Below are positions 1-64,000 of a stretch of 64,000 bases of DNA, piece after piece. Under the pieces are notes generated by a model. It saw only the letters and a list, made by a program, of their open reading frames with translations. It ran no database searches and had not been told where the DNA came from. This stretch comes from an uncultured Coriobacteriaceae bacterium. GTDB taxonomy: Bacteria; Actinomycetota; Coriobacteriia; Coriobacteriales; Coriobacteriaceae. Location: the NCBI GenBank assembly GCA_949287085.1, contig CASEER010000001.1, positions 62,001 to 126,000 of the forward strand, given 5' to 3'. Numbering within the stretch: the stretch's first letter is position 1; every line of letters begins with the position of its first letter. Made by a program: the position numbers and the translations under genes.

Positions 1-49
1 GTTCGCACCGCGCCGCACGGGCACCCCGATGCGTATATTCCCCCAGCTT

Positions 50-88
50 CGTGGCACAACCGCAGCGCGGTTTTGAGGCACGGCCACG
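50..88. terminator. Nested hairpin upstream of the citrate synthase gene
   Basis: An outer stem CGTGGC (50-55) / GCCACG (83-88) encloses an inner stem AACCGC (58-63) / GCGGTT (67-72) that runs into four T at 71-74. This could be the intrinsic terminator of a gene lying left of the window, or a leader hairpin in front of citrate synthase 50 nt downstream. The sequence alone does not decide between the two. Confidence 0.35.
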
Positions 89-139
89 TAGCCCCGTGCA
101 TCGCCCCAACTGCCTCTCGTCCCAAAGGAGGCCTTGCCC

Positions 140-1564
140 ATGTCTAAGAACATGACCGAGATTGACCTGCGCCACCCGTTTGCCGCCGAGCGCGCCACCA
201 TTGATTATGCCGAGACGCGCGAGACGTCGGACGCTACCAAGCGCTTGTACGACGGTGCCATCATGGTGCCCTACGACGAGGAGCTGTTCCGCGCGCACGA
301 CGTTAAGCGCGGCTTGCGCAACGCCGACGGCTCGGGCGTCGTGGCGGGCCTCACCCGCATTTCGGACGTGCACGGCTACCGTAAAGAGGACGGCAAGCTC
401 ATCCCCGACGAGGGCAAGCTCACCATTTTTGGCTACAACATCGAGGAGCTCATTGGCAACGCGCAGGCCGAGAACCGCTTTGGCTACGAGGAGCTCGTCT
501 TTTTGCTGCTTACCGGCGAGCTGCCGCGCCAGGACGAGCTCGACGCCATCAAGCGGCGCATTGGCAGCCAGCGCCTGCTGCCCACCGACTACATTCGCGA
601 GTTCCCCCTTACCACCAAGTCCAAGAGCATCATGAACGTGCTCGCGCGCGCCGTGCTCATGCTCTACGCATTTGACGAGACTCCGGACGACATCTCGGCC
701 CCGCACGAAATCGACGTGGCGCTTTCGCTCTTGGGCCGCCTGCCGCGCATCGCTGCCATCGCGCACACCATGCACAACGCCGAGTCGGAGGGCCGCCGCG
801 CGCACATTCCGCTGCCCAACCCTTCCTACTCCATGGCCGAGACCATCCTGCAGGTGCTGCGCGAGGGCGACAACTTCACCCACGACGAGGCCATGCTGCT
901 CGACGTCATGCTCATGCTTCATGCCGAGCACGGTGGCGGCAACAACTCCACGTTTGCGTGCCGCGTGCTGTCGAGCTCGGCGACCGACGCGTATTCCGCC
1001 TATGCCGCGGCCATCGGCTCGCTCAAGGGCCCGCGCCACGGCGGCGCCAACTCCAAGGTCATGGCCATGCATGCCGATATTCGCGAGCACGTGCGCCGCT
1101 GGGACGACGACGGCGAGGTGGCCGGCTACCTGATGAAGATCCTCAACCGCGAGGCCTTTGACGGGTCGGGCCTGATCTATGGCATGGGCCACGCGGTCTA
1201 CACGCTTTCGGACCCGCGTGCCAAGATCTGCCGCACCTATGCGCGCAAGCTGGCCGAGCAGAAGGGTCTGGGCGAGGAGTTTGCGCTCATCGAGCGCATC
1301 GAGCGCCTGGCGCCGCAGGTCATGCGCGACGTGCGCGGCACCACCAAACCCATCTGCGCGAACATCGACCTTTACACGGGCTTTATCTACAACATGCTCG
1401 GCGTGCCCGAGGACCTCTATACGCCCATCTTTGCCGTGGCGCGCGCCGCCGGCTGGGCGGCGCATCGCATGGAAGAGATCTATGGTGCCAACCGCATCAT
1501 CCGGCCCGCCTATAATTCGGTGATGGAGCAGGCAACGTATGTGCCGCTCGCCGAGCGCGGGTAA
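140..1564 (+). CDS. gltA: Citrate synthase
   Basis: Condenses acetyl-CoA and oxaloacetate to citrate in the cytoplasm, probably as the entry to an incomplete TCA branch leading to 2-oxoglutarate and glutamate. The 474-residue protein has the citrate synthase core, including the His-containing GPRHGGAN motif after the conserved GGGNNSTFACR segment, and a C-terminal AGWAAHRMEE segment where family members carry further active-site residues. It is somewhat longer at the N terminus than the roughly 430-residue Gram-negative type I enzymes, as in many anaerobes. The ATG at 140 is chosen because AAAGGAGG lies 8 nt upstream; a TTG six nt earlier is in frame but sits too close to that site. It is followed by a 182-nt gap before the hydrogenase unit, so it is probably a separate transcript. 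Confidence 0.93.
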   Translation: MSKNMTEIDLRHPFAAERATIDYAETRETSDATKRLYDGAIMVPYDEELFRAHDVKRGLRNADGSGVVAGLTRISDVHGYRKEDGKLIPDEGKLTIFGYNIEELIGNAQAENRFGYEELVFLLLTGELPRQDELDAIKRRIGSQRLLPTDYIREFPLTTKSKSIMNVLARAVLMLYAFDETPDDISAPHEIDVALSLLGRLPRIAAIAHTMHNAESEGRRAHIPLPNPSYSMAETILQVLREGDNFTHDEAMLLDVMLMLHAEHGGGNNSTFACRVLSSSATDAYSAYAAAIGSLKGPRHGGANSKVMAMHADIREHVRRWDDDGEVAGYLMKILNREAFDGSGLIYGMGHAVYTLSDPRAKICRTYARKLAEQKGLGEEFALIERIERLAPQVMRDVRGTTKPICANIDLYTGFIYNMLGVPEDLYTPIFAVARAAGWAAHRMEEIYGANRIIRPAYNSVMEQATYVPLAERG

Positions 1565-1746
1565 CGCGGGGGCGGTCCCCAGATTGCTGGAGACGGTCCC
1601 CAGCTTGCAATTCCCAGCATGCCCGCCCTTCGCCTAATAATAAGGCCGCTCGCCTAGCTCTCCCCCGAAGGATGCGCCAGCCCGCCATAAGCTAATTGCT
1701 TAAGTGCGAACGCATGGCTTGCACCGTGAAGAAAGAGGGGACCTCT
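1565..1746. other. Gap between citrate synthase and the hydrogenase operon
   Basis: No gene is seen. Two near copies of GGTCCCCAG with a C-rich segment downstream could form a weak hairpin acting as terminator for citrate synthase. The end of the gap carries AGAGGGG six nt before the ATG at 1747. Confidence 0.3.
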
Positions 1747-3570
1747 ATGCTGTTTGAGAACGACAGCTCCTACGGCGCGTTGGGCGAGATGTGCTCCAAC
1801 ACGAGCCGCCGGCTGGGAGCAAACGCCCGCGGCACCTGCCCCGTCGATATGACGCGCGCGCTCGTGGGCGTGGCGCACGCGCAGAGCTGCGGCAAGTGCA
1901 CACCGTGCCGCGTGGGCCTGGGCGCCATGACCGACATGCTCGAGCAGATCATCGGCGGCATCGCCGCGCCCGGCACCATCGAGCGCCTTGAAGACCTTGC
2001 CGAGCAGATCCGCGTGAGCTCCGATTGCGCGGTGGGCTTCCAAGCCGCCGAGCAGGTGCTCATGAGCGTCAAGGCCTTCCGCGACGACTTTGAATACCAC
2101 GCGCAGACGGGCCGCTGCCTGCGGAGCTCGAGCCAGGGCGTGCCGTGCGAGGTCAGCTGTCCCGCGCATGTGGACATCCCCGGCTACATTGCCCTCACTG
2201 CCGCCGGGCGCTACGACGACGCCGTGGAGCTCATCCGCAAGGACAACCCTTTCCCCAGCGCGTGCGCCTACGTGTGCGAGCACCCCTGCGAGGAGACCTG
2301 CCGCCGCACCATGGTGGACGATGCCGTGAACATCCGCGGCATCAAGCGCTATGCCGTGGATCACGCAACCGGCCCGCGCGCCTGCGACCGCGCGCCCGCC
2401 ACGGGCAGGCGAGTGGCCATCGTGGGCGCCGGTCCCTCGGGCCTCACCTGCGGCTATTACCTTGCCCGCATGGGGCACGAGGTCGTGGCCTTTGAGCAGC
2501 GCGAGAAGGCGGGCGGCATGCTCCGCTACGGCATCCCCAACTATCGCCTGCCCAAGACCATCCTTGATGACGAGATTGCCTCCATCGAGGCGGCGGGCGT
2601 CCAGATTCGCTGCAACACCCCGGTGGGCGCAGACGGCATCACCCTCGAAGAGCTCCAGCGCGACTTCGACGTGGTCTACATCGCCATGGGCGCGCACGGC
2701 GACAAGAAGCTCCGCATGCCCGGAGAGGACGCCGAGGGCGTCGTGCCCGCCGTGCGGATGCTCCGCGAAATCGGCCTGGGTCACACGCCCGACTACACGG
2801 GCCTCGACGTGTGCGTGGTAGGCGGCGGCAACGTGGCCATGGACGCGGCGCGCTCGGCCGTGCGCTGCGGCGCGCGCAAGGTCACCGTGGTCTATCGCCG
2901 GCGCGTGGCCGACATGACGGCGCTCCCCGAAGAAATCGAGGGCTGCATTGCCGACGGCTGCGAGCTTGCCGACCTGATGGCCCCGCTCGAGGTGCTCACC
3001 GATGCGGAGGGCCGCGTTCGCGCGCTCAAGGCGCAACCCCAGATCATCGGCCCCGTGAAACGCGGGCGCCCCGCACCCGTGACCGCCGACCGCGAGCCGC
3101 ATGAATTCCCCTGCCAGGTGGTCATCGTGGCCATCGGCCAGGATATCCAGTCCGACTACTTCGCCGATGAGGGCCTGCCCACAAGCTGGAAGCAGTTTGA
3201 TGTAGACGAGCACCTTGCCGTGCCGGAGCATCCGGGCATCTTTAGCGGCGGCGACTGCATGCGCGGCCCCGCAACGGTGATCCTGGCCATCGCCGACGGC
3301 AAAAAGGCGGCACGCTCCATCGATACGTACCTCGGCTTCCACCACACCGTTTCGGTCGACATCAAGCTGCCGACGCCGCGCCTAGACGACCGCGTGCCCT
3401 GCGGCCGTTCCGTGAACGGCGAGCGCCCCACCGAGGAGCGCGTGCACGACTTTGAGCTCGTAGAGTACGGCCTGTCGGAACAGGAAATCCGCCAAGAGAC
3501 GCTCAGGTGCCTCAACTGCGACCACTTTGGCTGCGGCATCCTGCATGAGGAAGGACGGATGTCATGGTAA
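1747..3570 (+). CDS. GltD-like FAD/NAD(P) oxidoreductase with N-terminal NuoF-type 4Fe-4S module
   Basis: Likely the NAD(P)H- and ferredoxin-facing flavoprotein partner of the [FeFe] hydrogenase encoded next door. Residues 1-100 resemble the C-terminal iron-sulfur domain of NuoF/HydB: Cys48, Cys51 and Cys54 in CGKCTPCR plus Cys94. Residues 120-200 carry the Cys-rich dihydropyrimidine dehydrogenase/GltD-type domain (Cys134, 138, 173, 177, 181, 185). An FAD-binding GAGPSG lies at 227-232 and a second nucleotide site GGGNVA at 359-364; the C terminus has a further CLNC. The FMN/NADH-binding part of NuoF is absent, so the NuoF-like module can only serve as an electron wire. The ATG at 1747 (607 residues) is preferred over a start at 1696 because AGAGGGG precedes it. 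The gene overlaps the hydrogenase gene by 7 nt. It has often been annotated as glutamate synthase small subunit; context argues against that. Confidence 0.82.
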   Translation: MLFENDSSYGALGEMCSNTSRRLGANARGTCPVDMTRALVGVAHAQSCGKCTPCRVGLGAMTDMLEQIIGGIAAPGTIERLEDLAEQIRVSSDCAVGFQAAEQVLMSVKAFRDDFEYHAQTGRCLRSSSQGVPCEVSCPAHVDIPGYIALTAAGRYDDAVELIRKDNPFPSACAYVCEHPCEETCRRTMVDDAVNIRGIKRYAVDHATGPRACDRAPATGRRVAIVGAGPSGLTCGYYLARMGHEVVAFEQREKAGGMLRYGIPNYRLPKTILDDEIASIEAAGVQIRCNTPVGADGITLEELQRDFDVVYIAMGAHGDKKLRMPGEDAEGVVPAVRMLREIGLGHTPDYTGLDVCVVGGGNVAMDAARSAVRCGARKVTVVYRRRVADMTALPEEIEGCIADGCELADLMAPLEVLTDAEGRVRALKAQPQIIGPVKRGRPAPVTADREPHEFPCQVVIVAIGQDIQSDYFADEGLPTSWKQFDVDEHLAVPEHPGIFSGGDCMRGPATVILAIADGKKAARSIDTYLGFHHTVSVDIKLPTPRLDDRVPCGRSVNGERPTEERVHDFELVEYGLSEQEIRQETLRCLNCDHFGCGILHEEGRMSW

Positions 3571-5306
3571 CGATCACGATCGACGGCAACGTCTACGAGG
3601 CGCCGGAAGACGCGACGATCCTTGAGGTGGCGCGCGAGCACCGCGTGGACATCCCCACCCTGTGCTACCTGCGCGACATCAACGAGATCGGCGCCTGCCG
3701 CATTTGCCTGGTAGAGGTGGAGGGCATCGACCACCTGGTGGCCGCGTGCAACAACAAGGTCACCGACGGCATGGTGGTCCACACCGACACGCCGCGCGTG
3801 CGCCGCGCCCGCGTGGCCAACCTGCAGCTCATCCTTTCGCGGCACGACCGCCGCTGTCCCACGTGCTTTCGCAACGGCACCTGCCAGCTGCAAGCGCTCA
3901 CCGACCGCATGGGCGTGCACGAGGTGCCCTACACCACGTTCTTTGAAACCAAGCCCATCGACGCACGCTTTCCGCTCGTGCGCGAGCCCGAGAAGTGCGT
4001 GAACTGCCTGCGCTGCGTCTCGACCTGCCAAAAGGTGCAGGCGCTCGGCGTGTGGGACCTGGTAGACTCCGGCAGCCGCGCGCACGTGGACGCCGTGGCT
4101 CCCGACGACTGCGCTTTCTGCGGCCAGTGCATCGCCAACTGCCCCACGGGCGCACTTCATGAACGCGACGACACCGAGCGCGTCTTCGATGCGATCTTTG
4201 ACCCCGACACGATTACCATCGCGCAGGTGGCGCCCGCCGTTCGCTCCTCCTGGGCAGAGCTCCTCGACTTGGGAGGCAAGCCGCCGACCCCGGGCCGCAT
4301 GGTCGCGGCGATTCGCCGCCTGGGCTTCGACTACGTCTTCGACACCGACTTCGCTGCCGACGTGACCATCATGGAGGAGGCAAGCGAGCTCATCGAGCAT
4401 CTGAAGGAAGGCGCCGAGGGGCCCATGTTCACCTCATGCTGCCCCGGCTGGGTGCGCTTCGCGAAGACGCGCTACCCCGAGCTTGCGAAGAAGCTCTCCA
4501 CCACGAAGAGCCCGCAGCAGATCTTCGGCGCGCTCGCCAAGACGTACTATGCCGATATCCTCGGCGTGGACCCCGCAAAGATCTTCGTTGTGTCCTATAT
4601 GCCGTGCGTCGCCAAGAAGATGGAGGCCGCCTACCCCGGCATGGACTCCACCGGCACCGGCCCGGACGTGGATGCCGTGCTCTCGGTCCGCGAGCTCACG
4701 CGCCAGCTTCGCCAGCGCTTCGTAAACGTGGACCTTCTGGAAGAAGAGGACTTCGACCGCCCGCTCGGCGTGGCGACGGGCGCCGGACACATCTTCGGCG
4801 TGACGGGCGGCGTGATGGAGGCCGCGCTCCGCACCGCCTACAACTTTGTGACCGGCGAGAACCCCGACGCGGACGCATTCCATGAGATTCGCTCCGAAGG
4901 ACCCGAGCGCGGATGGCGCGAGAAGGAGTTCCAGCTGCCCGACCGTACGCTCCGCATCGCGGTGGCGAGCGGCCTTGCCAATGCAGACGCGCTCTGCCGT
5001 GCCATCGAGCGCGGCGAGGCGAGCTACGATTTCGTTGAGGTCATGGCCTGCCCCGGCGGCTGCGTGGGTGGCGGTGGCCAGCCCATCATCGAAGGGTTCA
5101 ACCTTTCCGCCGACCGCGGTTGCACGCTACGCATCATCGATGAGCAGAGCGAGCTGCGCTTTAGCCACGAGAACCCGGCGGTCACGGCCTGCTATAACGA
5201 CTTTTTGGGCGCACCCCTTTCGGAACGCGCCGAGGAGCTGCTCCACTCCGACCATGCAGACTGGGCCATGCCCTTCCGCGTGACGGCGGACGGCAGCGAG
5301 TCGTAA
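3564..5306 (+). CDS. [FeFe] hydrogenase catalytic subunit (HydA/HndD type)
   Basis: Reversibly makes or oxidises H2 in the cytoplasm. The 580-residue protein has the full chain of clusters: N-terminal 2Fe-2S ferredoxin fold (Cys34, 45, 48, 62), a His-ligated 4Fe-4S site (His94, Cys98, 101, 107), two 4Fe-4S clusters (Cys145/148/151/155 and Cys183/186/189/193), then the H-cluster domain with the three signatures TSCCPGW (290-296), MPCVAKK (347-352) and a MACPGGC segment (Cys496, Cys500). The small C-terminal region typical of the family follows. All expected cysteines are present, so it should be active once matured by HydEFG, which are not in this window. Translation is coupled to the upstream GltD-like gene by a 7-nt overlap, which argues the two proteins form one complex using NAD(P)H and possibly ferredoxin. 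Confidence 0.93.
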   Translation: MVTITIDGNVYEAPEDATILEVAREHRVDIPTLCYLRDINEIGACRICLVEVEGIDHLVAACNNKVTDGMVVHTDTPRVRRARVANLQLILSRHDRRCPTCFRNGTCQLQALTDRMGVHEVPYTTFFETKPIDARFPLVREPEKCVNCLRCVSTCQKVQALGVWDLVDSGSRAHVDAVAPDDCAFCGQCIANCPTGALHERDDTERVFDAIFDPDTITIAQVAPAVRSSWAELLDLGGKPPTPGRMVAAIRRLGFDYVFDTDFAADVTIMEEASELIEHLKEGAEGPMFTSCCPGWVRFAKTRYPELAKKLSTTKSPQQIFGALAKTYYADILGVDPAKIFVVSYMPCVAKKMEAAYPGMDSTGTGPDVDAVLSVRELTRQLRQRFVNVDLLEEEDFDRPLGVATGAGHIFGVTGGVMEAALRTAYNFVTGENPDADAFHEIRSEGPERGWREKEFQLPDRTLRIAVASGLANADALCRAIERGEASYDFVEVMACPGGCVGGGGQPIIEGFNLSADRGCTLRIIDEQSELRFSHENPAVTACYNDFLGAPLSERAEELLHSDHADWAMPFRVTADGSES

Positions 5307-5328
5307 TTCATTCATAGGCCATCACCAT

Positions 5329-5366
5329 GCGCGAGGCCCGGGAAGGTGACTCCCCGGGCCTCGCGC
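5329..5366. terminator. Intrinsic terminator between hydrogenase and LuxR genes
   Basis: A perfect 14-bp inverted repeat, arms 5329-5342 and 5353-5366 (GCGCGAGGCCCGGG and its complement), with a 10-nt loop and a short pyrimidine tail. It lies between convergent genes and can serve both strands. Confidence 0.75.
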
Positions 5367-5422
5367 TCTTCTGCAGCAGCATTCCACCTGGCCCCCACCT
5401 GGCCTGCGCCCTCTCGATGCTC

Positions 5423-8200
5423 CTAGAGACGGTCTTCGTAGCCCTGGAAGAGCTGCTCCATAGCGTCGAACAGCTCCGCGCGGCTGTGAATACCCAGCTT
5501 GGCGTAGATATGTCGCACATGGGTGCGCACCGTGTTCAAGCTCACCACGAGCTCGCGCGCGATGTCCGCTGTCGAAAATCCCCTGAGCAGGAATGCCAGC
5601 ACAGGCAGCTCGGCATCGCTCACGCCGGTTCCCGCGAGCACACTGCTGAGCGAGGTGTCCACGCGCCGCGAAAAGGCGAGCCGCCGCCTAAAGGTCAAGA
5701 CCACGCTGGCAAGCGCCCAGGCCCCGCAGAGCATTCCGGCAGCGATGAGCGCGACGGCCGAGACTCCCAGCATATGCGGCTGGACCGGCAGCTCAACAAA
5801 CGCGCCGCCGCATGCGAACCCCAAAAGCCCGGGAACAACGACCGTCGAGACCACATCGGCCGCGGAGCGCCCCATGCGCCGTGCAAAGCGCCCCGCCTGC
5901 ATCGATGCGTACAGCGCGGCCGCGAGCGGCACGCCGTGCACTACAAGATGCCATACGAGAGACGCAACCCAGCATGGGCGCAGCGCAAGATACGAGCCGT
6001 CCAGCAGGTAGTAGAGCACGCTGCCCGACGCCCCCGCGGCCGCCAGCGCGACGCTGCGAACAAGGCCGATGCGCAACGAGACGCTCCGCTCCGCACGCAG
6101 CTTCCCGCCGCATGAAACACCAACCGCAGGCGCTGGCGTCAAAGGCGTTCCCATGCGCCCGCAAACCAGAATGACCGCGGCGCAGGCAACGCCGCAAGCA
6201 AGAACGACCGGTACCAGCACTCCGGAGCAAACGCCGCACCCAAACGCCAGAGATGCCGCCATGGGAACAGCTGCGAGCCCCCGCGATGGCAGCGCGTTAC
6301 TCCACAGGCCCCGCAGCACATGAAACGCGAGCGCCACCGCAGCGACCCCCGACGAGCAGGCTACAAGGGCGACTGCGCCCCTTCCGATGTGCCGCATGGC
6401 TGCCCAACTCATGCCCTCGGGAGCAAGGGCGAGCACGATAAGCGCCACGAGGGCGACAGCCTGCAGCCACGGAGCACCAAAGGTGCCCGAGCGGCATAAC
6501 CGAGCGGACTCGGTATGCCCCGGCGCATCGCCACGGGAGCCATCCACAAGGGCCCTCCCATTGTCGCCGCCCGCGCTCATCTGCATGAGGACGGCCGCCG
6601 TCACCAGAAAGGCCACGACGGGCACGGCTTCGCCTCGCAACAACCACGAGGGCTGCGCAGCGCTCAACCATGGCAACACGAAGGCCTCGGCAAGCAGCGG
6701 CCAAGCAAAAAGACCCGCTACGGCGGCAACGCGCCGTGCATGGGCACCGGACGCGCGTCCCCGTGCCGCCGCGCCCCCTGCAGCGCGCGGTGCCTCGTGC
6801 CCACCTAAAGACGCCGTGCCGCCAACGCCATCGTGGGCTTGGGCTTCCCGCTCCATCTCTCGCTGCACGATATCAAGCGCCTCAGCACGCGACGAAGCAC
6901 CGAGCTTCACGTATGCCCGCGCAGCGTAGGTGCCCGCAGTCGATTTTGTGATCCCCTCCGCCCGGGCGATCTGCGCAAGCGAGCGCCCCTCGGCCATGGC
7001 GCATATGACCGACTCCTCGCGCGCCGTAAGACCGTGGCGCGCGGCAAGGCGAGCGCATGTTGCTTGTGCTTCAGCGGGCTGACAGCCGGACCCCCGAGCG
7101 GTCGCCGGGCGCCCAGCGACCCCATGATCGTCACCGCACGAGCCATCCGGCCTGCCCACATCGGCACCGCCGCGCGTCTGGAGCGCCTGTGCGACCAGCA
7201 GCGCCGCGCCCATGAGCTCAAGAGCAAGCAGCGCCATCGGCTCAATAATTACCACCTTATCAAGGGATATCGTCATTAAGGATGAGAGCATGACGCCAAC
7301 GGGAAAAAAGGCGATGCCCGCGCTTCGATCGAGTGCGGACGCGGGGGCGCGGCGCAGCATCTGAAACCAGATGCAAACGATGACCGTAAATGCAAGCGAT
7401 ACCCCATAAGGAGCAAGAGCCGCTCCCATAGGAACCTTGCCCACTACCCAGGCAACAGGCGCCGCAAGAACGGACAACGCGAGCACGACACACCGGCGGG
7501 GGAAGCGACAGGCATAGGCCAGCGCGGCAATCGCGCAACAGCAGCACACCATGGACCACGAAGCCACCACGTGCTCTGAGGGGGTCCATAAGACCACTCC
7601 ATCGTAACCCGAGCGCGTCTCTGCGAGCACCAGCGCGCAAAGCGCGACGACCATGAACGCGATGCAACAGGCCACCAGGGGCGCAGTCCTCGCCGGCAGA
7701 TGCGGCGGCACATCAAGCCACCTGCCGCCCGGCCGGCCCGTACTCGCGGAATCGCACCCGGCGTTGCACACGGGAAACGAGACCGCAAACGGCAACCAGA
7801 GAGCGCAAGCAGCAAGCAGAGCGATTGGCCCCCAGAACACTTGGCCACGAAGAAGCAGGATACACACCAGCAGAGCGACGGGAATATTGCTCCTCCAAAG
7901 CCATAAACCAAAGCGGAGCATTATATGGCGAGCAGGAGCGGCAAGCCACCATGCTGCCAGCGCGGCCAACATAAACATCGCGGCCGCCTCGGCACATGAC
8001 AATTCAAAGATCGCGGGAATGCCGATACGCCATCCGACAACCGTGAGCGGCTCGAACTGCAAGCGCCATAGACCGGCCATAACATATACGGTGAGAAGAT
8101 AGAACGCGATGCGCAAGACTACCGCCGGCACCAGAGAGGGCCTCAGGCGCGACCAGGCGCCACAGACCCTATCTCGAACGCGCGGTAGCATACCCAACAT
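5423..8200 (-). CDS. Double-length membrane LuxR-family regulator with two HTH domains
   Basis: A 925-residue protein built from two similar halves. Each half has a block of hydrophobic, probably membrane-spanning segments followed by a LuxR-type helix-turn-helix: the first at about residues 385-445 (GLTAREESVICAMAEGRS...) and the second at the extreme C terminus (about 865-925; ...ADIARELVVSLNTVRTHV). Single-unit proteins of about 450-500 residues with this design are common in Coriobacteriia; the tandem form looks like a duplication fused into one chain. No phosphoreceiver domain is seen, so the membrane part probably senses the signal. The ATG at 8200 has GAGG six nt upstream; a TTG at 8212 is less likely. 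It overlaps the end of the ABC ATPase gene by 32 nt and so is probably co-transcribed with, and may control, the transporter. Confidence 0.8.
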   Translation of the reverse strand: MLGMLPRVRDRVCGAWSRLRPSLVPAVVLRIAFYLLTVYVMAGLWRLQFEPLTVVGWRIGIPAIFELSCAEAAAMFMLAALAAWWLAAPARHIMLRFGLWLWRSNIPVALLVCILLLRGQVFWGPIALLAACALWLPFAVSFPVCNAGCDSASTGRPGGRWLDVPPHLPARTAPLVACCIAFMVVALCALVLAETRSGYDGVVLWTPSEHVVASWSMVCCCCAIAALAYACRFPRRCVVLALSVLAAPVAWVVGKVPMGAALAPYGVSLAFTVIVCIWFQMLRRAPASALDRSAGIAFFPVGVMLSSLMTISLDKVVIIEPMALLALELMGAALLVAQALQTRGGADVGRPDGSCGDDHGVAGRPATARGSGCQPAEAQATCARLAARHGLTAREESVICAMAEGRSLAQIARAEGITKSTAGTYAARAYVKLGASSRAEALDIVQREMEREAQAHDGVGGTASLGGHEAPRAAGGAAARGRASGAHARRVAAVAGLFAWPLLAEAFVLPWLSAAQPSWLLRGEAVPVVAFLVTAAVLMQMSAGGDNGRALVDGSRGDAPGHTESARLCRSGTFGAPWLQAVALVALIVLALAPEGMSWAAMRHIGRGAVALVACSSGVAAVALAFHVLRGLWSNALPSRGLAAVPMAASLAFGCGVCSGVLVPVVLACGVACAAVILVCGRMGTPLTPAPAVGVSCGGKLRAERSVSLRIGLVRSVALAAAGASGSVLYYLLDGSYLALRPCWVASLVWHLVVHGVPLAAALYASMQAGRFARRMGRSAADVVSTVVVPGLLGFACGGAFVELPVQPHMLGVSAVALIAAGMLCGAWALASVVLTFRRRLAFSRRVDTSLSSVLAGTGVSDAELPVLAFLLRGFSTADIARELVVSLNTVRTHVRHIYAKLGIHSRAELFDAMEQLFQGYEDRL

Positions 8201-8918
8201 ACACGTCCTCAAGATGCTCGGTGTCCGTCACCTCATGGCATGACCCGTCAATAAGCATATATACCTTGTCGCACACGAGTGAGAGCTCATGCAGCGCGTG
8301 GCTCGAAATCACCACGATGGCTCCTGAAGAAGCCAAGCGGCGAACCGCGGAGCGCATCGCTATCACCGCAAGCGGATCCAACCCGTTTGCGGGCTCATCA
8401 AGCAGGTAAAGATGGGGGCTGCCGAGCATGGTTTGCGCAAAGCCCAACCGCTTGCGCATGCCCTGTGAATAGCGGCCCACGCGCGTACGCAATTCCGGCT
8501 CTAGCCCCACGCGCTTCATAACGTCTTGCGCGGCCGTCTGGGCATCGTCCGTTGAATAGCCAGCAAGCTGCGCCAAGCTAACGAGGTTAGCTTTTCCCGT
8601 ACGGTCATCGTCAAACGGAGGATGCTCGAACATGATGCCGCACGGCACATGCGTACGGCCACCGAGCGGCATGCCGCAGATGGAGCCCGTGCCGTATTGT
8701 GGGCAGAGCAGCCCCGCGAGCACGCTGATGAGCGTCGTTTTACCCGTTCCATTGGGGCCCATGAGGCCAATAACCTGACCTGGCTCGGCAGAGAAGCTAA
8801 TACCATTGAGCACGGTTTTCCTGCCATAAGAAACGGTGATGTCCTTGAGCCAGATTCCTCGCTGGCCATCAGGCAGATGCCCACCTTTCCCGCGCGCGTG
8901 TTTTCGCAGTGTTTTCAT
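8169..8918 (-). CDS. ABC transporter ATP-binding protein
   Basis: Energises the transporter formed with the two membrane proteins encoded just upstream. The 249-residue protein has Walker A GPNGTGKT, the signature YSQGMRKR, Walker B LYLLDEPANGLDP and a switch His in SSHALHE. It is of the exporter/drug-resistance class (CcmA-like) that works with separate permeases. The ATG at 8918 is chosen because AAGGGG lies about 8 nt upstream and it falls 4 nt after the permease stop; the open frame extends much further upstream only as a shadow over the permease gene. The substrate is unknown; lantibiotic or antimicrobial peptide export is possible because such small operons often do this. Confidence 0.87.
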   Translation of the reverse strand: MKTLRKHARGKGGHLPDGQRGIWLKDITVSYGRKTVLNGISFSAEPGQVIGLMGPNGTGKTTLISVLAGLLCPQYGTGSICGMPLGGRTHVPCGIMFEHPPFDDDRTGKANLVSLAQLAGYSTDDAQTAAQDVMKRVGLEPELRTRVGRYSQGMRKRLGFAQTMLGSPHLYLLDEPANGLDPLAVIAMRSAVRRLASSGAIVVISSHALHELSLVCDKVYMLIDGSCHEVTDTEHLEDVYVGYATARSR

Positions 8919-8922
8919 ATCT

Positions 8923-9921
8923 TCAACCCCTTGCGTGTTTTGCGCGACGCCGAGTAATCGGCAATCCCGCATTGCGCAGCTCAGCATAAAGCGCTGCATA
9001 CGAGATGGAAAGCATCGCGAGAACGATTGCGGTAAGCTGCGCAAAGCTATTGATAGGGAATGTCCAGTCTGTGTATCCCGTAGCACCGTCCACGGTAACC
9101 ACTTCACCTGCACGCTGTCCAGCCTGCGTTTGAAAGAAGCCAGCCCCGAGCCGATAGTTGGCAAGACTGAACCGGTCGGTCACCCATCCAACCATACTCA
9201 GGGCGCTCCTCGGATTGAGCACCAGGGCAATCGACGTCGCGATGTCACCGAGCATGTTCAGCAGAACCACGGCAAGACATCCAGCGACTATCGGTGCAAA
9301 GCGGGTGCGGCATCGTACGCTCAACGCCATAACCAGGAGCGCAATTGCCGCCTCAATGACGGTAAACGCTGCAATAAGACCAAGCAGCACTGCTGGGTAC
9401 GACCACGATTCCGGGATTAGCCCCCAGTTGTCATGAACGGTATATTCCGGCCCTTTGGTCGCCAACCATTCCGGCACGCTTCCGTTGCCGAGTGGCAAGC
9501 CGCGTTGCAGCGCGCTCATCGCAACAGAAAGCGCAAACAAGCCTACAACGCAGCCAAAGCAAAGTATCAGCGCCGTCAGCACCTTTGCCTTTACATACGA
9601 CGAGCGCTTTACCAGCCGCAAAGCAATAAGCAGGCGGCTGCCCTCCCCCGCATCTCGCGAAATCAGATCCCCACACAGCACGATGCATGCAACCGGTAGC
9701 AGCCATCCTGCTTCAACATTGAGCGCAATATAAAACGCATCAAAAACGGTTGCCCCCGCGAGTGTCTGAGCACCTTCGGACGCCTGCTGCGCTGCCGCCA
9801 TATCCATACACATCAGCGACGAATGAACGCCTGCAACCAAAATGCCAAGCACGAGCAACATTCGTGGCAGCGTGCACGTGCGTTCAAGCTCATAGCGCGT
9901 TAGGCGCAGCGTTTCCGCCAT
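8923..9921 (-). CDS. ABC transporter membrane protein (ABC-2-like)
   Basis: A 332-residue integral membrane protein with an N-terminal hydrophobic segment, a large extracytoplasmic loop and several further membrane segments, the layout of ABC-2 type permeases. It has no clear sequence signature beyond that. The ATG at 9921 follows GGAGG by 8 nt; a GTG at 9930 is also possible. It overlaps the other permease gene by about 22 nt and is followed 4 nt later by the ATPase gene, so the three are a translational unit. Confidence 0.72.
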   Translation of the reverse strand: MAETLRLTRYELERTCTLPRMLLVLGILVAGVHSSLMCMDMAAAQQASEGAQTLAGATVFDAFYIALNVEAGWLLPVACIVLCGDLISRDAGEGSRLLIALRLVKRSSYVKAKVLTALILCFGCVVGLFALSVAMSALQRGLPLGNGSVPEWLATKGPEYTVHDNWGLIPESWSYPAVLLGLIAAFTVIEAAIALLVMALSVRCRTRFAPIVAGCLAVVLLNMLGDIATSIALVLNPRSALSMVGWVTDRFSLANYRLGAGFFQTQAGQRAGEVVTVDGATGYTDWTFPINSFAQLTAIVLAMLSISYAALYAELRNAGLPITRRRAKHARG

Positions 9922-10754
9922 GGCATCCACCTCCGCTCCTTTGCAACGTTACCGTGCACCAATACTGCGGCACCAAGGCACACCGCATTCAAGGCCATCG
10001 CCGTAAGAGCCACATCGCGCAAATAAGGTCCAACCAAACCGACCTCTCCGGGAATGCCCGGGAAGAATCCCAAAAACTCGGGCGGAGCCCATGTGCTTGG
10101 TAAAGTACATGACCATAACGCGCTGCCTATTGGCGTATGTTGCGTTATCGCCCAGAGCGCCGGCCACAGCACCACGGCGGCAGCGGGACGCGGAAACGCG
10201 AGCGCGACAAACCCCGTTGAGGTCGCCATCGCAAGGCAGACCACCAGCTGGAGCAGTATGAGGCCCGTGTTCCCCGCCGCACCCAAAGATAGCGTCGGCG
10301 CGTAATCGGGGGCCGCCGTACAGAGCGTACGAAGATAATCAGCCTCAAACGAACCGGTGCACACGAACATGCAGATAACAATAATGACGAGAGAGACCAG
10401 AACAAACGACAGCGCCGTAGCCGCAATGAGCGCAGCCATATATGTGAGTGAAACGCGGACCGGGCTGGTTCGCTTGCCCACGATAAGGCTCAGGTATCCG
10501 CTTTTGAGGCACCACGCGCTGTCAGCAAACACTGCAAAGGGGAGTAGCAAGGCGAATGTATCCGATCCCCCTATCGTCGTCGCCGCAATAAAAAGCGGAG
10601 GCATGTCCAAGGCTAGCAGGCTTTCCCCATTAGGCAGCACGGCATACGCTGTAAAGAGATTCTGAACAAGCTGATACACGACAACAAGAACCATGACGGC
10701 AGTAAATAAGAAAAACCGTCTTCGGCACGTCATACGGAACAACTGTATGAACAT
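9900..10754 (-). CDS. ABC transporter membrane protein (first gene of the operon)
   Basis: A 284-residue membrane protein with an N-terminal hydrophobic segment directly after a short basic stretch (MFIQLFRMTCRRRF) and four or five more segments, paired with the next permease and the ATPase. The start at 10754 is preferred over 10913 because AAAGGAG precedes it and the extra N-terminal 53 residues look non-coding. The pattern of two different small permeases plus one ATPase and a membrane LuxR regulator suggests a regulated exporter. Substrate cannot be told from the sequence. Confidence 0.7.
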   Translation of the reverse strand: MFIQLFRMTCRRRFFLFTAVMVLVVVYQLVQNLFTAYAVLPNGESLLALDMPPLFIAATTIGGSDTFALLLPFAVFADSAWCLKSGYLSLIVGKRTSPVRVSLTYMAALIAATALSFVLVSLVIIVICMFVCTGSFEADYLRTLCTAAPDYAPTLSLGAAGNTGLILLQLVVCLAMATSTGFVALAFPRPAAAVVLWPALWAITQHTPIGSALWSCTLPSTWAPPEFLGFFPGIPGEVGLVGPYLRDVALTAMALNAVCLGAAVLVHGNVAKERRWMPWRKRCA

Positions 10755-11000
10755 TATTCCGGAGCTCCTTTCGTCCAGCGCCGCCCGAATGGCTTGCACG
10801 GTGACTGTAGCATCGCAGAAACCGCGCGCACCGTCTGTCATACGACGTGGGTGAACTAGTAAACGCGCAGGTAAAAAGGTGGAGTCACAGCAGCGCCACA
10901 CCAGTTGCGCCAAACAGACCGGCGGCGCGCCCCTAACCTGCAGGCACTGGTATAGTGGTGACAGCTACGTTATTGTTGCCTCACCAACCGGGAGGTTTTT
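10755..11000. promoter_or_regulatory. Divergent promoter region between ABC exporter and NitT/TauT-like importer
   Basis: 246 nt without a gene. A possible -10 box TATAGT is at 10951-10956, 45 nt before the plus-strand ATG at 11001, whose ribosome site GGGAGG lies at 10990-10995. The minus-strand site AAAGGAG lies just before 10754. No convincing operator was seen. Confidence 0.35.
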
Positions 11001-12158
11001 ATGAACATCACTCGCCTGCTGAGCCGCAACGCCGCCATGAGCCGACGCTCGTTCGTTGCGGGAGGGGCCTTCGCGCTCGCAGGGATCGGTCTTTCCGCCT
11101 GCAGCAGCGGCACGGGTGCGGGCAGCTCCGCGGGAAGCGCCGCGCGGGTCACATCCGCCAACGCAACAACCATGCGCATTGGCGCGCTCAAAGGCCCCAC
11201 GGGCATGGGGCTCGTCGGCCTCATGGACGCAGCCGGGATGTTTGCCGCGGGTGATGAAGCTCATACTGACGACGGCACCGCGAGCAGCACCCCTGCCGCC
11301 GACTCCCCCGTGGGCACCGATCCTGCGGGCATCGGCACGCTCGCCAACACCTACGAGTTCACCCTTGCCGGCGCAGCGGACGAACTCGCGCCGCAGCTTA
11401 TCCAAGGCGACCTTGACGTGCTCTGCGTGCCCGCGAACCTCGCCGCTACGCTCTACCAAAAGACCAAAGGGGCGGTCACGGTGCTCTGCGTGAACACGCT
11501 CGGCGTGCTCGACATCGTAGAGGCGGGGGAGACCATCCAAAGCATCACCGACCTCGCCGGCCGCACCATCTATTCCGCAGGCCGTGGCTCCACGCCGCAG
11601 TACGCGCTGGAGTACCTCCTGCGCCAAAACGGCATCGACCCCAAAGCGGATGTGACCATCCAATGGGCGAGCGAGCACGCCGAGTGCCTGGCCGCGCTGC
11701 AGGCGGATCCGAGCATTGTCTGCATGCTCCCCCAGCCCTTTGCCACGAGCGCGCTCGCCAAGGTGGAAGGCGCGCGCATCGCGCTTGACCTCACCAAGGT
11801 TTGGGACCAAACCGTCGCTGCCAACGGAGCAAGCTCGCAGCTCATCACCGGCGTAGCCGTAGCGCGGAGTGCGTTTGCGAGCGAGCACCCTGCCGCGGTC
11901 GAAGAGTTTCTTGATGCCTACGCCGCTTCCGTCGACTTTGTGAACGACGATCCGGCCACCGCTGCGCAGCTCATCGAAGCCGCCGATATTATCGCTGCGC
12001 CCATCGCCCAGAAGGCCATCCCCTATTGCAACATCGTGTGCATGACCGGCACCAGCATGGCAGACGCGCTTGAAGGCTACCTGCAGACGCTGTACGACGC
12101 CGACCCCGCGTCGGTGGGCGGCACCATGCCAGACGACGCCTTCTACTACACCGCCTAG
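11001..12158 (+). CDS. ABC transporter substrate-binding lipoprotein, NitT/TauT-like
   Basis: Captures the transported compound outside the membrane. The 385-residue precursor has a twin-arginine motif (SRRSFVAGG) followed by a hydrophobic stretch and a lipobox-like LSAC, so it is probably a Tat-exported lipoprotein with a Ser/Gly-rich tether. The mature part has the layout of NMT1/THI5-like and nitrate/sulfonate binding proteins (MRIGALKGPTG near the start, a hinge segment TIYSAGRGSTPQYALEYLL). A 20-odd residue Ala/Asp/Thr-rich insert follows the first strand. It is 20 nt upstream of the fused permease-ATPase gene. Substrate is not identifiable; thiamine precursor, sulfonate or hydroxymethylpyrimidine are all known for the family. 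Confidence 0.85.
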   Translation: MNITRLLSRNAAMSRRSFVAGGAFALAGIGLSACSSGTGAGSSAGSAARVTSANATTMRIGALKGPTGMGLVGLMDAAGMFAAGDEAHTDDGTASSTPAADSPVGTDPAGIGTLANTYEFTLAGAADELAPQLIQGDLDVLCVPANLAATLYQKTKGAVTVLCVNTLGVLDIVEAGETIQSITDLAGRTIYSAGRGSTPQYALEYLLRQNGIDPKADVTIQWASEHAECLAALQADPSIVCMLPQPFATSALAKVEGARIALDLTKVWDQTVAANGASSQLITGVAVARSAFASEHPAAVEEFLDAYAASVDFVNDDPATAAQLIEAADIIAAPIAQKAIPYCNIVCMTGTSMADALEGYLQTLYDADPASVGGTMPDDAFYYTA

Positions 12159-12178
12159 CAAACGCCGCGGGAGCACCT

Positions 12179-13693
12179 ATGAAGGTACGGGCAAGCTGGG
12201 CCATCATCGTATGGCTTGTGGCGTGGCAGCTGGGGTCGATGGCGCTCGGCAGCGACCTCTTGCTGCCCGGCCCGCTCACCGTGCTCATACGCACCGGGGA
12301 GCTGTTGCCGCAGCCAGCGTTTTGGGCGCGCGTGGGATTCTCGCTCGCGCGCGTTCTTGCTGGCTTTGCGCTCGGTGCGGCACTCGGCATGGCGGGAGCG
12401 GCTGCGGCAGCGCGCTGGCACGCAGCGGAAGAGCTGCTCGCCCCGCCCATGGCACTTGCCAAAAGCGTGCCGGTGGCCTCGATTACCGTGCTCGCCCTTA
12501 TTTGGCTTCGCGCCGCAAACCTTGCCGTTCTGGTGGTGTTGCTCGTGGTGCTGCCGGTTGTGTATGAGAACGCGCTCCAGGGACTCCGCGCCACCGATGC
12601 CCGGCTTAGCGAAGCCGCCCAGCTGCTGCACCTGCGCCCCCTGCGGCGGCTGCGCTTTATAACCATGCCCACGCTCTTCCCCTACCTGCAGACATCGCTC
12701 ACGCTTGGTCTGAGCACCGCATGGAAGGCGGGCGTGGCGGCCGAGGTCATCGGCATACCCGCGGGGTCGCTCGGCGAGGCCATCTATGATGCCAAGGTCT
12801 ATTTTGATACGCCTGCGCTCTTTGCCGTGACGCTCGCTGTGGTGCTGGCGAGCGCCCTGTGCACGGCGGCGCTGCGTGCGCTCTTAAACCGGGTAGAACC
12901 CGTGCTCTGCGGTACCGCGGGTCATGCAGGAAGGTTGGAGCGTGTTGAGCACGCGACGGACAAGGCGGCGTCTGGGAGCAAAGGCGCGGCCCGCATGGGA
13001 GCGCCCCGGCTGCACATAAGCAACCTTGCCAAATCGTTTGGCGCCACGCGCGTGTTGGACCGCGTAACGCTCACGGTGGCTGCAGGGAGCCCCGTCTGCC
13101 TTATGGCGCCGTCGGGCGCGGGCAAAACAACGCTGCTGCGCATCATTGCCCAGCTGGAGCACGCGGATGCGGGATCGGTTGCATACGACGCGGGCGAGGG
13201 CGCGCAGGCAGAGCCGGACGCACAGGCGCAAGCGGGGGTGGGCGCGCAGGCAGAGCCGGACACGCGAGCACAAGCGGGGGTGGGCGCGCAGGCACAAGCG
13301 GAACTCCCCACCGTTTCTCTGTCGTTCCAGGACGATCGGCTAGCCAATCAGGCAAGCGTCCTGGCCAACGTGCGCATGGCGCTTGCACCCGCAAGCCCCG
13401 CCTGGGACGAGGCACCCGCGCTGCTTGAGGCACTCGGCCTCAAAGAGCGCCTCTATGCTGCGGCCGGCACGTGCTCGGGCGGCGAGCGCCGGCGCGTGGG
13501 CATTGCGCGCGCCCTGCTTGCCCCGCATCGCATCCTGCTGCTCGATGAGCCCTTTAACGGTCTCGATGCCGCCACCAAGGAGCGCGTAGCCCCCCTCATT
13601 CGCGCGCGCGAGGCCCAGCGCATCGTCATCATGGCCTCGCACGACCAACACGACGCGGAGCTATTGGGGGCACACGTCGTCAACCTCGTCTAG
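12179..13693 (+). CDS. Fused ABC permease and ATPase, NitT/TauT-like
   Basis: One 504-residue chain combines the two usually separate cytoplasmic-membrane components of this importer. Residues 1-245 are a BPD-type permease with about six membrane segments and the coupling-helix segment around EAAQLLHLRPLRRLRF. After a charged linker, residues from about 280 form the ATPase: Walker A APSGAGKT, Q-loop FQDDRL, signature CSGGERRRVGIARALL, Walker B ILLLDEPFNGLD and His-switch MASHD. Between Walker A and the Q-loop lies a repetitive Ala/Gln/Glu insert of about 35 residues encoded by tandem DNA repeats at about 13195-13305. The ATPase keeps all catalytic motifs and should work. It overlaps the convergent HAD gene by 4 nt. 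Confidence 0.87.
   Translation: MKVRASWAIIVWLVAWQLGSMALGSDLLLPGPLTVLIRTGELLPQPAFWARVGFSLARVLAGFALGAALGMAGAAAAARWHAAEELLAPPMALAKSVPVASITVLALIWLRAANLAVLVVLLVVLPVVYENALQGLRATDARLSEAAQLLHLRPLRRLRFITMPTLFPYLQTSLTLGLSTAWKAGVAAEVIGIPAGSLGEAIYDAKVYFDTPALFAVTLAVVLASALCTAALRALLNRVEPVLCGTAGHAGRLERVEHATDKAASGSKGAARMGAPRLHISNLAKSFGATRVLDRVTLTVAAGSPVCLMAPSGAGKTTLLRIIAQLEHADAGSVAYDAGEGAQAEPDAQAQAGVGAQAEPDTRAQAGVGAQAQAELPTVSLSFQDDRLANQASVLANVRMALAPASPAWDEAPALLEALGLKERLYAAAGTCSGGERRRVGIARALLAPHRILLLDEPFNGLDAATKERVAPLIRAREAQRIVIMASHDQHDAELLGAHVVNLV
13195..13305 (+). repeat. Tandem repeats inside the ATPase domain
   Basis: The motif GCGCAGGCAGAGCCGGAC and close variants recur, together with GCGGGGGTGGGCGCGCAGGC, giving peptide units like AQAGVGAQAEPD. 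The array lies between the Walker A and Q-loop coding regions, in phase with the reading frame, and is a likely site of slipped-strand length change. Confidence 0.75.
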
Positions 13694-14502
13694 CTGCGGG
13701 GCTCCTGGGTGCGCAAGCTCTCCAAAATGGCGCGCATTTCTTGCTGCACGGCATGGTCGCCATTGCAGCCAATCACGCGATTGGCAACCGCCTTGAGCGC
13801 GGGGCGCGCGTTTTCCATGGCGCAGCCCGTACCCACGAACCGAATGATCTCGTAGTCGTTCATGGAGTCGCCAAATGCCATGACCTCATCGCGCGCGATA
13901 CCGTGGCTCGCCATGACCTGCTCGATGCCCGACGCCTTGGAAACGCCGCGCTGAAGGGCGTCGATCCAGTAATGGCCCGAGGGCGCAAACACAAACTCGT
14001 CGCCCAGCTCGCGCGAGAGGGCGTAAGCATAGTCCATCACGTGTCCACTGTCGCAGAAGATCGATGCCTTGATGATGTTGGTCTCGGGACCGGGCAGGTA
14101 CCAGATGCGCTCGGCCTTGGGCAGGTCCTTGTCAATCTCGCGCACAAACTTGTCCTCATCGTCCAGAAGAAACGAGCGCTCGTCGTCATAGAGCACCATG
14201 TGCAGGCTCGCAAACCTTCCAACGCATTTGGCCAGGCGACGAATGCCCAGGTGCGAAAACACCTCGCGGTCAACGAGCTCGCCATCCACGTACACCTGCG
14301 CACCGTTGGCCGCAACAAAGTCCATCTGGTCAATGACCGGTTCAAAGAACTGGCAAAGCCGGTCGTAGCGGCGGCCCGAGGACGCGGCAAAGCGCACGCC
14401 CTCCTTGCGCAGCGCTTTGATGAGGTCAAAGGTTTCGGGTGGCACGTGGCTGTTTTCGTCAAGCAGCGTGCCGTCCATGTCGGAGGCGATAAGACGAATC
14501 AA
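13690..14502 (-). CDS. HAD-superfamily phosphatase, Cof-type
   Basis: A cytoplasmic Mg-dependent phosphatase of broad sugar-phosphate or nucleotide specificity, class IIB cap type. The 270-residue protein shows motif I DMDGTLLD near the N terminus, motif II Ser in AASSGR, and motif IV GDSMNDYEII near residue 215. The start is most likely the TTG at 14502 because AAAAGGAG lies five nt upstream; the upstream ATGs at about 14523-14529 lack a ribosome site. It stands alone, convergent with the importer gene, and its substrate cannot be assigned. Confidence 0.87.
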   Translation of the reverse strand: MIRLIASDMDGTLLDENSHVPPETFDLIKALRKEGVRFAASSGRRYDRLCQFFEPVIDQMDFVAANGAQVYVDGELVDREVFSHLGIRRLAKCVGRFASLHMVLYDDERSFLLDDEDKFVREIDKDLPKAERIWYLPGPETNIIKASIFCDSGHVMDYAYALSRELGDEFVFAPSGHYWIDALQRGVSKASGIEQVMASHGIARDEVMAFGDSMNDYEIIRFVGTGCAMENARPALKAVANRVIGCNGDHAVQQEMRAILESLRTQEPRS

Positions 14503-14630
14503 AGAGACTCCTTTTGACGGTGGCATATGCATGCGCAGATAACGGACACATACAACGGCAACTGGTCTACCAAGACCAATAACCATAGTTCATACCGCAG
14601 CACTACCTTAGCGGGACCAGGTAAGCGTCG

Positions 14631-16451
14631 TTACTTAGCGTAGGTAAAGGTTGTGACATCAAAGATGCCTTCGGGACGGATGCGGAGCGTAGGGATCACG
14701 GGGAGCGGGAGGAAGATCATGCCCATGATGGGATCGAGCGGCGGCTCGATGCCGGCAGCGCGCGCAGCCTGCACGAAGGCGTCGTGCTCGCGGGCCACGT
14801 CTTCCGCCGTGCCATCGCTCATGAGGCCGCCCAGCGGCAGCGAGAGCTTGGCGACCACCGCGCCATCGCGCACGAGCACAAAGCCGCCCTGCCCCACGTT
14901 TTGCACGGCCTCAAACATGTCGCGCGGGCTATCGCCCACCACGCAGACGTTGTGGGAATCATGCCCCACCGTGGAGGCGATGGCGCCGCCGGTGATGGTA
15001 AAGCCGCGCACCCATCCGCGCCCGATGTGCGTGCCCGTAAGGCCGTACCCGGCAGGGCCCGCGCCGTCCGCGCCCGCAGCCTGCGCGGCCACGCCGCGAC
15101 CATGGCGCTCGATCAGCATGATGCGCCGGAGGCCCTCGCTAGAATCGGGATGCGCGGCCCTCGTGATGGCGTTGCCGGGAATCACGTCGATCACCGCGCT
15201 TCCAGGCTGGAAATCGTAGGAGAACACCTCGGGCGAGAGCTCGGGCAGGCGCACGGAGCCGCGAAGCGTCGCCTCGAGCTCCTGCACGCGCGCGGTCTCC
15301 GGTGCAACGTCGCCCACGAACAAGCCGTCTTCGGCAACGAGCTTTCCCGCAGCATACACACGATGCGGAGCGCGCTCGAACGAAAGGTCGTCAAGCAGCA
15401 GCAGGTCAGCGCGCTTGCCCGGCGCGATGGCACCGCGATGCTCGAGCGGGCCGCCGTGGCCGTGATCGAGCCCGAAGCACTCGGCAGTGGAGAGCGTGCC
15501 CATGGAAATGGCGAGCACCGGATCGATGCCGCGCTCCACCGCGAGTCTGCAAGCATTGTCGATCATGCCGATTGCGAGGGCATCCGACGGCGCACGGTCA
15601 TCGGTGGCAAAGCAGCAGCGGCGCGCGCGAAGCGGGTTCTCGAGCACCACGGGGCTCAGCGCCTCGAGATCATGGCTGCATGTTCCCTCGCGCAGCATGA
15701 TATACATCCCGCGCGAAAGCTTATCGAGCGCCTCCTCGGGACCGGTGCACTCATGGTCGGCGATGACGCCGCTTGCAACATAGGCGTTGAGGTCCGCCCC
15801 GGCTACGAGCGGCGCATGACCGTCCACCACGCCCGAAACGGTCGCAGCGGCGGCATCGATGCGCGCAAGGGTCTCCGCATCCGCCGCCTCAACGCCCGGA
15901 TAGTTCATCATCTCGCCCAAGCCGAAGACCTCGCCCGGATGCACGCCCATGAATGCGCGCATATCCTCGGCGGTGATGGAGGCACCCGCCTGCTCGTCGG
16001 GCAGCGCGGGCACGCACGAGGGCATCATGAACTTGATATCGAGCGGAACGCGGCGAGCATCCTCGATCATGAACGCGAGGCCGTCGAGCCCGCAGACGTT
16101 CGCGATCTCGTGGCTGTCCGCGATTGCCGTCGTGGTGCCGCGCGCGAGCGCCATGCGCGCATATTCTGCGGGTCGCACATTCGAGGATTCGATATGCAGG
16201 TGGCCATCTATGAAACCAGGGGCAAGATAGCGGCCCTCACAGTCGATGACCTGCGCCGTAGGGGGATCGGGAACAGCACCGTCGCGATCGTCGAAGAGCA
16301 CTCCCGCGATCGCACCATCTGCCACCACCACACGGCCGCGCACCACGCGCTGCCCGTAGACGTCTACGATCTGGGCATTGGTGAACAGCGTATCGGCCTG
16401 TGCACGGCCCTCCGCCACGTCGACCAGGAGCTTGATCTCGTCTGCCGCCAT
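14631..16451 (-). CDS. ade: Adenine deaminase
   Basis: Converts adenine to hypoxanthine and ammonia, feeding purine salvage. The 606-residue protein is of the amidohydrolase family: the metal-binding GFIDGHLHIESS near residue 80, the ARGTTTAIADSHEIANVCG segment, and the C-terminal adenine deaminase domain with GHDSHNVCVVG. Length matches the family (about 570-600). The ATG at 16451 is preceded by AGAGGGG. No neighbour shares the pathway; a purL gene lies 13 kb away. Confidence 0.93.
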   Translation of the reverse strand: MAADEIKLLVDVAEGRAQADTLFTNAQIVDVYGQRVVRGRVVVADGAIAGVLFDDRDGAVPDPPTAQVIDCEGRYLAPGFIDGHLHIESSNVRPAEYARMALARGTTTAIADSHEIANVCGLDGLAFMIEDARRVPLDIKFMMPSCVPALPDEQAGASITAEDMRAFMGVHPGEVFGLGEMMNYPGVEAADAETLARIDAAAATVSGVVDGHAPLVAGADLNAYVASGVIADHECTGPEEALDKLSRGMYIMLREGTCSHDLEALSPVVLENPLRARRCCFATDDRAPSDALAIGMIDNACRLAVERGIDPVLAISMGTLSTAECFGLDHGHGGPLEHRGAIAPGKRADLLLLDDLSFERAPHRVYAAGKLVAEDGLFVGDVAPETARVQELEATLRGSVRLPELSPEVFSYDFQPGSAVIDVIPGNAITRAAHPDSSEGLRRIMLIERHGRGVAAQAAGADGAGPAGYGLTGTHIGRGWVRGFTITGGAIASTVGHDSHNVCVVGDSPRDMFEAVQNVGQGGFVLVRDGAVVAKLSLPLGGLMSDGTAEDVAREHDAFVQAARAAGIEPPLDPIMGMIFLPLPVIPTLRIRPEGIFDVTTFTYAK

Positions 16452-16488
16452 GCTATCCCCTCTCCATCGGGTGCTGGACCGCCCTCGC

Positions 16489-16560
16489 GCGCAGGAATCC
16501 CTGCAGAACCATGCGCAGGAATCCCTGCAGAACCATGCGCAGGGATCCCCACCGAACCAC
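16489..16560. repeat. 24-bp tandem repeat upstream of adenine deaminase
   Basis: Two identical 24-bp units (16489-16512, 16513-16536; beginning GCGCAGGAATCCCTGCAG) and a third degenerate unit (16537-16560). They lie immediately upstream of the ade ribosome site on the minus strand. Each full unit has an internal partial palindrome around CAGGAATCCCTG. Confidence 0.8.
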
Positions 16561-16713
16561 GCAGCGCACGTTTGTGGAGCATGATACCCAAAACCGCGCG
16601 CAATCCGCTAAGGGGTTGCAGCGAAACATAGGAGGAGCGCGATAGATGAAAAACGGGGCGCCGCGCATAGCACGCCGCGCCCCGCAATGCTTCGCCGAGT
16701 ACTCGCCGTATCG

Positions 16714-17520
16714 CTAGTCCGTAGGATTGGCGGCGTTCGTGTTATAGCTCGTCGCCGGCTGCATGGGAGCCATCATGATACGGCCGGTACCACGGTACAC
16801 GTTCACCAGGCCCTCCCCGCTCACCGCAGAGCCGATGAGCGACTTGCCGGAGCGCTCGACCGCGAACTCGAGCCCCGAAGTCCATGCGAGCGCATAGTTG
16901 CCATCGACCTTGAGCTCGTCGTTTTGCAGGTCGATGTAGAGCACTTCGGTTTGCGGGCACGGCGACTCGAGCGCGACCACGCCCGTGCCATCGAGCCTCA
17001 GATTGAACAGGCCCTCGTTGCCCGCCACGGCCGACGACATGTTCGACCGACGCTGCAGGTCGTGGCGAATGGTGCTGTCGCATGCAAGGAACAGGCCGTC
17101 GTTGAGCACGACCGAATTGCCCCATTGCGAGAGATCGAGCAAGAGCAGGTGGCGCCAGGTGGGCTCGCACACGAGCATGCCCGTGCCGGAATACTCGGGC
17201 TTGATGATGGAATCCTGGCTCACCGCGCCGCGCACCATCTTTCCGAAGAGATCGCCCGCGCTCTTGACGCCGGTATTGGCATGGATCTGGCCGACCGTCC
17301 ACTGCATGGCCCCCGCCTGCAGGGTCACGCCCGTGCGGCCATCGAGGGTCGCGACGAGCTGGCGGCGGCGCACATCCATCTGCGATGCGAACCACGCCTC
17401 CTGCGCGCTCCAGGGCGCAACGGATAGGTCGCGGTCCCACTGGATAACCTGAAACTGCCCCGCCTGGTGCAAAACCTTTACGTCGTCGTTATTGAGAAAG
17501 TTGTAGATGGTGTACGACAT
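16714..17520 (-). CDS. AIM24-family protein (formerly DUF124)
   Basis: A 268-residue beta-rich protein of the AIM24/TerD-associated family, whose biochemical role is not established; the mitochondrial founder is linked to membrane architecture and bacterial members to stress loci. Family hallmarks seen are the repeated strands with tryptophans and the segment GGVKSAGDLF-like near residue 85 (here TGVKSAGDLFGKMVRG), and the later ALAWTSGLEF. No signal peptide or membrane segment. The ATG at 17520 is preceded by GAGGGGG and removes 83 implausible residues of the longer open frame. It is the last of three same-strand genes (macro-HTH, VWA, AIM24) separated by repeat-filled gaps. Confidence 0.85.
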   Translation of the reverse strand: MSYTIYNFLNNDDVKVLHQAGQFQVIQWDRDLSVAPWSAQEAWFASQMDVRRRQLVATLDGRTGVTLQAGAMQWTVGQIHANTGVKSAGDLFGKMVRGAVSQDSIIKPEYSGTGMLVCEPTWRHLLLLDLSQWGNSVVLNDGLFLACDSTIRHDLQRRSNMSSAVAGNEGLFNLRLDGTGVVALESPCPQTEVLYIDLQNDELKVDGNYALAWTSGLEFAVERSGKSLIGSAVSGEGLVNVYRGTGRIMMAPMQPATSYNTNAANPTD

Positions 17521-17617
17521 GATTGCCCCCTCATCTGCGCCGTGCGCCCTAACCTTACCGGGATTATAGGGCCGCGAGGCAGTGCGCCGCGGCGCACCGG
17601 GCGCCCTTTCGCCCAAC

Positions 17618-17803
17618 GGGGCCGTGGTGCGCGCGAGCGCTCTATGCCTCAACGGGCCGTGGCGAGCGCCCTTTTCCCATGGGCCGCAGCGCGAGTTCTC
17701 GCCCACAATGCGCCGTGGCGAGCGAGCCCCTATCCTGACATGCCGTGGCGGACGAACGCCCCATTCCAAACGCGCCGTGGCGGACGAGCGCCCCGAGAGC
17801 AGG
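17618..17803. repeat. Imperfect GC-rich tandem repeats, six copies
   Basis: The 302-nt gap 17521-17822 holds no gene. Six units start near 17618, 17654, 17681, 17710, 17742 and 17772, each beginning G-rich GCCGTGGCG followed by a GAGCGCCCC-like segment, with unit length 27-36 bp. The units are too divergent and too unevenly spaced for a CRISPR array and have no cas genes nearby. Confidence 0.7.
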
Positions 17804-17822
17804 CGGGCGAATCGCGCGACGG

Positions 17823-18563
17823 CTAGCGCCCGCGTCGGCGCACGTCCTCATCGAGCTCGCGACGCCAAGCGCCCGCCTCCAACGGCTCGCTGCACCGCAC
17901 CATGCGGGCTGCGCACGACGCCGCCCGATACATCACATTCGTGCCAACCTCATCGTGCACGTATCCGACGGCGCAGTCGCGGTCGATACCGAGCCGTTCC
18001 GCCTCGCGGGCAACGTCGATGTTCGCCCCGATGAAGATGAACTCCCAGCCCTTCTCCCTCTGCCGCTCGATCAGCCGCTTTACCTCGCGATACGAGTAGC
18101 GGCTGCTCGCATTCTCCATACCATCCGTCGTGATGACGAAAAGCACTTTGTCCGCCTCGTAGCCCGCAGGCTGCACGCGTTGCACGAGGTCGACATGGTC
18201 GATTGCCCCACCCACTGCGTCGAGCAGCGCCGTGCAGCCGCTGCAGCGGTACTCGCTCCGCGTGAGCGGCTCGACACTACGCACATCCACGCGGTCGTGG
18301 AGCACGCGCGTATGATCGTTGAATATGAGCGTGGATACGATGGCCTCGCCCGGCCCGTCGCGGTGCTCGGCAAGCATCGCATTGAAGCCTCCCACGGTGT
18401 CGTCTTCCAACCCTGACATCGAACCGCTCGCATCGAGGATGAATATCAGCTCGGTGCGCGCGGCGGGCTCATCATGCCTGGTGCGCTCGGTGCGCGCGGC
18501 AGGCTCGCTGCAAGCGTGCGAACGGGTGCGGTCGGCGTTATGATCGAGGTGTCGCTTATCCAT
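17823..18563 (-). CDS. VWA-domain protein
   Basis: A 246-residue protein consisting mostly of a von Willebrand factor A domain. The metal-ion-dependent adhesion site is complete: DASGS near residue 45, a Thr in GCTALLD and Asp in TTDGMEN. No signal peptide or membrane anchor, so it acts inside the cell, like the TerF/TerY-type VWA proteins of stress loci. The N-terminal 35 residues hold two near copies of EPAARTE, a short low-complexity repeat. Start ATG 18563 has GGAG six nt upstream. It lies between the macro-HTH and AIM24 genes on the same strand; a binding-platform role in a shared complex is inference. Confidence 0.83.
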   Translation of the reverse strand: MDKRHLDHNADRTRSHACSEPAARTERTRHDEPAARTELIFILDASGSMSGLEDDTVGGFNAMLAEHRDGPGEAIVSTLIFNDHTRVLHDRVDVRSVEPLTRSEYRCSGCTALLDAVGGAIDHVDLVQRVQPAGYEADKVLFVITTDGMENASSRYSYREVKRLIERQREKGWEFIFIGANIDVAREAERLGIDRDCAVGYVHDEVGTNVMYRAASCAARMVRCSEPLEAGAWRRELDEDVRRRGR

Positions 18564-18775
18564 GGTTGTCTCCTTACGGCATCGACTGTCCGACACCGTG
18601 AAGGGTACGCTGCGCCGAAGCGCCGGTGGTCAACCGGCAAGCGACATTTGGCGCAGGTGCCCGGAACGCGCCCGCGAAACGCCCGGCGCCGCCCGAACGC
18701 CCGGCCCGCCAAGTGCCCCGACGCCATCCGAGTGCGCCGGCGCCCACCAAGTGCCCCGACGCCGCCCGAACGCGG
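18564..18775. repeat. Gap with short direct repeats between VWA and macro genes
   Basis: AAGTGCCCCGACGCC occurs at 18711-18725 and again at 18749-18763, with flanking GCCCGAACGC-like segments repeated more loosely from about 18640. No gene or clear promoter is seen in this gap. Confidence 0.6.
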
Positions 18776-19912
18776 CTACACCGAACCGACAAGCGGCAGG
18801 TCGTAGGCGAACAGCACTTCGTTAAGCTGGAAGAGGTCGTAGATGCCGCGCTCTATGAAGAAGCGGACGATCACGTCGAACTTGCTGCTCTTCGACAGCG
18901 TGAACCCCGCGCGAGCAAGTAGGTCCTGCGTGGCACTCATATCGAGCTCAAGCGCGATAGCGAGCGCCACGACCGTCTGCTTGGACGGGCGGTACGATTC
19001 ATTTCCTCGTATCTTCGAGAAGAGCTGACGGCTGATGTTCGCACGATGGTACACCTCGGCGTCCGTCATGCCCCGGGCATCGATGAGAGCAAGCAGCGTC
19101 GTGGAGAACGGTGCGTCGAGCGTGGCGACCAGCTGGGCAATCTCCGCATCGAGCGTAGCGCCGGCACGCGACGGCGCGCCTGGCATCGCAGCGCCCGGCA
19201 TCCTAATGTTTGAAGCAACGAACGGCCTCGACGCCGCGATGGATGCATCGTCCTCTTGGAGGCATTCAGGCAGGGCGACGGGCTCGGCCATCTCCACAGA
19301 AAGCGGCGCGGAGGCATCCTCCGTCCACTGCAGCTCGCGTTCAAGCTCACCCATATCGCGCCGCATGAAGGAGCTCGAATCGACGTATTCGTCATCGATA
19401 TACTCTTGAACCTGCTCGACGAGCGCGTTGCCCATCTGGACGACCGCGCGCTCGAACACCACGAGCGTCAGCGCAACCTCGTCGTGATTCCTCAGGAATG
19501 CAGCGACTTCCTCGCGCGCGATAGCGAGCGCTCGCTCAACGGGGAATCCATAGATGCCCGCCGAAATAAGCGGGAACGCGACCGACCGGGCGCCGAGCTC
19601 CACGGCGCGCGCGAAGGCGCTGCGGTAGCAACGGTGCAGCAGCTCTTCCTCGTGGGCTCTCCCGCCACGCCAGATGGGCCCCACGGCATGCACGCACCAG
19701 CGCGCAGGCAAGTTGAACGCGGGCGTCGCCACGGCATCTCCCGTAGCGCACCCTCCGATAGCCTCGCATGCCGCGCGCATCTCGTCGAACCCCGCAGCCG
19801 AGAACAACGCCCCGCATACGCCACCGCCCGGCGCCAAGCGCACGTTTGCGGCATTCACCAGAACGTCTGCGTGCACGCGAGAGATGTCATCGCGAACAAT
19901 CGAAAACGGCAT
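18776..19912 (-). CDS. Macro-domain protein with C-terminal XRE-like HTH
   Basis: The N-terminal 175 residues are a macro domain, which binds or hydrolyses ADP-ribose derivatives: VNAANVRLAPGGGVCGALF, a GDAVATPAF segment and PLISAGIYGFP are the classic signatures. A linker rich in acidic residues and Ala leads to a C-terminal segment (from about 270) with an XRE-type helix-turn-helix (HRANISRQLFSKIRGN) and a helical tail. The combination suggests either a transcription regulator tuned by ADP-ribose or O-acetyl-ADP-ribose, or an ADP-ribosyl hydrolase recruited to DNA. Length 378; start ATG 19912 preceded by a G-run. BrnQ lies 56 nt upstream on the same strand. Confidence 0.86.
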   Translation of the reverse strand: MPFSIVRDDISRVHADVLVNAANVRLAPGGGVCGALFSAAGFDEMRAACEAIGGCATGDAVATPAFNLPARWCVHAVGPIWRGGRAHEEELLHRCYRSAFARAVELGARSVAFPLISAGIYGFPVERALAIAREEVAAFLRNHDEVALTLVVFERAVVQMGNALVEQVQEYIDDEYVDSSSFMRRDMGELERELQWTEDASAPLSVEMAEPVALPECLQEDDASIAASRPFVASNIRMPGAAMPGAPSRAGATLDAEIAQLVATLDAPFSTTLLALIDARGMTDAEVYHRANISRQLFSKIRGNESYRPSKQTVVALAIALELDMSATQDLLARAGFTLSKSSKFDVIVRFFIERGIYDLFQLNEVLFAYDLPLVGSV

Positions 19913-19968
19913 GATCGACCCCCCATCAACCTAACGCCGCGCGTACCCGCCGCCGTCGAGCAGCAACC

Positions 19969-21315
19969 CTACCGGCACGCGCCACGAGCGGAAACCTTGG
20001 CATGCAGCACGCCGATGCACGCTGCCGCAATCGCCGGAACGACCCAGCCGAGCCCCCAAGAGGCGAGCGGCAGAGCATCGATGGGCAGCCACGCGCCCGG
20101 AGCAACGGCATCGCGCACGCTCCCGAGCACGCCCACTACGGCAACGACTCCCACCACCCACGGCCACATCTGGGGCAGGCGGTCGCACACGGAATGGCAC
20201 ATGCCCATGATCACGAGCACGATCGCCACCGGGTACAGGGCGCTCAACAGCGGGACCGAGAACGCCAATATGGCATCGAGGCCCGCATTCGAGGCGATGC
20301 ACGAGAATAGAGCGAACGCAAGCGCCCATCCACGGTACGGAATACGCGACACCTCCTGCGAGAAGTAGGTACCGCAGCAACCGATGAGCCCGATGCAGAC
20401 GTTCAGGCATGCCAGCAGGAATATGGCAGCGACCACCGCCGTTCCCACCGTTCCGAAATGCAATGTCGCAGAAGCCGTGAGCACCGTGGCACCGTTCGTA
20501 GCGCTCGCGAGCGATTCACTCAACCGAACCCCCACCACGGCAAGACCGCCGTAGATGAGCATCATGAGCACGCCGGCGATGAGGCCCGCGCGGCAGACCT
20601 CGCGCGTTACGCCAGCGGGCTCGGTCACGCCCATGCCGCGGATGCTCGCCGCGATCACCAGACCAAAGGTGAGCGACGCGAGCAGGTCCATGGTCTGATA
20701 GCCCGTAAGAAAGCCCTGCACGGCTGGGTTTGCGTCGTACGGGGCACTGGCGGGCGCGAGCGGCTCGCCCTCGGAAAAGAGCGCAGAGCCCACGACCGCG
20801 ACGATGAGCACGATGAGCAGGGGGCCGGTGATCTTACCCAGAAGCCGCGTGATGCGTCCCGGGTGCATGGCGAGCGCATAGGCGAGAACGAAGAACGCAA
20901 CCGAGAACGCCAGGCGCATCAAGCCGGGGTCCACGGATACGGGAAGGAGCGGCAGAAGCATCTCATACGCCGTTGAAGAGGTGCGCGGTATGGCAAGGCA
21001 GGGACCGATGGCAAGGTAGACCACCGCGACGAAGGCGCGTGAGAACACCGGATGGACGCGGGCGGCGAGGTCGCGCACCGTGCCCGCGAGGGCGACGGCA
21101 ACGATGCCCAGCACAGGCAGGCCTACTCCCGCGACGAAAAATCCGATGAGCGCGGGCAGCGCATCTTGCCCCGCCTGCACGCCAAGAAGCGGCGGCAAGA
21201 TCAGGTTGCCCGCCCCGAAGAACATAGAGAAGAGCGCAACGCCCACCGAGACCATCTGGCGTGGCGCCAAGACCTCGCACGACGACGTCTGGTCGGGTTG
21301 ATTGGGTTGCTGCAT
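19969..21315 (-). CDS. brnQ: Branched-chain amino-acid:cation symporter, BrnQ (LIV-II) family
   Basis: Imports leucine, isoleucine and valine with Na+ or H+. The 448-residue protein has about 12 hydrophobic segments and the family N terminus (FSMFFGAGNLILPPLLGVQAG). Later hydrophobic segments include GLVIAASIRGMGV and a long C-terminal bundle. Start is uncertain: ATG 21315, TTG 21321 and ATG 21327 lie close together after GGGAAAGG; 21315 is used because it leaves the best spacing. The window also has an ABC importer (liv) and an exporter (azlCD) for the same amino acids. Confidence 0.9.
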   Translation of the reverse strand: MQQPNQPDQTSSCEVLAPRQMVSVGVALFSMFFGAGNLILPPLLGVQAGQDALPALIGFFVAGVGLPVLGIVAVALAGTVRDLAARVHPVFSRAFVAVVYLAIGPCLAIPRTSSTAYEMLLPLLPVSVDPGLMRLAFSVAFFVLAYALAMHPGRITRLLGKITGPLLIVLIVAVVGSALFSEGEPLAPASAPYDANPAVQGFLTGYQTMDLLASLTFGLVIAASIRGMGVTEPAGVTREVCRAGLIAGVLMMLIYGGLAVVGVRLSESLASATNGATVLTASATLHFGTVGTAVVAAIFLLACLNVCIGLIGCCGTYFSQEVSRIPYRGWALAFALFSCIASNAGLDAILAFSVPLLSALYPVAIVLVIMGMCHSVCDRLPQMWPWVVGVVAVVGVLGSVRDAVAPGAWLPIDALPLASWGLGWVVPAIAAACIGVLHAKVSARGACR

Positions 21316-21594
21316 CGCCAAGCCCATCCTTTCCCGGACGCATCTTTTGCATGAGGCTCGGTCGCCGCATGCCGCAGCGTCCCCGCGTGCCTGCATTGAG
21401 CACCTGTCATACTAGCATGCTGGGGCCCTCGGCCGAAACAGCGTAGGGCGGCCCTGCCGCCACAGGCCCAGGCGCGCCCCTCGCCGCCAGACCTCATCGA
21501 TCGGATGACGCCTCCACCATGGCACGGCACCGCCTTCTCATCACCTGGCCCGCACTTCCTCCTCACCGCGCAGCGGCACCCAGCGGCAGCTCCA

Positions 21595-21819
21595 TCACTC
21601 GGCGAGCGTCTCCGCCACGGAACGGCGCAGCTTCTTCTTCGAGCCCGCCGACACGATGCCGCCCCTCACCCGCACGTACACGCGGCCCTTAAGTTCAGGG
21701 TGCTTCTTTCTGCACGCCCCGAAGCAGCCGCAGCGGGCATCTTCCTTACCCACGGCGCCTTTAAGGTCTTTGGCCTTGATACCAGAGCATTTCTTGCATA
21801 GGCGAACCTGAGCTGCCAC
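21595..21819 (-). CDS. Small Cys-rich protein, possible 2Fe-2S thioredoxin-like ferredoxin
   Basis: A 74-residue basic protein with CKKC near the N terminus and CGCFGAC at about residues 30-36, followed by KKHPELKGRVYVRVRGG. The cysteine spacing resembles thioredoxin-like 2Fe-2S ferredoxins or a zinc site. Function unknown. The GTG start at 21819 has GGGAGG five nt upstream, which supports it as a real gene despite its size. It is a single gene with 104 nt to cutC downstream. Confidence 0.72.
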   Translation of the reverse strand: MAAQVRLCKKCSGIKAKDLKGAVGKEDARCGCFGACRKKHPELKGRVYVRVRGGIVSAGSKKKLRRSVAETLAE

Positions 21820-21923
21820 GGAACCTCCCTCGGCGTCGTCGGCGCATCTGCGCCCTCATAAATGATGCAACGATTGTGCCATATAAGATAGCCAAGGGCA
21901 ACTTTCTCCGTGGAGAAGGGCTG

Positions 21924-22643
21924 CTACGCGAGACGCACGATCTTGGTCCCATGGACCTCGTTCACGCCGAGCTCGCCAGCAATGCGCGTAGCGTTCTCAT
22001 AGGTGATGCCGGCACCGGGAAGAATGGTCAGGCGCCCGTTTGCGTATGCGATGAGTTCCCGCAACCTAGGCAGGTTGCCATCGATGGGAGTGCCTGCGGG
22101 ACCGCCATGCGTGAGGATGCGCGTCACGCCCATCTTTACGAGCACGTCGATGGCCTCGAACTGGTCCTCGGGAGCGAGTTCATCGAACGCCATATGAAAC
22201 GTGATATCGATGCGCTGGTCCTCGCGACCAAACTCACGCGGAACACCGCTCCAGTCGCGCTGGTCCTGCATCCAGCGAACGCGGGCAACGAGCGCCTCAA
22301 TAGCGGAAAGATCGAGCCAGAAACCGTGCTCCCGACGCTCAAGGCAGCCGAAAACGATGCCGTCGGTGCCCAGCCGGCAAGCCGTCTCGATATCCGATTG
22401 CATCATCTGAAGCTCAGCGGGCCCGTACACGAAGTCTCCCCCGCGGGGGCGGATCATCGTCATCACGCGGGCCCCGTGCTCGTGGGCGTATACCGTGGCC
22501 GCGCCAATCACTCCCGCCGAAGGCGTTGTGCCGCCAACCGCCAGGTTGTCACATAGCTCAATACGGTCAGCACCAGCGTCAATAGCAGCAGGAACATCGG
22601 TAAAGTTCTCGGCGCAGAACTCCCGGAGAAAACTGGCAGACAT
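21924..22643 (-). CDS. cutC: CutC family protein
   Basis: A TIM-barrel cytoplasmic protein of 239 residues. Family signatures are the N-terminal ENFTDVPAAIDAGADRIELCDNLAVGGTTPSAG region, MIRPRGGDF and the C-terminal ILPGAGITYENA. It was named for copper homeostasis, but direct copper handling is doubtful in many bacteria, so only the family is certain. The ATG at 22643 follows AAAGGAG. No copper genes lie nearby. Confidence 0.93.
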   Translation of the reverse strand: MSASFLREFCAENFTDVPAAIDAGADRIELCDNLAVGGTTPSAGVIGAATVYAHEHGARVMTMIRPRGGDFVYGPAELQMMQSDIETACRLGTDGIVFGCLERREHGFWLDLSAIEALVARVRWMQDQRDWSGVPREFGREDQRIDITFHMAFDELAPEDQFEAIDVLVKMGVTRILTHGGPAGTPIDGNLPRLRELIAYANGRLTILPGAGITYENATRIAGELGVNEVHGTKIVRLA

Positions 22644-22865
22644 AGAGGGGCTCCTTTACTCACCAACAGAACGCCACACAGCGTACCACGGAAGGCCAGA
22701 GCCGCGGAGAACTCGCCATCGCAGCAGGCTTGGCGCAAGATTGCAGTTAGCGGGCACTCTCTTGAAGGAGCTTTCTGTATATGAAGGATGTCGGCGGGAA
22801 AAGCCGCAGCTCGGCGATATCGTTCCTGCGACACCCTCACGCTCTGCACCCCCGGAATAACCAAA

Positions 22866-22957
22866 GGAAGCCCGGCATCGTTCTTCTGAGCGATTCCGCA
22901 GCAGCTTGGCTCTGCCAAGCTGCGAGGACCAGCGAAGAAGAACGATGCCGGGCTTCC
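22866..22957. terminator. Large nested inverted repeat downstream of the liv operon
   Basis: Perfect 22-bp outer arms at 22866-22887 and 22936-22957 enclose a second perfect 9-bp hairpin at 22901-22909 / 22915-22923. It lies in the 335-nt gap between cutC and livF, which holds no gene. On the minus strand it follows the livF stop and could end liv transcription, though the T-run is weak. The size (92 nt) is well above a normal intrinsic terminator. Confidence 0.65.
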
Positions 22958-22978
22958 GTCAGGATATGCGCCGCTTGC

Positions 22979-23680
<702 letters not shown>

Positions 23681-24556
23681 TTACGCCTCCGCCTCCTTCT
23701 GCTTTCCCAGGTACGCCTCGATCACGGCGTCGTTGTTCTGGATCTCCTCGGGCGTGCCCTTGGCAATGACCTTGCCAAAGTTGAGCACGCAGAGGCCCTC
23801 GCAGATATTCATGACGAGGTTCATATCGTGCTCGATGAGCATGATGGCGATCTGGAAGGTATCGCGAATCTTGACGATGTTCTCCATGAGGTCCGCCGTC
23901 TCAGACGGGTTCATGCCCGCCGCGGGCTCGTCGAGCAGCAGCAGCTTGGGATTCGTGGCAAGCGCGCGCACAATCTCCAGGCGGCGCTGGGCACCGTAGG
24001 GCAGCGAGCCGGCCTCGTGGGTGGCGAGCCCCGTCATGTCGAAGATGTCGAGCAGCTCGAGCGCACGCTCGTGATAGTACGCCTCGCTCTTCCAGTGATG
24101 CGGCAGGCGCAGGATGCTCGTGGCCATACCGCAGTGATGCTGGTTGTGCAGGCCCACGGCGACGTTCTCCTCCACCGTAAGCGTGTTGAACAGGCGGATG
24201 TTCTGGAACGTGCGCGCCACGCCCAGACGGTTCACGCGCGCCGGATCGAGTCCGGCGGTGTCGTGGCCATCGACCATGATGGTGCCGCGCGTGGGTTGGT
24301 ACACCTTGGTGAGCAGGTTGAAAACCGTGGTCTTGCCGGCGCCGTTGGGGCCAATGAGGCCGCAGATCTCGGTACGGCCGACGGTGATGTTGAAGTCGTC
24401 GACCGCCTTGAGGCCGCCGAAGTCGATACCCAGGTGCAGGCACTCAAGCGCCGGGGATTTACCCAGGTCGCGCTCGGGCATGATCGACACGCTCGGCACC
24501 GGCACCATCTTGGTGGTCTCACGGCGCTGCTTGCCAAAATCGGTGAGCTTACTCAT
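23681..24556 (-). CDS. livG: Branched-chain amino-acid ABC transporter ATPase LivG
   Basis: Second ATPase of the importer. The 291-residue protein has Walker A GPNGAGKT, Walker B LLLLDEPAAGMNPSE and the LivG-specific C-terminal segment MLIEHDMNLVMNICE. About 40 residues precede the ABC core, a mild N-terminal extension. The ATG at 24556 is chosen because AAGGGGG precedes it; it overlaps the livM stop by 8 nt. Confidence 0.95.
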   Translation of the reverse strand: MSKLTDFGKQRRETTKMVPVPSVSIMPERDLGKSPALECLHLGIDFGGLKAVDDFNITVGRTEICGLIGPNGAGKTTVFNLLTKVYQPTRGTIMVDGHDTAGLDPARVNRLGVARTFQNIRLFNTLTVEENVAVGLHNQHHCGMATSILRLPHHWKSEAYYHERALELLDIFDMTGLATHEAGSLPYGAQRRLEIVRALATNPKLLLLDEPAAGMNPSETADLMENIVKIRDTFQIAIMLIEHDMNLVMNICEGLCVLNFGKVIAKGTPEEIQNNDAVIEAYLGKQKEAEA

Positions 24557-25640
24557 CGGCCTCGCCCCCTTCCGCAGCAGGCTTGGGCGCCGCCTTATGG
24601 AACCGCTCGCGGAGCGCATCTGCCGCGCGCTGGTAGATTTTCGTATGCGGCACGACCATCACGAGAATGAGCACGATAGCGTAGAGCAGCATGCGGTAGT
24701 TGTTGATGGGACGCAGCACCTCGGGCAAAACCGTGAGGAACGCGGCCGAGATGATCGAGCCGGAGATGTTGCCCATGCCGCCGAGCACCACGTACACGAG
24801 GATGAGGATCGACTGGTTGAAGTCAAACTGCGACGGCACAATGGTGGAGTAGTTCATGGCATAGAGTACGCCCGCAGCGCCGGCAAGTGCCGAGGCAACG
24901 GTGAAGGCCATGAGGCGGTACTTCGTGGTGTTGATGCCCACGCTCTCGGCAGCAATGCGGTTGTCGCGCACGGCCATGATGGCGCGGCCGTCGCGGCTGT
25001 GCATGAGGTTCAGCACGACTGCCACCGTGATAAGCACCAGCACGATGCCAATGACAAACGTCGAAACCTTGTCGATACCCACGGCGCCCTTGGGGCCGTT
25101 GATGAGAATCGTGCCCTGGCTCATACCAAGCGAAGCTGAATCGGTGAGCGAGAAATGCAGGCCCGAATCATCAACGCCCACATAGAGGATGTTGAGCAGG
25201 TTCTTGATGATCTCGCCAAAGGCAAGCGTCACGATAGCGAGGTAGTCGCCGCGCAGGCGCATGACTGGGATGCCAACCAAAAAGCCGATGATACCCGCAG
25301 CGGCGGCACCCACAACAGCGGAGCCGGCAAACAGCAGCAGCTCGTTTTCGACACCCATATGCGCCAGGCAGCCAGCTGCGACAACGCCGGTGAATGCGCC
25401 GACGCTCATGAAGCCCGCATGGCCCAGCGACAGCTCGCCCGACACGCCGACCACAAGGTTGAGCGACACAGCGAGCGAAACATACGCGCAGATCGGCACG
25501 AGCTGTCCCGTAAGCGAATTGGAGATAAGCCCCAAACCGTCGAGCACCGTCACCACGAGGAACGCGCCGATGACGATGGCATAGGTGATGATCGTCGACC
25601 GCGTTTGCGGCTTGAGCATGTTAATACCCACGTTTCTCAC
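24549..25640 (-). CDS. livM: Branched-chain amino-acid ABC transporter permease LivM
   Basis: Membrane channel subunit, 363 residues with nine or ten hydrophobic segments and the LivM signature GELSLGHAGFMSVGAF. Further conserved motifs are MRLRGDYLAIVTLAFGEI and RDNRIAAESVGINTTKYRL (the cytoplasmic coupling region). The GTG at 25640 lies immediately after the livH stop with AAGGTG upstream; an ATG at 25619 is an alternative. Confidence 0.94.
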   Translation of the reverse strand: MRNVGINMLKPQTRSTIITYAIVIGAFLVVTVLDGLGLISNSLTGQLVPICAYVSLAVSLNLVVGVSGELSLGHAGFMSVGAFTGVVAAGCLAHMGVENELLLFAGSAVVGAAAAGIIGFLVGIPVMRLRGDYLAIVTLAFGEIIKNLLNILYVGVDDSGLHFSLTDSASLGMSQGTILINGPKGAVGIDKVSTFVIGIVLVLITVAVVLNLMHSRDGRAIMAVRDNRIAAESVGINTTKYRLMAFTVASALAGAAGVLYAMNYSTIVPSQFDFNQSILILVYVVLGGMGNISGSIISAAFLTVLPEVLRPINNYRMLLYAIVLILVMVVPHTKIYQRAADALRERFHKAAPKPAAEGGEADE

Positions 25641-26522
25641 CTACACCTTCTCGTTAACCGGCTTGCCCAGCAGGCCAGCAGGACGGATGAGCAGAATCAC
25701 GACGAGGACGCCAAACACCACGGCGTCGGCAAGCTGCGTCGAAATGTAGGCGCGGGCAAAAATCTCGATGATGCCCAGGAGCACACCGCCAAGCGCCGCG
25801 CCAGGGATGGAGCCGATGCCACCGAGCACTGCTGCCGTGAAGGCCTTGATGCCGGGCATGGAACCGGTGGTAGGCATGAGCGTGGGGTACGCCAGGCACA
25901 TGAGCACGCCGGCGATTGCCGCGAGACCAGAGCCGATCGCGAACACCATCGAAATCGTTGAGTTCACGTTGATGCCCATAAGCTGTGCCGCATCGCGGTC
26001 CTCAGAGCAAGCGCGCATGGCCTTGCCCATCTTGGTCTTGCCGGTGAACATGGTGAGCGCCACCATGATGACCACGCACGCGAAGATGGTGAGCACGGCC
26101 GTTGCGCTGATCGTAAGCTTGCCATCGAAGAGGTTGAGCGCCGGCAGGCTGATGATCGACGAGAAGCTCTTGGGGTCGGAGCCCATGATGATGAGCGCCG
26201 CGTTCTGCAAGAAGTAGCTCACGCCGATCGCGGTGATGAGGACGTTGAGCGACGGCGCGTTGCGCAGGGGCTTATAGGCGAGCCGCTCTACCACAATACC
26301 AAGCAACGTGCACCCAACAACCGAGAGCGCGACACCGGCCAAAGCAGGAAGCCCCAGATAACTGACGGAACAGAAGCAGATATACGCGCCCACCATGATA
26401 ACGTCGCCGTGTGCGAAGTTGAGCATCTTGGCGATACCGTACACCATGGTATAGCCAAGCGCGATGATGGCGTAAACGCTGCCCAAGCTCATGCCGTTGA
26501 TGAGATTGGTAAGTACTTCCAT
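25641..26522 (-). CDS. livH: Branched-chain amino-acid ABC transporter permease LivH
   Basis: Partner channel subunit, 293 residues, with the N-terminal family motif SLGSVYAIIALGYTMVYGI followed by MLNFAHGDVIMVGAY, and the coupling motif RACSEDRDAAQLMGINVN. The ATG at 26522 is preceded by GAGGAGGGG, which excludes the 24 extra residues of the longer frame. A hairpin sits between livJ and this gene. Confidence 0.95.
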   Translation of the reverse strand: MEVLTNLINGMSLGSVYAIIALGYTMVYGIAKMLNFAHGDVIMVGAYICFCSVSYLGLPALAGVALSVVGCTLLGIVVERLAYKPLRNAPSLNVLITAIGVSYFLQNAALIIMGSDPKSFSSIISLPALNLFDGKLTISATAVLTIFACVVIMVALTMFTGKTKMGKAMRACSEDRDAAQLMGINVNSTISMVFAIGSGLAAIAGVLMCLAYPTLMPTTGSMPGIKAFTAAVLGGIGSIPGAALGGVLLGIIEIFARAYISTQLADAVVFGVLVVILLIRPAGLLGKPVNEKV

Positions 26523-26544
26523 GTCCCCTCCTCTCAATGTGAAA

Positions 26545-26578
26545 AGCGGAGACCACCATGTGCGCGGTGATCTCCGCT
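26545..26578. promoter_or_regulatory. Hairpin between livJ and livH
   Basis: Arms 26545-26557 (AGCGGAGACCACC) and 26566-26578 pair with one mismatch around an 8-nt loop. On the minus strand it lies after livJ and before livH with a short T-rich tail. Such a hairpin would let the binding protein be made in excess over the membrane and ATPase subunits, by partial termination or by protecting the livJ mRNA end. Confidence 0.6.
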
Positions 26579-26612
26579 CAAACCGTTGGTACACCCAAAC
26601 GGACGCGGTATC

Positions 26613-27872
26613 TTACGCGTCGAGCGGCATGTAGGCGCCACCCTCGATGACCATGCCCATGGGCTGCTTGGAAACCTCACCGGTATCGGACCACGTTGCC
26701 TCCTCGCCGGCGGTAGTGAGGCCGGTGAAGGCGAAGTCGGAAGAGGTGAAGGTCTCGACAAGCGTGTCGCACAGGTCGGAGTAGTCCATATCGGGCGTAG
26801 CGCCGGCCGCCTCGATTGCCTGCTTGATGGCATAGATGCAGTCGTAGGCATCGGCGGCGAACTGGTTGGGGGTCTCGCCGTACTGCTCTTTGTACGTATC
26901 AACGAATGCCTTGGTTGCCTCGTCGGTCGCGGTGGCGACGAACGGGGTCAGCAACATGCAGCCCTCGGCGAGCGAGGTATCGAAGCCCTCAACAGTGAGC
27001 AGGCCGTCCATGCCGTCGACGCCGAACCATTTGGGCGCATAGCCCATCTGGTTGGCCTGCGTGAGGATGAGCGAGATCGGCGTGTAATAGATAGGCAGGA
27101 AGACCAGGTCGGCGCCGGCGTTCTTGGCGTCGTTGAGCTGGACGGAGAAGTCGGTCTGGTTGTCCTCGGTGAACGAGGTCTCGGAAACGATCTCGAGACC
27201 CAGCTCGGCAGCCTCTGCCTTGAAGCTGTTGTAGATGCCCGTGGAGTAGGTGTCGGAGATGTTGTAAATGATGGCGATCTTGGTACCGAGCGCCTGCTCC
27301 GAGATGTACTGCGCGGAGGCCGCGCCCTGGTTGGGGTCGGTAAAGCACATCTGGAAGACGTTCTCTTTGCGCGGGATGGAGATGTTGCCATCGGCATCGG
27401 GCTGGCCGCCGATGACGTCGGTCGAGGAGCCGGACGGGGTCAGCTGGAACATGTTGTCGCTGTTGGTCTCGGCCGAGACGGCGACGCAGGGCGTGGTGGT
27501 GACGGTGCCCATGAGAATCTGCATACCCCAGTCCTTGAGGTTGTTGTATGCATTCACGGAGCGCTCAGCATCGTTCTCGTCGTCCTGGAAGTTGAGCGCG
27601 AACTGGATGTCGCCGCCCTCGCCGTTGATCTCGTCGACAGCGATTTGAGCGCCGTTCTTAACAGCGACACCGTAGATGGCGGCAGCGCCGGTGGTGGGTC
27701 CGATGCCACCGATCTTAAAGGTGCCCGACGCGCTGGAACCCGAAGCGGAGCCCGAGCCACCATCGCCATTGGAGCAACCAGCAAGAATGCCCGCAAGGCC
27801 CAGGCCCGCCGTTCCTACTACAAAGCTCCGACGATTGACGGAAACGTTCTGCATGTTCTTAATCATAGACAT
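26613..27872 (-). CDS. livJ: Branched-chain amino-acid-binding lipoprotein LivJ/LivK
   Basis: Extracytoplasmic receptor of the liv importer. The 419-residue precursor has RRSFVVGT, a hydrophobic stretch and lipobox LAGC, then a Gly/Ser tether and a type I periplasmic-binding fold (GGIGPTTGAAAIYGVAVKNGAQIAVDEIN). The twin arginines suggest Tat export, as for the other binding protein of this window. The ATG at 27872 has AGAGGGG six nt upstream; the open frame beyond it is not supported. First gene of livJHMGF. Confidence 0.93.
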   Translation of the reverse strand: MSMIKNMQNVSVNRRSFVVGTAGLGLAGILAGCSNGDGGSGSASGSSASGTFKIGGIGPTTGAAAIYGVAVKNGAQIAVDEINGEGGDIQFALNFQDDENDAERSVNAYNNLKDWGMQILMGTVTTTPCVAVSAETNSDNMFQLTPSGSSTDVIGGQPDADGNISIPRKENVFQMCFTDPNQGAASAQYISEQALGTKIAIIYNISDTYSTGIYNSFKAEAAELGLEIVSETSFTEDNQTDFSVQLNDAKNAGADLVFLPIYYTPISLILTQANQMGYAPKWFGVDGMDGLLTVEGFDTSLAEGCMLLTPFVATATDEATKAFVDTYKEQYGETPNQFAADAYDCIYAIKQAIEAAGATPDMDYSDLCDTLVETFTSSDFAFTGLTTAGEEATWSDTGEVSKQPMGMVIEGGAYMPLDA

Positions 27873-28312
27873 GCGTGCCCCTCTCGTGACGCGCCGGTTA
27901 TCACCGGCTAGACCTACCTGCCGAGGGCACACGGCCCTTCGGCCGCCGACCGTGGCATATTGCCACGCCAGCACCGCCTGAAGCACTAGGCCATCAGGTG
28001 GTTCGTGCTAGAATACTCCGATTTTTCACAAAAGATAAGGCTGCCAAACTTTTTTAACCGCCGAGCATGCCGTCGGGAGCGCACCGGGCGCCCCGTTGCC
28101 CGCTGGACCTGCGGCTTTGCGGCACGCACACCAAAAATGGGCGTGTTACATCTGTGTTTCGCATGCATATGCGCAAACTCGGTAGAATAACAGGCAGATA
28201 TGGTCAAACGAACCGCACGTTGGTTCACCCGCACGCTGGGTCGCCCGCACGTTGGTTCACCCGACGCTGGACCCCGCGCCCGGCTGGCATCAACCAAACC
28301 AAAGGAGACGGC
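27873..28312. promoter_or_regulatory. Divergent control region between livJ and hom
   Basis: 440 nt without a gene. TAGAAT boxes at 28010-28015 and 28183-28188 are possible plus-strand -10 elements, the first giving a leader of nearly 300 nt for hom. An imperfect hairpin around 28120-28147 (CACGC/GCGTG) lies in that leader. Three 16-bp tandem units starting CCGCACG at 28213, 28229 and 28245 precede the hom ribosome site. I saw no T-box consensus or leader peptide. Confidence 0.4.
28213..28260. repeat. Three 16-bp tandem repeats upstream of hom
   Basis: Units 28213-28228 and 28245-28260 are identical (CCGCACGTTGGTTCAC) and the middle unit 28229-28244 differs at a few positions. A fourth partial unit follows. 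They could be a binding site array or simply slippage products. Confidence 0.75.
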
Positions 28313-29650
28313 ATGTCAAACACCACACGCACCGTGAACGTTGGACTCATTGGCCTGGGAACGGTAGGCGGCGGCGTTGCCCGGGTTATCGCGCGCCATC
28401 ACGACGAGTACCTACGCGCCTATGGTATTGACCTGCGCTTGGCCAAGGCAAGCGCCCTTGAGCCCGAGCGCGCGGCCGAGCTGGGCATTGCGCCCGAGGC
28501 CTTTACCACTGACTGGCACGAAGTGGTGGCCGACCCCGCCGTCGACATCGTCATCGAGCTCATTGGCGGCGAGCATCCCGCGACCGAGATCTTTGAGAGC
28601 GCCATCGCCGCGGGCAAGCACGTGGTCTCGGCCAACAAGGCGCTTCTGGGACGCCGCATCGACTACCTGGGCGACCTCGCCGCCAAGGCGGGCGTGCAGA
28701 TTCGCTGCGAGGCGGCGGCGGGCGGCGGCATCCCCATCGTCAACGCGCTTGAGCACGCACTCGTGGCAAACGGCATGCTCACCATCGCGGGCATCCTGAA
28801 CGGCACCACCAACTACATCCTCACGCGCATGACTAATGAGGGACTCGGCTACGAAGAGGTGCTCGCCGACGCGCAGCGCCTGGGCTACGCCGAGGCCGAC
28901 CCCACGGCCGACGTGGACGGCTTTGACGCTGCGAGCAAGGTGGCCATTCTCTCGTCCATCGCCTTCCACACGCGCGTGACCACCGACGATGTATATATGC
29001 AGGGCATCCGCAACATCTCCGCCGCCGATATCGAGCAGGCGCGCCAGATGGGCTACGCCATCAAGCTGCTGGGCATTGCGCGCATGACGCCCCAGGGCAT
29101 CGACGCGCGCGTGCACCCCACCATGATTCCGGCAAACCACATGCTTGCAAGCGTGTCCGGAGCCATGAACGCCGTGTTTGCCGTGGGCGACGCCGTGGGC
29201 GAGACCATGTTCTACGGCGCGGGCGCGGGTGCCTTCCCCACCGCGAGCGCCGTCGTGGGCGATGTGCTCGAGCTTGCCAACGGCATTGCCAGCGGGCTCG
29301 ACCTGGGTCCCGAGCCCGAGCCGTTCCCCCGCACCGTGCCCATTCGCCCCATCGACGACTTGGAGACACGCTACTACATCCGCCTGTCCGTGGCCGACCG
29401 CGCGGGCGCGCTCGCTCCGGTCGTTGCGGCGTTTGCTCAGGCGGGCATCTCCATCTCGGGCATCAACCAGCTGGAGAGCGACGGCTCCAACACCTGCTCG
29501 GTGGTGTTTCTCACCCATACCGCCTGCGAACGCGACGTCCAGGCCGTGTGTGCGGCGCTCGAGGCGCTCGACGAGGTGGAGCGCGTAGCGAGCGTGATTC
29601 GCATCGAGGATGCCGACGCTTGGAGCGAGGGCGCCGAGAAAAACGACTAG
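28313..29650 (+). CDS. hom: Homoserine dehydrogenase
   Basis: Reduces aspartate semialdehyde to homoserine with NAD(P)H, the branch point to threonine and methionine. The 445-residue protein has the N-terminal Rossmann motif GLIGLGTVGGGV, catalytic-domain segments (NALEHALVANGMLTIAGILNGTTNYIL, GYAEADPTADVDGFDAASK) and a C-terminal ACT domain (YYIRLSVADRAGALAPV) that allows feedback control, most often by threonine. The ATG at 28313 has AAAGGAG five nt upstream; the longer frame to 28067 is a non-coding extension. Confidence 0.95.
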   Translation: MSNTTRTVNVGLIGLGTVGGGVARVIARHHDEYLRAYGIDLRLAKASALEPERAAELGIAPEAFTTDWHEVVADPAVDIVIELIGGEHPATEIFESAIAAGKHVVSANKALLGRRIDYLGDLAAKAGVQIRCEAAAGGGIPIVNALEHALVANGMLTIAGILNGTTNYILTRMTNEGLGYEEVLADAQRLGYAEADPTADVDGFDAASKVAILSSIAFHTRVTTDDVYMQGIRNISAADIEQARQMGYAIKLLGIARMTPQGIDARVHPTMIPANHMLASVSGAMNAVFAVGDAVGETMFYGAGAGAFPTASAVVGDVLELANGIASGLDLGPEPEPFPRTVPIRPIDDLETRYYIRLSVADRAGALAPVVAAFAQAGISISGINQLESDGSNTCSVVFLTHTACERDVQAVCAALEALDEVERVASVIRIEDADAWSEGAEKND

Positions 29651-29688
29651 GTTTTGCCCTCCTGCAAGGTTGTCCGGCTGTTAGGTAA

Positions 29689-29818
29689 CCGACCAAGCCG
29701 GGTAACTCGGCTGCTGCTGCGCCGTCAGCGCGGGGGTCACTTGGTTGGAACCCCATCTTCGGGCGCATTTTACGTATATAGCAACGGATTCTCCGCTTTA
29801 AATACGTAAAATGCGCCC
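29689..29818 (+). ncRNA. Candidate structured leader upstream of purL
   Basis: A three-way junction can be drawn: closing stem 29689-29697 (CCGACCAAG) with 29740-29748 (9 pairs, one G-U), hairpin 29698-29710 (CCGGGTAACTCGG) and hairpin 29719-29731 (GCGC stem). GGGGT at 29733-29737 can also pair with ACCCC at 29750-29754, crossing the closing stem, so either a pseudoknot or an alternative fold forms. Immediately after lies a perfect 17-bp inverted repeat (29761-29777 / 29802-29818) with a small inner hairpin. The layout is like a riboswitch with expression platform, but it matches no class I recognise and could simply be the hom terminator region. Confidence 0.4.
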
Positions 29819-29927
29819 GAACTTTCTCGCCCAACAATGCACCCGCACGCACCTGCCGTATCATAAGGGCGGTATGCAGCCGCTCGGCAGGCCTTTGACG
29901 CCGAGCAGGATTCGAAGGGCAGGTTTC

Positions 29928-32900
29928 ATGGTCTCTCGCATCTATGTGGAGAAGAAGGCGGGCTTCGATGTCGAGGCGCAGCAGCTCAAAAGCGAGCTTA
30001 CGGAAATCCTTGGCATAACGGGTCTGACCGGCCTTCGCCTCATCAACCGCTATGACGTGGAAGGTGCGACGGAGGAGCTCTTCCGCTCGTGCATCCCCAC
30101 CGTGTTCAGCGAGCCGCAGGTCGACTACGCGTACGACGAACTGCCGGACGCTCCGAGCGCGGCGGCCGTGTTTGCCGTGGAGTTTTTGCCCGGTCAGTTT
30201 GACCAGCGCGCCGACTCCGCGAGCGAGTGCATCCAGCTCATCAGTCAAGGCGAGCGCCCCACGGTGCGCTCTGCCAAGGTCTATATCCTTGAGGGCGACC
30301 TCTCTGAAGACGATATCGCCGCCATCAAGCACTACGTGGTGAACCCCGTCGAGGCGCGCCTGGCTTCGCTCGACAAGCCGGCGACCCTTGCCACCGAGAC
30401 GCCCGACCCCCAGCCGGTTGAGGTGCTTGACGGCTTCCGCGAGCTCGACCAAGATGCGCTCGCTGCCTTTATTGAGGAGCGCGGGCTGGCCATGGACCTC
30501 GCCGACATCACCTTCTGCCAGGACTATTTTAAGGGTGAGGACCGTGACCCGAGCATCACCGAAATCCGCGTGATCGACACCTACTGGTCGGACCACTGCC
30601 GCCACACCACTTTTGGCACCGTGCTCGACGAGGTTGCGATCGACGACGCCGTGGTGCAGCAGGCCTTTGACCGCTATATGGAGATGCGCCACGAGCTGGG
30701 CCGCGACAGCAAGCCCGTGTGCCTCATGGACATGGGCACCATCGGCGCCAAGTATCTTAAGCACACGGGCCAGCTCACCGGCCTTGACGAGTCCGACGAG
30801 ATCAACGCCTGCACCGTCAAGGTGACCGTTGACGTGGACGGCGAGGACCAGGACTGGCTCTTCCTCTTTAAGAACGAGACCCACAACCACCCCACCGAGA
30901 TCGAGCCCTTTGGCGGCGCGGCCACCTGCATCGGCGGCGCCATTCGCGACCCGCTCTCGGGCCGCAGCTATGTGTACCAGGCCATGCGCGTGACCGGCGC
31001 GGCCGACCCCACGGTCCCCGTGAGCGAGACCATGGCGGGCAAGCTCCCCCAGCGCAAGCTCGTGACCACCGCGGCCGCCGGCTACTCCAGCTATGGCAAC
31101 CAGATCGGCCTGGCCACGGGGCAGGTTTGCGAGCTCTACCACCCGGGCTACGTGGCCAAGCGCATGGAGGTCGGTGCCGTGGTAGGCGCCACGCCGGCGG
31201 ACCACGTGCGCCGCGAGGAGCCGCAGCCCGGTGACAAGATCATCCTCTTGGGCGGGCGCACCGGCCGCGACGGCATTGGCGGCGCGACGGGCAGCTCCAA
31301 GGCGCATAACGTTGAGAGCATCGAGAAGGACGGCGCCGAGGTCCAGAAGGGCAACGCCCCCATGGAGCGCAAGCTGCAGCGCCTCTTCCGCCGCAAGGAC
31401 GCCTGCCGCCTTATCAAGCGCTGCAACGACTTTGGCGCGGGCGGCGTGAGCGTGGCCGTGGGCGAGCTGGCCGACGGCCTCTACATCGATCTTGACCAGG
31501 TCACCAAGAAGTACGAGGGCCTCGACGGCACCGAACTTGCCATCAGCGAGAGCCAGGAGCGCATGGCCGTGGCCGTGGCCGAGAACGACGTGGACGAATT
31601 TATGGACTACGCCCGCGAGGAGAATCTTGAGGCGACGGTCATCGCCGAGGTCACGCACGAGAAGCGCGTGCGCATGGCGTGGAACGGCGATGTGATCGTG
31701 GACCTTTCGCGCGCGTTCCTCGCCAGCAACGGAGCTCCCAAGCACCAGGCGGTGCATATCGAGCGCCGAAGCGTCTGGCAACCGGCTTGGGAGGGCGCAA
31801 CGCTCGCCGACCGCATGCACGCCCTGGTGACCGACCTCAACGTGTGCTCCAACAAGGGCCTTTCCGAGCGCTTTGACTCCACCATCGGCGCCGCGACCGT
31901 GCTCATGCCGTTTGGCGGCCGCACGCAGCTCACGCCGGCGCAGGCCATGGTGGCCAAGTTCCCCGTGGACGGCGAGACCACCACGGCGAGCGCGATGGCC
32001 TGGGGCTTTAACCCCTACCTCATGGAGGCCGACCAGTTTGCAGGCGCCTACCTCTCGGTGGTGGAGAGCGTGAGCCGCCTGGTGGCTGCGGGCTTCTCGC
32101 ACACGCGCGCCTACCTTTCGTTCCAGGAGTACTTCGAGCGCCTGCGCGACGTGCCCGAGCGCTGGGGCAAGCCTGCCGCGGCGGTGCTCGGCGCGCTCAT
32201 GGCCCAGATCGACCTAGGCGTAGGCGCCATCGGCGGCAAGGACTCCATGAGCGGTTCGTTTGAGGACCTGGACGTGCCGCCGACGCTCATCAGCTTCGCC
32301 GTCTCCACGGGCCGTGCCGACCACACCGTCTCGCCCGAGTTCAAGGACGCGGGGCACCGCGTGGTGATCGTGGAGCCCGCGACCTATGGCGCGGACTATC
32401 GCCCCGACGTGGCAGGCCTCATGGAGGGCTTTGCCTATGTTGAGAGCCTCATGGACGCCGGCGCGGTGCTTGCCGCCTCTACGCCGAGCTACGGCTGCGG
32501 GGCCGAAGCGCTCTTCAAGATGTGCCTGGGCAACCAGACCGGCCTCGCGCTCGATGAGCACGTGCCGGTGGAGCACCTCTTCCAGCCCTACTACGGCGCG
32601 TTCTTCCTTGAGCTTGCCGATGGCGCCGAGCTTCCCGCCCACAGCGACGCGCTCGCCGTGCACGAGGTGGGCACGACCACCGCAGCCTACGAGCTCGTCA
32701 TGGGCGGCGAGACGCTTGATATGGCCGAGTTGCAGGAAGCCTACGAGAGCGCGCTCGAGAGCGTGTTCCCCTATCGCAGCGCGGGCGACCCCGCGGGCGA
32801 GGCGGCGCCGGTCGAGACGGTCACGTACCGCTGTACCGACGAGAACCGCATCAAGACCGTGTACGGCGGCACCGCGTTTGCCAAGCCGCGCGTGATCATC

Positions 32901-33680
32901 CCCGTGTTCCCGGGCAACAATTGCGAATACGACAGCGCTCGTGCCTTCCGCGCCGCCGGTGCCGAAGCCGACACGTTTGTGATCAACAACCTCACGCCCG
33001 AGGCGGTGGCCGAGAGCACGCACGAGCTCGCCCGCCGCATCCGCGAGAGCCAGATCGTCATGATCCCCGGCGGCTTCTCGGGCGGCGACGAGCCCGACGG
33101 CTCGGCAAAGTTCATCACCGCGTTCTTCCGTGCGCCCGAGGTCACCGAGGCGGTGCGCGATCTGCTGCAGAACCGCGACGGCCTGATGCTGGGCATCTGC
33201 AACGGCTTCCAGGCGCTCGTGAAGCTCGGCCTCGTGCCCTACGGCGACATTGTTGAGGCCACGCCCGATGCGCCGACGCTCACCTTTAACACCATCGGCC
33301 GTCACCAGAGCCGCCTGGTGCGCACGCGCGTGGCGAGCGACCTTTCGCCCTGGCTCTCTGCGTGCGAGCCCGGCGAGGTCTACACCGTGGCCATCAGCCA
33401 TGGCGAGGGCCGCTTTGTTGCCAACGACGAGGTGCTCGGCCAGCTGCGCGAAGGCGGCCAGATTGCCACGCAGTACGTGGACGAGGCCGGCGCACCGTCG
33501 ATGGACCTGAGCGTGAACCCCAACGGGTCGGTGCTTGCCATCGAGGGCATCACGAGCCCCGACGGCCGCGTGTTTGGCAAGATGGGCCATGCGGAGCGTC
33601 GCGGCGAGAACCTCTACCGCAACGTCCCCGGCGAGAAGTTCATGCCGCTCTTTGAGTCCGGCGTGCAGTACTTCGCCTAA
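29928..33680 (+). CDS. purL: Phosphoribosylformylglycinamidine synthase, single-chain
   Basis: Converts formylglycinamide ribonucleotide, glutamine and ATP to the amidine in purine synthesis. The 1250-residue chain joins all parts that are separate (PurS, PurL, PurQ) in many Gram-positive bacteria: N-terminal PurS-like region, the synthase core (TYWSDHCRHTTF, FKNETHNHPTEIEPFGGAATCIGG, CNDFGAGGVSVAVGEL, a second AIR-synthase repeat with GGKDSMSGSF) and a C-terminal glutaminase with MIPGGFSGGDE, the nucleophile Cys in GICNGFQ and His in ISHGEGRF. The ATG at 29928 has an AGGGCAGG site and starts the conserved sequence MVSRIYVEKK; the longer frame runs through the upstream inverted repeat. No other pur genes are adjacent. 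Confidence 0.95.
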   Translation: MVSRIYVEKKAGFDVEAQQLKSELTEILGITGLTGLRLINRYDVEGATEELFRSCIPTVFSEPQVDYAYDELPDAPSAAAVFAVEFLPGQFDQRADSASECIQLISQGERPTVRSAKVYILEGDLSEDDIAAIKHYVVNPVEARLASLDKPATLATETPDPQPVEVLDGFRELDQDALAAFIEERGLAMDLADITFCQDYFKGEDRDPSITEIRVIDTYWSDHCRHTTFGTVLDEVAIDDAVVQQAFDRYMEMRHELGRDSKPVCLMDMGTIGAKYLKHTGQLTGLDESDEINACTVKVTVDVDGEDQDWLFLFKNETHNHPTEIEPFGGAATCIGGAIRDPLSGRSYVYQAMRVTGAADPTVPVSETMAGKLPQRKLVTTAAAGYSSYGNQIGLATGQVCELYHPGYVAKRMEVGAVVGATPADHVRREEPQPGDKIILLGGRTGRDGIGGATGSSKAHNVESIEKDGAEVQKGNAPMERKLQRLFRRKDACRLIKRCNDFGAGGVSVAVGELADGLYIDLDQVTKKYEGLDGTELAISESQERMAVAVAENDVDEFMDYAREENLEATVIAEVTHEKRVRMAWNGDVIVDLSRAFLASNGAPKHQAVHIERRSVWQPAWEGATLADRMHALVTDLNVCSNKGLSERFDSTIGAATVLMPFGGRTQLTPAQAMVAKFPVDGETTTASAMAWGFNPYLMEADQFAGAYLSVVESVSRLVAAGFSHTRAYLSFQEYFERLRDVPERWGKPAAAVLGALMAQIDLGVGAIGGKDSMSGSFEDLDVPPTLISFAVSTGRADHTVSPEFKDAGHRVVIVEPATYGADYRPDVAGLMEGFAYVESLMDAGAVLAASTPSYGCGAEALFKMCLGNQTGLALDEHVPVEHLFQPYYGAFFLELADGAELPAHSDALAVHEVGTTTAAYELVMGGETLDMAELQEAYESALESVFPYRSAGDPAGEAAPVETVTYRCTDENRIKTVYGGTAFAKPRVIIPVFPGNNCEYDSARAFRAAGAEADTFVINNLTPEAVAESTHELARRIRESQIVMIPGGFSGGDEPDGSAKFITAFFRAPEVTEAVRDLLQNRDGLMLGICNGFQALVKLGLVPYGDIVEATPDAPTLTFNTIGRHQSRLVRTRVASDLSPWLSACEPGEVYTVAISHGEGRFVANDEVLGQLREGGQIATQYVDEAGAPSMDLSVNPNGSVLAIEGITSPDGRVFGKMGHAERRGENLYRNVPGEKFMPLFESGVQYFA

Positions 33681-33705
33681 CAGCGCGGCTTCATAGCCCC
33701 TGTTC

Positions 33706-33740
33706 AACGGTCCCGTCCAGCTTGTGGCGGGACCGTTTTT
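33706..33740 (+). terminator. Intrinsic terminator of purL
   Basis: Stem AACGGTCCCG (33706-33715) pairs with CGGGACCGTT (33728-33737), followed by a T-run at 33736-33740, 26 nt after the purL stop. Good textbook form. Confidence 0.88.
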
Positions 33741-33968
33741 CTTGGTGCCGCGTTGCCGCTCTCGATTGCTGTCCGCCCGCCACACGGGCGGCGTGCACTT
33801 GAGCTGCGGAGGCGCAACCCTTCTATGCGAGACGGTGAAATCTCGATGTTTCATACCGCGCAGCACGGCTATGAAATTGACTCTGTTGCAGGAGCTGCGC
33901 TCGAGCGCAAGACGTTCACGCTGGTGTGGCTTGCATTATCATAGTTGGGACGAAAGGACGGTGGCCGC

Positions 33969-34892
33969 ATGACCGAGGCCGTAGCAGCACATGAATCGAC
34001 GGTTTCTATTGATCGCGCGCGGGCACGGGAGGCGTTTGCGCGCTATCTTGAGCCGTACGACCTTACCGACTCGCGCATTGCACTCAAGGCGGCGCATACC
34101 TACCGCGTTGCCGACCTGTGCGACCGGATTGCGCGCGCCTCGGGCTTTACCGACGCGGGCGCAGACCTCGCCTGGCTCTGCGGGTTGCTCCACGACATAG
34201 GCCGCTTTGAGCAACTGCGCCGATGGGGCACGTTTCGCGATCGCGCGTCGGCAAGCCACGCGGCCATCGGCGTTGATGTGCTCTTTACCGGCGCCGTCCA
34301 CGTAAACGACCCCGATTTTGCCAACGAGCCGGTAACGGATCAGGCCGCCCTTGCCCAGGACGCCGCATTTAGCGAGCACGCGCGGGCTGCGGGCTCAATC
34401 CGCGCGTTTTTGGACGACACCGCAGCCGATGACCTCATTCGCGCTGCCATCGTGCACCATAGCGACTTTAGCCTGCCCGACGGCCTCGACGTGCGCACGC
34501 ACGCCTTTTGTGACCTCGTGCGTGACGCCGACAAGGTCGACATCCTGCGTGTATCGTGCACGGACGACGTAGAAACCGTCGTGGGTGCCACCGAAGACGA
34601 GCTGCTAGCCGGCAGCGTCTCCCCCGCCGCGGAAAATGCCTTCTTTGCCCACCATACCGTGCGCTACAGCGACCAGTCCACGGCGGTCGACCACGTGGTG
34701 GGGCTCACGTGCTTTGCCTTTGAGCTGGCCTTTCCCGCGAGCCTTGAGATCATGGTCGAGCAGGGTTACCTCTTTGAGCTCTTTAGCAAACCGTTTGGCA
34801 TTGAGCGCCCCTACACCAACCGCGCCACGGCACGCTTGCTCTCCCGCATGGACGGCCACCTGCGCGCCTGGATTGACGAGCAACTCGACTAA
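33969..34892 (+). CDS. HD-domain phosphohydrolase
   Basis: A 307-residue cytoplasmic protein with an HD superfamily metal-dependent hydrolase domain: conserved His in KAAHTYRVADL, the HD pair in CGLLHDIGRFEQL, and a later Asp in VRDADKVDIL. Members act on nucleotides or phosphate esters; the exact substrate is not evident. The ATG at 33969 has AAAGGA about 10 nt upstream. It is monocistronic, with a purL terminator upstream and a hairpin downstream. Confidence 0.85.
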   Translation: MTEAVAAHESTVSIDRARAREAFARYLEPYDLTDSRIALKAAHTYRVADLCDRIARASGFTDAGADLAWLCGLLHDIGRFEQLRRWGTFRDRASASHAAIGVDVLFTGAVHVNDPDFANEPVTDQAALAQDAAFSEHARAAGSIRAFLDDTAADDLIRAAIVHHSDFSLPDGLDVRTHAFCDLVRDADKVDILRVSCTDDVETVVGATEDELLAGSVSPAAENAFFAHHTVRYSDQSTAVDHVVGLTCFAFELAFPASLEIMVEQGYLFELFSKPFGIERPYTNRATARLLSRMDGHLRAWIDEQLD

Positions 34893-34908
34893 CACGGCGG
34901 CTCGAAAA

Positions 34909-34965
34909 AGCCGGGCTTCTACGAACCGCAGGTAAAAGCCCGAAGAAGCCCGGTTTTGGTGAGCC
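34909..34965. terminator. Bidirectional terminator between HD and PfkB genes
   Basis: AAAGCCGGGCTTCT pairs with AGAAGCCCGGTTTT across a loop of about 23 nt, with A-rich and T-rich flanks on the two sides, lying between two convergent genes. Confidence 0.75.
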
Positions 34966-34993
34966 GCAAAGAGCAGCCAAACAGCCTTGCTCG

Positions 34994-35902
34994 TTAAAGC
35001 TGCGCGAGCAGGGCCTCGACCTCGGGCCGCGTGGCCAGCTGCATCGAAAACGCGCTCGCTGACCCCGTGCACACGCCCATCTTGAACGCCGCGTCATACG
35101 ACCCGCCGCTCTCCTGGAACCCGGCCACAAAGCCCGCGACCATCGAATCGCCGGCGCCCACCGAGTTCACCACGTGCCCCTGGGGAGCCGGAGCCTCGAC
35201 CACCGAGCCGTCCTCCGCCACGAGCACCGCGCCTTCGCCCGCCATCGACACGAGCACGTTGCGCGCACCTTGCTCCTGCAGTTTCTTTGCATAGGGAACC
35301 ACGCTTGCGCGCGTTGCGAGCTCCACGTTGAAAATCTCGCCAAGCTCGTGGTTGTTGGGCTTGATGAGGAAGGGATGGTACGGCAGCACGTTCACGAGCA
35401 GGTCGCGCGCGGCATCGACCACGGTCTCCACGCCACGGCCGGCAAGGCGCGCGAGGATGCGCTCGTAGATGTCCGCCGGCAATGCCGCCGGAACACTGCC
35501 CGAAATAACAAGCACGTCACCCGCTACCAGCGCGTCGAGCTTCTGATAGAGCGCCTCGACATCGGCATCGGTAATGGCGGGGCCCTGGCCGTTGATCTCG
35601 GTTTCCTCGCCATCTGCATTGATCTTCACGTTGATGCGGCTCATGCCCTGAGCAACCGAGATAAAGTCGGTCGCGATGCCGCGCTCCTGCAGGCGCCGCG
35701 CGATCTCGGCTCCGGTAAAGCCCGCCAGAAAACCGAGCGCCGTGCTTTTGTGACCCAGGTTCTTGAGCACGATGGACACGTTGATGCCCTTGCCGCCAGC
35801 GAGCATCTCCTCATGCGCGGTGCGATTGACCGCGCCGGGCGTGAGGTTGTTGACCTGGATGATATAGTCCAGGCATGGATTGAAAGTAACGGTATAAATC
35901 AT
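34994..35902 (-). CDS. 1-phosphofructokinase / tagatose-6-phosphate kinase (PfkB family)
   Basis: Phosphorylates a hexose phosphate, most likely fructose-1-phosphate. The 302-residue protein has the FruK/LacC N terminus TFNPCLDYI, the sugar-binding GGKGINVS, and the catalytic GAGDSMVAG near residue 245. The ATG at 35902 has AAAGGAAG upstream. No fructose PTS or DeoR-type regulator is adjacent, so the exact sugar stays open between fructose-1-phosphate and tagatose-6-phosphate. Confidence 0.9.
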   Translation of the reverse strand: MIYTVTFNPCLDYIIQVNNLTPGAVNRTAHEEMLAGGKGINVSIVLKNLGHKSTALGFLAGFTGAEIARRLQERGIATDFISVAQGMSRINVKINADGEETEINGQGPAITDADVEALYQKLDALVAGDVLVISGSVPAALPADIYERILARLAGRGVETVVDAARDLLVNVLPYHPFLIKPNNHELGEIFNVELATRASVVPYAKKLQEQGARNVLVSMAGEGAVLVAEDGSVVEAPAPQGHVVNSVGAGDSMVAGFVAGFQESGGSYDAAFKMGVCTGSASAFSMQLATRPEVEALLAQL

Positions 35903-36273
35903 GAGCGAGCTTCCTTTCGTTGCTCGATGGGAGCATGCGACATAGCCGGACGCGCCCCGGAGCAGGACCTGTCAAGCGATGCGCTCCACTGGTTGTCCTG
36001 TTCGCGCGGGCCGCGCGCCGCTGGCTGCCCTGTTCGCACGGCCCCATTACCCCGCGTCGCAGCTCGAGCGCCGCTCAAAAGTGCTGCGCCCTGCTCTCTT
36101 TTTGCATATACTACACGCATCATGGGCCGTACATGCTCAAAATCGACCGCAATCGTTAACGCAGTGGGCAATCAAATGATGGAGGGGCGCGGAGCGGACC
36201 TCAGACGCTACCATAGATGGAACACAAGCGGGCGCGTTCCCAAGTAGGAGCCGCCCCGTCGAAGGGAGCCACT
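35903..36273. other. Divergent intergenic region between PfkB kinase and cyclase genes
   Basis: 371 nt without a gene. Two loose copies of a CTGTTCGC-GGCC segment lie at about 35990-36050. TATACT at about 36105-36110 downstream of a T-rich stretch may be a plus-strand promoter. Nothing else is seen. Confidence 0.35.
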
Positions 36274-37023
36274 ATGAATTTTTGGCCGGTAGTTGAGAAG
36301 CTGCAGCAGGGAACCTGGGTCGACCTTACCCATCCGCTTACCAACGAGAGCCCCTACTGGGCGGGCATCCCCGAAGGCTCCGTCGAGCTCTGCAAAACCG
36401 TCTTTGATTATGACGAGGAGATGCTCTCCTGCCGCATCCACACATATAAGTTCCCCGGGCAGTTTGGCACGCATGTTGACTTTCCGAGCCACTTCACACC
36501 GGGCAAGCCCGGCTCCGAAGCCTACGGCGTGGAGCACATGGCCATGCCGCTGTGCGTAATCGACCTCACCGGCAAGATCGCCGCCGAGGGCCCCGACACC
36601 GCGGTGACCGTCGCCGACCTTGAGGCCTGGGAGCAGGAGCACGGGCGCATTCCCGCCGGCGCGTTCGTGGCGCTCCGCACCGATTGGTCCAAGCGTTGGC
36701 CCGATAACGACGCGCTCAATAACGTTGACGAGGAGGGCGGCGAGCACTGCCCCGGCTGGTCGATGGAGGCGCTCCAGTTCTTGTATGAGGAGCGCAGCAT
36801 CCAGATGAACGGCCACGAGACCTTTGACACCGACGCCTCGTTCCTCGCGGCCGAGGCCGACGACCTCGCCTGCGAACGCTACGTGCTCGACCACGGGCAC
36901 CTGCAGGTGGAGGTCATGACGAACCTCGACAAGGTGCCGGCCACCGGCGCCATCGTGTTTGTGAGCTGGCCGCATATCGAGGGCGCTACCGGTCTGCCCG
37001 CGCGCGTCGCGGCGGTGTTCTAG
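36274..37023 (+). CDS. Cyclase-family hydrolase (kynurenine formamidase-like)
   Basis: A 249-residue metal-dependent hydrolase of the cyclase family, whose members include kynurenine formamidase and polyketide cyclases. The metal-binding motif GTHVDFPSHF near residue 68-77 is intact, with DLTHPLTNESPYW at the N terminus and a late HGHLQVE. Start ATG 36274 has GAAGGGAG upstream. The presence of no other tryptophan-degradation gene leaves the substrate open. Confidence 0.86.
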   Translation: MNFWPVVEKLQQGTWVDLTHPLTNESPYWAGIPEGSVELCKTVFDYDEEMLSCRIHTYKFPGQFGTHVDFPSHFTPGKPGSEAYGVEHMAMPLCVIDLTGKIAAEGPDTAVTVADLEAWEQEHGRIPAGAFVALRTDWSKRWPDNDALNNVDEEGGEHCPGWSMEALQFLYEERSIQMNGHETFDTDASFLAAEADDLACERYVLDHGHLQVEVMTNLDKVPATGAIVFVSWPHIEGATGLPARVAAVF

Positions 37024-37170
37024 GCGTACCCCGCCTCCGTTTGCTGCGCCTTCATTCAGCATCCCCCTGCGGTAAATGGTGTACGACACGAGACGCTGTT
37101 ACCACCTTGACCAGAAACGCGAGCAACGCCCCGTGCCCATCGTTTACCGCAGCCAACGCCATCCCGCGGC

Positions 37171-37776
37171 ATGCCCCATGCAGACGGCAGGTCGCATACC
37201 ATCTTCGCCGCCCTTAAAGCGGCCATGCCACCGACGCTGCCCATTCTTGCCGGCTTCGTATTCCTGGGCATCACCTGCGGCGTCTACAGCGTATCGCTCG
37301 ACCTTCACTGGTGGACGCCCACGCTTATGGCGTGCCTCATCTTTGCCGGCTCGGCCGAATTTGTTGTGGCGTCGATGCCCGTAGGACCGTTCGCGCCGCT
37401 GCAGACCTTCCTCACCGTCTTTGTGGTGAACGCGCGGCACCTGTTCTACGGGCTTTCGATGCTCGAGCACTTCCGCGGCCTAGGACGAAAGCGGCCGTAC
37501 CTCATCTTCGCGCAGTGCGATGAGACGTTCTCGATCAACTATTCCACGCGCCCACCCGCCGGCGTTGACGAGGGTTGGTTCATGTTCTTTGTGAGCCTGC
37601 TCGACCAGCTCTACTGGGTAGCGGGTTGCACCCTGGGCGGTGTGCTGGGCAGCGTGGCCGCCCTCAACATCGCCGGCGTCGACTTTGCCATGACGGCGCT
37701 CTTTGTAGTGATTTTTCTCGACCAATGGCTTAAGGATCCGAGCCACTGCGCGCACGAGGACGGTGACGCCCAGTGA
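37171..37776 (+). CDS. azlC: AzlC-family branched-chain amino-acid exporter, large subunit
   Basis: Membrane protein of 201 residues that exports branched-chain amino acids together with AzlD. Signatures are GFVFLGITCGVYSV, the FAGSAEFVVASM segment and VNARHLFYGLSML. AzlC proteins usually reach about 230 residues; here the last one or two hydrophobic segments are missing, the protein ending in a charged tail after FVVIFLDQW. The ATG at 37171 lacks a clear ribosome site. The stop overlaps the azlD GTG by 4 nt. Confidence 0.88.
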   Translation: MPHADGRSHTIFAALKAAMPPTLPILAGFVFLGITCGVYSVSLDLHWWTPTLMACLIFAGSAEFVVASMPVGPFAPLQTFLTVFVVNARHLFYGLSMLEHFRGLGRKRPYLIFAQCDETFSINYSTRPPAGVDEGWFMFFVSLLDQLYWVAGCTLGGVLGSVAALNIAGVDFAMTALFVVIFLDQWLKDPSHCAHEDGDAQ

Positions 37777-38102
37777 CAACCGTGCAGATCATCCTGACCA
37801 TCCTTGCCGCGGCGGCTGCCACGGTGCTCACGCGCGCCCTGCCGTTCTTTGCCTTTCCTGCCGACCGGCCCGCACCGCGCTACATTCGCTACCTGGGCGA
37901 TGCGCACCCCGGCGCCGTCTTTGGGCTGCTCGTGGTCTACTGCCTGCGCAATGTTGACCTGTTCGCCGGAGCGCACGGCATCCCCGAGACGCTCGGCATC
38001 CTCGTTGCGGGCGGGCTATATCTGTGGCGCCGCAACATGCTCCTCGCCATCTTCGCGAGCACGGCGCTCTACATGGTGCTCGTGAACCTCGTCTTTGTGT
38101 AG
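37773..38102 (+). CDS. azlD: AzlD-family branched-chain amino-acid exporter, small subunit
   Basis: A 109-residue membrane protein with about four hydrophobic segments; the conserved LTRALPFFAF is near the N terminus. It works with AzlC, whose stop codon overlaps this GTG start (GTGA), so the two are translated as a pair. Exporting excess branched-chain amino acids balances the liv and BrnQ importers of the window. Confidence 0.9.
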   Translation: MTTVQIILTILAAAAATVLTRALPFFAFPADRPAPRYIRYLGDAHPGAVFGLLVVYCLRNVDLFAGAHGIPETLGILVAGGLYLWRRNMLLAIFASTALYMVLVNLVFV

Positions 38103-38457
38103 GCAGCCCGTTCACGGGGGCGGTGGGGCGACGCCTTGCACGGCAACGCCAGCGGAGCCCTACACGGTGCCAACCGGCAGAACACACAGAACAGCCCGCT
38201 CGAAATTACAATCTCGCAATCGAGGTCCTCGATTTTGCTGTTTTGGATGCTAAAAACGGCACTATCGAGGACCCCGACGCGCGCAACGCATGACGGAGGC
38301 CGCCCGCACATGACGGAGGCCGTCCTCCCATGCCGGAGACCCTCCGCACAACGGCAACCCCCGCCCACATCGCGCATACCGACGGCCGCCCGCATGCCGG
38401 CGGCCGCCCGCGCATGCCAGGCATGCCGCGCGCAAACAACTGAGCGGCGCGCAACAG
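38103..38457. repeat. Intergenic region with 20-bp imperfect tandem repeats
   Basis: 355 nt without a gene. Three adjacent 20-bp units start with CATG at 38289, 38309 and 38329 (CATGACGGAGGCCGCCCGCA type) and related units recur at about 38375, 38393 and 38413. Upstream, the palindrome ATCGAGGTCCTCGAT at about 38219-38233 and a T-rich stretch may end azlCD transcription. Confidence 0.7.
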
Positions 38458-39780
38458 CTAGCCGCGAGCCTCGAGCTGGGCCACGAGCTCCCGGACCGTC
38501 TCGATCGCGTCGCCCACCACGGCATAGTCGGCCACGCCGAAGATCGGCGCTGCGGAGTCCTCGTTAATAGCAACGGTCGTCTCTGCACCGCCAATGCCCG
38601 CAAGATGCTGAATGGCGCCCGATACGCCAACGCTCACGAGTAGCTTGGGCGCCACCGCGGCACCCGTCTGTCCCACCTGGCAGCAATAATCGAGCCACCC
38701 CGCCTCGACCAGCGGGCGCGTGCAGCCGAGCTCCGCGTGCAGCAGTGCCGCCAAGCGCTCCATGAGCGGCAGGTTCTTCTTGGACCCAATGCCGCGACCC
38801 ACCACCACAAGGCGCTCGGCCTGGGCAATAGACCCTGTAGCTGCGGGTTCGAACGCACGCACCTCGACGCGCGATGCCACATCGGGGGCAAGCGCGACCG
38901 TGGTAATCACGCCCGCAGCAGCCCGCCCGGCATCTGCCTTCTCAACCACAACTTGGTCAGCATCTACCGGCCCGACAGCCGATCGTGAAGCACCATCCGC
39001 AGCCAAAGCCCCTGCAACGGGGTCGTCCGCGGCAGGAGCGCCCTCAGCCGCGTCCCCTTCCGGCACGGCAAAAACACCGGGGCGCACCGTGGCCATCTGC
39101 GGACGATGCGCCGGGCATTCAATCGTGGCCATGAGGTTGCCGCCAAACGCGGGGCGCGTTTGCAACAGATTGCCCGTGGCGGGATCGATGGCGAGCGCCG
39201 TGCAGTCGGCGGTGAGCCCCGTCTGGAGCATCACGGCGATGCGCGGCGCAAGCTCGCGTCCAAAGGCGGTCGCGCCAAATAGCATGATCTCGGGGCGACG
39301 CTCCTCGGCAAGCGCACACACCCAACGGGCGCAAATCTCGGCATCGGGGTGGGCAAAGCGCTCGTCAACGGCATGAATGACCTCGCTGGCACCAGCAGCG
39401 GCAAGGCGCTCGGCCTGATGCGGCTCCTTGCCTGCCTCCCCCAGCACGGCCACCACGCGGCACCCGCGCGCCGCGGCGAGCTCGCGCGCCTTGGCCAGGA
39501 GCTCAAACGCAACGGGCAGCACCTCGCCCGCGTCATCAACCTGCGCGATCACCCAGATGTCGCGATAGGCCAAAAGATCACACCCCGCGCCCTCGCCCGC
39601 TTTGGCGCGCTCGAGGGTAAGGGCATCGACGGGACACGCATCCATGCAGCTTCCGCAGAGCGTGCAGGCATCGGTCGGGTGCGCCAACCGCCCCTCGACC
39701 ACGATGCCGCCAAACGCGCACGCGCGCTCGCAGCGCTTGCAGCCTATGCACCGCGCGGCGTCTACCACCAGACCGCTCAT
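38458..39780 (-). CDS. etfA: Electron transfer flavoprotein alpha subunit with ferredoxin domain
   Basis: Flavoprotein subunit that passes electrons between the lactate dehydrogenase, NAD and ferredoxin. The first 60 residues hold two 4Fe-4S motifs (CIGCKRCERAC and CTLCGSCMDACP), as in bifurcating EtfA/LctC. The middle domain and the C-terminal FAD-binding domain follow (VVVGRGIGSKKN, GQTGAAVAPKLLVSVGVSGAIQH). Between them lies an Ala/Asp-rich insert of about 60 residues not expected in the family. The ATG at 39780 follows GAGGAGG and overlaps the etfB stop by 4 nt. Third gene of lctD-etfB-etfA. Confidence 0.92.
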   Translation of the reverse strand: MSGLVVDAARCIGCKRCERACAFGGIVVEGRLAHPTDACTLCGSCMDACPVDALTLERAKAGEGAGCDLLAYRDIWVIAQVDDAGEVLPVAFELLAKARELAAARGCRVVAVLGEAGKEPHQAERLAAAGASEVIHAVDERFAHPDAEICARWVCALAEERRPEIMLFGATAFGRELAPRIAVMLQTGLTADCTALAIDPATGNLLQTRPAFGGNLMATIECPAHRPQMATVRPGVFAVPEGDAAEGAPAADDPVAGALAADGASRSAVGPVDADQVVVEKADAGRAAAGVITTVALAPDVASRVEVRAFEPAATGSIAQAERLVVVGRGIGSKKNLPLMERLAALLHAELGCTRPLVEAGWLDYCCQVGQTGAAVAPKLLVSVGVSGAIQHLAGIGGAETTVAINEDSAAPIFGVADYAVVGDAIETVRELVAQLEARG

Positions 39781-40574
39781 AGCCCCGCCTCCTCGGCCAC
39801 CTTTATGATGCGCGCCGCCTGCTCGGCAACGCTTCCTTCCAGCATGACGCAGGTATCCGAGCGCTCGGGCACAAACGATCGCACAACCTGCGTCGGCGAG
39901 CCCGCCAAGCCCGACCGGGCAGGGTCGGCCGCCACGTCGGCGGCGCTTTGCACAGTCACGGGCGCATCTGCGGCAGCCAGCACCCCCGCGATGCTCGGCA
40001 TGCGCGGCTGGGCGATGTCCTTCGCCACCGTGAGCACCGCGGGCAACGGCACCGTCACCGTCTCGATGCCCGCATCGGTCGCATGGCTCACGAGCGCCGC
40101 CGCGCCGTCAACCGACGCCACCGCGCGCACGTCCGTCACGCACGGCAGGTCAAACAGACCGGCAAGCTCCGGCCCGATCTGCGCCGTATCGCCATCGACC
40201 GCCATCTTGCCGCACAGAATCAAATCGGGCGTGCCGAGCTTGGCCATACCGCGCGACAGGGCATAGCTCGTCGCGAGCGTATCCGCCCCGGCAAAGGCGC
40301 GGTCAGAAAGCAGCAGCGCGTCGTCAGCCCCGCGTGCGATGCAGTCGCGCAGCAGCGCCTCCGTTGCAGGGATGCCCATGGAGAGCACGCTCACCCGGCA
40401 GGGCGCGCCCTGTGCCGCAAGCTCGTCCTTCAAGCGCAGCGCCACCTCGAGCGCCGCCGCGTCAAACGGATTGATTACCGACTCGCGCCCGTCGCGCATG
40501 ATGGTGTGCGTCACCGGGTCCATTTTGACCTCGGTGCTGCCGGGCACCGCTTTTACGCAAACAACGATGTGCAT
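39777..40574 (-). CDS. etfB: Electron transfer flavoprotein beta subunit
   Basis: Nucleotide-binding partner of EtfA; in bifurcating ETFs it also binds NAD and the flavin that splits electrons. The 265-residue protein starts MHIVVCVKAVPGSTEVK and has the family segment NPFDAAALEVALRLKD and a later LCGKMAVDGDTAQIGPELA. The first base of its ATG is the last base of the lctD stop codon, and it overlaps etfA by 4 nt. Confidence 0.94.
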   Translation of the reverse strand: MHIVVCVKAVPGSTEVKMDPVTHTIMRDGRESVINPFDAAALEVALRLKDELAAQGAPCRVSVLSMGIPATEALLRDCIARGADDALLLSDRAFAGADTLATSYALSRGMAKLGTPDLILCGKMAVDGDTAQIGPELAGLFDLPCVTDVRAVASVDGAAALVSHATDAGIETVTVPLPAVLTVAKDIAQPRMPSIAGVLAAADAPVTVQSAADVAADPARSGLAGSPTQVVRSFVPERSDTCVMLEGSVAEQAARIIKVAEEAGL

Positions 40575-42235
40575 CAGGCATCCTCCCCCGCATGGGCAGT
40601 CGCGGGCGCGTTTGCTCGCTCGGCACGCACCTCGTCCAGCAGCGCGGCATCAAAGAGATTGCCGCGGCCCAGCTGGCCCGCCGGATCAAAGGCGAGCTTG
40701 AGGCGCGCCATCTCGCGCACATGGTCGGCACCGTACATAATGCACAGAAAATCGCGCTTGAGCTTGCCCACGCCGTGCTCGGCAGAGACCGCGCCGCCCA
40801 TGCGGGTCACGGCCGCAGCCCAGCGCGCAAACAGGGCCTTGCCGCGCGCGTACTCCTCCGCCGTGCGGGGCAGGATGTTCACATGCAGGTGGTTGTTGCC
40901 AATATGGCCCCACGCCGCCGATTCGAGCCCCTCCTCGGCGAGCGTGGTGCGATAGAGCGCAACGACGTCGCGCAGCCGCTCGTCCGGCACCGCCATATCG
41001 CTGCCGAGCTTGGTGATCGTGGACTCGACGCGACGGCGCTCGTCAATGAGCATGTTTACGCTTTCGGGCACGGCGTGGCGGAAGAAGCGCAGCGTCTCGC
41101 GGTCGACGGCCGTGCGCGCCACCCAGGAATCCTCCGGCTCGCCGCCCGCCGCGCGCACGATGGCGCCGAGCTGGGCCAGATCGGCCATGGCCTCGTCCTC
41201 GGATGGAGCCTGGAGCTCCACGTATAAGCAGCACCCAAACTGGTCCGGAATGGCCGGCAGCGCGGCAAAGGCAGAGCCGGCCGCCCGCGCGCGCCGCAGC
41301 ACGTCGAGCGCCGCCGGGTCAAAGTATTCGAGCGCGGCCGCGTGCCGCAGTTGCCGCCGCACCGCAATGGTTGCCTCGACCGCCTGGCTCTCCGTCGCAA
41401 AAAAGCAGCTCGCGGCCCATACCACCGCGGGCGCGGGCATGAGCTCGAGCTCGAGCTCCGAAATAATGCCGAGGGTACCGTCCGAACCGATGATGAGGTC
41501 GATGGCATCCATGTCGTCTGCCACGTAATAGCCCGACGCGTTTTTGGCGTGCGGCATGGTATACGTGGGCAGATCCACGGCAAGGGTCGCGCCGCCCTCG
41601 GTGGTAAGGGCGAGATGCCGGCCCTGCGCGCGCACCGCACCGCGTCGCAGCGCGACAACGTCGCCGTTTGCGAGCACGAGCCGCAGCGCGCTCACATGGT
41701 CGCGCATGGCGCCATAGCGGTAGCTCCGCGCACCCGACGCGTTGCAGGCCGCCATGCCGCCCAAGCACGCAGAGGTTTCCGTGGGATCGGTGGGAAACAT
41801 CTGCTCGGGAGCCTCGGCAAAACGCGCTGCAGCCGCGCGCGAGGCATCGTCCCACCCGTCACCGGGAATCGCTTTGGCGGCTAGGTATTTGCGTAACTCA
41901 GAAAGGACCACGCCTGGCTGAACGCGCAGGTAGAACGTGCCGTCCTGTTCGCGCAGCCCCAGGCAGCGGTTCATATGCGACAGATTGAGCACGTGGCCGC
42001 CCTGCGGCACCGCACCTGCCGCCAGGCCCGTGCGCGCCCCTTGGACGGTGATGGGCGTTCCCGCGGTGTGCAGATTGCGGACGATGGCGCGAACCTCGTC
42101 CTCCGTTGTGGGAAACGAAATGCTCTCGGCCGCGCCCTTGCTGCGCGATTCGTCGCCACGGTACTCGTCAAATTCCTGCGAGAACGTGCGAATGGGCAGC
42201 GCGGAGCACGGTGAGCCGGGCATTGATGCAGGCAT
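40574..42235 (-). CDS. lctD: FAD-linked lactate dehydrogenase, GlcD/LctD family
   Basis: Oxidises lactate (or a related 2-hydroxyacid) and hands electrons to EtfAB. The 553-residue protein has a PCMH-type FAD domain (SFPTTEDEVRAIVRNLH, PITVQGARTGLAAGAVPQGGHVLNL) and the FAD-oxidase C-terminal domain ending in GAVSAEHGVGKLKRDFL. It is longer than the usual 460 residues, with extra stretches in both domains. The ATG at 42235 follows GAGAGGGG. First gene of a three-gene unit matching bifurcating lactate dehydrogenase LctBCD of acetogens, in a different order. Confidence 0.88.
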   Translation of the reverse strand: MPASMPGSPCSALPIRTFSQEFDEYRGDESRSKGAAESISFPTTEDEVRAIVRNLHTAGTPITVQGARTGLAAGAVPQGGHVLNLSHMNRCLGLREQDGTFYLRVQPGVVLSELRKYLAAKAIPGDGWDDASRAAAARFAEAPEQMFPTDPTETSACLGGMAACNASGARSYRYGAMRDHVSALRLVLANGDVVALRRGAVRAQGRHLALTTEGGATLAVDLPTYTMPHAKNASGYYVADDMDAIDLIIGSDGTLGIISELELELMPAPAVVWAASCFFATESQAVEATIAVRRQLRHAAALEYFDPAALDVLRRARAAGSAFAALPAIPDQFGCCLYVELQAPSEDEAMADLAQLGAIVRAAGGEPEDSWVARTAVDRETLRFFRHAVPESVNMLIDERRRVESTITKLGSDMAVPDERLRDVVALYRTTLAEEGLESAAWGHIGNNHLHVNILPRTAEEYARGKALFARWAAAVTRMGGAVSAEHGVGKLKRDFLCIMYGADHVREMARLKLAFDPAGQLGRGNLFDAALLDEVRAERANAPATAHAGEDA

Positions 42236-42355
42236 TGCCCCACCCCTCTCGTACATCATGACGCGCGCAAGGCGCGTGCAGCCGATTGTACGAGAACGTA
42301 CGCACCCCCGCCGTCCGCGCCCTCCCCGTTCGCGCGTTGGAAACATAGCGGTTGG

Positions 42356-42418
42356 CCATTCTGGGACGGGACCGCTTTGGCTCATGCGGGCAATCCAAAG
42401 CGCCCCATCCCAGAATGG
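42356..42418. terminator. Long hairpin downstream of the PTS gene
   Basis: Arms 42356-42380 and 42395-42418 pair almost fully (CCATTCTGGGACGGG region with its complement, one bulge) around a 14-nt loop. It lies between the PTS gene stop and the lctD start on the minus strand and probably ends the glucosidase-PTS transcript. Confidence 0.75.
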
Positions 42419-42428
42419 TCCGTACTTC

Positions 42429-43496
42429 TTAGGCCACGCGCGCCTGAGCTCGCTTGCCCAGGACATACGTTGCCGCAAAGGCGAGCACCACCGCGAGCAC
42501 CATCACGCCAAGCGAGATCCACAGATTCGTGAGCGTGCCGTCGGGACTAATGTAGGCGGCAAAGCTAATGAAACCCGGGGTCGACACCGTGTACTGCGTC
42601 ATGCCCAGCAGACCTGCCACAAAGCCGCCAATACCGCCGCCGATCATGGCACCAATCAGCGGGTAGCGCTCGGTAAAGAGCACGCCATACACGCCGGGCT
42701 CGGTGATGCCGCAGAGCGCCGTAACGCCCGCGCCAACCGCCACGCCGCGCTCCTCGACCGTCTTGGCAATCAGCGCGGCGGCGAGGCACGCACCGCCCAC
42801 GGCCACGTTGGCCGGAGCCATACCGGTGCAGATCAGCGGGTCAGAGCCAACCTCGGCCATAAGCGCAAAGAGTACCGGGTAGGTTGCGTTGTTCATGCCG
42901 AAGAACACCAGCCAAGGCGTTCCCAGGCCAACGATCGCAACAGCCAGCGGCGGCACGGCGCGATAAATCGCGAGCACGCCGTCGGAGAGCCACGTACCCA
43001 CCGTGTTGCCAATGGGGCCGAGCACGATGAGGGTTACCGGCACCGTGACGAGCATGGTGATGAGCGGCACAAAGATGGTGAGCAGTGTGAGCACTGCACC
43101 CGTCAAGCCGCCAGCAACCAGGACGGGAATAACCGGCGAGAACGTTCCGCCGATGAAGGAGAGGATCGCCTCGCCCATACCGCCCTTGGTAAACTTTGCG
43201 TCCTCGGCAAGCGCGGCGTCATCTTCCACGGAACCGCCCGTTGCTATATCGAGCTTGGTGAACTCCTCATACAGGCTCGGCACATCCTGGCCGATCACAA
43301 ACTGGTACTCGCCGTTTTGCACCACCAGATTCAGCACGCCGGCGATCTTTTTGGCGTCGTCCTGGTCGAGCTTGGAGCCGTCGCGCAGCTGCACGCGCAG
43401 GCGCGTCATGCAGTGGGTAACGTTTGCGATGTTCGCAGCGCCACCGCACGCCTCTACAATAGCGTCGCGAATGGCCGTGTAATCTTTCTTTGCCAT
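42429..43496 (-). CDS. PTS EIIBC component, beta-glucoside type, with apparent internal deletion
   Basis: Sugar-phosphorylating PTS permease, likely for an aryl- or beta-glucoside given the neighbouring GH1 gene. Residues 1-80 are EIIB with active-site Cys29 in NVTHCMTRLR. EIIC begins near 105 (ILSFIGGTFSPVIPVLVAGGLTGAVLTLL), but the sequence then jumps at about residue 139 to a region that in homologues lies roughly 110 residues later (VPVTLIVLGPIGN). The C-terminal EIIC segments (GITEPGVYGVLFTERYPL) are normal and no EIIA domain is present. The 355-residue total is thus about 100 short for EIIBC. The frame is open, so this is an in-frame deletion or a strongly reduced form; transport function is doubtful. 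ATG 43496 follows TAGGAG; 9 nt after the GH1 stop. Confidence 0.83.
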   Translation of the reverse strand: MAKKDYTAIRDAIVEACGGAANIANVTHCMTRLRVQLRDGSKLDQDDAKKIAGVLNLVVQNGEYQFVIGQDVPSLYEEFTKLDIATGGSVEDDAALAEDAKFTKGGMGEAILSFIGGTFSPVIPVLVAGGLTGAVLTLLTIFVPLITMLVTVPVTLIVLGPIGNTVGTWLSDGVLAIYRAVPPLAVAIVGLGTPWLVFFGMNNATYPVLFALMAEVGSDPLICTGMAPANVAVGGACLAAALIAKTVEERGVAVGAGVTALCGITEPGVYGVLFTERYPLIGAMIGGGIGGFVAGLLGMTQYTVSTPGFISFAAYISPDGTLTNLWISLGVMVLAVVLAFAATYVLGKRAQARVA

Positions 43497-43505
43497 GGGC
43501 TTCTC

Positions 43506-45014
43506 CTATTCTGCGCGCTCGCCAAACGGCTTATCGTCGTGGCCGCTCATATCGCAGCCCCAATCGGTCCCGTTTGACTTGATGAGCGCGGAATACCACG
43601 TAAAGGAATCCTTCTTGATGCGCTTCATGGGCGGCAGCGTGCCCGCGGCCTTTGCCTCGTTGAGCTCATCGTCCGTCGCGTCGATATACACCAGGCCGTA
43701 GCGCTTCTCGATACCGTTACCCGTTGAAAGCAGGTCGGTAAACGACCAGGGGTTATAGGCGATGACGTCGCAGCCGTCCTCGATCGCAAGGCCAAGCTGG
43801 TAGATGGTCTCCCGCAGAAAACCGATGCGATACTGGTCGTGGACCTCGCCGTTTTGATCCTTGTGCTCGTGGGCGCCGTATCCGTTTTCGGTAATCATCA
43901 TGGGCAGATGGTAGTGGTCCCACATATAGCGCAGCACGTAGCGCATAGAAACCGGATCGATCTCCCAGTCCCAATCGGTGTATTCCACGTGCGGGTTGTA
44001 CACCAGCTGGTACTCGCCGGGCACCACGGGGAAGATCAGCTTGCCCTTTTCGCCCGTCTTGTTCATGTCATAGCTATGCGGCTCGGCATCGGCCGGCGCC
44101 CACTTGGCGGTGTTGGAGCGATAGCAATTCACCGCAAAGAAGTCGATCTTCGCCTGCTTCATAAGCTCCAGGTCGCCCGGCTCAATGCCCGGATCAATGT
44201 CGTGGTTCTTCCAGTACTTCTGAATAAAGGTGCTGTACTCGCCCGTAGCATACGTATCGTTCCAGAGCTTCTCGGTAAACTCCTCGGCGTTCATGGCGGC
44301 AATCTGGTCCATGGGGTCGCACGAATACGGGTAGATGGGCACCATGCCCGGAACCGGACCGATCTTGCCACCGTCAACCAGCTCGTGGCAGGCAATGACT
44401 GCCTTGGCATGGCACAGGTTCATGATGTGGTTGATGCACCACTTGTCGCGGAACCAATCGTCGCACCCCTTGGAAACGCCCAGCCAATCGCCGTAGCAAA
44501 TCTGCATGTTCTGCTCGTTGATGGAGAGCCAGTACTTCACGCGATCGCCAAAGCGCTCAAAGCACACGCGCGCATAGTGCTCAAAGGCGTCGACGGTTTT
44601 GCGGCTCTTCCAGCCGCCGAGCTCCTCGTCCACCCAAACCGGCATGTCGTAGTGGTACAGCGTTGCGATGGGCGTAATGCCATGCGCTACCAGGTCGTCA
44701 ATGAGCTCGTTATAAAAGCGAACGCCTTCTTCGTTGACCACGCCGTCAGATGCCGGAATAATGCGCGGCCAGGCCAGCGAGAACCGGTAGCTCGTAAAGC
44801 CGCACTCGGCCATGAGCTCGACGTCCTCGTGAACGTGGTGATAGTGGTCGGCCGCGATGCTGTTATCGGCAAACGGCACCTTAGTTTGCGAGTTGAGGTC
44901 GATGATGGCGGGGGTGCGGCCGCCTTCGGTGGTGCCGCCCTCAACCTGCCACGCGGCGCTTGAGGCACCCCACATAAACGTGCTGGGGAACACCGGTTGA
45001 TGATCGTAATGCAT
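43506..45014 (-). CDS. Glycoside hydrolase family 1, 6-phospho-beta-glucosidase type
   Basis: Splits phosphorylated beta-glucosides brought in by the PTS. The 502-residue protein has the GH1 N-terminal signature FMWGASSAAWQVEGG, acid/base Glu in SINEQN (Asn-Glu-Gln where most members have NEP) and nucleophile Glu in ITENGYG. Presence of the PTS gene 9 nt downstream supports the phospho-sugar type. The ATG at 45014 has GGAAGG upstream; the frame extending to 45203 is not supported. Upstream is a possible operator and the RpiR gene. Confidence 0.9.
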   Translation of the reverse strand: MHYDHQPVFPSTFMWGASSAAWQVEGGTTEGGRTPAIIDLNSQTKVPFADNSIAADHYHHVHEDVELMAECGFTSYRFSLAWPRIIPASDGVVNEEGVRFYNELIDDLVAHGITPIATLYHYDMPVWVDEELGGWKSRKTVDAFEHYARVCFERFGDRVKYWLSINEQNMQICYGDWLGVSKGCDDWFRDKWCINHIMNLCHAKAVIACHELVDGGKIGPVPGMVPIYPYSCDPMDQIAAMNAEEFTEKLWNDTYATGEYSTFIQKYWKNHDIDPGIEPGDLELMKQAKIDFFAVNCYRSNTAKWAPADAEPHSYDMNKTGEKGKLIFPVVPGEYQLVYNPHVEYTDWDWEIDPVSMRYVLRYMWDHYHLPMMITENGYGAHEHKDQNGEVHDQYRIGFLRETIYQLGLAIEDGCDVIAYNPWSFTDLLSTGNGIEKRYGLVYIDATDDELNEAKAAGTLPPMKRIKKDSFTWYSALIKSNGTDWGCDMSGHDDKPFGERAE

Positions 45015-45103
45015 GATGGTCCTTCCGTATGCAACGCGCGGTGCGCGCCTTACCGTACGTGCTCGAGCTGGCGTAACCATACGGGGGAAGGCGGCGTTGA
45101 TGG

Positions 45104-45147
45104 GGTTCACAGATTGAACCCTGATAACCGGGTCCAAAATCTGAACC
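45104..45147. promoter_or_regulatory. Candidate operator or hairpin upstream of the glucosidase-PTS genes
   Basis: GGTTCACAGATT (45104-45115) faces AAAATCTGAACC (45136-45147), pairing as GGTTC/GAACC and AGATT/AATCT with a two-base bulge, and an inner ACCC/GGGT pair. It is about 90-130 nt upstream of the GH1 start in the 322-nt gap 45015-45336, which contains no gene. It may be the site of the RpiR regulator or part of an RNA leader. Confidence 0.4.
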
Positions 45148-45336
45148 ATCCAAACGGTCGATTCTGTTCTCTCAACGGCGGGTGCCGCTTGACAGGCGCA
45201 CACCAGTCATAGCAAGCGGCCGGGCGAACTGTCGGGCCACTCTGCTTATTAGACGAGGGGTATCGAGTGAACAAGTTGTTGAGCAGACGAGACCAGACGG
45301 GCAAGGAGTGCCGCCGCCCACGCGTTCATGCGCCGG

Positions 45337-46095
45337 TTATGAGCCGAACCGCGTAAAGTAACGGTTATAAAGCAGATCAAACAAGTAGTTGACGCCGTAT
45401 TTGGCGTACACCGACCGGGAACGACCAAGGTCCTCGTCCGAAAGATAGAGCACCACCTCATAGGGCTCGGCAAGATGCTGGTCGCGATTGAACGTAACGA
45501 GCGCGCGCAACGCGCCGGTCTGCTCGATCTGCTGGCGCGAAACCTGGGCATAGTTGCCCGTTGCCGAAATGACCAGCACCACGTCCGAGGGGCCAAGCGA
45601 CGCGAACATGGCCTCGTCGCCCACTGAGTCGGTAACCAGGTACACCACTTTGTGCATGACGAGCATAGCTTGCTGAAAATCGCGTACCGCCATGCTCGAA
45701 AAGTCCGATGCAACGAGCAGCACGGTACGGGCATCGTGCAGCACGTTAACGAGTGCGTTGAGGTCTTCGTCGGTCACGAGCTTGTCAATGGTGGCGACCA
45801 TCGACGCAAGGGATGCCGCCATATGCGCGCGAAAGTTGTCGTGGTTAACATAGCCGGTAAAGTAGTCGTAATGGCGACGCCACTCAAATGCGCTGCGCTT
45901 AATGGACGAAAAGTTTTCGAACCCAATAGACTGGCAAAACCGGCGGAGCCCCGACCGCGAGGTGTAGCACGCCTGTGCCACCTCATAGACATTCAGGTCC
46001 GCCAGATGGTCAAAGTGGTCGAGAAAAGAACGCGCGATAACGTGATCTGGATTGTTGCGCGGCGTGGTGTTGATAACGGTGAGCAGCGAATTCAT
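45337..46095 (-). CDS. RpiR-family transcriptional regulator
   Basis: Sugar-phosphate responsive regulator, 252 residues: N-terminal HTH_6 (VYEVAQACYTSRSGLRRFCQSIGF) and C-terminal SIS phosphosugar-binding domain (VLLVASDFSSMAVRDFQQAML, VVLVISATGNYAQVSRQ). It probably controls the adjacent GH1-PTS genes, being on the same strand upstream. The ATG at 46095 matches normal family N termini but has no ribosome site. It overlaps the stop of a 25-codon open frame (TGATG) that does have one, so translation may be coupled; a GTG at 46113 is an alternative. Confidence 0.85.
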   Translation of the reverse strand: MNSLLTVINTTPRNNPDHVIARSFLDHFDHLADLNVYEVAQACYTSRSGLRRFCQSIGFENFSSIKRSAFEWRRHYDYFTGYVNHDNFRAHMAASLASMVATIDKLVTDEDLNALVNVLHDARTVLLVASDFSSMAVRDFQQAMLVMHKVVYLVTDSVGDEAMFASLGPSDVVLVISATGNYAQVSRQQIEQTGALRALVTFNRDQHLAEPYEVVLYLSDEDLGRSRSVYAKYGVNYLFDLLYNRYFTRFGS

Positions 46096-46172
46096 CAGGC
46101 TGAAGTGACGCACCGACAGCGTTTGCGCCGTCTCCTGGCCGGCGAGCCTTCAAGCGAAATGTCGTCGTTCAT
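46095..46172 (-). CDS. Possible 25-residue leader peptide coupled to the RpiR gene
   Basis: An ATG at 46172 follows GAGGGGG by about four nt and opens a 25-codon frame with a basic stretch (RRRRKRC) whose TGA stop overlaps the RpiR ATG. Two readings are possible: a leader peptide that feeds ribosomes to the RpiR start, or the true RpiR start separated from the gene by a one-base frameshift, since the region just upstream in the RpiR frame (QETAQTLSVRHFSL) also looks protein-like. Confidence 0.4.
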   Translation of the reverse strand: MNDDISLEGSPARRRRKRCRCVTSA

Positions 46173-46378
46173 ACTACCCCCTCGCTATGCACGCCCCGAT
46201 AATGACAAATTCCGGATACCCCCTCCGGTTGATGCGTAAAACCTCCACAACTGATTTTTCGAGGGGCGCTGCCTGCCCGATTCAGGTTCTTGTTAGAAAC
46301 ATCGGGTTTTTGGTCAGCTCGAGGCGCTAGGGTGCAATCAAGGCGCTCCGGAGGGCCGGGGCGAGATTGGAGAACGCC

Positions 46379-46837
46379 ATGGCAGTGTATGTACCCGCAG
46401 CGAAAATCGCCGTCGAAATCGTGGACGATCCCACGAGCTTGCCCGCGGATCTTGATGCGTTTCCCGGCTTTACCGTTGTGCCTATTACCACCGCTGACCT
46501 GCGAAATCCCACCGCCCTCGACCGCACGGTCAAGCGCATTGCGCGCGCGGCGCAACCGTCCCGCCAGGCAGCTGGGGAAAACGCGAGCGCCGCCGCGCCG
46601 TCAAAGCAGGAGCGCAAACAGCTGCACCGCCTCATTAGCAAGGGGCTCGAGCTCTCTTGCGGCACCGCTTCCGCAGACGCCACGGCATGAGAAGACGAAG
46701 TTGCGCGCGAGGCGCGATGCGACTACATTATCACCCGCGATGATACGGATTACGCCGTCTCGCCAGTGCCTTTTATTGATCCGGCGGGATTTTTGGCGCT
46801 CTACGACTCGGGCGACGCGCAGGAGGCTGAGGACTAG
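46379..46837 (+). pseudogene. Interrupted gene: DUF559/Vsr-like N part and PIN-like C part
   Basis: An open frame of 152 codons from ATG 46379 (GGAG six nt upstream) is broken by a TGA at 46688-46690 (codon 104), after which the same frame continues to a TAG at 46835-46837. The first part (AKIAVEIVDDPTS ... GFTVVPITTADLRNP) weakly resembles the core of DUF559/Vsr-type nuclease folds; the part after the stop (CDYIITRDDTDYAVSPVPFIDPAGFLAL) looks like the end of a PIN-domain ribonuclease. A single CGA-to-TGA change would explain it. The downstream DUF554 gene starts at the next base, so the original reading frame was probably coupled to it. Confidence 0.6.
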
Positions 46838-47554
46838 GTGATTGGACTGGGCACGCTCATCAACGTGGCGCTTATCGTGGCAGGCGGGGTGGTGGGAACC
46901 GTTGGAGGACGGCTGTTCACCCCGCCCGTACAGGACACCTTGATGAAGGCAACAGGGCTGAGTGTACTCTTTGTGGGACTTTCGGGCGCCCTCGCCGGCA
47001 TGCTTACGATTGGCGATGACGGGACGCTCGTGAGCGGGGGCTCCATGATGGTTGTCGCTTCGTTTGCGGCGGGAGCGCTGGTAGGCGAGCTCATTGACCT
47101 TGACGCACGCTTTGAGCGCCTGGGCGAATGGCTCAAACGCCGCACCGGGAACGCAGATGACGCCTCGTTTGTGAATGCTTTTGCTACCGCTTCGCTTACC
47201 GTGTGCATTGGCGCGATGGCCATTGTGGGGTCCATCCAGGACGGACTGACCGGCGACTGGTCTACGCTTGCCCTCAAAGGAGCGCTCGACGCGCTGATCG
47301 TGTGCGTTATGACCGCCTCGCTGGGTCGCGGATGCATGTTCTCTGCCCTGCCTGTCGGCGTATTCCAAGGGTGCATCACGCTGCTCGCCCGGTTGATTCA
47401 GCCCGTCATGACCGACGCCGCGCTCACGAATCTTTCGCTTGTGGAGTCCATGCTGATCTTTTGCGTGGGCGTGAACCTTATTGGCGAGAAAACGTTTAAA
47501 ACCGCCAACATGCTGCCCGCGGTGGTGTTTGCCGCCGCCCTGGCGTTTGTGTAG
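46838..47554 (+). CDS. DUF554 family membrane protein (YqgA-like)
   Basis: A 238-residue membrane protein with about six or seven hydrophobic segments and the family motifs GTLINVALIVAGGVVGTVGG at the start and CVGAMAIVGSIQDGL-like (here CIGAMAIVGSIQDGLTGD) in the middle. Function is unknown; transport has been proposed. The GTG start directly follows the TAG of the interrupted gene, with AGGAGG about 11 nt upstream inside that gene. Confidence 0.85.
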   Translation: MIGLGTLINVALIVAGGVVGTVGGRLFTPPVQDTLMKATGLSVLFVGLSGALAGMLTIGDDGTLVSGGSMMVVASFAAGALVGELIDLDARFERLGEWLKRRTGNADDASFVNAFATASLTVCIGAMAIVGSIQDGLTGDWSTLALKGALDALIVCVMTASLGRGCMFSALPVGVFQGCITLLARLIQPVMTDAALTNLSLVESMLIFCVGVNLIGEKTFKTANMLPAVVFAAALAFV

Positions 47555-47798
47555 CATGCCCTGTTTGCGCGGGGCGCTCCGCATGCGCGGGCCCCACCTG
47601 TAAGGCAGCCACGCATGTGAGGTGCGCTCCGCATACGACGAAGCTCGTCTATATGGCGCGCGACCGTTCGTGCATCCCGTTTTGTTTGTGCCGCTGCGCC
47701 AATTTCGAACAGATGTTTGTTTTTATAGTAGAATATAGGCTTACCACATAGGCACCTGCCAAAGGGCAGCGCAAACGGCGTGGAACGGGGTGAGCGGT
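47555..47798. promoter_or_regulatory. Promoter region of the TerB-like cassette
   Basis: 244 nt without a gene. The stretch 47700-47745 is AT-rich compared with its surroundings and holds TAGAAT at 47729-47734 with TTCGAA at 47704-47709, a 19-nt spacing, 64 nt before the ATG at 47799. This is the most promoter-like sequence of the region. Confidence 0.45.
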
Positions 47799-49661
47799 AT
47801 GGGCGATAAAGTACAGGACGTGCGCGAACTGATTGAACGCATTACGTCGAGCGACCGCCTGCGCTCAAACTCCCATTTTTCCGAAGCTGTCTATCGCGCG
47901 GAACCCATTATTACCACGGGGCGCCAAATGGCAAACTACCTGCCCGAACGGTATCGCGAGATGCGCGGCATCTCTCGCTGGCAGGAGGGCAGCCCGCATG
48001 GGCGCTGGCTCACCGAGGCGGAGCTCTTTTACCGCCAAGGCATGTTTATGGCCGACTATGAGGACGATTGCCCCTACCATGGCACCTTTAAGGCGTATTT
48101 TCCCACGTACAGCGCCATGAGCGACCGGCAGCTGCGCGGGTATTTTACGTGGCGCGCCGCCGTACGACGCGGAAACATCCAGGAAGCCTCGCTCTCCTTT
48201 GCCTATGTATACCTCTACGAGCTGATCAACGGCATCGGCGTTGCCGACGCGCGCGACGGCTTTACCAAGCTCAAAACATTTTGGGAGGCATACCGCGCCT
48301 TTGCGCCTGAAATCGACCGTTACGTGCGCGTATGGCTTCGCGATTATGTGGTGTATTACGGGCTCGACCCGGCATGTCTTGCCGACAGCCGGTCGCTCAC
48401 GTTTGACCAGGCGCTCATCGACCTGGTGAACGAAAGCGCGCCACATGACCCACAGGTCTGGCATCTTGTGTCAGACGAGCCATTGAGCGCGCCTCTTGAT
48501 ACTGCAGCGCCTGCGCCAAGCGCAAAGCGCACGCGCAAAAAGAAGACGCCGGCGCTCCCCTTGCCGCCAGACACCGAGCACGAACGCCGCTTGCTCTGTG
48601 CCATCGACGCGCTTTCAACCTACCGTATCCGCCTGTCGCGTCTTTACCACGATGCGCCCGATGACCTGCGGCACGTTGCCGATGCCGTTTTTGTCCGCAT
48701 GCTGGAGTACTATCGCAAGCATCGAAAGAACGGCCTCATCGAGACCCTGTTTGGGGAGCGTGCGACGATGCCCTACACCATGTTTGCTTCGGCGGTGTTC
48801 TTTGAAAGCAAACCCCATGGACCGGTTGATTATGAGCTGGACCGCATTCACAGCTACCGCTGCCGCGATGGCCTGTGGACCTGCTCGCGCGTTTTTGGGG
48901 CACGCGACAAGAGCCCGCAGCTGGGAAGCATCATGCGTGACGTTGACCGCAAGCTGCGCACGGCGCTCGACTACCCGTATCCGCTCAAAGAGAAAAGCAT
49001 GCCTAAGTATCTTGAGCAGATCATCGACGGCGAGATTGCCACGTGGCTCTCGTGGAAAGCGGCGCATGCACCACGGCGCATTGCGATCGACCTGTCGCAG
49101 CTGGCAGGGATTCGCTCGGCAGCCGCGCTCACGCGGGAGGCGCTGCTTACCGATGAAGAACGCGCAGGCGGGGAGGAGCCTGGTGGCGCACTCGCTGCTG
49201 TGCAGCATAGCCCGGAAGAACCGGCTGCTGCGATGCCCCCTGCGCAGGAAGGCGTAACCTCCCCGGCGCACTTCATGCAGGAAAACGCGCGCGTCGCTGC
49301 GCGCTTAACCCAGGCAGATGAGGCCTTCCCGACGGCTGGCGCTCAGAGGGCCTCAGCCGCGCCGCCGGCTGCTGCCTCGAGCATGGCGTCCCCCGAGCAT
49401 GCCTTAGCTCCGGCGACGGGCGCCAGCTGCGCAGGAATGCTTTCGCACGCACAGGCCACCTACCTGCAGGCGTTGCTTGCGGCAGACGAGACCGCGCGCA
49501 CAGCGGCGGTGCAGGAAAGCAAGATGAGCGAGGACATGCTTGTCGACGCCATTAACGAGGCGCTCTTCGACGTGATCGGCGACACGGTAATCGAGATTAC
49601 CGCAGAGGGCCCCCATGTGATTGAAGACTACGAGGACGACGTAAAGGAAGCGCTCGCATGA
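47799..49661 (+). CDS. TerB_N/TerB_C-type protein, first gene of the ATPase-helicase cassette
   Basis: A 620-residue soluble protein. Its N-terminal 230 residues fit the TerB_N domain (ELFYRQGMFMADYEDDCPYH, SFAYVYLYELINGIG, YRAFAPEIDRYVRVWLRDYVVYYGL), the middle is helical, and the last 60 residues fit TerB_C (MLVDAINEALFDVIGDTVIEI, VIEDYEDDVKEAL). The intervening region from about 450 to 560 is Ala/Pro-rich and probably disordered. TerB-type domains are known from tellurite-resistance and phage-stress loci and may bind metal or scaffold other proteins. The ATG at 47799 follows GGGGTGAG; GTG 47790 is possible. It overlaps the BrxD-like gene by ATGA (4 nt), so the two proteins are made together. 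Confidence 0.82.
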   Translation: MGDKVQDVRELIERITSSDRLRSNSHFSEAVYRAEPIITTGRQMANYLPERYREMRGISRWQEGSPHGRWLTEAELFYRQGMFMADYEDDCPYHGTFKAYFPTYSAMSDRQLRGYFTWRAAVRRGNIQEASLSFAYVYLYELINGIGVADARDGFTKLKTFWEAYRAFAPEIDRYVRVWLRDYVVYYGLDPACLADSRSLTFDQALIDLVNESAPHDPQVWHLVSDEPLSAPLDTAAPAPSAKRTRKKKTPALPLPPDTEHERRLLCAIDALSTYRIRLSRLYHDAPDDLRHVADAVFVRMLEYYRKHRKNGLIETLFGERATMPYTMFASAVFFESKPHGPVDYELDRIHSYRCRDGLWTCSRVFGARDKSPQLGSIMRDVDRKLRTALDYPYPLKEKSMPKYLEQIIDGEIATWLSWKAAHAPRRIAIDLSQLAGIRSAAALTREALLTDEERAGGEEPGGALAAVQHSPEEPAAAMPPAQEGVTSPAHFMQENARVAARLTQADEAFPTAGAQRASAAPPAAASSMASPEHALAPATGASCAGMLSHAQATYLQALLAADETARTAAVQESKMSEDMLVDAINEALFDVIGDTVIEITAEGPHVIEDYEDDVKEALA

Positions 49662-51259
49662 CCACCACAGCATCAAGCACGGCGCCGCGCGTACCCAAGC
49701 GCGTGGCGGCCGTCATCATCAACTCGCTCAAGGGCGGCGTGGTGCCGCGTATTGGCCTCCCCTACATCACCGTCGGGCGCGAGGCCGAGATCAAGGCGCT
49801 CCTCACCGACTTGGCGCTCATTGCCGATGGCGGCGCGTCGTTTCGCTTCCTGGTTGGCCGCTACGGCAGCGGCAAGAGCTTTTTGCTGCAAACCATTCGC
49901 ACGCATGCCATGGGCGAGGGGTTTGTGGTTGCAGACGCCGACCTTTCGCCCGAGCGGCGCTTGCAAGGCGGGCAGGGCCAGGGCCTTGCCACCTACCGCG
50001 AGCTCATGCGCAACCTCTCCACCAAAACACGGCCCGAGGGCGGCGCGCTCACGCTGATCTTGGACCGCTGGATCTCAAACCTGCAAAACGAGGTTGCTCA
50101 AAACTGGTCCGCTGAACACGCCACGGCAAAAGCGGAAACTGCAGAGAGCCGCGCCGCTAGCGCCGCGCAGACGGCTGCCGGGGTCGAAGCTGCTTCGTTT
50201 GCTTCGCTTCCGGAACCCAGCAGCCGCGCTTTCGATCAGGCATCACTCCCGGGGCCCGGCGACCCCGCTTTCGATCAGGCGGTGGAGGCGCGCATCCGCG
50301 AGCAAGTTGCCGCACTCGAAGAGATGGTGCACGGCTTTGATTTTGCCCGACTGCTCACGCTCTACTACCGTGCGACTGCGACCGGCAACGACGATCTTAA
50401 AAGCAATGTTGCCCGCTGGTTCCGCGGCGAATATCGCACCAAAACCGAGGCAAAGCAGGAGCTCGGCGTCTCGATCATCATCGGCGATGACGACTGGTAC
50501 GACTACATCAAGCTCTTTGCGCAGTTTCTCAAGGGCGCGGGCTACCAGGGCATGCTCGTGCTTATTGACGAGCTCGTGAACCTCTACAAGATTCCCAACT
50601 CAATCACGCGCCAGTACAATTACGAGAAGATTCTCACCATGTACAACGACACCCTGCAGGGCAAGGCGCACTACCTGGGCATCATCATGGGAGGCACGCC
50701 GCAGAGCATCGAGGACCGGCGGCGCGGCGTGTTTAGCTACGAGGCACTGCGCAGCCGCCTGACGCAGGGGCGCTTTGCCGGCGAAGGCATGCGCGACATG
50801 CTCGCGCCCATCATTCACCTGCATCCGCTCACGTACGAGGAGCTGCTCGTGCTCATCGAGAAGCTGCAGCAAATCCACGCGGGCTACTTTGGGTACAAGG
50901 CGCGACTGACCGAACAGGACCTGGTGAGCTTTTTACAGATCGAATTTGGCCGCGTGGGCGCCGACACGCACCTTACCCCGCGCGAGGTCATCCGCGATTT
51001 CATCGAGCTGCTCGACATCGCCTACCAGAATCCCGAGACACCGGTCGCACATATTCTTGCCGGCAGTGCGGGAGACACGTTGGACGGAGCGGAAGAAGCC
51101 GGGGCAGGCGCTATCAAGGGTGCGGGCGCTATCAAGGGTGCGGGTGCCACTACGCCCGCCGCGTCTGTCGCCCCTGCCGTCTCCGGCCACAGCGCCGCGT
51201 CTGTCGCCCCTGCCGTCTCCGGCCACAGCGCAGCCGAGTTCACCGAATTCACCATTTAA
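49658..51259 (+). CDS. BrxD-like ATPase (BrxC/BrxD family, formerly DUF2791)
   Basis: A 533-residue AAA-like ATPase of the family found in BREX phage-defence loci. Walker A is GRYGSGKS (near residue 69), Walker B is VLIDELVNLYK (near 305), and the N-terminal family segment is IINSLKGGVVPRIGLPYITVGRE. Two low-complexity regions are added: an Ala/Glu-rich stretch at about 150-210 and a C-terminal tail with an exact 12-residue repeat (SVAPAVSGHSAA twice), coded by a 36-bp DNA repeat. The helicase gene starts 56 nt downstream. In BREX the ATPase works with helicases and methylases; here only the helicase partner is present. Confidence 0.87.
   Translation: MTTTASSTAPRVPKRVAAVIINSLKGGVVPRIGLPYITVGREAEIKALLTDLALIADGGASFRFLVGRYGSGKSFLLQTIRTHAMGEGFVVADADLSPERRLQGGQGQGLATYRELMRNLSTKTRPEGGALTLILDRWISNLQNEVAQNWSAEHATAKAETAESRAASAAQTAAGVEAASFASLPEPSSRAFDQASLPGPGDPAFDQAVEARIREQVAALEEMVHGFDFARLLTLYYRATATGNDDLKSNVARWFRGEYRTKTEAKQELGVSIIIGDDDWYDYIKLFAQFLKGAGYQGMLVLIDELVNLYKIPNSITRQYNYEKILTMYNDTLQGKAHYLGIIMGGTPQSIEDRRRGVFSYEALRSRLTQGRFAGEGMRDMLAPIIHLHPLTYEELLVLIEKLQQIHAGYFGYKARLTEQDLVSFLQIEFGRVGADTHLTPREVIRDFIELLDIAYQNPETPVAHILAGSAGDTLDGAEEAGAGAIKGAGAIKGAGATTPAASVAPAVSGHSAASVAPAVSGHSAAEFTEFTI
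51161..51232 (+). repeat. 36-bp exact tandem duplication at the ATPase 3' end
   Basis: Units 51161-51196 and 51197-51232 (starting GCGTCTGTCGCC) are identical except the last base. Just upstream, an 18-bp unit coding GAGAIK is also repeated. Both keep the reading frame. Confidence 0.85.
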
Positions 51260-51315
51260 AGCCAGGATGGTTCTTCCAACCAGCTTGGTTTATCACTCCA
51301 ACACGCGAGGCCACC

Positions 51316-53658
51316 ATGAGCATCTTTGATCGGTACGCGCCATTCATACAGGACTTTATCTACGACCACCAATGGGAGAACCTGCGCTCAATCCAAGTGG
51401 CCGCAGCCGACGCCATCTTTAACACGGACGAAAACGTGCTGCTCACCGCCTCGACCGCCTCAGGAAAAACCGAGGCAGCGTTCTTCCCCATCCTCACGCT
51501 CTTCTGGGAAAACCCGCCCACGAGCGTTGGTGCCATCTACGTGGGACCGCTCAAAGCGCTCATCAACGACCAGTTTCTCCGCCTGAACGATTTGTGCGAA
51601 GAAGCCGAGATCCCCGTTTGGCACTGGCACGGCGACGTGGCGGCCTCGCACAAGCGCAACATGCTCAAGCACCCCTCGGGCATCCTGCAGATTACGCCCG
51701 AATCGCTCGAGGCGCTCCTCATGCACAAGCACATGGCGGTCCCCCGTCTTTTCCACGACCTGCGCTTCGTGGTCATTGACGAAGTCCATTCGCTCCTGCG
51801 CGGCGACCGCGGCGGGCAGACGCTCTGCTTGATCGAGCGGCTCTCGCGCATGGCGGGTGTGAACCCTCGCCGCATTGGCCTTTCGGCAACCATCGGCGAT
51901 CCCGAGCGCACGGGCGCCTTTTTGGCCAGCGGTACCGGACGCGGCTGCATTATCCCGCGCTTTGAGGAGACGCGCCGCGTATGGCGCCTTTCGATGGAGC
52001 ACTTCTACATCACGGGCCCCCAGGCTGCAGAGCGCGCGGCCGAGGGCGCGGGCACTGGCATCGTGCGCGCCGATGGCACAATCGAGGCCGAGGTACTTGC
52101 TGTTGAGCCGGCGGAGTCTGCGCCCAGCGGAGACCTGGCTGCCACGCCTGCGCCACCGCGCCCCGACGAGCAGGAGCTCCTTGCTCCCACGGACCGCGCG
52201 CCCGATAACGCCGATCCCGGCATCGGCTACATCTTCGAACGCACCCGTGGCCACAAGTGCCTCGTGTTTGCCAACTCGCGCGAGGAGGCCGAGGCCGTCT
52301 GCACCATGCTGCGCAGCTACTGCGAAGCCAACCACGAGCCGGACCGGTTCCTCATCCACCACGGCAACCTTTCGGCAAGCATCCGCGAAAGCGCCGAAGA
52401 CATCATGCGCGACGAGGAGCGGCTCGACACCGTGGTAACCACTTCGACGCTTGAGCTCGGCATCGACATCGGCCGGCTCGAGCGCGCGTTCCAAATTGAT
52501 GCGCCGTTTACCGTGTCGAGCTTCCTGCAGCGCATGGGCCGCACGGGCCGCCGCGACCTGCCGCCCGAAATGCATTTTGTCATGCGCGAAGAACAGCCCG
52601 AGCCGCGCACGACCATGCCAGAGACCGTCCCCTGGAAGCTGCTGCAAGGCATCGCGCTCGTGCAGCTTTATCACGAGGAGCGCTGGGTGGAGCCGCCCGC
52701 GCTCGACCGCCTGCCATACAGCCTGCTCTACCATCAGACCATGGCCACGCTCGCCAGCTGCGGCGAGCTCTCCCCCGCCGAACTCGCCCAACGCGTGCTC
52801 ACGCTCTCGTACTTCCACCGCGTGAGCGCCGACGATTTTCGCGTGCTGCTGCGACACTTGCTGGAAACCGATCAGATCCAGCAAACCGAGGGCGGCGGCC
52901 TTATTGTGGGGCTTGCTGGCGAGCGATACACCAATTCGTTTAAGTTCTACGCCGTGTTCCAAGAAAACGAGGAGTTCACCGTGCGCTGCGAAGGCGCGGA
53001 GCTCGGCACCATCGTGAACCCTCCGCCGCCCGGCGAGCGCATTGCCATCGCGGGCGCCTGTTGGCTTGTGGAAGAGGTCGACTGGAAACGTCGCCTGGTC
53101 TACTGCACCAAGGTGAAGGGGCGCGTGCCGGCGTACTTTGGCGACTGCGCGGGCGACATCAACACGCATATCCTCGAACGCATGAAGCGCGTGCTCCAGG
53201 AGCATGCCGTCTATCCCTACCTGCTCGATAACGCGCGGGCACGCCTGGTGCAGGCACGGCGCACGGCGGAGCTTTCGGGCACGGCAACAAAGCCGCTCAT
53301 CAACCTCGGCGGCGACACGTGGGTGCTCTTTCCCTGGTTGGGAAGCTACGCGTTTTTGGCGCTTGAGCGCTTGCTCAAAATCAAGTGCGCGCCGGAGCTT
53401 GGCCTCAAGGGGCTCGACCCGGCGCGGCCGTACTATATGCAATTCCGCATGAAAGCGGACGAAGAAACGTTCTTCCAGGTTGTGGCTGCCGAGGCGGAGC
53501 AGGACTTTGACCCCATCGACCTCGTCTACCCCAGCGAGGTGCCGTACTTTGATAAATACGACGAGCTGCTGCCCAAGGAGCTCGTCCGCAAAGGCTTTGC
53601 CGAGGGCGTGCTCGACATCGAAGGCATGCGCGAGCGCGTGCGCGAGTGGGTGAAGTAG
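51316..53658 (+). CDS. Lhr-like superfamily II helicase (BrxHI type)
   Basis: A 780-residue ATP-dependent helicase. Motif I TASTASGKTEAAF, motif II DEVHSLL, motif III SATIG, and motif VI QRMGRTGRR are all intact; motif Ia is YVGPLKALINDQF. A low-complexity Ala/Pro-rich insert at about 240-295 separates the two RecA lobes. The C-terminal half follows Lhr-type helicases rather than DNA-repair RecQ or UvrD. Third gene of the cassette; ATG 51316 with GCGAGG upstream. Together with the BrxD-like ATPase it resembles the BrxD-BrxHI pair of BREX types 2 and 6. Confidence 0.87.
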   Translation: MSIFDRYAPFIQDFIYDHQWENLRSIQVAAADAIFNTDENVLLTASTASGKTEAAFFPILTLFWENPPTSVGAIYVGPLKALINDQFLRLNDLCEEAEIPVWHWHGDVAASHKRNMLKHPSGILQITPESLEALLMHKHMAVPRLFHDLRFVVIDEVHSLLRGDRGGQTLCLIERLSRMAGVNPRRIGLSATIGDPERTGAFLASGTGRGCIIPRFEETRRVWRLSMEHFYITGPQAAERAAEGAGTGIVRADGTIEAEVLAVEPAESAPSGDLAATPAPPRPDEQELLAPTDRAPDNADPGIGYIFERTRGHKCLVFANSREEAEAVCTMLRSYCEANHEPDRFLIHHGNLSASIRESAEDIMRDEERLDTVVTTSTLELGIDIGRLERAFQIDAPFTVSSFLQRMGRTGRRDLPPEMHFVMREEQPEPRTTMPETVPWKLLQGIALVQLYHEERWVEPPALDRLPYSLLYHQTMATLASCGELSPAELAQRVLTLSYFHRVSADDFRVLLRHLLETDQIQQTEGGGLIVGLAGERYTNSFKFYAVFQENEEFTVRCEGAELGTIVNPPPPGERIAIAGACWLVEEVDWKRRLVYCTKVKGRVPAYFGDCAGDINTHILERMKRVLQEHAVYPYLLDNARARLVQARRTAELSGTATKPLINLGGDTWVLFPWLGSYAFLALERLLKIKCAPELGLKGLDPARPYYMQFRMKADEETFFQVVAAEAEQDFDPIDLVYPSEVPYFDKYDELLPKELVRKGFAEGVLDIEGMRERVREWVK

Positions 53659-53742
53659 CCGGCCCGGAAGAGCTCCACCGGCATGCGTTGAGCGTCAGAT
53701 AGGCAAGAGCCCTCCTGCAAGCAGGCAGCGCAACCGATTTCT

Positions 53743-53798
53743 ATGCCAAAGTGCACGCAAAAGCCGGGCCACGAGCTTCTTCGCGTGCGCTTTGGCAT
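53743..53798. terminator. Bidirectional terminator after the helicase gene
   Basis: ATGCCAAAGTGCACGC (from 53743) pairs with GCGTGCGCTTTGGCAT (to 53798) with few mismatches and a loop of about 12-16 nt. It lies between the convergent helicase and spermidine-synthase-like genes. Confidence 0.7.
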
Positions 53799-53834
53799 AG
53801 AGCGCGCACGCAAGATGACGCCAAGGACGCCTTG

Positions 53835-55130
53835 TTACGCCAAAGCACCCTCGGCAGCTCCTGCATCGTAGAGCGGGCTGCCGAGGAAGTCGTCATCGTA
53901 GGGAATCGTGCCGTCAAAGACAGTCGGACCATCGGTGGCGAGCACGATGTAGTTGTCCTCACCCGCCCAAACCGGCTCATCCACGGGGAGCACGTGCACG
54001 TGGGCAAAGACTTCCTTGAGCGTGGCAACCTCGTCGCGGAGGAACGTGAGGTCCTGCCCGTCTTCGCGCGAAACAACGTTCATAGCGTACACGCCATCGG
54101 GGGTCAGACAGGCGCGCACGGCCCGCGCAGCCTCCACCGTAGCGAGCGCGCGAACCGGCTCCTCGCCGGTGAAGGTGTCGTTCACGATGGCATCAAAACG
54201 ATGCACGCGGCGGGGTCGCACGCCATGTGCGCTCCGGTCTTTCTGAGAAATGGGTTTAGTATCCCCCGTGGAAGGCGCTGCTGCAGACGGCTCTTCCGCA
54301 GCCGCTTCTTCCGCAGCCGTCTCTTCCGCAACTTCCTCTTTCACAGCCGCCCCTTCGACAGCGGGCAGCTCGGCAGGAACCGCCCCGGGCAGCACGAGCT
54401 CCCCTTCGGCAATCTGCTTGGCGCGCTGCTCCACATATGCGCGCCCGTCACCCTCAATGATGTGCAAGCGCTTGCCGGCGATCTTTTTGAGGCGGTCTAC
54501 ATAGAACCACGCCTCGGCGCATTCAATCACCTTGGGGTCAATCTCGACCACGCCCATAATCAGGTCAGGCCGTGCAAGCAGCGCGTGCTTGGGCCATGCG
54601 AACCCGCCTCCGCCGAGCGCGAGCACCCGATGCACGCCATGCCCGGTCTGTGCTGCGAGCACCCGGTCCGCCTCGAACACCGCGTCGAACGCACGGTGAT
54701 AGGTAAATACCGGCTCCCCCCAATGGAGCCCCAGGTTCGTGGCCGACTGGTACACGCCACCGAGCCTGAAAACGCGCACAAGCCGCCTGCCCACCAGGAG
54801 GGTGTAAATGAACGCGCGCCCTTGCGCGGTCTTTACCGTATGCGGCCAAAACCGCAGGCAGATATAGCCAAGAAGAAAGCATCCGGCAAAAAAGGCCCAC
54901 ACTTGCCAAGGGTATTTCCACAGCTCAATAAGCACTACCACAATGAAGATGATCGCGAGCGCCATAAGCGTACCCACGAACTCAAGGGGATTGTTCTCGG
55001 CCGGGCCGCCCGGACCGCCCATGCCACCTGAACTACCCGGGCCGTCTGAACCGACCGGGCCGCCTGCGCCGCCCATGCCACCTGAACTACCCGCGCCGCC
55101 CGAACGAGGCGAAATGTTGCCGTTGCTCAT
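53835..55130 (-). CDS. Membrane-anchored spermidine-synthase-like protein
   Basis: A 431-residue protein: a Gly/Ser/Pro-rich N terminus with repeated SSGGMGG units, two hydrophobic segments at about 55-90, then a spermidine synthase-type methyltransferase-like fold (VLALGGGGFAWPKHAL, MGVVEIDPKVIECA, DAIVNDTFTG). An Ala/Glu-rich insert of about 55 residues interrupts the fold. Because the polyamine-synthase GGGDG motif is changed to GGGGF, true aminopropyl transfer is doubtful. Start ATG 55130 follows GGGAGG and overlaps the elp3 stop by 4 nt, so both are co-translated. Confidence 0.78.
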   Translation of the reverse strand: MSNGNISPRSGGAGSSGGMGGAGGPVGSDGPGSSGGMGGPGGPAENNPLEFVGTLMALAIIFIVVVLIELWKYPWQVWAFFAGCFLLGYICLRFWPHTVKTAQGRAFIYTLLVGRRLVRVFRLGGVYQSATNLGLHWGEPVFTYHRAFDAVFEADRVLAAQTGHGVHRVLALGGGGFAWPKHALLARPDLIMGVVEIDPKVIECAEAWFYVDRLKKIAGKRLHIIEGDGRAYVEQRAKQIAEGELVLPGAVPAELPAVEGAAVKEEVAEETAAEEAAAEEPSAAAPSTGDTKPISQKDRSAHGVRPRRVHRFDAIVNDTFTGEEPVRALATVEAARAVRACLTPDGVYAMNVVSREDGQDLTFLRDEVATLKEVFAHVHVLPVDEPVWAGEDNYIVLATDGPTVFDGTIPYDDDFLGSPLYDAGAAEGALA

Positions 55131-57205
55131 AACGCCTCCCCAGCGTGGACCATTCCCTGCCCGCATGAAATTTCCTCTGTCCTCATTTCACGCTGTTGGT
55201 AGAGGCCGTGGTCGCGAAAGCCCAAGTGCCGATAATATTCGCGCGTGCCCACGGCGCTGATCACGTTGATGCGGTCATAGCCCGCCGCGCGCGCAAGCTC
55301 GCACGCCCGCTCAACAAGCCGCCGTCCCAGGCCATGATGCTGCGCCGCCGTGCCTTCCTCGCCCACACGGGCAGCCATGCCGTACACATGCACCTCGCGA
55401 ATCATGGCCTCACCGGGCGCAAAGGGAGGTTCGCAGCCAGCGGCGCGGAGCTCGTCAACAAGAGCCGCCATCGCGTCAGGATGAGGCAGCGAAAGCCGCA
55501 TGAACCCCGCGATGCGCCCCTCGGGGGTAATCCACTGCAAAAAGCGCTCGCTCGTGGATTTTGTCTCGTAGGGCACCACATCAAGACGGAGGGCCTCCAC
55601 ATCCACTTCGCTCGTTGCGATCTCGCGAAACCGGATTTCCTGCACCTGCTCACCCGTCTGCGCGCACCGCTCACGCACCCGGTTTTCGACCAACTGACGC
55701 AAGTTGGGCTTTTTGTTGCCCACCATAATGTCTCCGGACGAGAAGTCGCGGATCATGCGCGACACGCGGCAAAACGCCGGCGTGGCCAGCACGTCCTCTA
55801 CCAGCACGTCAACGAGCTCGTCTTCGGTATAGGGCCGCCATGCGCCGGCTTCGTAGCGCTCGCGCAGGCGGGCGCTTTCAATGAGCGCACAGGGGTAGAG
55901 CTTGATTTCATCGGGCTGAAAGGCGGCGTCGGTCACAAAGCGTGCATAATCCTGCTGGTCGGCAGCGGGCGCTGCACCCAGAAGGTTCACCATCGCGTGC
56001 GCATGGATCTTAAAGCCAAACAACCGCAGCAGCGAGAACGCGCGCGCGATTTGCCCGACCTGCATGTTACGCCCATTCGCATCAAGAATCCGCTGGTCAA
56101 CGCTTTGCACGCCCATCTGAATCTTGGTGGCTCCCATGCGGCGAATGGCAACAAGCGCCTCGGGCGTAATGGCATCGGGCCTCGTCTCAATTACGAGCCC
56201 CACCACGCGGTGGCGCGCGGTCTCGTTACGGCGCTGCTCGTGCTCAAGTTCATCCATGGTCGCCCGCTGCATGCGAGCGGCCGCCTGCCATGCAACGCTC
56301 TTGCGATAGAGCTGAGCAATCGCCTGGTTATAGGTGAGGTCACCGGCCGTCACGGCACGTTGCGTGGCATCGGCATCCGCTTCTGTGAGCTGAGCGGGGC
56401 AGCTGTCTCCCCCAGCCATTAGGCCGCAGCTCCGGTAGAACGCTCGGCGCTCGCGCACGCCCACGGGAACGGCATCGTCATGGGCGGTGCGGCCGGCCTC
56501 ATCGTGCGCGATGCGCTCCTCCCCGTCATGGGCGGTGCGACCCCTCTCATCCACGGCGCCCGGGGTACCCATTTGAGATTGTGAACACGTCCCCAAATCG
56601 GAAAACCCACGGAGGGCAGGGTTGGCGGCCTCGCCGGCCACCGCATCGTCGTTGAGGGCACAGAAGAGCTCGCGCATAAACCACGCTTGGTATTCTGCTG
56701 GGTAGTCGCTCCACGTGCCGCCGAGCACGATGAGTTCGATCTTGTCGGTGGCGTGCCCCATCTGCGACAGAGCGGTCAGACGAGCCGAGACCTGCAGATA
56801 CGGGTCAAAGCATGCCTGCTCGGCGCGGGCGCATGCGGGCTCGTCGGCAAGGTAGCTCTTGGGCATGCGCACATCACTCGGGCAGAAGATGCATGAGCCC
56901 GAACATGGCCACGGCTTTGTGATGACCGTGATGGTTGCCACGCCCGAGGCCGAACGGCGCGGTTTCATGCGAAGCACGCCTACAAGCCGCTCCTCAAGCT
57001 CGGGTGTGATGCCCCATCGCGCCCAGCGATCGGGCTCCTCGCGCTTTATTCGCTGGTAGAACGGCAGCAAGCGCCGCTTGGCAAACGCTCGCTTATCGCC
57101 GCCCGCGCGCTTGGCCGCCGCGTGCACAAGCTTTACGAGCGCGCGATCATCCACCGTCTCGCCCCGCCGGAGCGCCTCCAGTATCTGCAGAATAATCTCT
57201 TCCAT
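55127..57205 (-). CDS. elp3: Elp3: radical-SAM tRNA carboxymethyluridine synthase
   Basis: Builds cm5U at the wobble position (U34) of tRNAs from acetyl-CoA and SAM. The 692-residue protein has a radical SAM domain with Cys101, Cys105 and Cys108 in PCSGSCIFCPSD, followed by the family segments MPKSYLADEP, FDPYLQV and ELIVLGGTWSDYP, then the GNAT acetyltransferase domain (from about 560; GLGRRLVERACELA) that binds acetyl-CoA. Bacterial Elp3 is about 540-560 residues, so this one is extended; a Cys-free insert at about 215-255 carries repeated RTAHD units (48-bp DNA repeats at 56476 and 56524). ATG 57205 has only a weak ribosome site. The Trm9-like gene diverges upstream. Confidence 0.9.
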   Translation of the reverse strand: MEEIILQILEALRRGETVDDRALVKLVHAAAKRAGGDKRAFAKRRLLPFYQRIKREEPDRWARWGITPELEERLVGVLRMKPRRSASGVATITVITKPWPCSGSCIFCPSDVRMPKSYLADEPACARAEQACFDPYLQVSARLTALSQMGHATDKIELIVLGGTWSDYPAEYQAWFMRELFCALNDDAVAGEAANPALRGFSDLGTCSQSQMGTPGAVDERGRTAHDGEERIAHDEAGRTAHDDAVPVGVRERRAFYRSCGLMAGGDSCPAQLTEADADATQRAVTAGDLTYNQAIAQLYRKSVAWQAAARMQRATMDELEHEQRRNETARHRVVGLVIETRPDAITPEALVAIRRMGATKIQMGVQSVDQRILDANGRNMQVGQIARAFSLLRLFGFKIHAHAMVNLLGAAPAADQQDYARFVTDAAFQPDEIKLYPCALIESARLRERYEAGAWRPYTEDELVDVLVEDVLATPAFCRVSRMIRDFSSGDIMVGNKKPNLRQLVENRVRERCAQTGEQVQEIRFREIATSEVDVEALRLDVVPYETKSTSERFLQWITPEGRIAGFMRLSLPHPDAMAALVDELRAAGCEPPFAPGEAMIREVHVYGMAARVGEEGTAAQHHGLGRRLVERACELARAAGYDRINVISAVGTREYYRHLGFRDHGLYQQREMRTEEISCGQGMVHAGEAL

Positions 57206-57305
57206 GGCACCGCATTGTACCGCACGCGCATGCGGACGAGCTGTATGTGGTGAGCTGCCGCGGCGCTGCTTCCCCCGCTGCCCCCCCACGGCACAAAGTC
57301 TTCCC

Positions 57306-57371
57306 AAACATGTACACAAGCGTCAATAATTGCCCTAAATCCGGCGATTCGTGACGCTTGTGTACATGTTT
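57306..57371. repeat. Perfect 20-bp inverted repeat between elp3 and the Trm9-like gene
   Basis: Arms 57306-57325 and 57352-57371 (AAACATGTACACAAGCGTCA and its complement) with a 26-nt loop and a T-run at 57369-57373. Its place between two divergent genes suggests either a terminator for a transcript passing through, an operator, or the start of a small RNA. The gap 57206-57558 has no gene. Confidence 0.8.
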
Positions 57372-57373
57372 TT

Positions 57374-57488
57374 GGCGAGAGACCCGCGTCTGTGGCCGGA
57401 GGGCATCGTTTTAGGCGAGAAGGCCGCACTGCGGGAAGGCCTCGATTCAGGCGAGAGGCCCGCGCGTAGACCAGAGGACCTCGATGTA
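57374..57488. repeat. Three imperfect tandem repeats upstream of the Trm9-like gene
   Basis: Units begin with GGCGAGA at 57374, 57414 and 57450 and share GGCCGCG-like and CCTCGAT segments; lengths are 40, 36 and 39 bp. They directly follow the perfect inverted repeat and end 70 nt before the likely GTG start. Confidence 0.65.
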
Positions 57489-57558
57489 GGTCAAAGCTAC
57501 TCGCCTTGCTTTTTGTCCGCCGGTGAGCATACTGGTAGACGAGCGATGGGGAGGACTC

Positions 57559-58359
57559 GTGGAACTGCAAACAATACGCGCGCTCATAGCCCTCAACACG
57601 GCGTTCTACCGCAAGAACGCGCAGGGATTCGCCGCCACGCGCAGCAACCCTTGGCCCGGCTGGGAGCGAATCGCATCGTTGCTGAACGACTCCCTCGCGG
57701 CGGGACGCGCGGCATCTATCCTAGACCTTGCCTGTGGAACTATGCGCTTCGAGCGCTTTCTCACGCATGCGCTGCCGGATAGGCGCCTCTCGTTTTATGC
57801 CGTCGACAACTGTCTGGCACTTGCAACGGGGGACGAGCCCCCGGCGCAAACGACGTTCTACGACGTCGATATCCTGGGCACGCTCGCCGGGAGTGCTCCA
57901 AAAGCGCCCGGGGCCGCCACGCCCAATGCCCTCGACGCACTGCCATCATGCGACTTCTCTTGCTGCTTTGGGTTCATGCATCACGTACCTGGATGGGAGC
58001 TGCGCGCGAGCGTGATGCGGTTCCTGGTCGAGCACACGCGCCCTGGTGGCCTGATTGCCCTATCGTTCTGGCAGTTTATGAATGACGAGCGGCTTGCGCA
58101 CAAGGCGTCGCAGGCCGAGCAAGCCGCACGCGAGCACCCCGAGAACCTTACGTTTGCCGTCGACGCCCTCGAGGAGGGCGACCACCTCCTGGGGTGGCAG
58201 GAAACTGGAACCTTCCGCTATTGCCACCACTTTACAGAGGAAGAGATTGATGCGCTGGTCGCGATGCTGCCGGTCGGGATGAGCAGAGAGCTTGCCCGGT
58301 ATTCGAACGACGGCAAGGGCCGAAAGCTCAACCGATACGTCGTGCTCCAGCGTCTATGA
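57559..58359 (+). CDS. SAM-dependent methyltransferase, Trm9/ALKBH8-like
   Basis: A class I methyltransferase of 266 residues. SAM motif I is ILDLACGTMRF; the N-terminal segment FYRKNAQGFAATRSNPWPGW and the C-terminal YCHHFTEEEIDALV resemble Trm9-type enzymes that methylate carboxymethyl-U34 to the methyl ester. Lying divergently next to elp3, which makes that very substrate, supports this. GTG at 57559 is chosen since GGGGAGG precedes it; GTG 57523 is the alternative. A small Ala/Pro-rich insert follows motif II. The specificity is inference; other small-molecule methyltransferases share the fold. Confidence 0.7.
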   Translation: MELQTIRALIALNTAFYRKNAQGFAATRSNPWPGWERIASLLNDSLAAGRAASILDLACGTMRFERFLTHALPDRRLSFYAVDNCLALATGDEPPAQTTFYDVDILGTLAGSAPKAPGAATPNALDALPSCDFSCCFGFMHHVPGWELRASVMRFLVEHTRPGGLIALSFWQFMNDERLAHKASQAEQAAREHPENLTFAVDALEEGDHLLGWQETGTFRYCHHFTEEEIDALVAMLPVGMSRELARYSNDGKGRKLNRYVVLQRL

Positions 58360-58532
58360 TGCACCATAGACGCAAAGTCCATCTGCGGCGCAGCCGATGA
58401 AGCCGCCTTAGTGACGGCACCGCCCCGCCGGCACCACACCGCTTACCAAGCAACGAAGCGGCCCGCGCCACCGAACGGCCACCTGTGCTATTCTGCAACG
58501 CGCCCAACCAATCGTTTTGCTGGAGACGGCCT

Positions 58533-59546
58533 GTGGGACTCACGCATATTCGCACACCAAAGAACTTCGTGCTCGAAGAGCGACTCGAGCGCTACGGCGC
58601 GGCCATTGAGGAGAAGCCCGAAACCTTCCGCGGACATTGGGCGCAAGCATGCTGGCCGCTGTCTGTCAGCACCGACCATGTGACCGCCACTGGCACCGCT
58701 CCCGTAATCAAAAACGGCACCTCCCACGCGGCCGGCGCGAGCGACAACCATGCGGCCGGCGCGAGCGACAACCACGCGGCCGGCGCGAGCGACGGCCGCG
58801 CGCTCGGCAATGACGATTGCACCTCATGGGAACGCGCCCGCAGCTTCTCCGCCGTTCACCTCGACCTGGGCTGCGGCAAGGGAGCATACCTCATTGAGCG
58901 CGCCCGCCGCGAGCCCAACAGCCTATTAATTGGCATGGACACCGAGCCCATCTGCGTTGCCTACGCCGCACAGTACATCTGCGAGGCGGAGCTACCAAAC
59001 GCCCTCGTGCTGCCGCGCGGCGCAGATTCGCTCGCGCGCATTTTCGCGCCCGGCGAGCTTGCGGCCATCACGCTCAACTTTCCCACGCCGTATCCCAAGC
59101 GCAAGTTCGCGGAGCGCCGCCTCGTGCATGTCAACCATCTGCTTTCCTACCGGAACCTGCTCGCGTCCGGCGCTACGGTCACGCTGCGCACCGACAGCCA
59201 GCCGCTGCGCGATTACGCGCTCACGCAGTTCGAGGCAGCGGGCTACCGCACGCTCTGGACCTCGGATAACGTGCGCGCCGAACACCCCGAGCACCCCGTA
59301 ACCGAATACGAACGGCGCCTTGCCGCTCAGGGCGCCCCGGTTTACGGCATCTGCGCCACGCCGGCAGCCACGCCAAGCCCCGCGCAGATTGAACGCGGGC
59401 TCAGCGCCGAGCAAAGCCTTGTGGCCTATCTCCCGCTCGACCTCGACGCGATGGGCTACGTGCCCCTCGGCATGGAGGGCGCTGTCATCAACCTGCGCAA
59501 CCGGGCGCGCAACGCATCGCGCAGCGCCTCTCGCGAGCACCGTTAG
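58533..59546 (+). CDS. trmB: Divergent TrmB-like tRNA (guanine-N7) methyltransferase
   Basis: A 337-residue class I methyltransferase resembling TrmB, which makes m7G46 in tRNA. SAM motif I is DLGCGKGAYLIERARREP; the TrmB-specific motif normally reading NFPDPWPK is here NFPTPYPKRKFAERRL, a change at a key acidic position. An insert at about 60-90 consists of an 8-residue unit (HAAGASDN) repeated three times. Homologues are about 210-230 residues. The GTG at 58533 has GGAG seven nt upstream. It converges with the BASS transporter gene, overlapping by 4 nt. Function as TrmB is likely but the altered motif lowers certainty. Confidence 0.75.
   Translation: MGLTHIRTPKNFVLEERLERYGAAIEEKPETFRGHWAQACWPLSVSTDHVTATGTAPVIKNGTSHAAGASDNHAAGASDNHAAGASDGRALGNDDCTSWERARSFSAVHLDLGCGKGAYLIERARREPNSLLIGMDTEPICVAYAAQYICEAELPNALVLPRGADSLARIFAPGELAAITLNFPTPYPKRKFAERRLVHVNHLLSYRNLLASGATVTLRTDSQPLRDYALTQFEAAGYRTLWTSDNVRAEHPEHPVTEYERRLAAQGAPVYGICATPAATPSPAQIERGLSAEQSLVAYLPLDLDAMGYVPLGMEGAVINLRNRARNASRSASREHR
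58725..58796 (+). repeat. 24-bp tandem repeat inside trmB
   Basis: Three in-frame 24-bp units, 58725-58748, 58749-58772 and 58773-58796 (CACGCGGCCGGCGCGAGCGA type), differ at one to three bases. They fall before the SAM-binding region, where length change would be tolerated. Confidence 0.9.
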
Positions 59547-60550
59547 CTGTCGCGTTTATTCCGCATGAGCTGACGCGCGTGGGCAACGCGGCGCCGAGCC
59601 TGATCGTGCTCGGGACCCGTGAGGCGGCGCAGGATGCTCCCCGCGATAGCCGCAAGAATCTGCTGGAAAAGCGTCCCCATCATGACGGGGATGATCGCCG
59701 AGCCCGGGAAGAACTCGTTAGCGATAACCGAGCCAGACGAGATGTTGCGCAGCCCCACACAAAAGGTGATCGTGTAGAAGTCGCCGATCGACGTGCCCAG
59801 CATCCGCGCAATGAGCGCGCCGAGCAAGAAGCCGCAGCTCGCAAAAATCAGAATGAACGCTGCGCTCTCCAACACCACCGCGTCAAGCGAAAGAACGTAG
59901 CTGCTCATGCCGGTCGAGTTGCAGGTAATGACCAGCAGCAAAAAGAGGCGGCAGAACGGCGAAAGGTTGCCCGAGAGCTTCTCGTGGCCCCAGCCGTCTG
60001 TGAGCTCGTTGACCGCCACGCCCGCAAGGGCGGGCAGCGCGACCATGAGCGCCAGGTCGCGAATCATCGAAAGGGCATCGATATGCACGCTCGCACCCAT
60101 GAGAAGCTGCAGCGTAATGGGCACGGTCACCGGCGCCAGCACGGTGGAAATCAGAATGGCCGCCAGTCCGAGCGAGGCATTCCCATGGAAGATGTCAATC
60201 CACATAAAGCTCACGACCGCCACGGGGATGCTGTATTCGATCACGATGCCGCAAACAATCTCGGAATCCGAAAACACCAGCCCGCCTACCAGACGCGCGA
60301 GCACCGGCATCGCCACAATGGTCACAGCGAGAATCGACAACAGCTCGCGCGGGTGCCGGAAGGTCGAGACCACCTGGCGCACCGTGCTGTTGAGCGAGCC
60401 CTGGAACGTAATGATTGCAAAGAGATACGGAACGAGCCACGTTATCCGGCCAAAGACCTGCGGAAGCAGCACGCCAAGCGCAACGCAAATCGGCGCGATA
60501 AAGGGCATGTGTCCACCAATGAAGTCCCCAACGCGCTTGATGGTGTCCAT
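59543..60550 (-). CDS. Bile acid:sodium symporter (BASS) family transporter
   Basis: A 335-residue membrane protein with about ten hydrophobic segments and the BASS family layout (FGRITWLVPYLFAIITFQGSL at the N terminus, VGLRNISSGSVIANEFFPGSA near the C terminus). Members move organic anions such as bile acids or pantoate with Na+. A bile-acid role would suit a gut bacterium but the substrate cannot be read from sequence. ATG 60550 follows GGGGAGG. Monocistronic. Confidence 0.87.
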   Translation of the reverse strand: MDTIKRVGDFIGGHMPFIAPICVALGVLLPQVFGRITWLVPYLFAIITFQGSLNSTVRQVVSTFRHPRELLSILAVTIVAMPVLARLVGGLVFSDSEIVCGIVIEYSIPVAVVSFMWIDIFHGNASLGLAAILISTVLAPVTVPITLQLLMGASVHIDALSMIRDLALMVALPALAGVAVNELTDGWGHEKLSGNLSPFCRLFLLLVITCNSTGMSSYVLSLDAVVLESAAFILIFASCGFLLGALIARMLGTSIGDFYTITFCVGLRNISSGSVIANEFFPGSAIIPVMMGTLFQQILAAIAGSILRRLTGPEHDQARRRVAHARQLMRNKRDS

Positions 60551-60596
60551 AGAGATAGCCTCCCCGTGCTCAATGGTTCCAGCCTTTGTTTGCCGC

Positions 60597-60730
60597 CGCC
60601 CGGTGTGCGCGAGGCCGCTCGTCGCGGGGCCGCCCGGTGCGCGCGAGATCGCTCGTCGCGGGAGCGCCCGGCGGGCGCGAGATCACTCGTCGCGGGACCG
60701 CTCGTTGCAGGGCAGCCCGGTGCGAAGAAC
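60597..60730. repeat. GC-rich imperfect tandem repeats upstream of the Ski2-like helicase gene
   Basis: The 418-nt gap 60551-60968 has no gene. Three and a half units of about 33 bp, starting near 60598, 60630 and 60663, share GCCCGG, GCGCGAGATC and CTCGTCGCGGG. Divergent from the other intergenic arrays in sequence but like them in design. Confidence 0.7.
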
Positions 60731-60968
60731 CACCCACGCGAGCTCGCTCCGCGCGCAGACGCGCCAAGTACAGATTCGCCCGGCGCGAGACCGCCCCGCG
60801 CGCAGGCACGCCCAACGCCACGATGGACCGAACCGTTCAAACGCCCCCAACCCTACTACCAATCTGCCGGCGCTCGCCCGGCACCCGTTCCTGTTTCAAA
60901 GATGAAACGTTCTGCAACTGCGCGCAATCGGCGATAATGGGTCAGAACACGATGAAGGAAGTTGGACC

Positions 60969-63758
60969 ATGTCTCAAGCACACCGCACCCAGCCCGCATC
61001 TGAGCCGCCCACGGCCACCTCGGCCAGCTCGTTCGCCGCCGGCACCGGCAGCACCGGCGAGCACGGATCGCTCGGCGCGCTCTCACCCAGCTGGTGGGAA
61101 CCTGCGGAAGGAGAGGAGCCCGAGCCGTGGTGCTCGGCCGATGAGGCCTTTGAGCGCTTTCTCTCCTGGTGCGACGAACGCGGCATCGAGCTCTGGGAGC
61201 ACCAGGAGGAGGCCCTCATGGACCTCGCCGCCGGCGACCATGTGATCCTGGGCACGCCAACCGGCTCCGGCAAATCGCTCGTGGCGCTCGGCATGCTTTT
61301 CCTCGGCATGGCACAGGGGCGCCGCGCGTACTACACCGCCCCCATCAAGGCGCTCGTCTCGGAGAAGTTCTTCGATCTGATCGAGGTGCTCGGCCGCGAC
61401 AACGTCGGCATGATCACCGGCGATACGCACATCAACACGCAGGCGCCCGTCATCTGCTGCACGGCGGAGATCCTCGCCAACCAGGCGCTCCGCGAGGGCG
61501 AGGACACGGACGTGGGCGTGGTCGCCATGGACGAGTTCCATTACTTCGCCGATCCCGACCGTGGCTGGGCATGGCAGGTGCCGCTGCTCACCTTGCCGCA
61601 CACGCAGTTCATGCTCATGAGCGCCACGCTCGGCGACGTCACACAGATTGCCGACGCACTGGAAGAGCGCACTGGCCGCGTCGTCGACCGCGTGACCGAC
61701 GCGCCGCGACCCGTGCCGCTCGCCTACGAGTACGTGGACACCGCGCTTGAGGGCACGGTCGAGCTCGCGCTGCGCCGCGACGAAGCCCCGCTCTACATCG
61801 TGCACTTCTCGCAGGACGCCGCACTCGCTACGGCGCAGTCGCTCGCGAACTTCGGCATCGCCACCAAAGAGCAGCGCGAAGCCGTGAAGGAAGCCGCCAA
61901 GGGCACGCGCTTCACCACGGCGTTCGGCAAGATCCTAAAACGCCTCATCTCCAACGGCGTGGGCGTGCACCACGCCGGCATGCTGCCGCGCTATCGTCTC
62001 TTGGTGGAGCGACTCGCCCAACAGGGGCTCCTGCCGGTCATCTGCGGCACCGATACGCTCGGTGTGGGTATCAACGTGCCCATCCACACCGTGGTGCTCA
62101 CGGCGCTCACCAAATTCGACGGCTACAAGATGCGCCGCCTCCGCGCGCGCGAGTTCCACCAAATCGCCGGGCGCGCTGGACGCGCGGGCTTCGATACCGA
62201 GGGCATGGTCATCGCCGAGGCGCCCGAATACGAGATCGAGAACGCCAAGCTTATCGCAAAGGCGGGCGACGACCCCAAGAAGCTGCGCAAACTCAAGAAG
62301 AAAAAACCGCCTGAGGGCTTCGTAACCTGGAACAAGCAAACCTTCGAGCGCCTCTGCGAGGCCGTGCCCGAAACGCTCAAGCCGCGGCTGCGCATCACCA
62401 ATTCGATGGTACTGTCCATGGTGGAGCGCGGCGGCGACGCGCGCGCCCGCGTAAGCGAGCTCATCGAAGCAAGCTTGCAAACACCAGAGGAGAAACTCAA
62501 GCTTGAGGCACGCGCGAGCGAGATCTTCGCCACGCTCATCGACACCGGGGTGGTGGTGCGCGACGAAGTCCCCGGCGGCGTGGATGCACCAAGCGACACG
62601 GACGCCTCCAGCGGCGCTGGTACATCCAGCGGCGTGGACGCGCCCGACGGCGCGGATGCACCAGGCGACACGAGCACCCCCACGGACGCAGCGCCGCGGG
62701 TGGAATACTCCCTCACGGTAGACCTCCCCGAGGACTTCGCTCTTGACCAGCCGCTTTCGCCGTTCTTGCTTGCGGCGCTCGAGCTGCTCGACCCGGAAAG
62801 CGAAACCTACACCTACGACCTCATCTCGATGGTCGAGGCCACGCTCGAGGACCCCAAGCAGGTGCTCCGCGCGCAGGAGCGGGCCGCGCGCGACCGCGCC
62901 ATGCAAGAGATGAAGGCCGACGGCGTGGAATACGAGGAACGCCTCGAGCGCCTGCAGGACATCACGTATCCCAAGCCGCTTGAGGACTTGCTCGATGCCG
63001 CATTTGCCCAATACTGCACCAAGGTGCCGTGGGCAGCGGACTACGAGCTTTCCCCCAAGAGCGTGCTGCGCGACATGCTGGAGAGCGCGGCGGACTTCAA
63101 GGGCTACGTCCAGAAGCTCGGCATCGCGCGATCTGAGGGCATCTTGCTGCGCTACCTTGCCGAGGCGTTCCGCTCGCTCGACCGCACCGTACCGCTGGAG
63201 AAGCGCAACGACCAGCTGAACGACATCATCTCGTGGCTGGGCTTCGTGGTGCAGAGCGTCGATTCGAGCCTGGTGGATGAATGGGCCGCTGCGGGCGAGG
63301 ATTCCGCTTTCGACGCCGCGCCGCCGAGCGGTGCGGACGTGGTGGTGGCGGACCGCCGCGGCATGACGCTCTTGGTGCGCAACGCCCTCTTCCGCCGCGT
63401 GAGCCTGGCTGCCCGCGAGCGCGCCGACGAGCTGGGAGAGCTGGACGAAGCGTGGGGCATGGGCGAGCTTCGTTGGCGCCGCGCACTTGATGCATTCTTC
63501 GAAGCGCACGAGGAGCTGCTGGTGGATGGCGATGCGCGCTCGACGGCGTTCTTCACCATCGACGAGTCCGACGAGCTTAAGCCCGCAGCCGAGGGCGGTC
63601 ACGTGTGGCACGTGCACCAGATCTTCCACGACAGCGATGGCGACCACGACTTCGGCATCATGGCCGACGTTGACCTCGACGCCACGCAAGAGGAGAGCGA
63701 GGCGGTGTTCAAGAACTACCGCGTCGGGTTTATCGAGGAACTGCTGGAGCAAGGGTAG
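60969..63758 (+). CDS. Ski2-like RNA helicase with DUF3516
   Basis: A 929-residue helicase of the actinobacterial DUF3516 group, thought to act on RNA. Motifs: I GTPTGSGKS, II DEFHYF (DExH), III SATLG, VI QIAGRAGRAGF. The N-terminal 45 residues are low-complexity, and an Ala/Asp/Ser-rich insert of about 45 residues (VDAPSDTDASSGAGTSSG region) sits in the C-terminal half. ATG 60969 follows AAGGAAG. Followed by a hairpin and a PIN-domain gene on the other strand. Confidence 0.9.
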   Translation: MSQAHRTQPASEPPTATSASSFAAGTGSTGEHGSLGALSPSWWEPAEGEEPEPWCSADEAFERFLSWCDERGIELWEHQEEALMDLAAGDHVILGTPTGSGKSLVALGMLFLGMAQGRRAYYTAPIKALVSEKFFDLIEVLGRDNVGMITGDTHINTQAPVICCTAEILANQALREGEDTDVGVVAMDEFHYFADPDRGWAWQVPLLTLPHTQFMLMSATLGDVTQIADALEERTGRVVDRVTDAPRPVPLAYEYVDTALEGTVELALRRDEAPLYIVHFSQDAALATAQSLANFGIATKEQREAVKEAAKGTRFTTAFGKILKRLISNGVGVHHAGMLPRYRLLVERLAQQGLLPVICGTDTLGVGINVPIHTVVLTALTKFDGYKMRRLRAREFHQIAGRAGRAGFDTEGMVIAEAPEYEIENAKLIAKAGDDPKKLRKLKKKKPPEGFVTWNKQTFERLCEAVPETLKPRLRITNSMVLSMVERGGDARARVSELIEASLQTPEEKLKLEARASEIFATLIDTGVVVRDEVPGGVDAPSDTDASSGAGTSSGVDAPDGADAPGDTSTPTDAAPRVEYSLTVDLPEDFALDQPLSPFLLAALELLDPESETYTYDLISMVEATLEDPKQVLRAQERAARDRAMQEMKADGVEYEERLERLQDITYPKPLEDLLDAAFAQYCTKVPWAADYELSPKSVLRDMLESAADFKGYVQKLGIARSEGILLRYLAEAFRSLDRTVPLEKRNDQLNDIISWLGFVVQSVDSSLVDEWAAAGEDSAFDAAPPSGADVVVADRRGMTLLVRNALFRRVSLAARERADELGELDEAWGMGELRWRRALDAFFEAHEELLVDGDARSTAFFTIDESDELKPAAEGGHVWHVHQIFHDSDGDHDFGIMADVDLDATQEESEAVFKNYRVGFIEELLEQG

Positions 63759-63788
63759 GAAGACGTTTGCCTGGGGAGTGTTATGTCG

Positions 63789-63826
63789 GCGCTCATGCTG
63801 CACAGACAGCTGCGCAGCATGAGCGC
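63789..63826. terminator. Bidirectional terminator after the Ski2-like helicase gene
   Basis: Perfect 13-bp arms 63789-63801 and 63814-63826 (GCGCTCATGCTGC and complement) with a 12-nt loop, between the convergent helicase and PIN genes. Confidence 0.78.
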
Positions 63827-63853
63827 TCGCGCAAGACGCGCCGCTCGCTTTTG

Positions 63854-64000
63854 TCAGCTCAGTGCATAGGTATCGAAATCCACACAGTACTGGTTAAACT
63901 CAACCAAACGGGCGTAAAGCCTCGCATCCGCCGTAACGACGGGAATTCCCCGCTGAGCAAGGTTCACAAATGACGTATCCGTCAACCCAGGCCGTCCATG
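63854..64000 (-). CDS. PIN-domain protein, 3' part only
   Basis: The last 48 codons of a minus-strand gene whose start lies beyond the window. The visible protein (LTDTSFVNLAQRGIPVVTAD, then ARLYARLVEFNQYCV) has the C-terminal PIN-domain pattern, with acidic DT and TAD residues at positions that bind metal in VapC-type ribonucleases, and a TGA stop at 63854-63856. It may be a toxin of a toxin-antitoxin pair, but the partner cannot be seen. Confidence 0.65.
   Translation of the reverse strand, partial: HGRPGLTDTSFVNLAQRGIPVVTADARLYARLVEFNQYCVDFDTYALS

Follow-up and report, generated by a model that had tools for sequence, protein, structure and literature searches.

In this report, we found that two divergent genes of a Coriobacteriaceae bacterium probably encode a two-step pathway for modifying the tRNA wobble base. 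Elp3 is predicted to make cm5U34, and a Trm9-like methyltransferase would esterify it to mcm5U34, or to mcm5s2U34 together with MnmA; we put the probability of this reading at about 0.8. In yeast and humans, mcm5U on the wobble base is built by Elp3- and Trm9-type enzymes. In the bacterium, Elp3 would use acetyl-CoA and SAM radical chemistry to carboxymethylate the wobble uridine at C5 in a subset of tRNAs, and the Trm9-like enzyme would transfer a methyl group from SAM onto the carboxylate of cm5U34, giving the ester mcm5U34. With MnmA, which is encoded elsewhere in the genome, the pair would yield mcm5s2U34 on the tRNAs for Lys, Glu and Gln. It would substitute for the missing MnmE-MnmG route, and would do so with no detectable Trm112.

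A sequence-only reading of this DNA had raised such an Elp3/Trm9-like mcm5U34 pathway as a possibility, and the idea is supported and largely holds, its product being a prediction. It is carried by the identities of the genes, their near-strict co-occurrence and divergent synteny, the homology of the methyltransferase to Trm9 with four of the five mapped Trm9 residues, the near absence of MnmG and the presence of MnmA.

The elp3 locus and its neighbors

The window is the whole 64,000-nt stretch of DNA that was analysed. It belongs to a Coriobacteriaceae draft genome (1.54 Mb, 76% complete) that is congeneric with Collinsella massiliensis (G165, L031) and Enorma massiliensis (G080, L049). The relevant features are as follows.

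55127-57205, minus strand: elp3, intact, ATG start, 692 aa; predicted tRNA U34 carboxymethyl-forming radical SAM and GNAT enzyme
57206-57558, no strand: divergent intergenic region between elp3 and the methyltransferase gene, exactly 353 nt
57306-57371, no strand: inverted repeat with perfect 20-bp arms and a 26-nt loop; a copy of a dispersed palindrome
about 57373-57487, plus strand: three degenerate tandem units of 36-40 nt; pairwise scores above those of all 500 shuffles
57559-58359, plus strand: Trm9-like class I SAM methyltransferase, 266 aa; predicted cm5U34 carboxyl methyltransferase, from profile, alignment, model and co-occurrence
57637-57654, plus strand: codons for T27-R28-S-N-P-W32 (the Trm9 R29 segment); R28 and W32 invariant in alignments A1 and A3
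58216-58230, plus strand: codons for R220-Y-C222-H-H (the Trm9 R241/Y243 segment); Cys222 in place of Tyr243
about 58533-59546, plus strand: TrmB-like tRNA (guanine-N7) methyltransferase with a 24-nt tandem-repeat insertion

An intact elp3 (55127-57205, minus strand) does lie opposite a divergent methyltransferase gene (57559-58359, plus strand), as had been claimed. The mechanical open reading frame of elp3 extends further, up to a TTG at 57319. Its product scores 392.3 bits against TIGR01211, over the curated cut-off of 350, and contains the Pfam domains Radical_SAM, Radical_SAM_C and GNAT (the last at residues 620-672). The closest PDB match is Elp3 of Dehalococcoides mccartyi (5l7j, E 1.8e-74), to which the radical SAM cysteines C101-x3-C105-x2-C108 align. 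The conserved part is split into two halves by about 120 inserted residues (approximately 192-315), a stretch that is lineage-specific and in part of low complexity. TIGR01211-type Elp3 proteins score about 390 bits in Coriobacteriia versus about 600 bits in other Actinomycetota. Formation of cm5U34 by the 55127-57205 protein is a prediction.

In-frame tandem or low-complexity insertions occur in many unrelated proteins of the window (Elp3, the TrmB-like protein, a spermidine-synthase-like protein, an ATPase and a helicase), at 56476-56551, 58724-58808, 54998-55105, 49658-51259 (3' part) and 60969-63758. The spermidine-synthase-like protein adjoins elp3 (53835-55166, minus strand); it matches a fused MFS/spermidine synthase family and has hydrophobic stretches as well as a Gly/Pro-rich N-terminus.

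The 353-nt gap, the perfect 20-bp inverted repeat and the three tandem units described by the sequence-only reading are all present between the two genes; the degenerate units are not listed by Tandem Repeats Finder. The arms of the inverted repeat (57306-57325 and 57352-57371) are perfectly complementary, or 90% so when taken as 29-nt arms, and the hairpin has a folding energy of -48.8 kcal/mol (z -11.6). Two microRNA families of Rfam match the intergenic region, far below their gathering scores and on account of the hairpin alone. Six copies of the palindrome occur in the source genome (G000), with conserved arms AAAACATGTACACAAGCGTCA, a constant 26-nt spacing and a variable loop sequence; none was found in 65 other genomes of the family that were searched. 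The copies outside the window are:

G000 C4:117668-117729, C8:21637-21698, C8:23280-23341, C5:82412-82473 and C16:4939-5000: the other copies in the source genome
G080 C2:108473-108534: a single copy in Enorma massiliensis

The element is possibly REP-like or a paired binding site. We rejected it as a regulator of the pathway, and it is probably no part of the elp3/methyltransferase system, because further copies lie at other sites of the genome and the loci of relatives lack its exact arm.

The open reading frame of the methyltransferase spans 57523-58359 (plus strand). Its probable start is the GTG at 57559, which is preceded by the Shine-Dalgarno sequence GGGGAGG and agrees with the N-termini of homologs. 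No curated family names this protein; when it is searched alone, Pfam, NCBIfam and single-sequence PDB searches return generic or insignificant matches only, and a plasmid collection contained no close relative.

The TrmB-like gene does follow the methyltransferase gene, so that three genes lie within 4.42 kb, as had been pointed out. Its product, which contains NHAAGASD repeats, scores 100.7 bits against PF02390, over the cut-off, and 105.3 bits against TIGR00091, under the cut-off of 112.65. The arrangement is conserved in only part of the group: the TrmB-like gene lies 3' of the methyltransferase gene in 44 of 80 loci, and for this reason we rejected it as a third member of the pathway.

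Kinship of the methyltransferase with Trm9

The Trm9-like flanks reported earlier were confirmed: TRSNPWPGW lies towards the N-terminus and RYCHHFTEEE towards the C-terminus. In yeast Trm9, the substitutions R29A, H115A, R241A, Y243A and N271A abolish tRNA affinity and activity (PMC5372719). Four of these residues, R29, H115, R241 and N271, correspond to R28, H141, R220 and N258, which are invariant across the bacterial, archaeal and yeast sequences of alignment A3, as are W32, D208, W213 and H223; the four counterparts do not vary in A1 either. The last Asn, which is that of the DNWW segment, falls at 272 rather than 271 in the yeast sequence used here. The counterpart of Tyr243 is Cys222 in the window and Cys throughout A1, and is Cys, Tyr or Phe in members from other Actinomycetota; given this replacement, we file the protein as Trm9-like and not as Trm9.

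A profile built from 105 sequences of the family scored 63.6 bits against a haloarchaeal Trm9-like protein and 33.5-44.4 bits against yeast and Yarrowia versions of Trm9. The controls scored lower: UbiG 21.3 bits, CmoA 17.4 bits, and Tam, BioC, CmoM and UbiE no more than 8.5 bits; the similarity to CmoM (6.9 bits, E 4.2 at Z 20000) is at noise level. This comparison drew on two Trm9 sequences and few controls, and its yeast sequence was checked against the Yarrowia Trm9 chain of 5cm2 (59% identity); Trm9 still ranked above the controls when 5cm2 was its only representative (34.8 bits). The match to Trm9 and to the haloarchaeal protein spans most of their length, and hhalign profile comparison with Trm9 gave a probability of 97.2, at approximately 20% identity between the window protein and Trm9.

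The enzyme could instead follow Elp3 on the same tRNAs and form another product, either a further derivative of cm5U or a 2'-O methylation of the wobble nucleoside. The dependence on Elp3 described below would fit any step downstream of cm5U, and the change of Tyr243 to Cys would fit as well. However, four of the five mapped Trm9 residues with a presumed role in positioning cm5U34 do not vary, and the similarity to Trm9 extends over most of the length. We therefore regard a different product as improbable and prefer esterification to mcm5U34.

Two bridging sequences strengthen the link to Trm9. For the methyltransferase of L132, from another actinomycetote, the first PDB match is Trm9 itself (5cm2, E 9.9e-18), with an alignment that runs from TR..PW, via the DVFIPW lid, to RYCHAFTRGEL. 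On such alignments, the methyltransferases of other Actinomycetota bridge the Coriobacteriia family to Trm9. The haloarchaeal bridge is a plasmid gene (L113:2992-3702) annotated only as a class I SAM-dependent methyltransferase; it was found with a Trm9 query and is Trm9-like by profile.

In a maximum-likelihood tree, the sequences from Coriobacteriia, other Actinomycetota, haloarchaea and yeast group together against CmoM, BioC and Tam with support of 98/95, which drops to 80/75 when UbiG and UbiE are added. With this larger control set, AU tests excluded none of five controls as the neighbor of the Coriobacteriia clade. Homology to Trm9 is thus well supported by motifs and scores and less so by the tree, since the tree's support depends on the controls and the AU tests exclude none of them. 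The grouping with Trm9 and not with small-molecule methyltransferases, on which the sequence-only reading had staked its proposal, is borne out by scores and alignment, with tree support of 80/75 to 98/95.

The AlphaFold2 model of the methyltransferase (pLDDT 92, pTM 0.90) has a class I fold. Foldseek returned 729 PDB matches at E <= 0.001, with Trm9 at rank 8 (TM 0.70 by target length). VIA-align placed METTL6 first (Z 20.5) and had CmoM among the class I enzymes (Z 17.5); 5cm2 was not among its best 50 matches. The comparison of models supports the class I fold and does not decide the family. The leading place of METTL6 is what would favor modification of another anticodon-loop position, such as a METTL6-like m3C32, with the loop itself as the shared link to Elp3. 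Against this, class I methyltransferases differ little in structural Z score, and it is with Trm9 that the protein shares the TR..PW, HH, D...W and RY.H motifs and the Asn close to the C-terminus. Nor would modification of an unrelated position be expected to vanish whenever Elp3 is absent. Such a role seems to us quite unlikely, and cm5U34 remains the preferred substrate.

Co-occurrence with Elp3 and the pathway context

Among 298 genomes of Coriobacteriia, 175 have a strong Elp3 and 173 the methyltransferase, all 173 being Elp3-positive; 123 have neither gene (Fisher p = 3e-83, a value that overstates the independent evidence because the genomes are related). Both states exist within five families (f2, f3, f4, f7 and f13) and two genera (g15 and g25), and in each the genes switch together. 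Where both positions were listed (132 genomes), 124 pairs show the divergent arrangement, no more than 6 kb apart, and three are adjacent on the same strand, the remainder being farther apart, on different contigs or convergent. Elp3 stands without a detectable partner in two genomes, G096 and G199. An explanation of these as contig-edge artefacts was not borne out, as another gene lies beside elp3 in both, and they remain exceptions.

The phylum was searched with the 25-row profile A1 in 246 Actinomycetota genomes at a threshold of 1e-8 or better. The methyltransferase was found in 18 genomes, and the identical 18 carry Elp3. Four of them belong to families outside Coriobacteriia (f47 and f56), and their Elp3 proteins score 594-605 bits; three have the divergent arrangement, with 0.2 to 1.8 kb between matches, and in the fourth the methyltransferase gene is close to a contig end, with elp3 on a different contig. 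The conservation of the gene pair, on which the original idea had been made to depend, thus extends across Coriobacteriia and into two further Actinomycetota families. A contig titled as a Propionibacteriaceae MAG (L096) bears an elp3/methyltransferase pair of the Coriobacteriia type; it is probably misbinned or mislabelled.

These distributions also speak to the idea that the protein is a small-molecule methyltransferase that sits beside elp3 by chance or through shared regulation. The generic Pfam and NCBIfam matches would allow it. The one-way dependence on Elp3 in families containing both states argues against it, as does the retention of the pair in distant Actinomycetota, and we consider it the least credible of the alternatives to a Trm9-like step after Elp3.

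MnmG exceeds the cut-off in just one of the 298 Coriobacteriia genomes (G071 C8:4785-6713), where it may stem from horizontal transfer or contamination. The 123 genomes with no strong Elp3 also lack an MnmG above the cut-off, with one exception, and are left without a recognised first enzyme for any C5 modification of U34. MnmA exceeds its cut-off in 39 of 40 relatives, the source genome included. Trm112 had no match in the source genome (76% complete); among 99 genomes of the class, there were 13 weak matches, mostly inside much longer open frames. With MnmG nearly absent, MnmA present and no Trm112 found, the predicted product is mcm5U34, or mcm5s2U34 where MnmA acts. The substrate, the product, the set of tRNAs and the independence from Trm112 are inferred.

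It is likely, with less confidence than we attach to the pathway itself, that mcm5(s2)U34 is made in much of Coriobacteriia, and in two or more further Actinomycetota families, by a two-gene, Trm112-free module that replaces MnmE-MnmG and is gained or lost as a unit.

Meaning and relation to known systems

Bacteria have been credited with cmnm5U, mnm5U and nm5U, and archaea and eukaryotes with cm5U and mcm5U (PMC7694415). The C5 side chain of bacterial U34 is accordingly attributed to MnmEG, with mcm5U left to eukaryotes and archaea (PMC7694415, PMC5400242). Trm9-Trm112 is placed in fungi and also in archaea (PMC7694415), and a 2017 review held that no bacterial genes similar to Trm112-dependent methyltransferases, including Trm9-like ones, were detectable (PMC5372719). 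Open PubMed Central yielded no paper joining Elp3, Coriobacteri* and tRNA modification. A methyl ester on U34 in a bacterium had been called noteworthy at the outset. A U34 ester would not in itself be new, because bacteria make mcmo5U with CmoM (PMC10516636); one derived from cm5U would be. The conserved, side-by-side Elp3/Trm9-like pair in gut and environmental bacteria suggests that mcm5U is made by bacteria too. If so, common gut bacteria (Collinsella, Enorma, Slackia and Atopobium relatives) carry a eukaryotic-type wobble ester, bacterial Elp3 can be assigned a definite end product, and biochemists obtain a minimal Trm9 that is free of Trm112.

The MnmE-MnmG/MnmC route also modifies U34 of split-box tRNAs at C5, but by aminomethyl chemistry, and its MnmG is essentially absent from Coriobacteriia. 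CmoM of E. coli methylates a side-chain carboxyl group of U34 to the ester, as the predicted enzyme would, whereas its substrate is cmo5U from the CmoA/CmoB route. The Elp3 of D. mccartyi is likewise a stand-alone bacterial Elp3 and the nearest solved structure; the Coriobacteriia protein is more divergent and carries the insertion. The nearest parallel to the methyltransferase is Trm9 and the methyltransferase domain of ALKBH8. Here the bacterial protein differs in the change of Tyr243 to Cys, in an identity of only about 20% in Coriobacteriia and in a gene divergent from elp3; further, its pair comes without a Trm112 that we could find, in contrast to Trm9-Trm112, and without the hydroxylase domain of ALKBH8. 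Like them, however, it is a class I SAM methyltransferase and a partner of Elp3/Elongator, is predicted to convert cm5U34 to mcm5U34, and retains the Trm9 motifs in the same order: TR..PW, HH, D...W, RY.H and the terminal Asn.
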